From Tetrahymena thermophila SB210 (Eukaryota; Ciliophora; Oligohymenophorea; Hymenostomatida; Tetrahymenidae): DNA of 64,000 nt. The DNA lies in assembly GCF_000189635.1 (NCBI RefSeq), contig NW_002476326.1, positions 533,442-597,441 of the forward strand, given 5' to 3'. Position numbers and translations under genes: made by a program. Position 1 is the stretch's first letter. Each line of letters opens with the position of its first letter. Of the stretch, positions 1-64,000 are shown one piece after another. The notes under the pieces were generated by a model that was not told the origin of the DNA, did no database searches, and was given only the letters and a program-made list of their open reading frames with translations.

Positions 1-411
1 TGCCTTGACTCTAGATAAAAATTTGCTGGAAGTAAAAGCGAAATAAAGGATTGTATAAGTATTTTAGAAGAAGAATATTTTAGATTTTTAAAGAAAAAAT
101 AAATTTCAAATTCCTATGAAAATGAAGATTTTAGTAAAATTGAAATTTCAACTATATGAAAGAAGAAATATAAATAGGGTAATGACATAATTCTTGATTT
201 AAATTATATTTTAGAATCTTTTTATATTGTTCATGGATAGTAAAAAGATGATAATAACTATGGTGAGATGAAAAAAGATGGTTAAATAGAATAAGAAAAA
301 GATTTTAAAAGAAACATTTCTAAATTTATTGAATACTATTACTAAATTCCAAATTACTCTCAAACCTACAACCTGCTTCTCCTTCAGAAAAAAGATTATT
401 TAGGTTATCAG
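1..411 (+). pseudogene. partial coding fragment with in-frame TGA
   Basis: Frame 1 reads as plausible protein from the window edge, with mixed charged and hydrophobic residues and TAA/TAG as Gln. It is interrupted by a TGA at 157-159, then continues in the same frame to 411, where CAG is followed by a GTAATA donor-like site. No intron with matching phase removes the TGA: the only GT-AG pair around it (donor after about 133, acceptor about 176) changes the frame. No conserved domain was recognised. It could be a decaying gene remnant, the 3' part of a gene that ends at the TGA with coding-like sequence after it, or (less likely) a selenocysteine codon. The upstream part lies outside the window. 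Confidence 0.4.
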
Positions 412-2438
412 GTAATATATGTATATACTTTGAAAAGAAATAGGCTTTAAACTTAAAAAAAAAACCTTTTCTTAAATCACTTTATTGAGCTCCAAGAAAA
501 ATATATAATATAATAAGCATTAAATAATCACTTATATTTTATTTAATCGCCACAACTCTACTTATTATATATATCTATAAATCAGATATTTAATTATAAC
601 TTTTAAAATGTTTACTAATATTAGTTTCTAAGAATTTATTTGAGTATATAACAATTTTTTAATGTAGCATAATATATAGTAAATTATTTTATTAATCTAC
701 CTTATTTTATATTTTTAGGTATATAGATTATTACTAAGGGTATGCAGATAAATTTAGGTATTTCCTATTTTTTTTAAACCATGTATGTTTGTATTAAATT
801 ATTTATTTATTAAATTTAATTTACATATTCTTAATCATTGCTGATAAATAACAAAATAAACTATTTTTGCATATATCTTATAATCCATTTATGTTGCCAA
901 ACTGTTTTTACTTTTAAAATTTTTGTTTTATTTATACTAAAGATTTTAATCAAAAAGAAAAAAGTCTTTTATTGTTAGCAGACATCATCATTTATGTTTA
1001 GTTGCAAAAGAGTCTTTTAAATAGTCAGCACATTAACCCTTAAAAATTTGGATTGATAAAGGTTAAGGGTAATACATTCATTTTAACAAAAAATATTTCT
1101 AAAGTTATCTTGGTTATCAATTTGAGACTATAGATACAATGAAACCAAGTAAAGGTAGAATATGATGTATAAATTTCATACTCATTTTTAAAATAAATAT
1201 AAAAAGAAAGCTTTATAATTTTCAAAAATAACAATGAACATTTTCTTTTCTCAATTACCTTATTTTTGATTGATTCAGAAAAGTAATTTTAAGGTAAAAA
1301 AAGCGAGGATTAAAATTAAAAACTTTTTATTGAGACGGGAAATGTATATTTATTAAGAATTTTTTTACTTTATTATTAACATAAATAAAAGAAGAATTTT
1401 TTATTTTCTCCTAATTAATTAAGTAATTAACTACTATTAACCATCCAATGTTACTTACCAAATAATTAAGAACAAAAGAAGATCTATTCATAACTTTAAT
1501 TATTTATAAAGACTTTTAATTTTGTGACATATTAAGTAAATTAAGTCATTAGTAAATAACTGAGTAATACAATAATGAGCTGCGATTCTTTCTAACAAAA
1601 ATAAAAAAAAATATTTAAAAATGAATGCATGATTTTTTTTTTTTGTATTGTTACTAAAGAATCAAGCAATTACTATCAAGGGCTATCATTTCTATGGTTT
1701 AATTTATCTCTATCTTAAGAATAATAAGTTAGTTCTTTTTTAATTTATTCATATTTATTTGAATAAATAAATATGGTTTAATAGTTAGTAAGCCTCAGCT
1801 AAGGACTAAAGTCTTTAGCAAACGACACATGGTTATAAAATTAAGATATATAAAAATCAATTAGTCTTTGACATTATAAAGTTAGTATGTTTTAGGATTT
1901 AGGATATTTAGAGCAGTGTGAATTTAATAATTAATTACTTTTTATAGATATTTACTTTTTTATTTATTTTGTGACTTAACGATGTAGTTATAAATCTGAA
2001 ACATATTCAACTTTAAATATAAATTATTTATTAATTAAAAAAAATAAAAAAGGCAATCATAAAAAAATACTAGATGTATAAAAAGAAAGAACTCAAAAAA
2101 TACAATCTGCTTTACAAGTTTTTTTGTAAATGAAATATCATTTTTATTTTTAATAAATTTCTTTTTAATTTATAAGATCTGTTTTTGCTGATAAATTTAG
2201 TTGCAGCAGAGCTCTAGATAGACGTACTTAATGATCAACCTATAATATTTACAAGGGATTTCTTGGTAAACTAAACCCCATTTTGCTCATCTTAAAACTA
2301 TATAAAACCAAGTTCTAATTCATTATAAGTTAAAGTCCTATTTTAGCAAATGTATCTCTTTTTTTTATTTGAAAAAAATCTATTTTATTTATTATATTAA
2401 AAAGTCCTAGTTTTTCACGATTAGCTATCAAAACAAAT
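412..2438. other. AT-rich non-coding stretch
   Basis: No convincing exon was found on either strand. A short dyad (ACCCTTAA near 1035 and TTAAGGGT near 1064) and a small imperfect hairpin near 1799-1820 are present. The last few hundred bases presumably hold the promoter and any unrecognised 5' exon of the REJ gene. Confidence 0.5.
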
Positions 2439-5400
2439 ATGAGATCAAACATTGCAATAAATTCATATCTTTAAGTTACTGGTGGCGATGGACAAGTTAT
2501 TAGTGACTACTTTGGACCTGCTTTAGGAAATCCTGAAGATTGCGATGCAAGACAAAACGATAGAACATAATATGATCAATTTAAATAAATAAATACTTTT
2601 TACTCTTTTGCTAAACCATAAAATCAATTTACTATTATTATTTAAGACACTAACCTTGCTAGCTCTTTTATTTATTTGTTTAAAATATTCTTTTACTTGA
2701 TTGAGGTATTATAGACACTTAATTATATTCAAAACATATTTTTTTATAAATAAAACTTAAATATATAAATTAATTAAATAATTATTTACTTAAATTATCA
2801 AAAATTGATAATAAAGTAAGTTTTGGCATTTACTGCAAACTCCTTTAAAAATTTTTTTCTTTTTTAACTTGTTTTTAGAGGAAGGCAAAATACAAAGATA
2901 TTTATTTTTGCTTTTTCAAATGAATATCTATATAAATCATTATTACTTTAAGTTTATAGTGAAATAGACATACTGCCCTTCCACCTTTCTAATTTAGTTT
3001 AATAAAATTATTTTCTGCAATTTTAAAAATTCAAATCTTTTTTAATTAATTACTTTTACTTAAAACAAAAGTGTCAAGAAGGGTGTTATAATGTATTGAC
3101 AAAAATAACTGTGACCCAAACTCTTGCTTGAGTGGATTCACTTATATGATTTCTGACAATTACATGAAAGGTTAATAAATTTGCAATAGAAATTGCCCAT
3201 AAGGATAATTTGTTCGTTTTGACCGATAAAATTATCTGATATAAAGTTGTTAGAATTGTATTGCCAATTGCGTAATCTGTTCTGCTGACAATCAATGTAG
3301 CTAATGTATTGCTGGATATTAATTTGATTCTCAATAAAATTTGTGTGTTGTAATATTTTTTTTTTTATTGAATTTAATTCTTTATTAGTTTGAAGAAAAT
3401 ATTTTTGGAAATTAGATTAAAGACATCAACTTGAATTAGTTTTATCATGAAATTGAATTTTATTTTAAATAACTTTTATTGCTTTTAATTAAATTATTTT
3501 CCTAATTTAAAAACTTCAAACCTATTTTGATTTCTTAATTGATTATACTCTTTAACTTAGAAGCGAGAATGTACTGAAGGATGCTCTAATTGTAGCTAAA
3601 ATATATAAAGCTGTACTTAATGCATGAGTGGATACTCTCTGATGGCGAAACCAAATGATAACACCCTACAGTACTGCTAAAAAAATTGCTCAGTGGGATC
3701 ATACAATTTTGTGACTAATAATATTACAATGTCATAAGAATGCAGATCTTGTATTAATAATTGCCAAACATGCACTAAATCTGATGACTGTAGTAACTGC
3801 TAGATTGGATATGGATATAATTATCAAAAACAATAATGCGCAGTAATTTCCTATATTTTATCAATATAACTCTTCCAAACTACTTCAGAAATATTTTAGT
3901 ATTTCAGATTAAAATCATAAATATTAATTATTTTTTTATCTTAAACAATTTTTGATTTTCTATTTATTTTACTACTTAACAAAATATTTTATTTTTCCCT
4001 AAATTAGCAATGCTATCAAGGGTGCTCTAATTGTGATTAAAATTTAAGTTGTACTGAATGCTTTAGTGGATATATTTAAACTACAAACCCAAAAAATAAT
4101 TCATAACAATATTGCAAAATGATTTGCTCAGCAGGATAGTTCACCTTTATTAATTGGTAAACCATGGCCTAGTAGTGCAACCCTTGTATAAGCAATTGCA
4201 CATAATGTTCATAAGATAAATAGTGTGACACTTGTACAGCAAATTATGAATACATTCAATAAGTATTTTAATGCAAAATTGTATGCTAACAAAATTAATA
4301 TAGAGATACTACTTTTTATAATTGCACTAACTGTGTAAGTAATTGCCAAAAATGTGTGGATGGTTAAAGTTGCAGTTAGTGCTAAAGTAATTACGAGTAT
4401 GTTAGCGAAGTAAATTCTTGCTTAGTTATTTGCAATAATAATTAATATAGAAACCCCCAAAATAACTATTTATGTGCTGATTGCATTGATAATTGCATAT
4501 CTTGTACTAATGGATAAAGCTGTACTACTTGTACATAGGATCATGAGTATGTTTCGTAAGTCAATAAATGCTTGCATGTTTGTTTATAAAATTAATTTAG
4601 AGATTCTACTTAAAATTATTTATGTTAAAATTGTCATTAATCATGCTAATCATGCACTGGACCTGCTTAGAGTTAATGCAGGAGCTGTTATTAAGGATGG
4701 TATTAACTTGGATCATTTTGCTATCAGTGGTGCCCCAATAATTACAAAGAAGATTCAACCTTGTGGTAATGTGTTTAATGCTAAGAGTACATAAAATCGG
4801 ATTGCTAAGCATGTGCTAACACATGTAGATCTTGTTAATACAAGTAAAGTAGCATGTGTTTAGACTGCTATGATTCTATGGAAATCTCAGATAATACATG
4901 TATCTGCAAAAATCGTATTGATAATAGAGGTATTTTCTATTAATGTAGTTATAATAAAATTGCTGTTTTAAATGCTACTTTGGCTATTGATTCTCCTACT
5001 TTGATTATTGATTTTGGTGTTGCTTTGACATAAATTTAAAACTTTTAGTGTAATAATATATTTCAAGATAGTACTCTTCAGCTTCTTGGCACTCTTCCAA
5101 ACTGCTCAATACAAGATACTTAAATCAAAGTTTAATTAAGTAAATTTAATAAAATTATCTTTTGAAAAAGTAAATATATTCTTATTAATAGATGAAGATG
5201 CTTAAATAATGGAAAATGATAATCTCTCATTCATACCAAATGTTCTGAGTTATTAAATTAGTAACACTTTCTTAATAGACACATTTTATTTAACCAAAGT
5301 TCAGCAGTTAAGGAGTGATACTTAACAGCCTTAAGTTACTATTTAATTCAGTAAAACTCAAAATACTTGCTATGACATCGTTTTTTCAGTAGCAGATATT

Positions 5401-8400
5401 ATAAACGATGCTTCAAGAGGGTTCAAAAGCTTCACTTGGAGTATATAATCTTCGCCAAGCTTAGATTAAAACAGTCTTTAAGCAGTTAATAGCATTATCA
5501 CGAATGCTAACAGTTAAAAGAGTATCTCTTTAGTCATTTTAAAGCAACTAATTCCTGCAAACACTAAAATTACTGCTGTTTTCTAATATTTACTTAAAGT
5601 TAATTCTTCATAAAAGTAGTATTACACAACTCTCTTTACCAGATAAAAAGACTTAGTTATTAAATTAGAAACCTAAAGTTATCCAATTTATAGGTAATAA
5701 ACACTTAATTTTACTCTTAGACTATTTACATTTAAAAGACTTAATTTCGTTTAAAAAACAAAAAAATTACTAATTTAGAAAAAAATGAATTCAGAATTTA
5801 GTTTTTAAATAAAATAAATTTAATCATAATTAAATAAAAAAATAATTTTTAAAATAGATTCATGGATTTACGAATTTATGTCTCTTTCTATGTGTAAATA
5901 TGTGATTAGAGTGGACCAATAATTACTAATGAACCTCTTAACATACAGATAAACTCTAAAAGTGTGCCTAAGCTGAATTAAAACCTAACGCAATTTAAAT
6001 ATAATTAAACATTAGTTTTAGTCGAAAAATATTCTATTCCTCATTAAACCATTTTTGATTTAAACGTAGACTAAATTTTTAAAATTAATAAATTTATTAA
6101 CTTTTTTATAATTATTAATAAAGGTAAATGCCTCTCTAGTCAGTAATTCATCAATCGCTAATCTAAAAACTTAAACTATTATGCCTAATATATCTAATTT
6201 ATTTATTTAGATTATAGGTGGATAAAAAGGAGTATTTGGCTTCAAACAACCCTTAAATTTAACTGGATAAGCAAGAGATTTTGAGCTTGAAGACCCAAAC
6301 TAAGATTAACAAATTAATTTAAAATGGGATTGTGTATCCCTTACCTCTAATCAAAATGATAATCAGTGCTACGACTACAATAACCATCCAGTAGTTTTGC
6401 AACAAAATGTTTCTAGCATTTCGATACCAGGTTCAACTTTTAGTCCTTATTAATCTCTTTTATTTACTTTTACAGGAACCAAAGATTCCCGTTAAAAATT
6501 ATAATCAACTATGATCATCTTATCTGAAACTGATATACCTATTTTAATTGTTAAATTTAAAGATATATCTTAATTGATATAAGTCAACATTAATTAAGAT
6601 ATTGATGCAACTCTCATATATGGAAGTAATGTTTCTTCTGACTTGCTAAGCTATGCTGGTGCAGTACTTTATAATAATACAGTAGTAGGAGCTATAAAAT
6701 TTGATTATTATAAAGTGAGGTTTAGAATATGGGATTATTTTGTAAATATCCTTCCATAAAATGCTATTGTGTAAGTAAGATTCAGCGCATACAATCCTTA
6801 TTTCATAATGCCTAGTTTAAGTATAACTAACTTTAATATAAATTTACCACCCAATAATTGTGTATTATCTGTAAACAGTCTTAGTGGATAAGCTCTATAA
6901 ACAATTTTTTAAATCAAAATGTCTGGTTGCACCTCAGCCAATGCACCAATATCTTATTAATTCTTTTACTACCTAAATGATACTGATTATTAATAAGAAT
7001 AGATATCTCCAAATTATATCCTAAGAAGGTAAATAATGGATTAAAGCTTATAAAACGAATTAAGTACTATCCTTCCTTCAGGAAATTTAACATTAATGGC
7101 TTAGGCTATTGATAACTTTTTAGCTGTTTACAATACAACCTTATAGGTAAACATTTAACCATTTGCTCAAACCGAAAATTAAATCAACAAAATTATTGAC
7201 TAAGCTTTACAAATTGATAGTAGAAAGACAATTTCCTAAAATATTTTAAACCTGTGTGTCATAGGAGAAGAAATATCTAAGAACTATCCAGTATATAACC
7301 TTGAATCAATGAATCCGAAAAAATCGTAGCTCATATCATTAATAATAAGCTAAGTTAATTCTCTACCTAATTCATCTTTATTATCAACATACGCAAATAA
7401 AGTAATTGCCCAACTATAATAATCTATAACTAATTAATAAGAATCCTAGACCATCGCTGTCCTAAGCTAGCTAAATACAATTTTATAAAATTAATAATCT
7501 TTAATTAGTTAGGATAATATGTTTATGAATAACAACAATGTTTTTCTTCAAAATATTGTAGACTCATTTAAAGTATTAAATTCGACTACTAAAATTCTTT
7601 CCAGTAATTTGATATCTCAATAAATGAATATATCAGACTAAATATGCAGTTACCTAAGCAAAGCAACTCTACCTAATTAGGGAGGAGTATAGCTGTAAGG
7701 TAATTTAATATCACTAGATTGCTAATAAATTACTTCAAAAAATTTAAAGTAAGTTATAATAGACTATTAGGATTCACAAACAACAAATACCTATTATTTA
7801 GGTTAGACTACTTACTCTCAAAATCCTTTCGAATTAACATCAGAATTCTAGATTTATATTTAAAAATTAAAATAAATAAACTCAAGCATAACAATTACTT
7901 AGAATCCAGTCATTAAATATTATTTAGACTTAGTAAATGCAAGCTCAAATAGATTATTGCATCAATAAGGTTCTAACTTTGAACAAAGGAACAATATGCT
8001 TAGCAATAGAAAATTAATAAACATCAAGGAAAATTAAAAGGATAATTAATAAAATTTTTATATTTTTAAATTTTAAGACCTTTAACCCTCTCCTAATAAT
8101 TAAACTTGCCTCTAAATGCAATAATCATAGGCTTGGTCTTCTCATGGATGTACCAACATAACAAAGAATAATAAATACTATTGCTATTGTAAAAGTACAA
8201 ATCCTACAACTGTGATTGATGATCTAGAATCATTGCTTATAAATAAAAATGTAAAAGAAGCTTTTAGCTCAGATGGATTTAATAACATAAGCAATTTTAA
8301 GAATTTTTATTAATATGCTATTGTTTGGACTCTTTGTACTATAACTTTGTTATAATTAGGTTTATATTATTATGGTAGAAATCTAGACAAAAAATTTAGC

Positions 8401-9463
8401 AAAACTACTATCTCATAGATTATGCCTATGGCATCGGAATTAGAAAATCCTCCTATTAGTGGAAAGAATTAGATACCAAGCTTGCAATTATAAAGTATTT
8501 AAGAATTAAATGGTGTTATATAGTAAACTAATAATTAAGATTAGCAAGACCTATTAATTTCTAAGAATCAAACAAAAAGACAAAAATTTTTAAATACCTT
8601 AACAATTTTAAAAAATGAACAAATTGAATCAAACTAAATCGAATTTTTCAAATTAGAAAATTAAATATCTACTGAGTAGCCAAACTAGTTGAAAAATCTT
8701 GATAATTAACCACTTTAACTCTAGGAATAAGTCTAATCAGAATAGCTTTAAGAGTTAGAGTAGCCAAACATTTAAGATGAAAAGCTAAATTAAGGTTAAT
8801 TAAAAACTTTTTAAGAAGTGTAATAAGACAAATTAATAAATTCAAATAAGATAACTGTAAGCACATTTTAAGATTAGAGCAGCAAAAGTAATTTAGTAAA
8901 TTAAGTTGTTAAATTAAAGGAAGATGAAATTTAAACAATAGAATAACTTAAAAAATTATCTCTTTTAGTATAATTTAAAGTATTTCACGCCTATTTTAAT
9001 ACAATTTATACATATGAGCCTTCTCTTTCAAGACCAATTAGATTCAATATTATTTACTTGAGGGTAATCCACTCTCTTTGTCTGTCAACAGTATTTGATG
9101 AAAGCTATAATGCCATTTAAAAAATAATAATTTCAATAGTTAGCTCAATAATCGTAGAAGTTGGAGTTTTCTTAATAACAATAGTTCATAAAATAACTAG
9201 AGTAGGTCAAAAATTATCTACCTTTTTTATGGTATGTTTATTATTATGTCATTTTAGCTGTTATAAGCAATGAAGAGCCAGGCTATGCTAATTCAAAATA
9301 CGTTTAATTCTTTCTAGTTATAGGAGTTGACTTTATCTTTGTTTAGTCAATCTTGGCACTTTTTAAGATCATTATATTAAAAAATATATAAAAGAATTTT
9401 ATATTCTATAAATTGTATGCTATTTTCGGCTTAAGCAAAGTTGTGTCCAGCTTAACTATTTGA
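2439..9463 (+). CDS. cysteine-rich REJ/GPS-domain transmembrane protein (polycystin-1/REJ type)
   Basis: A predicted surface receptor or channel-like protein of roughly 2,000 residues in many exons. The first supported coding begins at the ATG at 2439, but a signal-peptide exon upstream may have been missed. From about 3070 to 4930 there are repeated furin-like Cys motifs (CxxGCxNC...CxxC), with repeat-bearing exons starting near 3070, 3560 and 4009. A REJ-like region follows (about 5000-7600; introns at 5139-5191, 5694-5857 and probably 6066-6123). A GPS-like motif with a W-SHGC core and a later CYC lies near 8110-8190, and a membrane segment at 8318-8380. After a Gln/Lys-rich cytoplasmic linker come several hydrophobic segments (9040-9460) resembling the polycystin-1 membrane region, with a last intron at 9231-9266 and a TGA at 9461. 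The number of membrane segments is smaller than in polycystin-1 and no PLAT domain was seen. One apparent 1-nt frame break lies near 3090. REJ proteins are commonly expanded in ciliates; the ligand is unknown. Confidence 0.75.
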
Positions 9464-10927
9464 AAATAGTATTAAATTTTATTTGTATTGTTTTTTGATC
9501 AGGTATTGTTTATTTTGAATTTTTTATACATTTTATATTTTTTTTGCATCGTTTATTTCTTAAAATTTCATTTTCTTTACAAAAATCTTTAATTGAAATA
9601 ATATTCATAATTTGATCTTATTTACTTAGAAAGATAAAAAATGAAGTTATATCATATTTGCACTTTTTGAAGCTATATATTTTATATTTGCATTATCTTT
9701 AAATTCTTAAAAGTTTATTTTCTAGACAATAACTTTTAATTTAAATAATTTTCATAATTAGATCTTATTTACTAGAAGAATTTTATAAATATTGTTAAAG
9801 AATTTCAGAAAGAATGAACTTATAATATGCAAAATATTAATTTAAAAAAATACTTTAAATATAGGATAAAGAATTTTCTTTTTTATTTTATACCTTATTC
9901 CTCTCCATACCATAATTTGTAATATTTACATAAAATTTAAATTTTTTATAATTTTTTGAGTATCTATCTTCTTAATTTTATTTTTTAAGGCTATTTGGTA
10001 TAAAACAATAAAAGTTGTATATTTTTAAGATGGCATACCTTATTAGAAGCCATTTTGAATGATCAGATCTTTAATATTTATTTTCTTGTGTTTGTGTAAT
10101 AAATATAAGAAAGAAATTAAAAAACAATAAAATTATAAATTTGATAATGAAAAATGCAATTGTATTATTTAAAATATGGGTATATCATTAAACTACTCAT
10201 CCAACATAGCATCTCAAAGCTTGAATGGATAAATTTAGGTAGAAACCATAAATACTATGAATTTTTTAAAAGCCTTTTCAAATAGGAAGCTAAAATTTTG
10301 AAATAATTAAAAAAATACTTTGAATTTTCATAGGTACTAAAATATCAAAATATAAATTAAAAAAAATAGATTGACAAAAGTAAATTTGAATTAGAAAAGA
10401 AAATTATGCTTGTCAAAAAATTATTTTTTTTAACTTCTATAAAAATAAAATGAGTTTCTCAAATTTTTTATCATTATTGCTTTGTTAAAAAAAAATATGA
10501 TAATACACAATTTTTTGCATTTTACATTGATTTAATAATGAAAAAATGTAAAAGGTGAGATAAAATTCTATTTCAAAAATATTTATAATGAGTTTATTAA
10601 ATGATGAAAATGAATTAGAAACATTATTTGAAACCAAATTATTTATTTTTTATATGCAAATAAAGTGAATGAATACATTTAAATTATTAATTTTAAATAT
10701 TAGTAATTAACTAACATCATAATAATAAGTAGATTTGTTTGTTTGTTTGTTTATTTATTTATTAAGTTATTTAATTTTTTACCATTTGAATTGGATATAA
10801 TTAGTTAATATGATTTTTAAATGACATTTTAAATTAAAAGTTTATAAGCTAGCTTCATTAAAGTATTTTGATTATTAAATAGAGTATTTATTAATTTTCA
10901 ATCTATATTTATTATTTATTGGTTGAT
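9464..10927. other. AT-rich intergenic region
   Basis: Spacer between the REJ gene and the convergent small acylated-protein gene. Apart from the diverged duplication at its left end and TTTG/TTTA microsatellite near 10738-10765, nothing coding was seen. Confidence 0.6.
9546..9775. repeat. diverged short tandem duplication (offset 147 bp)
   Basis: About 85 bp ending in a shared GATCTTATTTACT motif at 9614 recurs, diverged, with the same motif at 9761. The copies (about 9546-9630 and 9692-9775) share the order of several short blocks. It lies in the non-coding spacer just downstream of the REJ gene stop. Confidence 0.5.
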
Positions 10928-11548
10928 TCATATTCCATATTTTATTACAGAGTTAGAATAATCACTAAGATTTGAATATTTATTTGAGGAAGATAAATGA
11001 GAGTGAGAAGAGCTATGCATTTATTTTTTGTTGCTATCTTGGGGAGGGCAATACCTACAGTCTGAAAGCCTTTTAGAACTGCTTACTTTACTTTCATCAA
11101 AATTTGTTTTTTTTAAATTTTCGTTGCTATTAAAATTATTTCTGTTTAGACTTTAGTCAGATTCATATTTATTTATTCTACTTGCTTAGAAAGAGCATTT
11201 TTTCTAAGAACCTTTAGTGGTTAACATTCCTGTTTCTAGAATTTGATTAAAAATATCGAATTTTTAAGCTTAATGCTATTCTTATATTTTGTCAAATGCA
11301 TCTATCAAATAGCATGCTCTCTTAACATATTCCTGTGAAAGATGTTAACCAGCCTTTTCATAACCTGGTTAATATCCTCTCCAATAATAATCATCTCCTA
11401 CTTCAGATTAAGTTATTACTGAAACCTCATATTCCAAAGGAAGATGTTTATCTTACTCTAATTTATTGATTGAAAAGTTGAGTAATTAAAATATTATTCA
11501 TTCAACATTTAAATTACCACAATCACATCTGCAACATTCGTTTCCCAT
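10928..11548 (-). CDS. small protein with MGN-CC dual-acylation N terminus, unknown function
   Basis: Two exons, 11548-11518 and 11457-10928, joined by a 60-nt AT-rich GT-AG intron after codon 10, give 186 aa ending at TGA. The first ten residues begin Met-Gly-Asn and hold four cysteines (C5, C6, C8, C10). This matches the usual N-myristoylation plus palmitoylation arrangement, so peripheral attachment to a membrane is inferred. The middle (about residues 12-75) is mixed and probably folded, with a YEVSVITQ strand-like piece and a Cys/Tyr-rich helix. The C-terminal half is Ser/Asn/Lys-rich and looks disordered. No known domain was recognised. The tiny first exon holding only the lipid anchor is easy for gene callers to miss. 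The reading frame, base composition and stop make it a real gene; function is open. Confidence 0.7.
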
Positions 11549-13029
11549 TATTTATTTTTAAAATTATAATATCTTTACTTTCAAATCTGATAAAAAGAAT
11601 ATTTTTGATAAAAGTTTAAATGATTTTGAATGTCTTTAAATGATTAATTAATTACCCGTTTAAAATTAATGATATTGGGAAACCATAATAACTTTAAATC
11701 AAGCATATTTTTTAGTAAATAACATTTTTATTATCTTTTATCATATTTTAATTTTTTTGATTCTTTTTATTTATTTTTATAATATTTAGTTGCATAAAAT
11801 ATAAAGATCAAATAAAAATAAAACTATTTTGAAAGGAAATTTTTAGCAATTACAAAAAATAATTTTTTAAAATTAATACAAATAATTTATGTTTAAAGCT
11901 AGAAATAATTTGTGAGAAACTAATTTTAATAATTGAAAGAATATTATAAAACAAAATATAATTTTTAAATCTTTTTTCATTCAAACTCTTTTTAAAATTG
12001 AAGAAAAATAGTTAATTATTTTTTGTTTTGAAAATAAATTAAAAGATTTTACATATTAATTAGTAAATTTGATTAATTATTGATAAAGTATAAAAAACTA
12101 CTTTTTATTCTAACACAACATTTATTTTATTTGTTTAAATGAAAATTAATATTTTAATTGCATAATAATATTTTTTCGAAGTCAAATTTTTGTTTAAAAA
12201 TTATCTTTAAATTATTTTAATAAATTATTTAAAGTTATTATTAAATGAAAAATCTGTTGAATTTATTAAATTTTTAATGCTTTTGTTAGATATTTATATG
12301 AGAAGCTTTTAATGGAAAAGATTTAGTAAATGTTACTGTTGCCATTAAGTTAATTGAAAAGATTTTGTTAAAATTTACCTTAGCTTGTTGAATATTCAGA
12401 AAAATATTTTTTTTAATTTGGATTTAAAAGTATAAAAAGAGAAAAATAAATAAAAAAATATAAATTAATTACTCATAAAATCTAAAATATATTTGAATAA
12501 TTCTTTTCAAAATTAAGAAATATTTGATTATTAATTTTAAAATAAAATAAATGTTTAATTCAAAATTGAATTGAAATTAATATCTATATTAATAATTAAT
12601 TTATTAAGTTTAAAATAATAAAATAATAAAAAAAATTAATATATTTAAATAATAATTCTTTTATTTATTTTTTATTCTTAATTCATAAAGAACAAGGTTA
12701 AATAAAAAAAGCAAAAAGATTTAAGCTTTTAATTTATTTCAGTATTATTTTTTTTTTGTTTAATTAATTCATCCGTTTAACAAACTACATATCTAAATTA
12801 AATTTTCTTTCTTTTAGTAGAAAAAACATAATTAAAAAATAAAAGTGTTTTATTTTTTTTTGTTTCAGATGAGAAAATTTTGTGTAAAACAGAGATTAAT
12901 TTCATCATTTTGTACACATGAACATATTTCAAAATACATAAAAGTATTTTTATGGATATTTCTCTTTTCTATTTAGAAATAAAAACAATTTTATATTCAT
13001 TAATACTTATTTATTTATTTCTTTCTCTC
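11549..13029. other. AT-rich intergenic region
   Basis: About 1.5 kb of very AT-rich sequence with no exon-like stretch on either strand. It includes the upstream region of the acylated-protein gene and the 3' flank of the next minus-strand gene. Confidence 0.65.
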
Positions 13030-14079
13030 TCATTTTATGTTTAATCTATCAAATAAATCTTCAAGCTCTTTTTCATAGTCATTAATATTGTTTGAATCTT
13101 AGTAAGAAAAGGCTTCTAAATTTTCTTATCTTTGATTTGAATATTGATCACTGTTAGCATCTTTTGAATATGCATTCATAAATTCATTTTTATCTTACTG
13201 ATACAAATTTTAAATTTCGTCTATATAGTCTTTTTCCTTATTTTCTATTTCTTTATTTTCTTAGTCCATTATTGTGTCTATTTTTTCATTCTATAATGAC
13301 TCCCTTTCTTCATCAGAAAAGTATTCTTCCTTTACACAGAATTAGTCAAAAGCTGCATTTTAGTCTATTTTATTATTATTTTATTCTATTCCTGTCATAT
13401 TACTGCCCTCTTAATACTCTGTATTATTCTCTTCTTTGTCATTATCTAGCCTAGAATTATTTTTAGGAGACGACTATTGGCTAGATGAAGTGCTAGATAG
13501 GACAATAATTTAAACTTTACGATGCTTTTCTCCTACTATTTCTTCATACAATTTTCTATTTTTTTCAGCTTAGGCCTATCTCTTTTCCTCTTCTTCTCTT
13601 TGTTATTATTTTATTTTTTCAAAAAACTATTTTTCCATTTAATAAATATCGTCTTCATCATTAGAATCTTAACTTTATTCGTCTTGAATTCTATCTTGAT
13701 TATGATCTTCATGTTTAAAATAATCAGCATTAAATACATCGTCAATCCATTTCAATTTTTCTTCGTAAGTTAACTCTTATTTATACGATTAATTTACTGA
13801 ATTAATTTGTCCAGCTTCTTCTCTTACTTATTCTATTTCAATATCAATTTTATTATCTTCTTGATTTTATTCTTCATATTTTTCATCATATTCTTATAAT
13901 TTTTTCAAAAAATTTGGATCATTAATAGTCAAAGAGTCTTCATCTTAATCATATTAAGGGTCATAATTACCATCTACTTCAGTTGTTTTTTCATTGAGTT
14001 TATTTTACTCAATTATTTTATTTACAAATTCTAATATTTCTTCAGGAAACTCTAAGTTATTTAAATTCTACTGATCCAT
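13030..14079 (-). CDS. acidic, low-complexity protein, unknown function
   Basis: A single open exon of 349 codons in the ciliate code, from ATG at 14079 to TGA at 13030. The protein is rich in Asp, Glu, Asn, Gln and Lys. A likely helical, charged stretch around residues 115-195 contains a short Trp-bearing segment (EKLKWIDDVF) and a coiled-coil-like KQQQREEEEKR region. A Ser-rich stretch follows, then a long acidic C terminus. No signal peptide or membrane segment is present, so it is probably cytoplasmic or nuclear. No family was recognised. A small 5-bp-stem hairpin (GTTGC-TTGAG-GCAAC) lies just upstream of the start, near 14104-14118. Confidence is high that it is a gene and nil on its function. 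Confidence 0.75.
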
Positions 14080-14699
14080 TTAAATTAAGAATAAAAGTCT
14101 TTTGTTGCTTGAGGCAACGATAGAATAAATTTTGTTTATATTTGCAGTCTTTCAAATAAGAATATAGGCCAAAATATTTCGCTCAAAAATATTTTAAATT
14201 CAGAATAAATTTAGTGTATTTATCCTCTATTAATATAAATTTAGAGTGAGATATGCCTCAATTTTTCAACAGAATTAAATAAAAGAGTAATTGTCATCAA
14301 AAAATAAATAAGAAAAAATTATTTAGTAAAAACATGAAAAATATAAATAAATACTACTAATTTTTTGTAGGAAATACATAAAAAATTTTCAATAAAAAAA
14401 TTATTTTTTTTTAATACAGATTTTATACATAAATATTTGTTTCTATTTATGTTAGTTGGAATAAAAGCATACAACTTTTATAGCAAATCCAATAACATCT
14501 TAAATATAATAAATTCCAGCTAAAGTTTTATTTATTGTGCTTACGCTTATTTATTATAGAATATTGTTAACATTATAATATTAAATACAATCTAAATCAG
14601 ATAAAAGCTCTTCTTTTTAGATTTTGTAATAATTTTTATAATAGTTAGTATACTATTTGGTGGTTATTATAAATATCTATTAAATTAAATGGTTGTGAA
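14080..14699. other. AT-rich intergenic region
   Basis: Spacer between two minus-strand genes in tandem orientation. It should contain the promoter of the 13030-14079 gene and the 3' end of the 14700-15209 gene. Nothing else was recognised. Confidence 0.6.
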
Positions 14700-15209
14700 T
14701 CAAAATTTCTTTAAATATTCCTAAAAATCATTTTTATTATTTTGGAATTCTATGTCATATTATTTCGTTATATTTTAGAATTTAACTGTGTACATATTTT
14801 CTAGATTAGATATTTTTAAAATATATAAATAATATTCAGATTTTTATTATACTTCAACTTCTATTAATTCGTCTGTTTCCTCATCATAATCAAAATCTAC
14901 TACAGTTTTACTTTATGTGATTTTATATTTATAGTCATCTAGCTACTCTGGGCAAAAGTTTTTATCTATGTCAGCTTTTTATTATATCAAATATGAAATG
15001 TTATATGGTGTTAGATCTGTCATAAGATCGTTTATATATAAATGCTAAGAAGGGATTTAAATTATTTATTATTTTGACGGCTTAATATTATCCCCACCAT
15101 AATCATGCTTTTTTTAATGAATTTATATCTAAAACATATTATTAGGTCTTTAACTTGAACTCTTTTACAAGAGATCTTTTGCTTTATCCTCAAAGGTTTC
15201 CAAAGTCAT
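14700..15209 (-). CDS. unrecognised 169-aa protein
   Basis: An uninterrupted frame from ATG at 15209 to TGA at 14700. The N-terminal third is Gln/Ser/Lys-rich. From about residue 60 it becomes a mixed, probably folded region with alternating hydrophobic residues, including a NDLMTDLTPYN segment, a single Cys (CPEQLDDYKYK) and an acidic DFDYDEETDELIEVEV strand/helix. It ends in a basic-aromatic tail. No signal peptide, membrane segment or known motif was seen. It lies in the same orientation as its minus-strand neighbours on both sides. The composition contrast with flanking AT-rich DNA and the lack of any in-frame TGA support a real gene, but function is unknown. Confidence 0.65.
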
Positions 15210-15907
15210 TTTGATTGGGTTATTAATTAGATCTTACTTTAGTTTTTTATCAATTAACAATTTAGAAATTAATTAAATTATTATATTATTTTTCAATATC
15301 AGCCTGTAATTAATTAATTAATTAATTAAAATTTGAACAATGGTTTAAAAAAGAAAACATTTTTCAAAGACTTTTAATTTTGATATAAAATTAAATAAAA
15401 TTTTATTTTCTCCTAAAAATTTACTTCTTTGAAAATAAATTTAAGAAGTAAATTTATAAATAGGTTGTTTAACTGATTTTGGCTCTAAAAATTTTCAAAT
15501 TATTAAAATGCTTATTTTTGATTGTATATTATCGTAACTTCTAAATATTATCTCATATTCTTGATTAATCATATTATATACATACATATTTACTTTCTCT
15601 TATAGTTATTTTTAATTTTTTGAATAATTAAAATAATAAAAATTCTGTTTTCTATCAAAAATAAGAGAATATATAATAATTATTTGTTCTTATTTTCTAA
15701 TAAATTCTTTTTTAACTTAATTATGAGAAAAAAGGTTCGAAAAAATATTTTTGGAATATACTTTTATTTTATTACATTATTTATTAAAATGATGAACTTC
15801 AATTAACAAAGAGGAAAATATTAAAAGAATTACTTAGAAAATATTTTTATACTCAAAATATACCTGTATCTAGACAATAAATAAGATACAACTAAATATA
15901 AATTTTT
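15210..15907. other. AT-rich intergenic region with ATTA microsatellite
   Basis: Non-coding spacer holding an (ATTA)n run at about 15307-15329. No exon was recognised on either strand. Confidence 0.6.
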
Positions 15908-16777
15908 TCAATGATCTGATGAGGTTATTATTTTTTTATAGGCTCTAACGTAATCTATTTTCATATATTTAGGATATTCTGCTTGGTTAGGAGTTGCGAA
16001 GCCATCTATAGCGTCATTTATAATTAGATATTAAGGGAATTAAGGAAGATCAATTGGCTCATGAACACTTGTATTGTTGTAAAAAACTCCTTGTTAATTG
16101 ATCCTATATTGAATGTCATTAACATACCATGTAATTTGGTTATCATCCCAAATAATTGAAAAGTTAATATATTCATCTAAATTCAATTAAAAATCAGGGA
16201 ATATAGTGCCGCAACCTCCACAATAATCTTCTCCAGGTTATCCCCAATGGTAAGTTCCATATAAATGAGGTAGATTATCTCCATACCAGTTTGTGCTCAT
16301 CTCCATGATATCTATCTCTCCTCCAGATGGCCAAGGAGCTAATTCCCCTTTTGTCCAAAAAGCAGGCCATATTTAATCTCCTTTAGATGTTTTAGGCAAT
16401 AAAATTCTTGCCTCTATTTTAGATCCAGAAGTAAAGTTGAATTTTTTAGAGCTATCAAGCCAGGCTGAAGTGTAGTTATAAGTACGATTAAATGGGGCAT
16501 AAAATGTGGGCTAAAATACAGTTTTGATAACCAGATTACCATTTTCTGTATATGCGTTTTCGGGAAAATAAATTTATTACTCTTTTTGAGTATGAGTAAA
16601 ATTATTAGCAATGTTCCATTTAGATTGATCTATTTGGTCTCCATCAAACTCATCTTAAAATATTAGCTCCCATTACTCGTCTGTAACATTTTTCAAATTT
16701 TTGATTTTATGGTGTTAAAATTAAGATGCTAGAATAGTTCCAGCCAAAATAACTGACATTATTAAAGCTTTTATCAT
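15908..16777 (-). CDS. secreted glycoside hydrolase family 16 (beta-glucanase-like)
   Basis: A single exon of 289 aa from ATG at 16777 to TGA at 15908. Residues 1-18 form a signal peptide (Lys near the start, then a hydrophobic core ending in LAGTILAS), so secretion or delivery to food vacuoles is inferred. The GH16 jelly-roll begins with the DEFDG and KWN landmarks. The catalytic signature E-x-D-x-x-E is intact as EIDIME, with E154 the expected nucleophile, D156, and E159 the acid/base. The family-typical YHWG, the Trp-rich PAFW and WYVND strands, and the final MKIDYVRAY are also present. Length fits the family. Known substrates are beta-1,3 or beta-1,3/1,4-glucans, which would suit digestion of fungal or algal wall material; the exact substrate cannot be read from sequence. 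No frameshift or missing catalytic residue was found. Confidence 0.93.
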
Positions 16778-17726
16778 TTTATATATATAGTTTTCTTACT
16801 TCTTTAGATTATTTATTTTATAAATAAATATTATTTGCTTAGAATATTTTTTTACTTTAAGTATTTTTTCAAAACTTTTACAAATTTTTCTCTGAAAAAT
16901 ATGTTGAGTGTAAGATTTTCATAGTATCTTCACCTTTATAATTGATTACATTTACTACATAAATTATATACCTTGCTTACACACTATTTAAGTAATATTA
17001 TAAAAGCTGATCTTAATATATCTCTTTGAATCTATCTACTTTTGTTTACACTAAGCACTTTTTTATTTTGTAATTTAAATAACTCTAATTTATTAATATT
17101 AGAAATGATAAATATTTATCAAACTAAAGAATTGAAAAATGCAACAAACTTTATAAATGCAAATCTTCTTATTTTTATATTTAGGCTTTTTTAATTTCTC
17201 ATTTAATTGTTTCTAATTTTTACAAATATCAAATATTTTTAATAAATAAACCCTTCAGCCCCACTGTAAGAAATTTTTAAATTTGAAAGGTTTTAATGAC
17301 CATTTGTAGGAATTAAAGAGAGGGATCAAAAGGGTTAAGAAACAAATTGTGTTGCTACTAATCTACTTGTGTTTGTTTATTACACTTAGCTATTTTAAAT
17401 TTTTAATTGAAATTGATTTATGAAAGAATGAAATATGAATTTGAGAAATATTAAATCTTTTATACTACAGAAATCAAAGATAAGATAAATATTATTTATT
17501 GCTTATATAGTATTAAATGTTTTTAAAATATTATTTTTGCAATTAAATAGTACAAAAAGTAAAGTTTAAGCAAGCGATGAGAAAGTGATAAATAAGATTA
17601 TAGTATTTTTTATTATTTTATTTATTTTAGAAAAATAGTAATTTAAACTTTGCAACATTCTATTATTAATAGGTAAATATGAATTTCTCTTTTTTTAAAA
17701 AAATCTTGATTGAAGAAATATAAAAT
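16778..17726. other. AT-rich intergenic region
   Basis: It contains the presumed promoter of the GH16 gene and the 3' flank of the CAMKK-like gene. A slightly GC-richer patch at 17248-17345 (CCCTTCAGCCCC ... AAAGGGTTAAG) makes a loose inverted pair but no recognisable RNA. Nothing coding was seen. Confidence 0.6.
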
Positions 17727-20618
17727 TCAATCAGATTTTTCGATAAGTGTAGATGTGTTGAAGTGTGGGACTTTAATTTTTTCTGAAGCTTCGTACAGAG
17801 AATTATTTACTTGAGTGTCATTATCAATTGATTGTAGATTTTCTTCTGAAAAGGGATGAACATCTTAATTGATTAACATTTTTTTTTAATAACTAACTAT
17901 TTCAGATTTAGGATAGTGTTTAAAACGAAGTTCTTCAAGGATTAATGGGGATTAACAATTCTTTTCTAAAGAGTTTTCAAAGTCTATTTGAGTGATAAGT
18001 TTAACTTATTTTTGATTGAATGAAGGTAGGGTGTTGATAACATCACTTTCTTCAAGTAAAGAATCATCATTTAAACTAGCCTTCGATTAAAACTGTAATA
18101 TTTTTGAAGGATATGTATTACCATTTTCATTATTAGATTTATTTTCATCATCGTTTAAAAAATATTCTTAATTCTATTCATTCTTTTATTTAAATGATAT
18201 TTGTTGATTTGTCTAAATTTGCATGTTTTAAGCTAATTCTTTTTTTCTAAAATTGTATACATTTTGTGAGTTTTATCCATTATTATTATGCTAATTACTA
18301 TTATTTGATTAAGAAATTATTGAATTTTGACTTTTGTTGTTTGTGTATTCTTTGTTCCTTGTTCCATTTTGTTATTTTTGCTCATCTTATCTCATAAGCT
18401 AACTATTTTTCTAATTTTATTACAAATTAGCTTAATCTAGAAGAGAAATAGAAGGAGGATAGCAATTAGTTGAGAGAGCTGACTGATTTTCTCCTTTCTC
18501 GTCTGTTAGTAATGCTTACTTAAATTTTTTTATTTTATTTGGAGATATATTTTTTAAATCAGACTTTATTATCGGAGAGCTAATACTATGTAAATGTCTA
18601 AAACGCACAAACAAAGCTTTACAAGTGCAGATAGCTTTGATTTTTTTTAATGTAAATTTAATTTTGTTTGAGAGCTATAAATTGTTTGAATTCTATGTAC
18701 TAAGGGAAGCTAAACTAGACATCAATTGTGGTGACTATTTTTATGAATTTGAAAGCTAAAATTAGCTAGCTTATTACCTACGCTAACTTTATTTTATTTC
18801 TGTTTGTAAGTCCGTTTCATTCTAATTTACCCAAAAATTCTTTTAGATATCCTCAAGTGTTAGTCGCTTCTCAAAATCCTTTTCAAGCATTCCTTGAATT
18901 AGGTTTTAAAGTCCTGGTGATATTTTTGGTTTACTTGGAAAAACAAGATTCCCCTTTTCTATAAGGTGAAATAGTTGTTATAAGTTATTGTGATAAAAAG
19001 GCAACCTCTTATAAACTAAAGCGTATAGGGTTACACCTAATGCCCAAACATCAGCTTATTTAAGCCTACAAATTCTTTCTATCCGATAAGCTATTTTTTA
19101 TGCTTGCTCCTTTCCATTTTTACTTTTTCTCAGAGGATTAAATGTTCCAGGGAGAAAAGAATAATTAGAGTTATTTTGAGTCTTAACCTCTTTTGCAAAA
19201 AACTCAGGAGGTTAGAAATGATATGTACCATCTTAATTTTATAAATTCTCTTCTTCATCTCCTACAATAGTAGAAATACCAAAATCACTGAGTTTCACCA
19301 TTCCACACTTAGATATCAGTATGTTTTAAGGTTTAATATCCCTATGAATTATATTATTTGAGTGAAGATAAGACAAACCTTTTACGCATTACCTAAATAT
19401 CATTCTAATTTATTCTTCATCTACAGAATCTTCTTCATCAATATTACTCTTAATATCTAAGCATGCCTTTTGATATTAAGAAATGCTTTGTTGCTAAGGA
19501 ATACTAATGAGCGAGGGGCTTTGTAAATATGTTTGATGGTTTGATTATTAAGAATTTAGTAATGAAAACTCAGACCTAGGAGATGTTAAATTAGTAGCAA
19601 ACAGGTAATTATTACGTGTAAATATATTCATTTTAGAATCCCAGTCCATGAGTTATCCTTAGGATGCATATTCCATCACTAAATATATCTTATCATTCTA
19701 TCTGTTTTGAATAATTTCATAAAGTTTAATTGCATTAGGATGCCAGATTAACTTCATAATCGAAATTTCTCTCATTAAATTCTAGAATGCATTCTTTATT
19801 ACTTGTTTACCCTCGCTGTTAATTACTGTGTAAGTCTTTTTCAACAATTATGATCTATAAAATATTTTAATGGCGTACTGCTTTTGAGTCGTTGAAGAAA
19901 TAGCTAATTTAACTTTTGCAAAAGTGCCTTGTCCCAACTTTTTGATAAATCTGTATTCATTTATTGTTTTTTTACCAATAGTGTCTCGTCCTTCTTTTAT
20001 CTCACTCGTTTCCTTAACTTAAAATCTTTATCTTTGCTAGTTATATATGCACTCTATAAACTAGCTATCCATTTAATTATATTACTGGTCATACATATTA
20101 TCTTATAATGGTAAAATATTTTCTGAAAATTTTCTTTGCTTTCTATCTGCACTGCCTCCTAACAAGTCTGCTACAGGCGCTCTCAATTAATTCTACTAGC
20201 TGACTAATTATGGGCTTATTTTATTGTTTTGAAATGATGTATAATGTTTATTTTAAGAGCTATTAGTAACACCAATACTATAATTTCTAATTTTATTACT
20301 TTATTCTATTTAACCATAATTTATTTGCTAAATACCAGGTTTTATGTTTGAATGATGCTCATCTTACAAGCTATTAAAAATAATCTTTTAATTTCCTAAC
20401 CCTTATAAATTTCTTATATTCTTGTTGCCAAAACCTTGACCTTAAAATTATTTATCATCATACTCAACGACATAATCATTATTTTAATCAAAAGATTCTT
20501 CTGACTCTTCAGAATTCGAATTCGCTGGCTCATTAATAACATCATTTAAAATCTTTTTTTTCTTAACATTTGAAGTGCCATATTATGAAGATTCTGCACT
20601 CATTTCATTTAAATGCAT
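17727..20618 (-). CDS. Ser/Thr protein kinase, CAMKK-like
   Basis: An intronless 963-aa frame from ATG at 20618; a second in-frame Met at 20603 is an alternative start. The N-terminal 220 residues are Asn/Gln/Ser-rich and probably disordered. The kinase domain spans about 223-600. It has a glycine loop GQGTFAKV at 229, the VAIK-like YAIKIF lysine, a WHPNAIKLYEII block, VMEYASQGQL, catalytic HRDIKPQN (D427) and DFG (D445). The arrangement of the HPN block, hinge and ADVWALGVTLYAL resembles the CAMKK/ELM/SAK1 group. Two oddities stand out: a roughly 75-residue Ser/Gln insert after the hinge, and PPE replacing APE followed by another insert before the ADVWALG helix. The C-terminal 360 residues are Gln/Asn-rich. 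All catalytic residues are present, so activity is expected. The assignment to CAMKK is from pattern memory. Confidence 0.88.
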
Positions 20619-21506
20619 AAGATTCGTTAATCTTTGTTAAACCTTTAAAACTAATGTATATTTTTATAAATATATTTATTTATTTATATGTTTGTTTATC
20701 TATCTATCTAGAAGCTTTTGACCTTAAAAAATTACTATCTTTTGTTATTGTAAATTATTAATTTTTTGATAAGTTTTTTGATTGATTTTTAGAATTTATA
20801 TTATTTAAAGAAGATCATAACAATAAATATAAAGAAAAATACACTCATTTAATTATATAATTATAACAACTCATTGAAGAGAATAGTTAGCGATCAATCT
20901 TTACTTGATTTAATAAATATTTTTTCAAAAATTCATTCTTTTAAATTTAATTTAAAGGATATTAAGTCACAATTATTCATTCCTTTTCATTATGTTATTT
21001 ATAAAAAATCTATCATCTTTATCTATCTTCTCAATTTTATGCTAAAGTAAGTGTTAAAAATTTATCTTAAAAAAAGATTGTTTAAAAAATAGCTTTCAAA
21101 AATATTGTTTGAATTTCAAAGTAATTATTTATAATTATTAATCTCACTTTATTTTCTTTAAATTTAATAAAAATTATTTTACTTAATTTCTTTGTAAAAA
21201 ATTCATAAAGTTGGACTAAAAATTTAAAAACATTATTCAAACAAACAAACAAACAATAAATAAATTATATAGAATTTGTTGTTTTATAAATACGGCATGT
21301 TATTTATTATATTATTCACTTAAAATGTAGATAAAGATTTTTATATAATTATTATACAAGAAATTAAATAAAAATGAATTTGTACTGACTGTTCAAGAAA
21401 TTACTTTAAGTGAATTTCATTAGCTGTAGAGTAATACATGTTAAAAAAGCCAGTATAAAATTGAATATTTGATACTTAATAAACTAATTTAAATTTTATC
21501 TAACAA
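20619..21506. other. AT-rich divergent promoter region
   Basis: Spacer between the divergently transcribed CAMKK-like (-) and AAA-like (+) genes. It contains ATTT/ATCT microsatellite near 20660-20711 and CAAA repeats near 21236-21260. It should hold both promoters; no conserved box was recognised. Confidence 0.55.
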
Positions 21507-23216
21507 ATGGATGTAAAAAGAAATAAATAATTTGATAATGAAGATATTTCAAGCATTTAAGATTATGAATTGAATTCAACATTTACAGTCATTGATAATA
21601 AATCCATGATATTTATTTCTGATTAACCATATTTCAGAGCTAAGGATCAATCTGAGGTGAGTGAAGAAGCTGACTTTGCTTCTGGCTTCCTCACAAATCA
21701 AAACAGTTCTTACTAGGATTCAGTCCAATCGTCATTTATAAGCAAATTAAGCAATCCAAACAGATAAATAAAACAAATAGTGCCAAAGATACCTCTTCAA
21801 TAAAATTAAAAAAACTATTAGCAGACAATTTATGAAGCTGATGAAGTCATTTCATTAAATACTCAAACAACAATATCTAGTCTAAAGTGAGTTATATAAT
21901 TCTAATTTTAGATATTTAATTATGCCAAATATATTTTTAGCGATGAGTAAAAAGATGAGATGTTCTTAGAGGGTTTCAAATTAAAATGGGATGATTTAAT
22001 AGGAGTTGACGAATAAAAGAAAGTTATATACTAAATGATTATGATGCCACTTAGACTTCCTAATTTTTTTAAAAAAATATCTCCCACAAATACTTTGTTG
22101 ATTTATGGAGTAAATTAATTTATGTTTATTTTTATTGCTAAATAATGTTTATATATATACTAGCCTTAAAATTGTGGCAAGGCTTCAATAGTGAAATGCT
22201 TAGCTAACTAATTCAAAGAAATCAAAGTGACATATGTAAAAGCAAGTTTAATGCTTAACAAAAGAAATGGCGAGGAATTTATGTAAACATAATTAATATA
22301 TTTATTTATTTGCCAACTAAAAATAAATAATTTTTTTAATAAATAAAGTTTAACCAACAAAATTAAAAAATGACATTTAAATACATAAAATTTGTTACTT
22401 TTAATATTCTTTAACATATTTTGTTTTCTTTTAATATTTTAAAATAGAGATCCTAAAAAAGTATTTAGAGAAGTAAAAAAATACAAGAAAGTGCTTATTT
22501 ATATAGAAGACATTGATGATATTTTTGGATTTAAACATTAAGTTCCTGATTAAGAATAGGATCAGATTATATAATCATAACAGTGTTCATAATATATTTT
22601 ATCTTCGTTACAAGAAATTCAAAAGTAAAAGGGAGTGTTTATATTTGCTTCTTCTAGATGCCCATGGAAATTAAGCTAAAAGTTATAAATGTTTTTTTAA
22701 AAATTCATAAAAATTAAATGGCCAAATAAAGAATAAAAGTTTTATTTAATTAAGAAATAATTAAAACTTTTGAATATTACTTCTTTGTAAGATAGCCAAA
22801 TCAAAAATATTTCATCTAGAGCTAAAAGGTTATTTTTATTTATTTTAAGCAATTTTAAAACGAGATTGTTTATACATATAGATACTCTTGCTTAGAAATT
22901 ATTAGAATGGTAGAATATCTGCATCAATAAGCTACTGAGAGAGCAAAATATAATATAAAAATAATTTAAGACAACAAAGAAAAAGGATATTCGCTTTTTA
23001 ACTCAGAATAACCTTAGGAGGTTCAAAATATTACAAATTTATTTTTACATTTATTAATTTTATCTTAAAAAATAGGATGATTTTCTAGAATATATTTAAA
23101 AAAATAAAAGCGAGCTTGTAGAATATGATAAATAGAGCTTTGATAGCTATGAAGAAACTGTTAAAGAAAAGTATAAAACAGAATTTCAAAAAAGAGAGGA
23201 AATGTTAAGAATTTGA
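21507..23216 (+). CDS. degenerate katanin/spastin/Vps4-type AAA protein
   Basis: Six exons (21507-21886, 21941-22109, 22164-22282, 22448-22828, 22882-23020, 23076-23216) give 442 aa with consistent phases. The AAA module starts near residue 135 with a LKWDDLIGVDEQKK segment, matching the WDDIAGLE start of meiotic-clade AAA ATPases. The Walker A position reads GPQNCGKAS: the Lys (K189) is kept, but the following Thr/Ser is Ala. The Walker B position reads IYIEDIDDIFG, with Glu-Asp in place of Asp-Glu (E243, D244). A SSRCPWKL segment stands where ATNRPWDL is normal, and no RRRF arginine finger follows. The C-terminal helical domain is present. ATP binding or hydrolysis is therefore probably impaired. 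The N-terminal 130 residues are unrelated and low complexity. A role as a regulatory or dominant partner of an active AAA is inference. Confidence 0.8.
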
Positions 23217-24405
23217 AATATCACTTGAATAAAAATCTTAAATTCTAATTTTAGAACTTATTTTATTTAAATATTTTTTTTGTAAATAAATTTACCTATT
23301 TAATTGAATTAACTTTTAAAGTTACTTCAAGAAATAAAGAGAAAAATTTAAAGTTAAATATTTGTTTGCTCCTATAAGAATAAAAAGGAAATTCATGGGA
23401 TTTTTGTAAATTATTTAAAAAAATGTAGTCCTTTCTTGCTTTTTAAATTAAAAATTGTTAATTTTTTGATTTAGACGTATTTATTAAATCATATTTTATC
23501 AAAAATGACGTTTGTTTTGTAATATTTAAATTTTTTGATTAATTTTTATCTATAAAGTTAAAGCGAGTTATGAGTTGCTTTCTAAAAATAATAAATAAAT
23601 AAATAAATAAATAAATACATTACTTTTCTTCTTTAATCATTCTTAATATTAACATCGAATTTTTAAATTTGTCATTTTTGTTGTTCTAGAAACTCTATTC
23701 ATGTTATATATATTTGCTCAATAAATAAAAATTAATTACTGTTGTATTTAAATATTGAATGACCAACTTTTAATCGTTAAAATTAATTATATGTAGCATT
23801 TTATTTATTCACTTTTCCATTTTATTATACTTTATAACTAACGACTTCCAATAATAAACATAAAATTTCAAAAGCGAAAAATCATCTTAAGTTTATTTGA
23901 TTTGTTGTTCTTTTTTAAGAATACAATAGAATCTAACATCAATTATAGTAAATAAAAAATCATCATATTTTAAAAAATATCCTTAAATATCATCATATAA
24001 ATAATTTATAAATTATTATATAGATCTATCAATCAACATGATTTGTAAGCAAAATAAAAAAAATAATCCCCAGAATAAAGGATAAAATGATTTCTTTATT
24101 TTAGAAATGTAAAATACACTGTAAGTATTAGTTTAAATTAAATTGCTAACATGAAATACTTCTACTCATTTTAACGTGTATTACTCAAATCAATACAAAT
24201 TTTAAGAAAATATTAACAGTCTTCTTTCTGCTTATGATTCCAGAAGAAATTAATTTGGATTTTATGCATCTGCTTTTTATTTACTAAATTCAATCAAAGA
24301 ATACTGACTTATTTCTTAAAAATAATTAAATAATAATAAAAAAAGTAAAATATTGACAAAAACTTGGAATTAGCTAATCATAACAAACAACTAAAATTAA
24401 CTGCA
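23217..24405. other. AT-rich intergenic region with AAAT microsatellite
   Basis: It contains an (AAAT)n run at about 23590-23616. A Met codon at 24039 and a faintly coding-like piece at 24210-24330 could be 5' UTR of the transporter, but there is no convincing exon. Confidence 0.55.
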
Positions 24406-27009
24406 ATGATTGAAAATAAGGATTAACAGCACGAAACATAGTACAAAGATAGGTCACTCATACTCAAAATAATTCTCACTTATTGCCTTGGATAATTTTT
24501 TTGGGGATTTTAATTGGGTGTCTATACATCTTCATAAGAGCCTATACACAAAACCTTGGAAATATAAGAAGAAATTTAAGCTGCTTTCGATGGTTTTATC
24601 ACTTCACTTCTACCAATTGGTGGTCTAATCGGCTCTTTAATGTCAATGTACATATTTAAGTATTTTTCTAGAAGGTATTCTATGATAGTAATTGACTTGC
24701 TCGGTATCATAGGTAATTAACTTAAATACTCTTTTATTTGTATAGCAAAAATAAATACTTCTAAAACGATAATCCAAAATCATTTTTACATTATTTTTAC
24801 CAAAGCTTAATCTTAAATTATATGGTAAATTTAAAAATGTAATTACACTTTTTTAAACATTCTAGTCTGCTAAAAATTTTAATAGGATTATTACAAAAAA
24901 TTCTAACATTTAAACATATTAGCTTCAAAATGAATTAAATCTTAAGCATGGTGTCATATTTTAAAAAGGATTAATTTATTATTTTTTTGCCTTTTATTAA
25001 AATTTGTTTTTTAAAAGGAATATTTTAAAAAGTCTTTATTACATTTTTTAATAAATATTTAAAAAGTTAAGCTTTTAATTTCCATTAAAATTAGGTTGTT
25101 TCTTCAATATCTTTATCTATTCTACTACACTCTTTTCGATAGGTCGTTTTTTACTTGGTCTAAATGCAGGCTTTAACTCTTCTTTAGTCTGCACAATTGT
25201 GAAAGAAATTACTCCAGTAGAAATGTTACAACAAGGAGGAACTCTTCCAATTTTTATAAATAACATGGGTGTTTTCGTTGCTTACTTACTTGGAATAGGA
25301 TTTGCCTCTTCTTCAAGTGAGCCTGTAGCTGAATAACAATAAAATAGCAATTTCTACTTATTTTTTGTATACCTCTTCCCAGTAATATTCCCAATCATCA
25401 GAATCATCTTATTGAAGTAATTTACAGATTTTTAAATTTTTTAAATATTTAGCTAATTCTCTCTGAATAGATGGGAGAAAATACAATATTTTAAATATCC
25501 TGATTTCTCTTACCAATTAAAATTTATTTATTATTTGTTTTACATTAGGTATAAATACACAATGGAAACACCTTTCTTTTATATTGAAAATGGAATGGGT
25601 GATGAACTCCAATATGTTTTGGAAATCCTTTACAAAGAAAAATATGTGCACTAAGTCTCTCAAGATTATTATGGCTCTTACGAAGAAAAATAACGCAACA
25701 GCAACTCAGCGAACGATATTTTTTCTACCAAAAACATGAAAAAACTCTAAATAGGCATAACTCTAATGTACTTTATGTAAATGAGTGGAACATATGCAAT
25801 TATTTTCTGTAAGCTTGCTTTTTCTTTGATTAACAATTTTTATAATATCAACATCAATCACATCAGATAGATAGATATATAATTTTTTGGTTCTTCTTTA
25901 AATATTTTTTTAAATAAGCAATCTATGAATTGAATCTAAATGACTCAAACTAAAATAAAAATTTTTCTTACTTTTTTCCCATGATTTTTAATTACTAATT
26001 GATTAATCAATCAATTACAAATTCTTTTATCTTTCAACCTTAATTTTTTACAAATTTGAGATTAATCTATCAATCAATGATAAATTCTTTCAACCTTAAA
26101 TTATTGCAAAGCTAATTTGAAAATCATCAATTGGTATTTTATTTTTTAATAATCTAAATCAATTGGGGAAAATAATCTTTGAAGTATATGTACATTATCA
26201 GAGCAAAAAAAAACTATTCAAATCAATTTTTCAAAATTATTTGTTTTCAACTCAAATTATGTCAAACTCTCATTAATAATTAAAAGCACATTCAAAGAAT
26301 TTAGTTCAAACTTTGAAATCCATATTTTTCTATCTTTCATTCCCATTTTTTTATCAAATATAAATAATTTTCTATTTAGTAAGAATTTCTAAATTATTTT
26401 CTTTATTTATTAGTCGCAACAAAGATATTCTCTTAAGCAACTAATGGAAACACTAACATTGCATTATATTTAACTGTTGGTATTGGTCTTACTCCAGTTA
26501 TTTGCTCATATATAGCAGGATAACTTTCTTAAAAGCATGGTAGAAAACCTCTCTTGAAAAATGGCATGGCTGGGCTTGTTTGCATAAATTTTATTTTAAG
26601 TTTCTTTGCTTATGTCTAAGAAAATAAGGCATAAGCCAGTAATAGCCTCTCCATTTGGATCATCATTTTTACCTTCTTTTCAAGGTCTTATACAGCTTCA
26701 GCTTATGGTCCTAACTCTTTTGCATATAGTGCTGATATTTTGTGTCCAAAGAGTTTAAGTCTAATATACTTATTTTACTGGGGATTTGAAGCAATAGTCG
26801 GCTTTATCTTCCCTATCTTAATTGACAGCTTAGGACTTAGTTTTGCATTCTTTTTCTTTGCAATGAATTGCGCTGCAGGTTTTTATTTTGTTCACCATTA
26901 TATCAAAGAAACAAAAGGTTTGACCAGAAAGCAAGTCGAGTGTCTCTTTGATGAATAACAATCATTGATTGATGAATCTCTACACACCAAATTATTTGAA
27001 ATGGTTTGA
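24406..27009 (+). CDS. major facilitator superfamily transporter, sugar-porter type
   Basis: Four exons (24406-24712, 25095-25416, 25549-25808, 26414-27009) join in frame to 494 aa. The 605-nt third intron is long for this window. About twelve hydrophobic segments are visible: the first six in exons 1-2, then a hydrophilic central loop (KYVHQVSQDYYGSYEEK), then six more. Sugar-porter hallmarks are present: GRFLLGLNAG after TM4, a GRKPLL loop in the C-terminal half, SFAYSADILCPKS near TM10, and a KETKG end (PETKG equivalent). The family moves hexoses or related small polyols by facilitated diffusion or proton symport across the plasma or vacuolar membrane. Substrate cannot be assigned. The start at 24406 is chosen because coding composition begins there, followed by charged cytoplasmic residues and TM1. 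Confidence 0.88.
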
Positions 27010-29663
27010 ACAAAAAGATAAATACCTCTTAGCTCTAACTTAATCATTTAATTCAAATCAATTTAAAGTTACTATTATCGTAATTTTTAATAAATCACTC
27101 ACCATGATTTATCCAAGCACAATAACGATTATAATTAGTTATTCATGACCAAATTCTTCTAAAAACTAATATGATACAAATTATATATTAAAAGAACTAT
27201 AAAGAAATATATTTACTACTATATAAATTATATATAAATTAATTACTAGAATTGTAGCACTTTCACTTATCCATTTTCTGTGTAAAATGTATTTTAATTC
27301 ACATCAATTTGTCTTTTTTTATTAAGTTTCTTCTGCAATATTTTTAATTTTCTATAAATATTTTTTTTATATAATTTAAATTATTCAAATTGATTATACA
27401 ACGCAAAAGTTGATTAATCTAATTTTTATTTTCCTGCAGATGTAAAGTCTGTTGTGAATTTTTAATATAGAAGCCAAAATTTTTATTTATTTCTCACCTT
27501 ATTCCTCGTTTGAATTAAAATTTTATTTAAAAATATTCCCCAAAAAAAGTAACAAATTTCTTTTATTCATGTAATCAAACAATTTAATTTAAATTTAGTA
27601 AAAGAAATATCTTTAATAAAATTATTAATTACATCATACAAATTTAGATTATTCCCACATTCCAATACGTATTAAATACGATTACAAATATAGAGCTTTT
27701 AGAGAACATTTTTCAACAAATTATATTTATAAATGAAATAATATTTATATGAAATATTTATTTCATTATTGGGAATTAGAAAATTTTAGCTTTTAATTTG
27801 AAAATGAAATTTAAAACTTACCTAAAAAAAATAGTAAAAAAAATTTTTATTTTATTTTTTACAATTACATGTAACTAATTTTAAACAACTATTTTGGGTA
27901 TTTTTAATCTTAAATTTATTAAATAAAAAAATTCATATCTAACATTACTAATATATATTTGAATTGAAATATTAGAGATTTATATTTACCAAAAGTTTAA
28001 ATTGGAATATTTAAATAAATAAGATATTAAAAATATTTCTACTACACTATTATAATAACTAAAAATTTTTATCATTTTTCAAAAACAAAAATGTAATATA
28101 TTGGTAATTAAATTTGAATATAGCTTTTGTAATTATATTACTGACATAGCTTAATTACTAAATATTAAAAAATTATGTTAAAATATAATTATTTTAATTA
28201 AATTAAGTAAAATATGAAGATTCTTAAAGATATTTCAAAGGTAATCTGTTTCCAAAATTAATTTATAATAAATAGTTTTTGATAAAAATATTATTTGTTG
28301 TTTAATCAATTATTTATTTATATATATTTTTGATAATATTATGTAGATATTTTTGATGCTTTAACTATTTCTCCATATCATCATGATACCAAATTATATG
28401 ATTTGCTAAGAAAATTAGCTAAAAAACAAAACATATTAATTTATTAACAAATACTGATTATTTATTTATATTTTAGAAATAATCATATTTTCGTTTGTTT
28501 TTTTACTTTATATAAGACTAAAATAAAAAATACCTCTTAAAAATTTAAGAATTAATGAAGTTAATTAGTTTTTAATCGAATGAGTTATCAAAATGATATT
28601 TTATTTTAGGTTAAATGTCCAGCCAGTTTCTTGTTATAATTAATAATTTTATTGAAGTTTTTAGAGTTTTTGATTTAAGAAGATTTTTTCAAAAAATTTT
28701 TAAAAATGTTAACAATTAAAAAAATTATATTGATAAATTAAGTAAGTTAAAGGAATAATATGTAATAAAAATCAAATAATAAATATTCTGTTTGAGAAAA
28801 ATACTTTTTAAATTAATTGTATTTGATTTAAATTTATTAAATTTAATTGATACGTTCTTAATTGAAAAATTAGTGGCTATTATATTTTTTTTTAATTAGC
28901 TTACACTCATTTTTTTTCTCAATAGAATAAGATAAAAAATGCAATCGAATCTAAAATTCTTCTTAAAAAGGTTTTTATAGGAAGTTATTTTTAAGATAGG
29001 TTATAAATTTGATTTTAATATTCAATCATTTTATTATAAAAAAATTATAATTATGAGGATGATTTTATGTTTTTGTTAATAGTAGAAAATAAAAAAATAA
29101 TTATTTATAACCAATAACCTGATTAAGTAACGATTTAATTGATTTTAAATTCTTTTTTCTTAAGCTTAACTTATGGTAATGTAGAGCTAATTGAAAATTT
29201 TATGGAGAAAGATTGAAATTCATTCTTTCATAGTTATTTTAGTGTAAGGTTAATAAATCTTTCTCTTACAGTAAATAAAATAGGTATTATGTTTAAAATT
29301 TATTGAATAAAATTTTAATTTTTGATGAGAGGTTTAGTATAAACACTTTATTTTTTTAAATGTAAGTATCATAATTTAGCCAATTTTTTGTAAATTTAAA
29401 ATAATTAAAGCACTTTTTATTTCAAATCAATCATATTTTGTCATGAGGAAAGCTCGAAATATAAAATGTAATTCAATTTGATTTGCATATATTTTTATTT
29501 GATTTATATTTATTTATCATACATAACAACTATATTTTTGACAAAATTTTTTTAATTAAAATAGGTGATTAAAAAAGCTGTAATTTAGCTATAGCAAAAA
29601 ATCATAAATAATAAATAAGAACATACAAATAATTAGTTTAGATTGTTTCATTATTAGGAGAAA
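27010..29663. other. long AT-rich intergenic region
   Basis: About 2.65 kb, the longest gene-free stretch in the window, between two plus-strand genes. It was scanned on both strands in the ciliate code; open stretches are pure AT-rich K/N/I/F composition and no exon is supported. Confidence 0.6.
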
Positions 29664-31422
29664 ATGTCGTCTTTATTCAAAAAGGAAAAAGATATGGATA
29701 CAATTGAGGATGAGAAATCAGATAGAAATAAATAGATTTAGGAAAAAAGGAAGAAATCTTCAATGGGAGGAGGAATCATGGGAGGCATTAAAAAATCATT
29801 AAATGATTATGTTAGAAAAAAAATAGAAAGTAAGATTATGGAGTTCCTGGCAAAATAGAAACCAAAAGTAAAAGAGTAGCTCAGAGATAAGGATATGCCA
29901 GTATGCGTTTAAAATTTTGTTGAAGAAGTAGTTGAGGAAAATTGGCCTGTTCTTGAAGAAGAAGTTTAGTACTAGCTTCGTATTAGAACAGATTACCCAT
30001 ATTCCAATTAAGTTATACCAAATTTACCTTGGTATAAATGGATACCTTGGAAAATAAGATCAACGTAAATTTCAATTTAAATTATTAATAAATTCATATT
30101 TTTCCAACTTAAAGTGAAAAGCAAAAATTATTTTAAACTAGTTTACAAGTAAAAAATGGTACTTATAAAAATTTACATAATTTAGTTTTAAAGAAATTTA
30201 AGGAAACTAAATGATTTTTACTGTTTGCTTCACTTATCAATGAATAATATTTCTTCATCTAATTCAAGAATTATCTTATTTTTTATAATAAAAATTTTTG
30301 TTCTAGTAATTAAAAATTAAAATCAATCATTTTAAATGATTAAATTAGTTAATATTTTTAATTATACATATTATTTAAAAAAATAGTATCCAATACTCAG
30401 TAATGCCTCACAATAAAACTTTAGGTTAAAATATCAAAAATCCATTGTGGTTAATTTAAACTATAGCAAGTCTCTGCCCATTCTATGGAGTTAATAGCTT
30501 CTACTTTATTTTTTTATTCTTAATAATTGATAAGAGTGATGAATATCAGCTGATTAATTTTATTCTTTCATTTAAGAGATTCTAATTCTTTGCTTTTGGG
30601 TTAATTGGAGGATTTGTTGGGTTTTATCTTTATTTCTACTGTGTAGATTAAACTAAGCATTTCAACTTGTCAGTATAATAAAATTGCCATGAAAATGGAC
30701 CAGGTAGTCTCATACACGTGAGAATAGATTTAATCTCTTTTGGTATTCATTTGATTCTAACATGGATTGTATTATTTTTCCTCCCCTTCTCTGAGTAAAA
30801 AGGCTAGCTCAGATTCCGTATAGCTGATAAAGAATATCAAAAAGAAAAGGAAAAGATTGGTAAGGAAAAGGAAAAGCGTAAAAAGGAAAGAGAAAAACTA
30901 GTTAAAAAGATTGAAGAAAAAGTATAAAAGAAGAAGAAGAAAGGTGAAAATGCATAATTCAGTGATTTTGTTGAAGAATATAATTTGAAATAATATGATG
31001 ATCTTGAAGGTTAAGAAGAAGAGAAGAAATTTTGTGTGTTGGACCGTGGTGGTCATATGAAATTCTTAATTATTTGGGATATTGTTATGTTTTCTTTATC
31101 TTTTTCATTCTTCTATTATAACTTCTAAAAGGAAGACAGAACAAATTTTTAAGAAGCTAAAGGTACTATTTACTTTTGTAAATGGTTGTATGCAATCCTC
31201 AGCTTTCCTTTCTTATTATTTTCTATTCCTTTAATTAGTAGTTTATTAAGTAGAGCACGTCCTACCGCTTATGATGAGTTTGGTAATACAGTACCTGTAC
31301 TAGGTGAGATTGATTATAAAGAAGATATTTTAGGTGATATTGATGTTGATGCAGAAATGAATTCAACTTTACCAATTTAATCTAATCTTAACACTCCTAC
31401 ATCAAGAAGTAACTACAAGTGA
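29664..31422 (+). CDS. multi-pass membrane protein with charged cytoplasmic loop, unknown function
   Basis: Exons 29664-30064 and 30387-31422 join with matching phase to 478 aa. The N-terminal 130 residues are soluble, with a Gly-rich MGGGIMGG patch and an acidic EEVVEENWPVLEEEVQ helix. There follow a Trp-rich PWYKWIPWKIR segment and a PHNKTLGQNIKNPLWL block, then about three membrane spans with the polar link DKSDEYQL between them. A fourth hydrophobic segment precedes a very basic Lys/Glu coiled region (about residues 265-320) and an acidic linker. Two more spans and an acidic tail end the protein. The order (PWYKWIPW, PHNKT, DKSDEYQL) recalls an uncharacterised eukaryotic membrane family seen in protists, but no name can be given. 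The charged loop is likely cytosolic. Confidence 0.78.
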
Positions 31423-32146
31423 TCTAAATTATTATTTTAATTTTCAAACTTAATAAAAATTAAATATTATAAATATATAAAAATAAATAAGTAATCATAA
31501 AATTTAAAAAATTTGAATTTGATCTATAAAAATATCAACAATATTTTATGTTTTTTAGAAAAAAAATATAGATGATCTATGTAAATTTTAGTATGTGCAT
31601 AATCGTTGTTTTTAATATAATTATTTATATAAAATTTAATTTAATTATAAATTTAACAAATAAATAATTTATTTTTAATTTATAAAATATTATTTTAATG
31701 TGATTTAATCTAGATTTTTATTTCTATTAATTAATCTGTTTTTTCAGAAATTTATACCCAATAATATTCATAAAATATTTATTTTTTTTTTTTATAAAAA
31801 ATTTATTGATATTTTACATATAAAATTAGAAGGGCTTTATTTTGAATTATTATAATTACATATAATAGTGCTAGATAAAGATTTTAATTTATATATTTAG
31901 ATTTATAACTTAGAAAAATCTTTTTCTTAATTAGTTAATAAGTTTGTATAGTATTTGGCTGGATAGTATTAATAATTTAAAAAATTCAAAACAATAAAAA
32001 TCAAATTGATTAACTATCTTTAAATAGCTTTTATCTAAATTTTAGAATTTTGTGTAAACAAACAAATATTTTAAGCAGATCGAGTAGTATAAATATAGTT
32101 AAAAGTAGTCATAGCATAACCAGTAAAATATTAAAAACTTTAAAAA
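31423..32146. other. AT-rich intergenic region
   Basis: Spacer between two plus-strand genes; presumed promoter of the NEK-IFT57 gene. No other feature was seen. Confidence 0.6.
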
Positions 32147-35100
32147 ATGAGTAAAGACATTCAGGAGTTTACTGGAAAGGAGATTTAAGGATATACTGTA
32201 TCGAAGCCTATAGGTAAAACAATATATGATATACATTTATAATTCAAACAATGATTTAATATTACACTTACTGTCATTAATATTAAATAATTTGTTTACG
32301 GAATAAGCATTTAGTTAAAATTCATCATTATTTCATAGAATAAAAATAGATAATTAACTTAAATACTAGCGTTTTCTTTATAATAAAATAGGTTAAGGCA
32401 AATTTTCAACCGTTTATAAAGCTGAAACTGCAAATAAATAAGTTTTTGCATTGAAAAAGATAAAGGTAAACAAAATTTGGCATTATGATTTATGTGACTC
32501 TTTTATTAGCAAAAACAAATAACATATTTAGTTATTATTCTAAAATGAGATTAGAAAAATGTTTTTTTTTAAAAGCTGAAATAATTTTTTATTTTAAATT
32601 AGTTTTTTTAGATAATTTATGCATCATTCTGTTTGTATTTAATTTTAGTATATGAATTATTATAACTTTCAAAGATTAAAAAAAGTATTTAGTAAACGAT
32701 TTTAACAATTAAATTATTAGATATTTGACATGATGGATCCTAAATAGCGTGAGAAATGTTTAAAAGAAGTTGGATTGATGAAGCCACTAGATCACCCTAA
32801 TATAATTAAATATATAGATTCCTTTATACATAATAACGAATTGATTATTGTTACAGAATGGGCAGAAAAGGGCGATTTAAAGCGATTAATTAAAATGTAA
32901 TAGCAAGAAGAAACTCCTTTTGAGGAGTTAAAAATATGGGAATATATGTAATAGATTGCTTCTGCGTTAAATCATATGCACGAAAAAAGAATCATGCATA
33001 GGGATTTAAAGCCTGCCAATATATTTATAGCTCAAGATGACACTTTAAAAGTAGGAGATTTAGGTTTAGGTAGAGAATTTTCTTCAGGAACTATTGAAGT
33101 TTATTCTAAAGTAGGTACACCTTTGTATATGAGTCCAGAGGTATGTATTTATTTAATAATTATAATATATTTCATATAACATAGTGACAATGAATATGAA
33201 TAGGATTAGAAATAGTGCTAAAAAATAGCTCATTAAATAAAAATATATCAAATAAATTTATTTTTGAAGCGTTTTTAAATTTAAAAATGTTCATAAAAAA
33301 TAATACCAAATGATAAAATAATGCTACAGACCTATTTAGCTTTTAATGATACAAAAAATTTAGCTTGAATAAGATAAAAAATAATTAAACTTAAAATTGC
33401 TTATAATATTTTTAAAATAAATTATCTATTTCAAGAAAAATATTTAATTTTTGTAGTTGTCTTTTTTAATTTTTAGTAAAAGGTAATTAACTTATTTTTA
33501 ATTAAAAGCTTTTACATGGCGAGGGTTATGACATGAAAAGTGATGTTTGGAGTTTAGGCTGTATTGTTTATGAGTTGAGTGAATTTAAAAGTCCTTTCAG
33601 AAATGAAAATGATAAAATGAGTTTAATGGATTTATTTTAGAATATCACGAAAGGTAAAAAAATAATAATAAAAATGATGAAAGATTTAAACAATAAATAA
33701 AAAAAATAGGAGAATATAAGCAAATAAGTAAGAGATATAGTGAAGATTTATAATAAATTATAGATGATATGATAGTGGTAGACCCTACTAAAAGAATTGA
33801 TACAGAAGTTGTTTTGCAAAGATGCGAAAAAAAAATTAATTAGTTAAAGAAAAACCCAAAGATTGATTGTATTTTAGTAAATAAATGATTGAATATTTTT
33901 ATAATAATTAAATATTTATTTATTACTTTTAAATAATTTAACAGGTTAATGAGGATATATATGAAAAACTTACTCTTTTGGAGTATCATAATTTTTTTTG
34001 CAAACCTATGCACAGAGATCCTGTTTCAAAAGTGTTTTTTTCAATATCTGATTAAACTCCTGCTCAAAATAATAAGAAATTCTTCTATTTTGCAGAGCTA
34101 TGCTATTGGATAATGTCAATATAAAAAGTAACTTCTTATTTAAAAAAATTTACTTACTTTATTTTGTAATTAATTATGTTAATGCTCATTCATTTTTTTT
34201 TAGTATGATAAAAAAAATAAAATATAAGCAGCATTAAAATTAAAATCTCTTGGAAACTGGGAATCTGTTGATGAGTGTGCATAATAGTTATTATTCGATC
34301 TTAAAAAATGGGGGCTCAGACTTCCAGACTCTTTAAATGTCTAACACATTAGAAATGTAATTTTTTTAAAGGATTCAAACAGATTTTAACAATAATTATT
34401 ACATCAAAAAATATAAATAAACGAAAAAGTTTTGAAATATGATAAATGCTTATTTAAAAATAAACAATAAATTAATTCATTTTACAATTTATTTTTAAAA
34501 AAAACAGGGATATGGTGATACAGTCTGTTTCATATTAAACGATATATTAAATAGAGAATTAATTAGATTAAATTTTAAATTTGAAGATCCTAAGCACACT
34601 GATGTTTAGAATGGACAGCAAGAAACAGAAAATGGAGTTTTATAAGATCCTGATTTAAATGAGTATATGATTGAAGAGGAGGATATATAAGATGAAGATT
34701 CTATTGTCGGAGAAGAAGAATAAGGAGATTTATTAAATGGGTAATATAATAAACGGTAAAATGGAGAAGAGGCTTATGATTATAAAAAAATAATAGATGA
34801 AGATAGAGAAATGATTATCTCGAATGTTGATCCACTAGAGTGGTAAAAAGAATGTCTTAGAGTCACTACAGAGCTATAAAACTTTGATTTAAAAATTAAG
34901 AAAAATGAAATAACTGCATAGATTAACGAAAACGACTATATCAACAACTTGAATCGTCTTTAAAAATTTTAGAGAGTATTTATTAATTTTTACTTTTATA
35001 AAAGAATAATAAAATAAAATTGTATCAAAGGGAATGAATATGCAGGCATAAATTTTGTAAGAACCTTTTGTTAATAAGATAATCACAAACTGGTAAAACT

Positions 35101-35674
35101 AGCTAGATTAAATTGAAAAAGGAGAATAAAGGATTAACTAAGGAAATATTGATAGCATAAATGTGCTTAAAGAAAAAGTGCAAAGTAAAAAGAAATTTCT
35201 TTTGGATTTAGAGTAAAAGTCTGAGTAAGTAAAAAGCTAAATTTAGAATTTCGATAGCATGAATGAACAATATGAAAAAGTTAAAAAAGAAATAGTAGAG
35301 AGAGAGAAATTGATTACAGGAAATGATTAAACTAATAAAATAAAAGATGCAATATAAAAAATAAAAGTAAATTACAAATTTCAAATGTTTTATATTAATA
35401 AATTATTTGTTTTAAAAAGACCGAAATTAAATCGATGACAATTAAAATAGGTGTTTTACAAAGTAACCTCCTTTCAAAACAATTAAACATAGAATTAAAT
35501 AAATTTAAAAATGGATCTGATGATGAAGATGGTATAGATGATAATTATTTAAACGATTTATAGTAATCTAAAAACAACAACAAAAATAGTAACACAAATG
35601 GTGAAATAAATTAAGGATTTAGTGATGATCAAAATGAAGAAAATTTAATGGATATATCTGATGATAATTTTTGA
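32147..35674 (+). CDS. predicted NEK6/7-like kinase fused to IFT57
   Basis: Ten exons (32147-32213, 32392-32465, 32721-33140, 33509-33653, 33710-33876, 33945-34127, 34204-34356, 34508-34975, 35046-35366, 35420-35674) total 2253 nt with every phase matching, giving 750 aa. Residues 1-291 are a NEK6/7-type kinase: glycine loop GQGKFS at 23, ALKKIK lysine, an IFDMMDPK block typical of NEK6/7, HRDLKP (D142), GDLGLGR (D160), MSPE and SDVWSLGC. Residues 292-750 match IFT57 throughout: [18 protein letters not shown] at the start, a [10 protein letters not shown] block, an acidic middle, long coiled coils, then [13 protein letters not shown] near the end. IFT57 is an IFT-B subunit of cilia. The junction is a 68-nt AT-rich GT-AG intron (33877-33944). 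If it is not spliced, the kinase stops at TGA 33886-33888 and an IFT57 frame begins at an overlapping ATG 33885, an arrangement unusual for nuclear genes. Fusion is favoured. Confidence 0.82.
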
Positions 35675-37222
35675 AATTTTAATTTTTTTCCAAAATTAAA
35701 GTAAATAATAATAAATAAATAAATAATTTAATATGTATATATTTATATAAAAATAGTTTAATAATTTATTACCAATTAATTAAATAAGTAAATAAATTAA
35801 TTAAATAAATAATAAATAGTAATTAATATATTTCATATATAATTTAGTGTTTATAAATCATCTCAATAAATATTTAATTCCCTTAAAAATTTTTGTTTTG
35901 TACTTCATAATAAACTTACTTTCCTAATATATTTATTTATAAATAAATATTCTAAAATAAGAAAGGCATAAATAAATTAATAAATTATTGGAAATATTTA
36001 TTGTCTTTTATATTGTACAATTTTTTACTTTATAAAACAAAAATATTAATTCCAATAAATTTTTTAGGAGATAACACACCATTTTATTTTATTTTTTTCT
36101 TAATACTAAACTCAAACATAAATTAAATTATATTAGTTAAATATCTTAAAATAAAATTAAATGCATTCTACTTGAGTATCATAAAAAAGATTTTTTTTAA
36201 TTATGTAATTTTAAATTAAATTTTAGGAATCATTAAAATAAAAAAATTTTTTAAATCAAATTTTCTAAATGTTTTGAAAAATTAGGGATTTTCTTATATC
36301 AAGAGAAAATTGATAGTAAAATATAATGAAAATAAAATTATTAATTAGGGTTTGAAAGGTGAAAGAAAAGTAGAAAAGTAGATCTTACTTAATATAAAAC
36401 AGGTAAAACAAATTCATTTATTTATTTATTTAAAGCGATTTAGTTCTAAAATTTTAGAGCTTAAATCAATCATATTTTTATTTTCTTTGCTTTAAGAATA
36501 ATAAAATTGAATTAAGAGTTGATAGATTTATTCATATTTTATTAATTATTTTAAGAAGATTTTTTTAATTATGTAATTTTAAATTAAATTTTAGGAATCA
36601 TTAAAATAAAAAAATTTTTTAAATCAAATGTTCTAAATGTTTTAAATAATTAGGGATTTTCTTATATCAAGAGAAAATTGATAGTAAAATATAATGAAAA
36701 TAAAATTATTAATTAGGGTTTGAAAGGTGAAAGAAAAGTAGAAAAGTAGATCTTACTTAATATAAAACAGGTAAAACAAATTCATTTATTTATTTATTTA
36801 AAGCGATTTAGTTCTAAAATTTTAGAGCTAAAATCAATCATATTTTTATTTTCTTTGCTTTAAGAATAATAAAATTGAATTAAGAGTTGATAGATTTATT
36901 CATATTTTATTAATTATTTTAAGAGTTTATTTTTTAAATTAAGAAAATTACTTTAGAATTTAGTATTGATTTATTATTATATAATTTTTATAAAATTTAT
37001 GTGTTTATTTATATATTAGCTTTTTGATTATGTATGTAAGTATGTATCTATCTATGTATGATCTATTTTGTTCTTTATTTTAACTATAAAATATCATTAC
37101 TATTTTAGATAATTTATTAGTTTTTTAATTTATCTATTATGTTTTTTTGATGTTAAACTTAGTAAAGTTTTCCATTAAATAAACTTAACATAATATCTTT
37201 TAGTGATTTATATCAAATAAAA
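35675..37222. other. convergent intergenic region between two NEK genes
   Basis: A 1.55-kb spacer between the stops of the NEK-IFT57 (+) and NEK (-) genes. Apart from the 368-bp tandem duplication it is AT-rich and non-coding, with a GTATGTATCTATC-type microsatellite near 37033-37060. Confidence 0.65.
36187..36923. repeat. near-identical tandem duplication, unit 368 bp
   Basis: The segment starting AAGATTTTTTT near 36187 recurs 368 bp downstream. Anchors fix the offset: AATTATGTAATTTT at 36199 and 36567, and the shared end ATTAATTATTTTAAG at 36555 and 36923. Only a few differences were seen over the whole unit (for example GAGCTTAAATC versus GAGCTAAAATC, and a small T-run length change), so the duplication is recent or homogenised. 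Inside each unit are GC-richer phrases (TTAGGGTTTGAAAGGTGAAAG and GTAGATCTTACTT) and an ATTTATTT run. It is not open as a protein and has no terminal inverted repeats. Confidence 0.9.
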
Positions 37223-40200
37223 TCATTGACTCACTACTTAGTTAGTGCGAAATACATGTTAATCAGATACTAAATCTTTAATTGTATACTTTTTTCTTAC
37301 ACCTGTTGAAGTTTATGGGCGAGCATTGTTTAATACTAAAACTTTTCCTTAACTTTACTTTTCTTTATTTTACTGTTATTGTGGATTATCAAGATTTTAA
37401 GAATTTCCTCCCTTAACACTTACGGTCATTTAAGATTATTCCTTATAAAAATTGGTAGAAGTTGCTGATTTAATCTTTGAAGTTAAATCCATTTTTTATG
37501 AACTAGATTTGGTAGATTAAGGATTTACTTTTATTATTTGGTTTTAAAAATTAATATTTTATTTATTTTTGAATAAAAACTTACTTTCTTCATTAAAATC
37601 TCTTTATACGTTGTCAATTCTATAAAAGAAGTAATTTTTATCATTTTCTTAATTTTAGTTTTAATCTGTTTATTATAAAAGTAAAAAATAAATCAATAAA
37701 TTGCTTAGATTATTCCAATATAATTTACCTTTTTATGGTTTAGTTACAGGATCTATAATAACATTATTGTTCATTTTGCCTATGCTGTTTTTAATAAAAT
37801 TATTTACAATAGATTTATGAGATGTATTTGTATTTGGGTTGCTCTAGAACGGACTACTGAATCCTGCTATATATTAATTTGGTGATACATATCTGTTATT
37901 AAACTAATTAAAGACTTTATTCTATCTATTTCCTACTAAAGGATGAGCTGACTATGGTCTGATTACATTTTCATTTCCTAAATTATTGTCTTCTTTCCTT
38001 TTGTTTTCTGTTTTAATATCATTTTAGTTCACATTTTTATTTTATTGTGACTACTGGTTGGAAGGCTCTTTTTTGTTAGACTGAGTTGAAGAACTCTAAT
38101 GTGGCCCATTATTAGTATTTTTATCGTTCTTTTTAGTTTCGATTGAATTTTTATGATCCTTAGGAGTAGTTTATGGCTGATTTTAACCATTTGAGTAAAT
38201 AATTAGTGGTGCCTCTCTAATTTTTTGAGCTTCCTATTTAAATTCTTTGATTATTTACTCCAATTTCATAGCATCTTTAGTTTAGCTTGAAATCATTTCA
38301 TTCTTAATAAAATTATTAACTTCTGGTTTTTTAGCTAATTCATTTTATCTAGGTTTCGTTTATGCTGAAAAAGGACGAATTTTAAAATTACTTTGTAAAT
38401 TATCACTCATTGATTTGCTGATATTGAAATAAGCAACTAAAGGATTTTGACCTTTAATCTCATTATTTTTATTAGAAGCATTATTGTTTATATTATTATT
38501 ACTGTTAATATCTTTAAGATATTCTTTAATTTCTTTTGTTTCTTTTGTGTCCTTTAAATTACTAGGCTAAGAGATCAATTTCTGCTACTACTACTACTAC
38601 TACTACTACTACTATTGAGGATGGTTTATTGTATCTTTTTACTTTTATTCAAGAGAAGCTTTTATATCTTTATTATTTTAACTATTTCCAGGAGTGTTTT
38701 CTTTGCTCTATTTTATTTTTTCTTATACCATTAAACCTTCATCTAGAGAGCTCTAAATCCTCTTTTTTTGTTCCAATTCCTACTCATCATTTTTATTTTT
38801 ATTTTAAGATTTACCTTAAACATGGTATTAATTAGCTTTTTGATTAAACTCTCCGCCTGAAACATTATTGTTATTACTACTATAGTTTTTTTCTGCTTAT
38901 TTTTCTGTAGCTTAAGTTAAAACTCTATGTGAATTTAAAGGATTCTCCAATGGAGAGTGTTATGAGCTTAAAATTTGATTTGATTTTTAAATTTATTGGC
39001 TTTAAGAGTTTACTTTGTGGGTAGGCAAATAAGACTGTTACTGTTATGTTTATAAATCTAATTTCAGTTTTTTATCTTCATTTTAATTTTATTTCTTTTC
39101 ATCGTTGGTTGCTTGACTGTTGCTGTTAGATTAGTAATTAATTCCTTGTTAAGTAGTTGACTAACGTGTACTACCACTCTTCTTTTTATCATCATTAAGT
39201 ATACTGCTGTCAGTAATCAACGACATCTTTTTTTTATTATAAGTCATTATCTCTTTGTTTTTACTTAAATATCTCCCTATATTATTATTGTTTGAAGTTG
39301 AAGCAGCATTATTATTACCCATAACTAATACCTCTCGATTAGCATTATTATTGATATTATGATAATTTGATGAGGAAGAAGAAGAAGAATCACTCCTATC
39401 AATTTGCTTCGCTTATTTGTTGTTTCTAGGATCAGTTAAATCCTCATTAAATTGGTTTTTTAAGTCTTGTTAATTATCTATTTAATTTGCATTATTTTTG
39501 TATGATTTAACATTTAGATTATTATATTCGTTGTTAATATTTTCTTACATTCTTTGCTAATATAACAGCTTTTCCTTATCTCTACCAACACTTGTTTAAG
39601 GTCTTCTCATATGATAAGGTAATACTGATGGTTGACCCTGTATTTTATTATCAAAGTCATTTAATTCTAAAGATCTTTTATTATTATCTATCTTGTGTTG
39701 AAATGCTGCAGCCATTTCTTAATCTTCTTCTATAATTCTATTTAGCATATTATAATTCCCCTTATCATATACTTCAATCTTATCATTGATAACCTAGCTT
39801 GAAGAGTTTTTTAGAGCATTATTTTACCAAGAATTAGAATTTTATGGTTATCCCGTCATGGGTCTTTCACTCTTTTTAGGAAATGTTTCAATTAATTCCG
39901 ATGTCTTTGGACGCTAAAGTGGATTCTTTTCTAGCAGCTTATTAATAAAGCTAACAAGTTTTGGAGAATAAACACTTGGCAATGGCTTCGGAAATTTATG
40001 GACTATATTAAACCCTAAAGCAATTAAATTCTCTCCTTAAAATGGTGGCTCAAGAGCTATTTTATTAACATTTTAAAATAAGTACTTATTAAAAAAATAA
40101 ATAAATTACCGCTAATGTGATATAGCACTATTCCAATTGCCCAAATATCTACCTAATTATTTTAAAATTATTGATTTTAACTAATTATAAATTATTAATT

Positions 40201-41418
40201 AATTTACTTTAAAATCGTATGGTTACTATTTAACAAGCTCAGGAGCAAGATACAGAGGAGTACCTACTCTAGTTCCTTACAATGCAGCTTGGCTTGATAC
40301 TATTTTAGAGACACCTAAGTCACCTAACTATTAAAAGAAGAAGTTTTAATAGCTTATTTAATTGTTTGAGTTTTGAATAAAGTGAAATTAAATTATAAAT
40401 CTAAATATAGATAAAATAATCTACAAAAAATTCCTTTTCATTTCTTTTGACAAAAATGAAAAATAAATAAATAAATCCTATTAAAATATAAAAATTAGCA
40501 ATGTATTATAATTGAAAACGATCAATTAGTTTAATTTAAATCAGTCAAATTGATAGAATTTTTACCTTGACTTTTCTATCTTTAGTGAGAAATATATTTA
40601 ATGTCTTGATATCTCTATGTATTATATTATTTTTATGCAAATAATCAACTGCTTTAATCAAATCATAAGCAAATTCCCATATTTCTGTTTCGGTAAACTA
40701 TTTTTTTCTCTCTCTACGATATCTAAGAAGCTATTTTTTTAAAATTATTTACATTTATTAATCAGTTTCAGTGAAAAATTTTTTAATTATTCATTTAAAT
40801 TAATTAGCAAGCGATAGGTAATCCAAAATACAATAAATTTAATTGATGATGCTGTAACTTTTTTTTAGAAATATTATTTTTTTGGTGATTTTCAGATCAA
40901 AGTATCATCCTAATAACAATGGATAATAAATATAATGGCTTGCATGATTTAAGAATTACTGAATTGATATTTAAAAATGTATTTGAACCATAGAATAATA
41001 GAAATAATATTTATGTATTAACTTATTAAAGATCACCTCCATCTGCGTATTCCATCACTATATAAAGACAATCATGCTCTACAAAAGAAGTGTAGTATCT
41101 GATAATATTTTCATGTCTGACTTTACGTAGAATTTGCGCCTCCTTAAGAGCTTCTTTTTAATGCTTATTACTCATGTGTTTGATATTTATTTTCTTCACT
41201 ACATACTCTTTTTTGTTGATATTAGATATTGCTCTATACACTACACCATACGAACCTCTACCTAATTCCTTCACTATAGTAAAATCAGAAACACATGATC
41301 CTATTTATCGCTTATTGTCTTCGTGCTCCTATTTTTCTGAATTGATATCTACACCATTCATCAAACGTGCTTTTTCTTTATCAGATTCAGATCTTTACTA
41401 TCGATTGTTTGTATTCAT
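37223..41418 (-). CDS. NIMA-related (NEK) Ser/Thr kinase with long Q/N-rich tail
   Basis: Seven exons on the minus strand (41418-41023, 40730-40566, 40327-40208, 40152-40110, 40056-37729, 37665-37585, 37527-37223), all in phase, give 1145 aa. The kinase domain begins near residue 45 (FTIVKELGRGSYGVVYRA). It has VVKKI, an EALKEAQILRKVRHENIIRYY block, MEYADGGDL, HRDIKTLN, GDLGVSK and GTPLYLAPE, followed by VDIWAIGIVLYHI; this is the NEK pattern, with Thr for Pro in the HRDxKxxN motif. The tail (about residues 290-1145) is dominated by Asn, Gln, Ser and Lys and includes a run of twelve Gln, ten of them TAG codons. The last short exons carry a basic KKYTIKDLV motif. Ciliate NEKs commonly control cilia length and basal bodies; the role here is inferred. 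It converges on the NEK-IFT57 gene. Confidence 0.88.
38585..38614. repeat. (CTA)10 microsatellite encoding poly-Gln as TAG codons
   Basis: Ten CTA units on the plus strand are ten consecutive TAG codons in the minus-strand NEK frame, flanked by a CAA and a CAG codon, making twelve Gln. Under the standard code this would be ten stops in a row. Confidence 0.9.
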
Positions 41419-42761
41419 TTAATCTAAATATATATGTATTTTTCTATATTTTACTGCTATTTTAAGGCTTGCTAATATATCTTAATTGATTTAATCAGTT
41501 TAACTTTACTGATTCACAACAACTATAAAAAATGCAAGATGCTTTCAGTGATATTTTATGAAAAAATCAACAGAATCTACTTTCTTCTTTATATATTTAA
41601 AAACTAAACTGCTATTTATTTTCTTCTTTTTACTTTTTGCTCTTAAAGACTTCCCTTTTTGTTTACTATTTATTCCCTAACGATTAAATAAAAGATAAAT
41701 TTAATGATTATAATAGACCTAAACATAAATAACTATAGCTCTTAACTCCTTATCTAAAATTGTAAAATATTTTAAAAATTGTATTACAATCTCAAACAAT
41801 TTATTTTTATTTTTTATTAGAATACTATTATATTATTTTAATTATGCTGAATGATATCTGTATTTGCTTACGAAATATGTTATTTCTTGTTAATTGCTAA
41901 TGATACTGGAAAATAAATACAATCTGAATTATCTAAAAATATTCAACAAAAATGTGCTTTAAGAATATTGTATTACCTTTAAGTATTAAATACAATGATT
42001 ATTTATTTTATTTCCACTATAGACAACTAGCTTAATGTCCTTAATATAATTAAATTTGCTTTATTTCCTTCAAAAATGATCTTATTTTGGCAAATCTACT
42101 ATTGATTTTATTAGTTTCTTTTTATTCTTATCTAATCACCTCTTACAGCGCTTTAAAAAATAAAGATAGAGTTGTTGTCTTTTTTTGGTAAGCTTTTTTA
42201 AAAAGTTTGTTTTTAATTAGCAATATCTAATATTTTTTAGAAAAAAAAATTAACAAAAAGAAAAGCTTTATGTATTCATTTATCTATTCATAACCATTAT
42301 GCTGAACCTAGTTAAATAGGTTCTATTTGATTCAAATACATACAAAAATTAGAAATATTATTTTTAGTTACCATCTTAGGTAACTTTGCAAATTAATTAT
42401 AACTTGATAAAATGTGTTTCTAATAACTTGAATTTTTTTATGAATTCATTTTTCATTTTAGTAAATTTAATTTTCTGATTTTGTACAGTTAAATAAATAA
42501 TAACAACATTTAAAATTTTTTAAAGTGTATTTTTTGTTTAAAATCGTTTTTATAAAATGTATTTTTTTAATCTTAAATTTATAAACTTTAAATTCTGCTA
42601 AATTTTAATTTTGCTTTTTCAAATTAAATATAATAGATTAAATTTTTTCAAAAAAGTATTTATAAAATCCAAATAATAAAAATTTTGAAAGTATTAAATT
42701 AGCTTGTCACAATAAATAATTAATTATATATTTTTACTAAAATAATTATAATAATTTTAAT
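41419..42761. other. AT-rich intergenic region
   Basis: Presumed promoter of the NEK gene and 3' flank of the first two-TM paralogue. No exon was recognised. Confidence 0.6.
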
Positions 42762-44684
42762 TCAATTATCTTATTTTTAATCTTAATAACTTTCATCTTA
42801 ACAATTACTGCTATTTTTTTTTAAAGCAACTGAATTACAATTTTTAGATTAAATTAAATTAAAATTTTGTATATAATTATCTATTTTTTTAACACAATCA
42901 ATCTAATTATCAATTTCAATATCTGATTTGCTGTTTTCTTATTTTTATTCCTCATTTTGAGATAATATATTTTTGTCATTTGATGTATTTATAATTTAGT
43001 CTTCATTTTTCTAGCTACAGCTTTCTTGTAATTTTGGAGAATCTATTTAACTAAAATATTTGCTTTCATCTTAAAATCTTGAAGGGGATTGAGGAGATTG
43101 AGGGGTGAAATCATTTAAATTAAATTTACTTGAGTTAAATGCTTTTAAATTTATAATTGATTAGTCTTTTTGCAATTTATTAAAATTAAAAGAGTTAAAG
43201 ATACTATTTTCTCTCTAACGACCATCACCTTATATTTTAGATTTACTATCAAAAGTCTAAGATAAATCTTTATTTTATTTAATATTAGAAAAATCTATTT
43301 GATAAAATAGGTTTTTGAGTAAAATAAACTAAATTTAAGTATTCATAATTGTTTTGATGCTTTTCATATTTTCTATTTCTTGCATTTACTACTTTACATT
43401 TTAAGAAACAAACCCAAAGAATTATTTTATTTTTCTAAGGTAAGAAGATTCATTTTCATCTTCATCTTCAATTTAAAATTAGTTTTCTTCTTTCTTTTCA
43501 TTCTTAGCATCTTACAAATAATTATGAGCATTTGAAACTTTCATTGAGCTCTTTTTGTTGAAAATAGAACTTCTCTTTTTTTTTTCTTTTTAATTAGATT
43601 CTTTTTTATTTAAACTTTGGTTTTCTTATGAAAATATATCTTTATGAAGTCTATTTTGAAGCTTAAGTAAATTATATGGCTTAATAAATAAGCAACCAAA
43701 GAAAAACAATACTTGAAAAGTTCCTCCTAACTGAGAAAGTGCCCCAGTAATTTTTTAATAGGTTCTAAAATAGTTATTTTCTTTATTTTTGTCTAAGAAA
43801 AGTGAAATATTAAAGAATTCATTTGTAGTTTTTGACTATAACTGATAGCGATCTGTTACAAATTAAAGTTATGTCTAAGTTTAATAATTCTCAGCAAAAT
43901 AACCTATATCGTCCTACACATGTGTATTAGAAAAAATGAAATTGCTTTTCAAAAGATAATCATAAAAGATATTGTAAAATTGAGTTTTACCTACGCTTTT
44001 AAAAGGCTTTTCAAAGTTTTATGTTTATACATTTCTATCTATGTAATAAATTTAAGCGTTTGATGTTTTAAGAATTTCTTATCTTAAATTAGCTGGTTTA
44101 CAATTTGGTTTATCAGTACATTCAATAATTTTGAAAATAAGAACAGAAAATTTATCTTAATCAAATTACCCTTCCAGGTAAAGATCATTGTTTCCTTTTA
44201 TGCAGTACTGCTTTTAGTAAGGCTAATTCAAAAAATATTATTTAGTGTCTATCATTTAAAAGTCATCTTCTGAGCAAGGCCCAGTAGGAATTTAGTTGAC
44301 TATAAAATTTGAAACAACTTTCCCGTTTTAATTAGTTTATTCTTTGTATTCAAAGTAAGCCTCTACAGTAAAAATATCCTCATCTAAATAAGCGTTACCA
44401 TCCTAGTCTTAAAGTCCAATCATAAAATTGAATTAATCCTTACTTAGAGAATATCTACTAGGTATCTAAACATATGTTTGCTCGTAAATTAGATTAGGAT
44501 TTAGTCTACCAAATATTTAATAAAATTATTGATACAACAATGCGCAAAGTAATCCACCTACAATAATAGTTGCAAAGCCTCCAAGTCTTGAAGTATATTT
44601 GCTCTTTCCTTCATACTTTAATCCTACTTCAGCACCAAAAATGTCGATCTTTGATATAAACCCGAGTAACGCGTCCGTTTTCAT
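42762..44684 (-). CDS. two-TM membrane protein, tandem paralogue A
   Basis: An intronless frame of 640 aa from ATG at 44684 to TGA at 42762. A short cytosolic N terminus with KIDIFGAEVGLKYEGK is followed by TM1 (about residues 35-57, LGGFATIIVGGLLCALL). A roughly 260-residue Cys-containing region with paired motifs (GPCSEDDFQ, CTDKPNCKPA) is probably lumenal or extracellular. TM2 (about residues 315-345) begins TGALSQLGGTFQVLFFFGC. The C-terminal 290 residues are Lys/Asn/Glu-rich and cytosolic. The layout (FG motif, GG before TM1, exoplasmic domain, SQLGG before TM2) matches a ciliate-expanded transmembrane family known only as putative transmembrane proteins. It is one of three tandem copies and matches paralogue C over its full length. 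Function is unknown; the Cys pattern suggests a disulphide-stabilised surface domain. Confidence 0.85.
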
Positions 44685-45359
44685 TTCAATTAATCTTTAT
44701 TGATTTCTTTCTTTCTTTTTTGGTTCTACTTTTTTTTTACTAATTATTTCTTAATTAAATATAGTAATTTATATAAATCGATAGAGCTAATTTTTTATAG
44801 CTACTCATTAAATTTAATAACTTGTCATAACCATAAACGCATACAAATAAAAAATCTAATATTTTGAAATAAAAAAATGAATTTTGTTTTTATGGATAAT
44901 ATACTTTTCCTCTAATTATAATAAATTTATAATAAATAAAAATTTTAAGTTTTGAACATTAGAAAAAATTAAAAAGAATTATTTGTAAAATTGATGTTAA
45001 AGACAATAATTGTGGAATTTAAGAAGGAGATAGCAATTTTATAATTTTCAGTTAAATTATTAAGTTATTTAAATAATATGTCATACATATTAATTCTTTT
45101 TTATTTATTTATGAAAACAAAAAATTGACAAAATTTAAAAAAAAGACTGATTAACATTTTGATAAATTTTTCATTCTATTTTTGACAATTAAAAAAAGGA
45201 AAGTGATGTTTTGCGAGTATTTGGAAATAAATAGATTAATTATTTGAAGTTAAACAAAGAATATTTTTTTATAATAAATGCATACAAATTATTAATTTAA
45301 TTTAGTTTTCTCTCATACAGCTTTAATTTCTATTTATAATTAGTATATTTAGATAATCT
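44685..45359. other. AT-rich intergenic region
   Basis: Upstream region of paralogue A and 3' flank of the pseudogene copy. Nothing recognisable was found. Confidence 0.55.
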
Positions 45360-46990
45360 ATTTGTATTTTTAGATTAATTTTAATTGAATTAAATATTTT
45401 CATGTAGCTTTTTAAATCTAATAGATGGATTTTTGCTTTTTATATTGATTTCAGATTTTCTATTTTCTTATCCTTAATCAAAATTTTGAGATATTTTTAA
45501 CTATTTATTTAATTTATTCAATTCTGTCATAATTCTTATAGCAAAATTATCCCGTAAAATTAAAGAATTCTTTTAATTTATAACTTTACTACTTTTTTTC
45601 ATTTTTTGATAGAGAATAGCGCTCAAAATCAACTATTTTATTACTACTTATGAAAAGGTCATTTATATTTTTTGTTTTTTAATAGCTTACAAATTAATTA
45701 CTATATTGTTTATTAAGGTTATTAAATATTCTTTTGCCCTACTATCTAGGAAAATAAGATTTACTTACTATCTGAAACTTAAGTTTGCATGATATATAAT
45801 TAACATAATTTTTGAAAAATAAATACATTAGATCAAATAAATTTTTGAGAAAGTTAAACTAAATTTTATAATTAATTATAGTTTTAATGCTTCTAATATT
45901 TTCTATTTCTTATTATTATTGTGTTACATACTGCTATGGTAATCATTCTAAAAAATTACTTTATTTTTCTAATTAATTCCTTTACTTTTCCAATAACATT
46001 TTTTTCTTTCCCTTATAAATATAATAAAAAATTAAATTTACTTTACTCATTTTTATCAGACAACACTGAATTTATTCTATTATTTTACTCTTTTTGGAAA
46101 TTTTTTTTTATTTAGATTTTGTTTTCTTTGCGAAATCTATTTTTAAGCTTTAATAAATTTTGAGGTTTATTAAAACACATCCTAAAAAAGTACTTAAAAA
46201 TTCCCTCCCAATTGAGAAAAACTTCAGCAATTTTATTATTAGATCTAATAGCTATTTTCTTTATTTTATTTAAATAAATTTCTAAATAAAAGAATTCGCT
46301 TGATATATTTGACTAAAATTATTAACTAATATATCACTAATAAATTGAAGTTATGTTTAAGTTTTCAAAGACTAAAAATAGCCCTGTGTCATCTTAAATA
46401 TGAGTAATATAAAAAATAAAACTACTCTAAAAATAATCATAAAAAATCTTATTGAATAAAGTTTTACAAATAATTTTAAAAGGTTTCTAAAAGTTATGAA
46501 TTTTTAAAATACTGTATGTATAAAAGATGTATGCATAAGAATTTTTGAAAAACTATTATCCTATAACAATCAGTTTGCAATTAAGTTTATCTGTAAATTC
46601 AATAATTTAAAACCAAGAGCTAAAAAATCTTTTGCTCTTGCTAACCTTCAAGATAAAGCTCATTTTAATTTATTAAACAATAGTATTTTTAGTAAGGTTA
46701 ACTCATGAAATAAACTTTAATATCCATTATTTAAAAATCATGCGCCATACAAGCTTAAGTGGTAACTTTTTTCACTATCAAATCATAAATGACTGTATCA
46801 TTTTATATAGTCTATACTTTATATGAAAAGTAAGCCTCAATAGTAAATATATTATCATAAATAATAGGAATACCATTTTAATAATAAATTTCAATAATAA
46901 AATTAAATTTATCCTTAGTAAAATTACATTCTGCAGGAATTTAAACATAAATATGTTGATAAATCAGTAAATTTATCAATGATTTTGTTT
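45360..46990 (-). pseudogene. decayed middle copy (B) of the two-TM membrane-protein family
   Basis: The sequence lines up with the minus-strand paralogues A and C over most of their length. Recognisable relics include the IYVQIP segment after TM1 (near 46950), the region around TM2 (near 46170-46230, where NWEG and FRMC appear in a shifted frame), a KPQNLLKLKNRF relic of the KPYNLLKLQNRL motif, and the 3' end near 45400. The first 70 or so codons with TM1 are missing, the reading frame changes repeatedly, and base composition has drifted to higher AT. The 3' end is closer to paralogue C than to A. It is a non-functional tandem duplicate. Confidence 0.8.
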
Positions 46991-47262
46991 TAAAATATTT
47001 TTTTAAGTATTTTATATTAAAATTTTTATTTAAAAAATAAATATTATAAATACCATATTTACTCCAAATCAATCAAATTATTAATTTTTGAAGATATTTT
47101 ATTATTAAGGAAAAAATATTTAGACTGAATTAGAGTGAACAATTTTTCGAAGCAGATCTTAAAATATTATATTGCAATATCTAGTTATATGTAATTTGAA
47201 ATAAAAAAAACACACTATAAAAATATAAATTAGTTTATTAAGAGTATATATATAATTGAGAT

Positions 47263-49185
47263 TCATTAATTTTATTTTTAATTTGTACTTTAATTGTTTT
47301 TTATGTCTTTACTATTTAACTAACCTATTGAATTTTAAAATTAATTTTTATTTAAACTTTTAATCGAATTAAATATTTTTATGTAGCTTTCTAGATCTTA
47401 GATAGAGGGACTTTGACTTTCTACATCAATCTCAGATTTGTTTTTTTCTTGATTTTAATCAAAATTTTAAGACAATTTAAACTATTTAGATGAAATCTCA
47501 GGACTTACATCATCTTTCTTAGAGGAACCGATATCACGTAATAGAGGAGAATTCTATTTACTAAAAAATTTACTGTTATCCTCCTCATTTTTTATTAGAG
47601 AATGAACTGTCATATCAGCTATTTTATCATTTTTAATGTTAAAGTCATTTATATTTAACATTTTCAAATTGCTGAAGGACTGATTATTGTATTATTTAAA
47701 AATATTAGATTAATTGAAAAATATATTTTCTTTTGAGCAGGTTTCTATGAGATTCTTTGATTTATTGTCAAAAACTTAAGATTATTGATTTATTAACTTA
47801 ATTTTTAAAAAATCTATTTAATAAAATAAATTTTTGAGAAAGATAAACTAAATTTAAGTATTGATTATTGTTTTAATACTCCTCATATTTTCTATTTCTT
47901 AGTATTACTGCTTAATATACTATGGTACGATTCCCAAAAACTCTTTTAGTTTTTCTATAAATTAAAATTTATTTGATTCTTAATCTGGTATCTTTTCCTC
48001 ATCAATGTAATCAAGTTAAGACTAATTTATAATATTTTAAATTGTACTTTATGCTTTGAAATTAAAAGATGAATTTTTTCTCTTTTTGTTGCTTTTTGGA
48101 GATGATTCTTTTTTATTTAAATTTTGATTTTCTACTGAAAATATATCTTTATGAAGTCTGTTTTTAAGTTTGAGTAAGTTGTATGGCTAGATAAATAAAC
48201 AACCTAAAAAAAATAATACTTAAAAATTTCCTCCCAATTGAGAAAGTGCTTCAGGAATTTTTTTGTAAGATCTGTAATAGCTATTTTCTTTATTTTTATC
48301 TAAGTATATTGAGATTTCAAAAAATTCATTTGTAGTTTTAGATTAAAGTTAATAGCGATCATTCACAAACTAAAGCTGTGTTTAAATACTCAAAGACTCA
48401 ACTAGTAGACCTATGTCATCTGAAATTTTAGTATTTGTAAAAACAAAACTACTTTACTAAAGATAATCATAAAAAATGTTATAGTATTAAGTTTTGCCAA
48501 CATTTTTAAAAGGTTACTCAAAATTTTGAGTTTATACAATTCTATCTGTATAATAGATTTATGCATAAGAAGTTTTTATAAACTATTATCTTATATCAGG
48601 TGACTTGCAACTAGGTTTATCAATACATTCAGAAATTTTAAATTACAGAACTGAAAAAAAATTTTGATCAAATTACCCTTCAAGATAAAGTTCATTTTAA
48701 TTTTTTAAGCAATAATATTTTTAATAAGGCTAGCTGAGAAAGTAACCTTTAATATCTTCTACTTAAAAATCATCTTCTGTACAAGGCCCCACTGGAACTT
48801 TATTACTTACTAATTCATAAGTTGTTGTACCATTTTACACAATAGGTTTTTTAAACTAAAAAATGGCTTCAATTGTAAATATATCTTCATCTATAACAGG
48901 ATTAGTATTTTAATCTTAAAGTCCAATCATAAAACTAAATTAATGGGTAGTTAGGTTATATCTTCTTGGTATTTCAACAAAATTTTACTCATAAATTAAA
49001 TTTGAATTAACTCTATTATAGATTTAGTAGAACTATTGATAAAATATGGCACTAATTAAGCATCCTACAATCAAAGTTGCAAATCCTCCAAGTCTTGATG
49101 TATATTTATTTTGTCCCTCATATTTTAATCCAACTTCAGCTCCAAATATGTCAATTCTTTTGATAAATCTTAAAGCACTTAGCAT
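47263..49185 (-). CDS. two-TM membrane protein, tandem paralogue C
   Basis: An intronless frame of 640 aa from ATG at 49185 to TGA at 47263, exactly the length of paralogue A. It shares the N-terminal RIDIFGAEVGLKYEG, the TM1 block LGGFATLIVGCLISAIF, the GPCTEDDFQ and CIDKPSCKSP motifs of the exoplasmic domain, and the LSQLGGNFQVLFFLGCLF start of TM2. The cytosolic tail diverges more, with insertions and deletions in Asn/Lys-rich stretches. The pattern of conserved exoplasmic and TM regions with a freely changing tail suggests selection on the membrane and outer parts. No intron or frame break was found. The spacing from the middle pseudogene copy is only about 270 bp. Confidence 0.85.
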
Positions 49186-50536
49186 TTATAATAATAAATT
49201 TTCAGATACAATTGGTTTTTATTTCTTTCCTTTATTTTTTAACTTTTATGCAATTAATGAATGAATGCTAAAATTGAACAATCAGATAAAAGTCTTAATT
49301 AGGTTTGTAATTATTGATATAAATGAAAGGTTCTTTTTCTATAATAAAATAAAAAATGTATTTTGTAGCTGGTTGAAAATTTTGTAAGCTTCAAGCAAAT
49401 TTAAAAGAACACTTAGAGTTATCAAATGATTGATTTAGATATTTATTTATTCTATTTTATAGATGTTATATTTTCTTATTTAAATGAGTATTGGCTAATA
49501 CAATTTTTTTTATTTCTCTTTGTTTTATACAAATAAATTAAGATAAAAAAAATTTATTTATGCCACATATTTTTATAAATTATAATTCCAATTAAATAAT
49601 TAACATTTTTACTTTTATTTTTTAGATATTTTATTATAATTTTAAATAAGAAATATTTTAGAGACCAAAATACAACCTATTTCCTATTTAATAGAAAAAA
49701 ATATTATGTTTTAAGTGAGGTGAGAGGGCTTGAAAATGTTTAATTACTTAAATATTATTTGATACTATTTTACATCTTTTATTTGCTATGGAAATATTAT
49801 TTCCTCTTAAATACAGCTTTTACCAAATTCTTAAAATTACAAGTATATTTTTGAAGATGTGTTTTATTAAATTTGTAGATATTTACTGTAAATAGATAGT
49901 TGTTACATAATAGCTTTCTTTATTTATTTTTTAAAAATAAAATTTTATTTATTGATTTTAAATTAAATTAATTTATGAAAAAGTAAAATAAAATATTTTG
50001 GTTTTTAGTTAAATTATTTTTGAAATTTTTATAAGTTAATTATCTCAATGATAATTTAATTTAGGCATGTTGAATAAAATAGCATTCTAGTTATATTAAA
50101 TTAATTTACTTGTTTATCTTTTGTAAAAATGAAAGCATCAATTAATAATTTAGCTCTTTCAATTATATTCATAAAAAAATACACTTATTATTAAAAAATT
50201 ATAATAGCAACAATTATTTTGCAAAAAAATGGTAAAGTAGAGTGAAAAATGCTTAATAATGTAGAGTAAAATAAATTAATTACTGATTTTGATATATTTT
50301 TTGATAAGATAGGAGATTATCTATTTATTAAAAAGTCTATTTAGATATATTAAATTAGTTAATTAACTAATTTAATATCTATGTAAAAGAAGTAATCAAT
50401 AGAAACTTATTGTTTTTATAGTTAATATAATTAATTTGATAACCTATACTTAATAAATACTAAATAACATTATTATATATTTTTATCAGTTTTTTTGGTA
50501 AATAAAAGTATAAAATAAACAAATTAGCATTAATAA
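49186..50536. other. AT-rich divergent intergenic region
   Basis: Spacer between paralogue C (-) and the FYVE-type gene (+); it should contain both promoters. An ATTAGTTAATTAACTAAT-type palindrome lies near 50354-50371. No exon was recognised. Confidence 0.55.
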
Positions 50537-53321
50537 ATGGAAGTAGCTAATAGGACAATATACTAGATTTCTCTATAAGATTAATTATTCAAATCTAACT
50601 AATGTGAAATCTGTAGTTATTCCTTTGGGTTATTTAAAAAGAGCTACTACTGTAAGAGATGTTACAGGACAATTTGCTAACCATGTGGTTAAAATCGTTG
50701 TATAGTAATTAATTAACATTCAAAAGCAATCTATTTATATTAAAAATGTTCTAAACGAAAACTTTCATAATTTTAAATTTCTAATTTAATTTATTATAAT
50801 TTAGATACCTGGTAGCTTAAAGTAAGACAAAAAGCCAAGAAGAATATGTGTTAAGTGTGCAGAAGAGTAGAAAGTTAATTTAGGAACAATAAGCAAGGTA
50901 ACTTTATTTTGGATATATTAAAAAAGTAATTTATAAAAATGATAAAGCAATTATCACTTTTAAGTGCATTTTAAATAGTAAAATTATCATTATGAAAGAC
51001 AAAAAAAATAGCGTCAAGTCTTGTAAAAATAATAAAGCATTTTAAACTCTTAAAATCATTTAAGGATATTTAGCTTAAAGAAATTTATAAACATCATTTA
51101 AACAAATTGCTTACTTTAAAATTTATAAAGCGTTTTCTAAAATAGATTTTCGTTATTAAAATAAATAGTGTCAGCTTGTATTTGGAGAAGACTCTTAAAT
51201 AGGATTAAATTGGTTGAGATATTTAAATACAAATAAGTAATGAAAATTTAATTTTAATATAGATTATTTACATTTTTTCATTGAAATAGATAAGAAGTAG
51301 ATGAAGACTTTTAGGAACAATGTTAAAAAAGTAATAAAGAGTTATAAAGCAATAAGGATTTGTAAAAAAAAGTACAGCAAGCTTAATTAGCTTTAGAAAA
51401 GGGTTTTATAGCTCCTAATGCTTTTAATTTTAGCATATTCGAAATAGTTTATGAATTGTAAATTGATTATAAACAATCAAAGGAAAAAGTATTAGGTATA
51501 CTGATCCCTTTTTTTAACATCTATAAAAAATTAAATGTATCAGTAGAGCTTCTATAATTATCCTACTTTTTTCTCCTTTTGAGTTCATAATCTTTAGCCT
51601 TTAAATTTCTCAAATCTTATTTTTCAATATTTCCCTCATATGTCATGGAAAGTGAAAAAGTTATTGATGTACTGTCTTAAAAAATAAATAGCTAGTTTTA
51701 AAATGAACCATTCTGCAAAAATAATAAAAATTTTGACTTAAATTTCCTTGCATAAAAATACCATAAATATATCTCTTCATTCTTTGTTAATTTCCTCAGG
51801 TTCGAAACTCAGATTACCCTAATTGATAGTATATTTATTTCAAAATCCGTAAGATTTTTATTTTCTATTACAGTTTCTTAGTATTTTTGGCAAGCAATAG
51901 ATAATCAATTTTTCTTTTAACGAACTAATTTTATCTTAATAATTAACGCATTAAGTAAGTAAGAATCATAAATTCATCTTTAATTAAAGTTTAATAGGTT
52001 AGAACAAACTATTTTTAAGGTCTTTCAAGATTTTCTGACACAAAAAATGTTACATAATCGATTTGATAGATACTTATTACTCATTTCTTCTAATACCATA
52101 TTCCAAAACCTTCCAAGGAGTTTGTAATATCTTTTAATAAACTGAATGACAATTATTAAGATTAATTTTATCCTATAAATGAAATATAAAAATAATTAAT
52201 TATTATTAAATTAAAATAGAAGCAAGCAATACACTTAGGACTTAGAAACACTAAATACATAAAATAACGAGGAAGGTGATTATTCAGATAGTGAAGAAAT
52301 AGTACAGATAGCAGGTAGTTAATTTAAGAAAAAAAGAATAAGTTAGAGCTATTATGAGTAAGAAAATTAGGAACTTAAAAAGAAATTATAAGAAAAGAAT
52401 GACTAGATAAAAGGTCTTCAAGAAAAACTGTTTTCTCTTTCAGTTAAACCAAACTAATAAGAATAAGTCCTTATAAAAAAAATGCAAAGTGATATTAATC
52501 TACTTTAAAAGAAAATTAAAGATCAATAAAAATTTATAGAAGAACTTACCCAAAAAATTATTAAGCAAGCAAAAGAAAAAGAAGATTCCTCTTAAGTAGA
52601 TAAAGCTAGGCAAATGATTCAAGTCGAGTTAAAAGAAATGTGTAATTAAATTAAAGCATAAGTAAATGAAGAAATCTAAAGTTAACTTAAAGCCAATATA
52701 ACAGAGACATTTTAGAATCTAACTCCCAACAAGTCTATCGAAAATGTTGATAATATACAATATGAAAATTATCAGTCCTCAAACTTTTTGTCTACAGCCC
52801 TAAATAGTAATATCAATAATAAATAAAACCACAAAAGCTTTGAAATACAAACAGGAAATAAGCAAAAAAATGAATCTTTCTTTTCCACAATTTACAATAA
52901 TCACTCAAGATAAAATTCTTAATTTGCTGATGTTCAATTTATGAATAATTTACTTGGAGAAATAAATTAGTAGCAACTTAATTTTTAAGTCACAAATAAC
53001 TAAATTTAATCAGGTAAATAAGGACACTTTACTGTTTAATCAGTTGATAATAATGCTAATTTATAGAAAACAAATGAAAAGGTAGCTAAAAAGAGTATGA
53101 GCGTCTGTGATGATGACAAGGAAATAATATCAAGCAGCCTTGATATTTCCCGAAATACTAAAAAGTCTAACACATCTTCAGAATCTATTCGTGAAGACTA
53201 TTTGGCTTTCGATTAATCAATAATAGAACGTCTAGATAAGCTTTAAGGATTGCTTCTTAAAGACTAAAAAATAATTTCTTAACTCTTCTTTTAAGAAAGT
53301 ACAAAGTTATCAAGTCAATGA
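50537..53321 (+). CDS. FYVE-type zinc finger protein with TBC-like region and coiled-coil tail
   Basis: Five exons (50537-50704, 50805-50897, 51169-51236, 51290-52123, 52220-53321) give 754 aa in phase. Residues 23-85 form an eight-Cys FYVE-type finger: CEIC, then KKSYYCKRC, CQPC, and RRICVKC at the end. The canonical basic RRHHCR patch that reads PI3P is KKSYYC here, so lipid binding is doubtful. Residues about 180-390 are helical and follow the C-lobe pattern of TBC Rab-GAP domains (an LLSSQSLAFKFL block, then SFFVNFLRFETQITLIDSIF). The Arg and Gln fingers are not seen, so GAP activity is unlikely. The last 365 residues contain a coiled coil (KLQEKNDQIKGLQEKL) and Ser/Asn-rich sequence. An endosomal adaptor role is inferred. 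The TBC assignment is tentative; the finger is firm. Confidence 0.75.
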
Positions 53322-54544
53322 TCAAAATCAATTATATTTATTTACAACACATCATCCTTCTTTAAAATTCTTTACTAAAAAAATATCAAAAAATGTTAAC
53401 AACTCTCATGTTTCTTATTCTTTCTGAATTTTAATATAATTATTTAGAATCATATTAAATTAATTATTTTTTAATAAACGTATTTACATACTTAAATAGA
53501 TAGATATGTACTATCTTATTTATTTCAACTAAAAATAAACAAAAAATACCTTCGATTTATAATATGTTGATTTTAATTAATTATGTTATCTAAATTATTA
53601 TTGTAAAAATTTGTAATTAATTTATTAGCTTATTCTAATGGATTACATCTTTATAAAATTAATAACTGCTCATAAATGAATTAAATAATTATAGATAAAT
53701 AGTTTATTAATAAAGTAAAAATTTGATTTTTTTCTTTTAGTGAAATTTAAAATAAATAGATTTTAGTTTAAATTTAAAAAATATTAAAAAATAAATATAT
53801 AAATTTTATTTTATTCATAAAAACAAAAATTTACTGATTTTAATTTGCAAAAATATAAATATTTTTTCAAAATAATATGTTAAAACATCAATCAATTTAG
53901 TTTAAGAATTATTAAGTCCATCATTGATTAATTAAAAGTTTTGTTATATGATGTCAAATAAGAATAATCAAAAATAAAAAATAGAAGAATAAAAAGAATT
54001 TTCACTTTTTTATTCGGTGATATAAATTTTGTTAGTTTATATATAATATTTTTAGAAATCTTTTGAAATTTCAAAAATGGATAAATTTTTTGGATTTTTA
54101 ATAATAAATAATTTTTTAATAAAATTTAAATAAAAATATGCCACTTTTGAGGATATTATTTGCTTATTTTTTAAGATGCAAAATATTATTTTATTTTATG
54201 TTTAAATGTACTAAGAATAGTTAAAAAGGCTGCTGGTTGTATGATTTAATCGACGTATGATAAATTAAATGTATTAATTATGCAAATCAATCAATACGTC
54301 ATATGGAAGTACTCAGCATTTAGTCAATTTATATAATTACCTTAAAGGTTTTATTTAAAAAGATAAAATTTAGATTTATTAAAATCAAGTAATCAATTTT
54401 TAAAATCTTAAAAAGTTCTAAAAAGAAAACAAAAAAATAGTCAAATCCATTTTATAAAGTAGCAAAAATAATCAGGCATTCCTCAAATCTTAAGCTAATT
54501 TCAACATATTATTTCCAAATCATAAAATTAATAATTCACTCAAA
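53322..54544. other. AT-rich intergenic region
   Basis: No exon was recognised. A 7-bp inverted repeat (GACGTAT at 54252-54258, ATACGTC at 54294-54300) lies in a slightly GC-richer patch; it is too short to call a structured RNA. Confidence 0.55.
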
Positions 54545-56012
54545 ATGGCAAGCAAAGAAATATTCAAATTTACAGGTCTCCCAAGAATTGAAAGTAATGA
54601 AACACATTATTAATTATTCTACTTACATCTTTTCATAAAACTGCAGATAAAAAGGACTTTTTGAAATGTTAAGTTCTTTTTTAGATAGTAAATTCTATTT
54701 CTTAACACAAGCACATTAAAATAATAATCAATTTGTTAAAAAATTTAGTATTTTACATTTTTTTTCAACTTTTTATTTCTTGCATTGTTTAAATTTGAAT
54801 TATTGTTAATAAAAAGATAAACCACTTTTCAAGCAAATTGATAAAGTTGCAAAAGAAAATGAACAAAAGTTTGGAATAGAATATTTTACTAAAGGGTAAA
54901 AGTTTGCATTTTAAGAAACTATTAGAAAAGCTACCTTTAAGAATGGCTGGTATTGCTACTACACTGATAACTTAGAGAAACTTAAAGAAGGATAAAGTTT
55001 TCATAATAGCTAGATAGTAGTGACAATTCATGGATGGCCAGGAGATCCTAAAGAAATGGCAGGCTTACAATAAACTATAACAGACCCTTCTTAGAACCCT
55101 AGTGGCTCTTTACTTTGTAGATGGATTAATTTTATGGTGCCTGGTATGGATGGTGAGATAGAAATATTTAGAGGAAATTATCATGGTTATTTAGATGAAC
55201 TAGGTGATTTGATTATGATGCTTTTAAGAGACCATTTGCAAATTAATAGATAGGTTATATCTTTAGGATACTCTGGTGGCACAGTTATGTGGAGATTTTG
55301 TCATAAAAAATACCCTAAAATGTTTAAAGCTCATATTAATATTGCTGGTCCTACTATATTATGGATTCCAGCTCACACTTACATGTACAGCGTCTTTAAT
55401 AGATACGATCAAGAATATGGATTAAGAAAGAATCCAGAGCTTTTTGAAAGCATAGAATTTCGTAGACATTTATTTTAAAGATTCAAAAGCGATCATGATG
55501 GTAATTACTTTGAATTTGAAAATGTTCCAATCATGTGTAATGATCCAGAAACATTGATGATATGGTTCAAGGCATTTATGACAGTAGGTGATGAAGGTTG
55601 GACTGAATACTATTAAATGGGACATAATGATTTACCTATTCTTAAATTTTATTGTTGTGGAGAGTTCGATCCTCTTATTGACACAGATTTAATGAGATAT
55701 GAGTATTACTTTTATACATATATTAAACAAAGATTTGAGTTCATGACTGAAGCAGAAAAAGACTTAGTAAGAAATGACCCTATTTTAAACCAAATAACTA
55801 ATTTTAATTTTGAGAACGTTTAAGAAAACTTCATTTTTGTTATGAAAAAAACTGGTCATACTATACATACAAAGCGTTCAAGGGAATTATCCAAGCCTAT
55901 GAGATGCTTTATTCAGTTAATAGAAAAATTACCAGTAGATTATTACTATAAAAATGCAATCAGAAACCCTCCTGGTGTAATTCCTCCTGGCACTTTCCTT
56001 CCTAAACTATGA
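54545..56012 (+). CDS. alpha/beta-hydrolase fold protein (epoxide-hydrolase/lipase-like)
   Basis: Exons 54545-54593 and 54817-56012 join to 414 aa (the tiny first exon encodes MASKEIFKFTGLPRIE). The fold is clear: an IVVTIHGWPGDP strand-turn carries the HG oxyanion motif, ISLGYSGGTVMW is the nucleophile elbow (GxSxG, S169), FYCCGEFDPLID gives the acid (D301) and KKTGHTIH the catalytic His (H364). All triad members are in the usual order and spacing. A helical lid region lies between the elbow and the acid (about residues 190-290). There is no signal peptide, so it is probably cytosolic. The family hydrolyses esters, epoxides or amides; the substrate cannot be told. The HGWPG motif resembles epoxide hydrolases, but the Ser nucleophile instead of Asp argues for an esterase or lipase. 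Confidence 0.88.
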
Positions 56013-57355
56013 TTGGACTACTTATTAACATATTATACAGTGTATTTTTATCAACATTTTTAAATACTAAAACAAAAAATGTTTATTTCAATAGTAAGTT
56101 ATAATTTATAAATGATTGTACTTCTTCTTATTACTTTTATATTAAGAAACTCATAAACAAATAAATAAATAAATTAATCCATTAATAATATGATATAAAA
56201 TTTACAATTAATTTTCTAAAATTAAAAGATAATTGCAAGAAAATATGCTACATTTTTTTAACTAGTACAAAATTAATATTTGGCTTTTAAAGAAATTTAA
56301 ATCAAGAATCTATAAATAAGTTTTCAAACAACTAATCAACTAATTTATATTGGTTTTAGTTTTTTAAATAAAAGAATTTCCTTTTATATTTAAGTTAAAT
56401 TAATCAAATTTAGGATTTGATTATAGACATAAAATTATATTATTTATTTTTATGATCTTGGATCTATTTTTATCTTTAATTCTAATTTAAATTTTGATTG
56501 CTTCTAAATTATTAAAAAGAAATTTATTTATATCTACAAAAAAATTAAAACTATATAGGTTGCCAACCTGTTAACCTCATTAAATATTAAATTTAATTTT
56601 AGGAGGGAAGCTAAACTTATTTAATTTAAATCAATCAATCAATTTTATCAGCTTAAGAGATTTAAAATTAATTTTATGAAGTAAAATAAATTAATATATC
56701 CCCTTTAAGATACCTTTTAAATTAAAAAATAAATAGTTTCTATTTTATAGATCCAAGCAGTTCTTTATATTAAGTAAATAATAACTTAATTTATAATAAA
56801 TAATATAAATATCTTTAGAAAAAGTTTTAAATTATAGTAATATAAATTATTTTTATCAAAATAAAATGAAATACTATTAACGACCACAAGCTAAATTTTA
56901 AATAATGACATATAATATAATAATTTAGCTTTTATTGAAAAAAATAATTACATTTATTCAAAATTAACTAAGAATACAATTTTTAATTTTATTTTGTCAA
57001 TAATAATTTTTAAATTAATTATTATAAATGCTTTAAGTTTATTCTCTCAATATTTTAATTTGAATTTCATGAATAATTTCATACTTTTTAAAAAATTAAT
57101 GAAGAAATCTATTTTATTTTTAAAACAAATAACTTTATTTTTTAATTTTTGATTTTTGAATTTAAATAGCTAGTGAAAATTTATTAAATATTTTCAAAAA
57201 TATAATTAGGAGAGAGAGTAAAATTTATAAACATTTTAAATTTAATAAACACTCTAATAATTAGATTAAATAGCTATTCATTTTAATTAAATAGAGTAAT
57301 TCAGACTATTTAGAATTTTATAATAAAAATTAATTAAAAAAAACAAAATAAAAAA
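56013..57355. other. AT-rich intergenic region with short palindrome
   Basis: No exon was recognised. A 13-bp dyad, AGGTTG-C-CAACCT, sits at 56557-56569 and could be a protein-binding site upstream of the PHD gene; no more can be supported. Confidence 0.5.
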
Positions 57356-60300
57356 ATGAATTTCTCATAAAATTAACAAAGATAAGATTATAGAAATAAT
57401 TTAATAAATGGGAATCGTTTAGTAAATTATAATTAAAACCTCTAACAAATTGGGGTATAATAGTACCAAAATTACTATCCTAATATTAATGATATGCAAT
57501 AGTATTAAGTTTAATAAAATAATAGCTTAAGATTTTAACCATAAGTTATAAATAATATGTAACAAATTTCTTAACACAGATTTTATGAATAAGATGGAAA
57601 TAATTAATTAGATAGATATTAATATAAATAAAATTTAAACAGAATGATTGAAATCGAAGATATGTCTTAATAATAAGATAGACTAGCTCAAGGGAATAAC
57701 TTTTTAAATAGAGGTAAATAAATAAATTCTGTGCAATAGGCTGACAGAAATTAAAATAATTTTAATTCTAACAAATTTTAAGAATCTGATCTAATAAGAA
57801 ATTCTAATAAAGCTAATTTACTTTCAAGATTTTCTAGCAAGGATTAAATTAATCAAAGAGATAGAATATAGCTTAAACCTAATTACATCGAATTAGAAGA
57901 TGAAGATGAAGATGACGATGAAATCGATGATAGTAATGGAGATTTAGATGATATCCAAGAAGTGAGTTAAAATTATTATTATAATCAGAATAACGAGGAT
58001 ATTGAAGATGATGACGATTTAAGTGATGACCGTAAATAAGATATATAAAATCAATACAATAATAGAAATTATGTTTAAAATTTGAAAGGCTAATTCTATG
58101 ATGTAAGACCTCAAAAACCTTCTTCCTATAATAACTATTAGCATAATTAAGCTCCTAAATAAAACATTATTTAAGAAAATCACCATTAAAAGATAAACAA
58201 TTTAAATAAAGTGTTTGAATATTAAAGGCTTGGTTTAAGCAACAATAATAACTTTAATAATGAAATTAAAAATGCCAATAATCCTACTTCGAGGTAGAAT
58301 TAAAAATAAAATTAACCAAAAAGTGAAGCTTAAGAAAATAACAAAGGCTTGTTTAAATAACATCAAATTAACGATACTGTGAAAAATGATCAATAGTCTC
58401 ATAATTAAGAACCTGTTAGAAGGCAGGCTCAAGAAGAAATGAATAATAAATATCCTTCCTTCGATAGTGAAGCAACATCAGAAGAAGATTTTATCACTAG
58501 ATGTGAAAGAATCAAGCTGCAAGCTGAAAAATAAGAAGACAGATTTGAAAACATTTACGAATACTTAGAAAAAGAAAGAAAAGAGTGTAATTAATTAAAT
58601 TTTTTAGTTTATGTTTATTTAATTTTTGACACACTATATATATTAAAATTATATAAAAAAAATATTTTTTAATATAGTTATTAAAGAAGGGTAAATGATT
58701 AAATACTATCGAAACAAAGAAAGGTTACGCAAAATTACTAGCAACGACTACACTAAAACTTGCTCTTATGAAGATGAAAAGAAGTTGAAAGGGATTGAAA
58801 AAACTTACTCATACAAGAAACATTTGCATGATGATTTAATGGTATTTTTTTATTTGGAAAATATTTTTTATTGATAATATTTATATTGTATAGAATAAGG
58901 AGAACAAAGAAAAATATTGCTTTTAGTTATCTATGAAAGCATTTATAAATTTTATAGGGGATATACGAAAATATGAAGAAGATGGAGTAAATCAATACAA
59001 TTTTTAAATATGTGAAAATAAATATTTTATTTTAAATAAAGAATTAATATGATTAGAAAACAGAAATTTTATTGGAATATCAACAGAAATAAAAGAAACT
59101 AAGATCCCCCCCAAAAAATTACTTGCACAAAGAATAGCCTATTGTAAAAATTTAAATTCTAAGATAATTTATCAAATTTATTTAAGTATAAAAAAAGAAT
59201 CACTGATGAAAGCATAATTCTATTGTCATAAGAAGAAAATCCAGTAGCTCAATCTGATAAAAAGGTTTAAAAAAATTAAATTTATTCAAATAATGAAGAT
59301 AAAGAAGACGAATACGATAAAGAAAGTGCTTAAAATGAAGAGGAAATATTAAAATTAAAAAAATCAATAAAATCTAAATGTAATTTAATAAGCTTGCTTC
59401 TTTTTATATATTGATTATTATTTTAGAATAAAAAGTAAAGCTTCCTTGCTATTGCCAAGAAGACAAAAAAGATGAGGTAAGGCTCTGTTATAATAAAAAA
59501 TGCACAAGATAATGGTTTCATTTAAAGTGCCTAGAAAAAAGAGAATAACTAAAAAAAATTGAACAAAATCAAAATAATTCTTAAGAAATCGAGACAGCTT
59601 TACCTAAAACTGATGATGAATGGTGTTGTGAAGATTGTCGCTAAGATGAATCCTTAATATAAAAGAGGTCTTCCAAACATAGAAAGTATTTGCAAAAGTA
59701 GAGAAATATGGCTTTTAAAAACAATGGGCAATTAGTTAATGAAAATTAAAAGTAAAGTAAAAAATCATCAAACAAGAAAGGTAATGCTTCTTCTCTTACC
59801 ATGCTCAATTCTACTCTGTTTGGTTCGGAAAATAGTATAAGTATGATTAAAGGAGAAAATAGTAACAACCTTATCAGTTCAAACTCATTTAAAAAAAATT
59901 TAGAGAGTGCATAAAAGGTTATCGGATCTGCTTAAAAAAGTGATTTTTCTAATGATAAAAAATTAAGTCCTATAATGTAATAAAAAAGTTAGAATTAATC
60001 TCCTGAATCCTAAAAAAAAGACAATTCAGACTAAAAGTTATAAAGAATTCTTAATAAATATGCACCTGAATAATCTGATTTAAATAAAAGTGATCATATT
60101 TTATCTCAATAGTAGTAAGTAGAATAAATTTCATCTAAATCTCCTTAACAAAAAATAAAAGAAACTTTTGATAATTAATAAAAAATTTCTCCATAATCTC
60201 AAAAGCTTGAAAATAAAAGCGGAGAAGAACAGAAGAATATTAACAACAAAATCAGTCCAAATAATTCCAAAAGAGATATCGAAATAGAATAAAAGAAAGT

Positions 60301-60778
60301 AGATGATATTGACCTAGAACAAGACCTATAATTTTATAGCACAAACAAAAACCAAGAAGAAAAAATATAGATTGAATAGTAAAATAGCTAAATTTTTACT
60401 CCTATTAAATAATTTAATTTAGAGTCCTCTCATATCGATTGTTTGAATTAAAAAACTGATAAATCAAATCAAGATTCAATTAAATTTCATTAAAATTTGA
60501 TATTCAGCTGTTAAGTAGACTTAGAAAAATATAAAAAGAATAAGAGATCCAAAGCTGAAGTAAATTTGATTGCTCTAATCAAAAACAACCCTTTTGAAAT
60601 CGAAATTTTCAATTTTGATAAAAACCTCACAGATTCCAGAAAACTCCAATCAGTCTACTATAAAGCTAATAGCCCTGAAACTTCTTATTATTTTGCTGAG
60701 CACATTATATTTAAAAGTAAATTATAATTTTTTCAAAAAAATATTTTATAAAAATTAATTTATTTATTTATTATTTGA
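57356..60778 (+). CDS. PHD-finger protein, Asn/Gln-rich, probable chromatin factor
   Basis: Exon 1 (57356-58586) encodes about 410 residues rich in Asn, Gln and Asp, with an acidic EDEDEDDDEIDD stretch near residue 190. Introns follow at 58587-58677, 58842-58893, about 59012-59057 and about 59378-59424. Exons 2-3 encode a basic Tyr/Lys region of unknown family. The PHD finger lies at about 59440-59640: CYC, RLCYNKKC, WFHLKC, then WCCEDC, a C4HC3 pattern with the Trp before the final Cys pair typical of histone-tail readers. A long Ser/Lys/Gln-rich tail follows and ends in a mixed, folded-looking segment to 60718. The end is uncertain: read-through stops at TGA 60776, while a donor at 60716 would splice to the 61.2-kb exon. 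The frame also appears to change near a run of seven C at 59106-59112. Confidence 0.65.
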
Positions 60779-61189
60779 TGACTAAATTTTAAATCATTTA
60801 AAAATTATCATCGTGCCTCAAAGTTTTTTAAAAAAGAATTGTTAAAAAAAAAATTTTGGTCCAAAATTATTCAAGAAATAAAATAAAACAATTATTTTTA
60901 ATAATATAAAATTTTTTACTCACAAATAGTTTTATTTATGATTTTAAATTATTTAACTTCAGATAGTAAGATAAGTTTTAATTATTTATTTAATAATTTT
61001 AATTAAATGAATGACCTCAAATAAATTTATTGATAATTTTAAATTATCTAAATTAAAAAATGTTTAATAGTAAATTTAAATTATTTAAAATAAAGTTATT
61101 GAATTAAAATTTTAAATGAATTTATTCACTTTTTTTATTTTAATAATAAAAAAGAGTCTTCATACTTAATATTTTCACATGAATAAACT
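60779..61189. other. AT-rich spacer or long intron
   Basis: Non-coding. It is either intergenic or most of a roughly 490-nt intron (GTAAAT donor at 60716, TTTTCAG acceptor at 61204) joining the PHD gene to the next exon; the two phases match. Confidence 0.5.
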
Positions 61190-61924
61190 ATGAGTATATT
61201 TTCAGTGTAAGAAAAAAATATGTGGAAAATGCCTTAATAGTTTAGTTAGAGTTAAGCTTTTTATCTGTCTTCAAATGAAAATTGCATTTAAATATATACT
61301 TAAGGGAATTAAAAAAATGAATTAAAGTGTATTAATATTTCATTTTTTGATAAAACTATCTCAATAACAGAGGAGAAATTTGATCTTGATGAAATGTTTC
61401 AAAATTTTCAATAACTTAGTTTTTACAAAGATCAAAACCAGCAAATCTGCTTCATGTTTCTAAGTTAAGATAGATAAACAATATACCTCTGCCCTGATTT
61501 AGATAAGGATTCAGATAAACCTGTCATTAGTATTGAAAATGATATTCCATTATTATAAATGCATGTAGTAGATCCATTTGACTAAAAATAAGTTTTCATG
61601 GATAATTAAAAGAGAATACTTATTTACGAAAAGAATGGTTACAAATTTTGTGAAAACTAATCAGTTTATTCATGCTCAAATAAGCATTAGTGTATAAAGT
61701 ATTATGTCTAAAGTTAAAAAAACATTCTGCTATAATTATACGAAGAATAAATACACCTATAATATTTGGACGATGTATATTCTTCTCCAAAAGTTTTAAG
61801 CTTTTCTAAGCCATTTATAGATGCTATCTACTAAGAGGATGATACTTCGATAATAATTTTCTTTATTGAGAAATGTGCTAAAGTTAAAGATTAAGTAATC
61901 AGCTACTTTATAGTAGAAAAATGA
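61190..61924 (+). CDS. unrecognised 244-aa protein or last exon of the PHD gene
   Basis: Open from ATG at 61190 to TGA at 61922. The protein has no low-complexity sequence. It alternates short hydrophobic strands (QAFYLSSNENCIQIYTQ, QICFMFLSQDRQTIYLC, KRILIYEKNGYKFC, SIIIFFIEKC) with polar turns, suggesting a beta-rich or propeller-like fold. Two readings fit. As a separate gene it starts MSIFSVQEKN. As the 3' exon of the PHD-finger gene it is spliced at TTTTCAG (ending 61204), in phase with the donor at 60716. The folded-looking segment just before 60716 (YYKANSPETSYYFAEHIIF) is similar in style and favours a continuous domain. The sequence alone does not decide. No signal peptide or membrane segment is present. 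Confidence 0.6.
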
Positions 61925-62503
61925 TTTACTGAATATCCATCTTAAAATGTAGTAACTAACTTATATTTATTTTGAATAAAATTATTTTAATTTAAAATTT
62001 AAAATTTAATTTATTAGTAAATTTCTTTATTTTATGTTAATTTTGTTTTTTTAAGAATGCCTTTTGAATAATAAGTATTAGAATTGGAATTTAATTTGAT
62101 GAAATTCAAATTTGTTTTACATATAGGCTAAAAACAATAATTAATAAATATTTCTATAATATCAAAACGTTTTTAGACTTTTATATATGAAAAGTAATGC
62201 TAATAAATGTGTTAGATTATCAATCACGTCATATTTGTAAACTATGAAATTTTTTAAATTCAGAAAACGATTCGAATAAATAATGTAATAAATAGCTTTA
62301 CATATTTAATTTATTTTATTAAAATTATATTTTTTTATTTAAGGTTTAGCATTTGTTATAAGAAATATTTTTATTTTATTAGTTATTATTTATATAGAAT
62401 TAGTCTTTTATAATATTTTTTAATGTCTTAATGGTAATTAATTTAGTGTTTGCTAAATATTATATAGTTAATAAATATTTTTTAAATATCTCTAGCAAAC
62501 ATT
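61925..62503. other. AT-rich convergent intergenic region
   Basis: 3' flanks of the plus-strand exon at 61190-61924 and the minus-strand GTPase gene. Nothing coding was recognised. Confidence 0.6.
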
Positions 62504-63400
62504 TCAAAAAATACTGCAACAGCAATTATTTTCCTTTTAGATTTATTAGTTTCTATACTACTTATTTTCATTTTATAACACTTATTTTTAAAATTTAGGA
62601 TCAATACTATGAATAGAGTTCATTTTTGATCTTGTTTGTGATACACTGCTTATATTTGACTAGTTACTTTCAACCATATATTACTATGTATAATAAGGGT
62701 ATTAATATTCCTGTTTTTTTATGCTAAGCACCAATTAGTTGAATATAACCTTTGCTGATTTAGGATCATTTTTTAAAGAAACTTCATGAAATGGAATTCC
62801 GAATTTATTAGCTAGATTTTAACCTTCCATAAATGAAACTTTTCTATTTTCCTCTAAATCCTTTTTGTTTCCAATCAGAACTGCAAAAAAATTTTAATCT
62901 TATTTACTTGTTAAGATTTTTTACCATATCTAATTTTAAACTTATTGAAAGCTATCGTAATCATCAATTGAGTATATAATGAAGAATCCATTATTATAAA
63001 ATATCATTTATTCTATTATCAGCTAAAATTCTTCTTAACCTGCTGAATCTTATATTCCTATTATGAATTTTTAAAAACTAATAATTAATAACCAAAACCA
63101 AAATTTTAATGGAAACTAATTCAAAATGTTATCTTAAATTTTTATATTACTAACATATTCGACAATTTCTTTGCCGCTTGACTCTCTTAAATCAAAATAA
63201 TAGGCATCGATAAAAGTTTAAATGTGTTCATCTGGTATTTTCCCTTCCAATAGGCAACTCTTGAAAGATGTTTTACCAACTGTTTCTTTTCCTAAAAGCA
63301 TCAACTTTATAGAATTCACTTCAATATCATTTTCTTCATTCTCTTATATTTTATGACTCTATATGTTGTATGCATTTTCAAATTGTACAATGCTGCTCAT
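62504..63400 (-). CDS. Ras-superfamily small GTPase with C-terminal CaaX
   Basis: Two exons, 63400-63151 and 63057-62504, give 267 aa. A 30-residue extension precedes the P loop GKETVGKT (residues 37-44). The remaining G motifs are a switch I region around IDAYYFDLRE, DSAGQEE (G3, Ser for Thr), GNKKDL (G4) and EVSLK (G5, Ala replaced by Leu). The body is of normal length. The tail is about 75 residues longer than typical Ras and is Ser/Gln/Asn-rich. It ends Cys-Cys-Cys-Ser-Ile-Phe, a CaaX box whose terminal Phe favours geranylgeranyl transfer, plus upstream Cys that could be palmitoylated. Membrane-anchored signalling is expected. Subfamily is uncertain (Ras/Rap/Rheb-like rather than Rab). 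It is the last gene before the telomere, pointing inward. Confidence 0.88.
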
Positions 63401-63972
63401 CTTTTACAAAAATAAGATATTTATTTCAATTCAACTTGATATTTCTTTAACTTCTATGCTATTTATATCAATCAAAATTTAATTGATTAGAATCAACTTT
63501 TTGATAATTAAAAAACCCTTTTGTTTTTTAATTAAAGATAGCATCAAAAGTACTAAAATATTCACAAAATAAAGATATTTATTTACTCGCTAACCACCTT
63601 TTCTCTTTATTAGAAAGTAACTTGATGATTTTTGATGGAAAAGATTTATTATTACCATCTGAGCAAATTTGATAACCAACTATATCCTTTCACTAATAGT
63701 TTTTATATTATAAAAAAATACATTCAATTTTTTAATTTCATGTCTTTTTTTGAATCTCAAAGTCTTCCATTCATTCATTATAAAAATTATACTATTTTAA
63801 TTTTTTGAGTAAGTAATTGAAAATTAAATAATTAAAGCTATTATAAAAATATTTTATTTATAAATAAAAAATTAGTTACTTTATGATAAATCTATGTTAC
63901 ATATAAGGGTATTTTTAATGTTTATTTCAATTTAATTTCTAAATTTTATGTTTTTTTTTTTCATAAAAAGGT
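63401..63972. other. subtelomeric non-coding DNA and GTPase promoter
   Basis: About 570 bp between the GTPase start and the telomere. AT-rich, no repeats of the telomeric unit, no exon recognised. It must contain the GTPase promoter. Confidence 0.6.
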
Positions 63973-64000
63973 AGGGGGGTTGGGGTTGGGGTTGGGGTTG
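63973..64000. repeat. macronuclear telomere, (TTGGGG)n
   Basis: After unique AT-rich DNA the sequence switches to a G6 run (63974-63979) and then TTGGGG repeats to the window edge. This is the Tetrahymena telomere unit in its 5'-to-3' end orientation, so the window's right edge is a chromosome end. The first run has six G instead of four, marking the junction between unique DNA and added telomere. Confidence 0.97.

Follow-up and report, generated by a model that had tools for sequence, protein, structure and literature searches.

Introduction

Animal NEK6 and NEK7 consist of little more than a kinase domain, and the NEK8/9 subfamily provides an example of NEKs that carry C-terminal interaction domains. 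Within the intraflagellar transport (IFT) complex IFT-B, IFT57 pairs with IFT38. By what route NEK kinases arrive at cilia, and how they regulate them, is an open question in many organisms. Across the family the kinase is almost always N-terminal, with predicted C-terminal domains that serve protein-protein interaction (PMC2031824, in excerpt), and NRK/NEK kinases are counted among the negative regulators of cilium length (PMC6682161). The MAK/ICK and LF4/MOK kinases regulate IFT: a review table puts IFT57 under MAK/ICK phosphorylation (PMC12376688, table excerpt) and LF4A is described in Tetrahymena (PMC6682161). These are separate proteins of another kinase group and do not form part of an IFT subunit.

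Here we analyse a gene of Tetrahymena thermophila SB210 located in a 64,000-nucleotide stretch of contig NW_002476326.1 (the window), for which a first-pass annotation had proposed a NEK6/7-like kinase fused to IFT57. The genome (G000) matches T. thermophila telomerase RNA at 100% across 159 of 159 bases, and one of its cytochrome c1 exons has 208 of 208 residues in common with the T. thermophila PDB chain 7tgh_3D. In our favoured reading, which we hold to be probable though by no means assured, the gene encodes an 88 kDa protein made up of a NEK6/7-type kinase and a second, diverged IFT57, such that duplication and fusion of IFT57 would have tethered a NEK to IFT-B. What we describe below of its reading frame and domains, its catalytic residues, its paralogue and the introns shared with it are features of the genomic sequence, from which the spliced transcript is predicted. 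Like the NEKs with C-terminal interaction domains, the fusion has an N-terminal kinase and a C-terminal protein-protein module (PMC2031824, same excerpt), with the difference that the module is an IFT-B subunit; it would share with MAK/ICK and LF4/MOK a link to IFT regulation. No kinase-IFT57 fusion was found in the titles, abstract openings and passages of the literature searched, a set outside which the main Tetrahymena NRK study (Wloga 2006) falls, and both domains may already be present in a model of this gene in the Tetrahymena database. For Euplotes, IFT57 is named without a kinase in the relevant passage of PMC12106347.

Results and discussion

Structure of the gene

The gene model runs from an in-frame ATG at 32147 to a TGA at 35672-35674 in the ciliate code (table 6, in which TAA and TAG are read as Q), with 10 exons separated by GT..AG introns and no internal stop across 32147-35674 (Table 1), giving a predicted product of 755 aa and 88.4 kDa. 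Pfam places Pkinase at residues 16-272 (1e-66) and IFT57 (PF10498) at residues 293-688 (3.1e-84); the latter match covers the entire profile (1-360 of 360) at 283.5 bits against a curated cut-off of 40, which assigns this part of the protein to the IFT57 family. The ten in-frame exons spanning a complete NEK kinase and a full-length IFT57 that were proposed in the first-pass annotation are thus borne out, by the frame and by Pfam for both domains. The IFT57 similarity, said there to start exactly at the exon border at 33945, does begin practically at that border, if not exactly, since exon 6 starts with residue 292 and the profile match with residue 293. The join between 33876 and 33945 is phase 0. 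The N-terminus of the IFT57 domain is termed 'CH-like'.

Table 1. Exons and junction intron of the predicted fusion gene (positions in the window).
Feature	Position	Strand	Content	Basis
Exon 1	32147..32213	+	Kinase N-terminus, start of glycine-rich loop	Table 6 translation, Pfam
Exon 2	32392..32465	+	Glycine-rich loop, catalytic lysine K44 (NEK7 K63 position)	
Exon 3	32721..33140	+	Residues 48-187: E63, Y78, HRD D142, DLG D160, S176	
Exon 4	33509..33653	+	Kinase C-lobe	
Exon 5	33710..33876	+	End of kinase domain (Pfam to residue 272), then ~20-residue linker	
Junction intron 5	33877..33944	+	68 nt, phase 0, GTAAAT..TAACAG, 91% AT	
Exon 6	33945..34127	+	Start of IFT57 domain, CH-like N-terminus	
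Exon 7	34204..34356	+	IFT57; following intron in same column and phase as in kinase-free IFT57 gene	
Exon 8	34508..34975	+	IFT57, acidic middle part, VDPxxW stretch	
Exon 9	35031..35366	+	IFT57 coiled-coil part; following intron in same column and phase as in kinase-free IFT57 gene	
Exon 10	35420..35674	+	Last part of the conserved IFT57 block, acidic tail; TGA stop at 35672-35674	

A NEK6/7-type kinase half

The best PDB match of the kinase half is NEK7 (4e-79), presumably the human protein, with 48% identity over 254 columns; exon 3 taken singly is 55% identical to positions 36-176 of the 259-residue NEK7 query piece. Among the 138 candidates scored, out of 728 from a first look, the next best place for the kinase within its own genome reaches 182 bits at 38% identity. 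In a tree of 32 rows, comprising this kinase, 28 further T. thermophila kinase loci and NEK1, NEK2 and NEK7 as the only named NEKs, it pairs with NEK7 with support of 99/99 once the long-branch row L040 is dropped, a grouping that does not tell NEK6 from NEK7 because NEK6 is absent from the tree. With L040 kept (33 rows), the fork that holds the kinase and NEK7 is without resolution and NEK7 is still the nearest row. The 29 T. thermophila loci, L040 included and some of them partial domains, are those with locus ids among the 138 listed matches, so the more distant kinases of the genome lie outside it. A NEK2-type kinase was considered and discarded, as grouping with NEK2 is rejected by the AU test (p 0.001). 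Together with the PDB match and the tree lacking L040, this test supports the NEK6/7-like identity given in the first-pass annotation. In the reverse search with the NEK7 piece unsplit kinases elsewhere in the genome score best and the fusion locus comes only ninth, at 164 bits for a single exon compared with 208 for an unsplit kinase on contig C199, because exons were scored apart and not joined.

Residues K44, E63, D142, D160 and S176 of the kinase occupy the positions of NEK7 K63, E82, D161, D179 and S195, and Y78 that of NEK7 Y97. By the roles of these positions in NEK7, the residues of an active kinase (Lys, Glu, HRD Asp and DLG Asp) and the activation-loop serine are all present, and the alignment to NEK7 confirms D142 and D160 as the catalytic aspartates picked out previously. 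A NEK6/7-type kinase that retains its catalytic residues, and is predicted to be active, is supported. The likeness to NEK6/NEK7 extends over overall identity, clade, catalytic residues and the position of the activation-loop serine; the difference is that in the fusion a full IFT57 follows after the short linker. A separate kinase-like stretch lies ~5 kb downstream on the minus strand (41023-41289; G000:C206:574464-574730), where positions 2-91 of the NEK7 piece are matched at 39% identity (1.3e-13).

One gene or two

The junction between the two halves can be read in more than one way. If intron 5 is retained, a TGA at 33886-33888 closes a 294-residue kinase and an IFT57 frame could open at an ATG at 33885, so that the ATGA overlap at 33885-33888 remarked upon in the first-pass annotation is indeed present. 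Both frames needed for two head-to-tail genes therefore exist, one for a NEK6/7-like kinase of 294 aa (34 kDa) and the other, from ATG 33885, for a second IFT57 of 484 aa (57 kDa), and T. thermophila gene predictions are known to include wrongly fused neighbours (PMC3274533, in part). However, the 20-residue N-terminus that this second IFT57 would possess scores as intron. On a codon model trained on the exons of both IFT57 genes against their introns, with the junction intron excluded, 33885-33944 (60 bases) gives -14.0 bits when taken as IFT57 codons. None of 1121 overlapping in-frame exon windows is as low (lowest, -4.9 bits), while 672 of 735 intron windows (overlapping and free of TGA) reach or exceed that value, with the proviso that these control windows look better than they deserve because they were also the training sets.

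The splice sites point the same way. Intron 5 ranks sixth of the 19 introns from the two IFT57 genes in splice score (leave-one-out). Seven of the 15 GT..AG pairs between 33800 and 33960 leave the frame open, 33877-33953 (which uses the same donor) among them, so that an open join says little by itself. Only 33877-33944, among those seven, combines a GTAA donor with an acceptor that, by eye, resembles the acceptors of the remaining 18 introns. This pair would excise just the noncoding piece with the frame intact, through a GTAA donor and an acceptor of the usual kind, which in our reading of the sequence is a real point in favour of fusion. Space is also a consideration: in the figures excerpted from PMC3274533, the 5' UTRs of 6,633 T. 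thermophila genes total 0.75 Mb and the 3' UTRs 1.34 Mb, which by division gives means of ~113 and ~202 bases, respectively. Two genes would have no room at all for a 3' and a 5' UTR between them, because the stop of the kinase alone overlaps the first possible IFT57 start. On the intron-like score of the extra N-terminus and the missing UTR space we reject two overlapping genes, an arrangement we consider very unlikely. The seam is intron-like and preserves the frame, as is expected of a true gene fusion, and the single fused gene proposed in the first-pass annotation appears much the better reading.

A single locus could nevertheless give two products, the fusion from spliced transcripts and a free kinase ending at 33888 from those that retain intron 5, with the cell setting the share of tethered and free NEK. 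With the intron retained, the complete kinase would gain just V-N-K ahead of its stop, and the intron is short at 68 nt, retained introns in T. thermophila averaging 80 bp (PMC3274533, in part). Any intron with an early stop would give the same picture, however, and the splice score of intron 5 is good; we think regulated retention decidedly unlikely. The junction intron contains AATAAA at 33880-33885, which may direct polyadenylation of a transcript for the free kinase or may be a chance occurrence in AT-rich sequence. Positions 33889-33941 of this intron also have a 53-base AT-rich match at G000:C214:723288-723343 (84%, 6.4e-7), which may be due to chance or to a small repeat.

A chimeric contig or a dying pseudogene is scarcely credible as the source of the fused frame. 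Possible in principle, such an artefact receives no support from what we saw: the seam lies inside one contig, a 301-base query across it is matched at full length only by itself among the 445 contigs (101 Mb) of the genome, all ten exons are open and both domains are complete.

A second, kinase-free IFT57

A genome-wide search for the IFT57 family revealed two loci, the fusion and G000:C387:23711-25541, to which all nine matches up to E 10 belong. A hand-built model of the gene on C387, starting from L016, comprises 11 exons; its product, 404 aa (46.7 kDa) without a kinase, scores 381.8 bits on the IFT57 profile. This copy is 35% identical to what we take to be Chlamydomonas IFT57 (PDB 8bd7_M), compared with 24% for the fused copy, and identity between the T. 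thermophila copies is 27%. Identity is lowest in the coiled-coil part of the fused copy, at 21% to the C387 copy and 14% to Chlamydomonas, and reaches 48% (16/33) between the two T. thermophila copies in the C-terminal conserved block. The C387 gene fits the 47 kDa T. thermophila IFT57, TTHERM_01298520 (PMC8175508, in part), a match made by size and not by entry sequence. The first-pass annotation was thus right that an IFT57 carrying a kinase exists by sequence, but this is not the organism's only IFT57, the kinase-free copy having been missed. Because the C387 protein has no kinase, a tag placed on its gene would be blind to one, and a size test belongs at the fusion locus.

One locus above cut-off was found in the genome for IFT38 and likewise one for IFT20, and a duplicated partner was accordingly dropped as a candidate. 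With a single IFT38 locus, both IFT57 copies would use the same partner.

The excerpted cilia mass-spectrometry table of PMC8175508 lists only the 47 kDa IFT57 and no kinase form. Its Table 3 gives six IFT57 peptides for wild-type cilia, compared with 24-285 for the other ten IFT-B proteins listed. A low peptide count would fit a second IFT57 that shares the work, a hint on which we do not lean. The same row contradicts itself, with counts up to 23 in CFAP69-KO and yet a quantity given as 'down', and with a sum of 2 and a mean of 1.0 in the other mutant.

Origin of the fusion

Two of the four internal introns of the fused IFT57 match the C387 gene in both column and phase (columns 130 and 405; phase 0). 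Random placement gives at least two coincident introns in ~0.0002 of trials, or 0.0003 if all introns are set to phase 0. These two common positions indicate that the IFT57 half came by DNA duplication and not by reverse transcription, and we reject a retrocopy origin because of them. Judged from sequence, the fused IFT57 is a diverged duplicate of IFT57. It resembles TTHERM_01298520 and the Chlamydomonas protein in its full-length domain, and the T. thermophila gene in the two intron positions; it differs in its low identity to both, in the kinase in front and in the absence of the first exon, MSETQFQ.

That exon holds clues to how the fusion may have arisen. The C387 gene begins with these seven codons, followed by a phase-0 intron and an exon that opens GTT GAT, and the fusion gene has a phase-0 intron just 5' of the IFT57 domain, followed by an exon that opens GTT AAT. 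The seam intron and the first C387 intron fall in different alignment columns, with 2 versus 11 residues before the first well-aligned residue. A duplicated, intron-bearing IFT57 gene could have ended up 3' of a NEK6/7 gene and shed its very short first exon, plus a few codons, whereupon splicing would have joined the last kinase exon to what had been the phase-0 acceptor of IFT57 exon 2. Loss of the first exon with splicing to the old acceptor seems the simplest and most likely path. No relatives of the IFT57 part were found in viral_contigs or genome_contigs.

A putative kinase on IFT-B

The fusion would follow the working plan of other NEKs, in which the catalytic domain is N-terminal and a C-terminal module sets location; here that module is an IFT-B subunit. 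By pairing with IFT38, the IFT57 part would bring the predicted active NEK6/7 kinase to IFT-B, either at the base of the cilium or on trains, and there the tethered enzyme could phosphorylate its neighbours and so adjust train loading, turnaround or cilium shortening. Since the fused IFT57 is strongly diverged, IFT38 binding may be lost, and the divergence of the coiled-coil noted above is the main warning that its sequence gives against a kinase located on IFT-B. An expressed fusion whose IFT57 part acts outside IFT-B, as a scaffold or dimerising tail for a kinase placed elsewhere, e.g. at basal bodies or in the nucleus, would agree with this low identity, and Paramecium IFT57 copies are reported to be subfunctionalised, with an IFT57 that has a macronuclear role (PMC11149776, PMC6006156, both in part). 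Against this, the fused copy still matches the full profile and keeps nearly half of its C-terminal block identical to the kinase-free copy; a location outside IFT-B strikes us as unlikely, if the strongest of the alternatives to a kinase tethered to IFT-B.

More tentatively, and with rather less confidence than in the tethering itself, we suggest T. thermophila may possess IFT-B particles of two types, the first containing plain IFT57 and the second an IFT57 with a NEK6/7 kinase of its own. The two copies would compete for the one IFT38, and a swap of this single subunit would produce a self-phosphorylating train, by which trains or cilia would be marked to undergo turnaround, shortening or division-linked remodelling. 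If true, a natural covalent fusion of NEK6/7 to IFT-B would name this complex, and its IFT38/IFT57 corner, as a site of NEK work. It would also provide a system with easy genetics for testing NEK action at IFT-B, the kinase-free paralogue in the same cell serving as a built-in control.

Surroundings of the gene

Downstream of the fusion gene, in an AT-rich stretch, two tandem copies of a 368-base unit lie at 36187-36937 (97% matches). At the very end of the window (63976-64000) there is a GGGGTT repeat, which we take to be the Tetrahymena telomere sequence, so the window apparently reaches a chromosome end.
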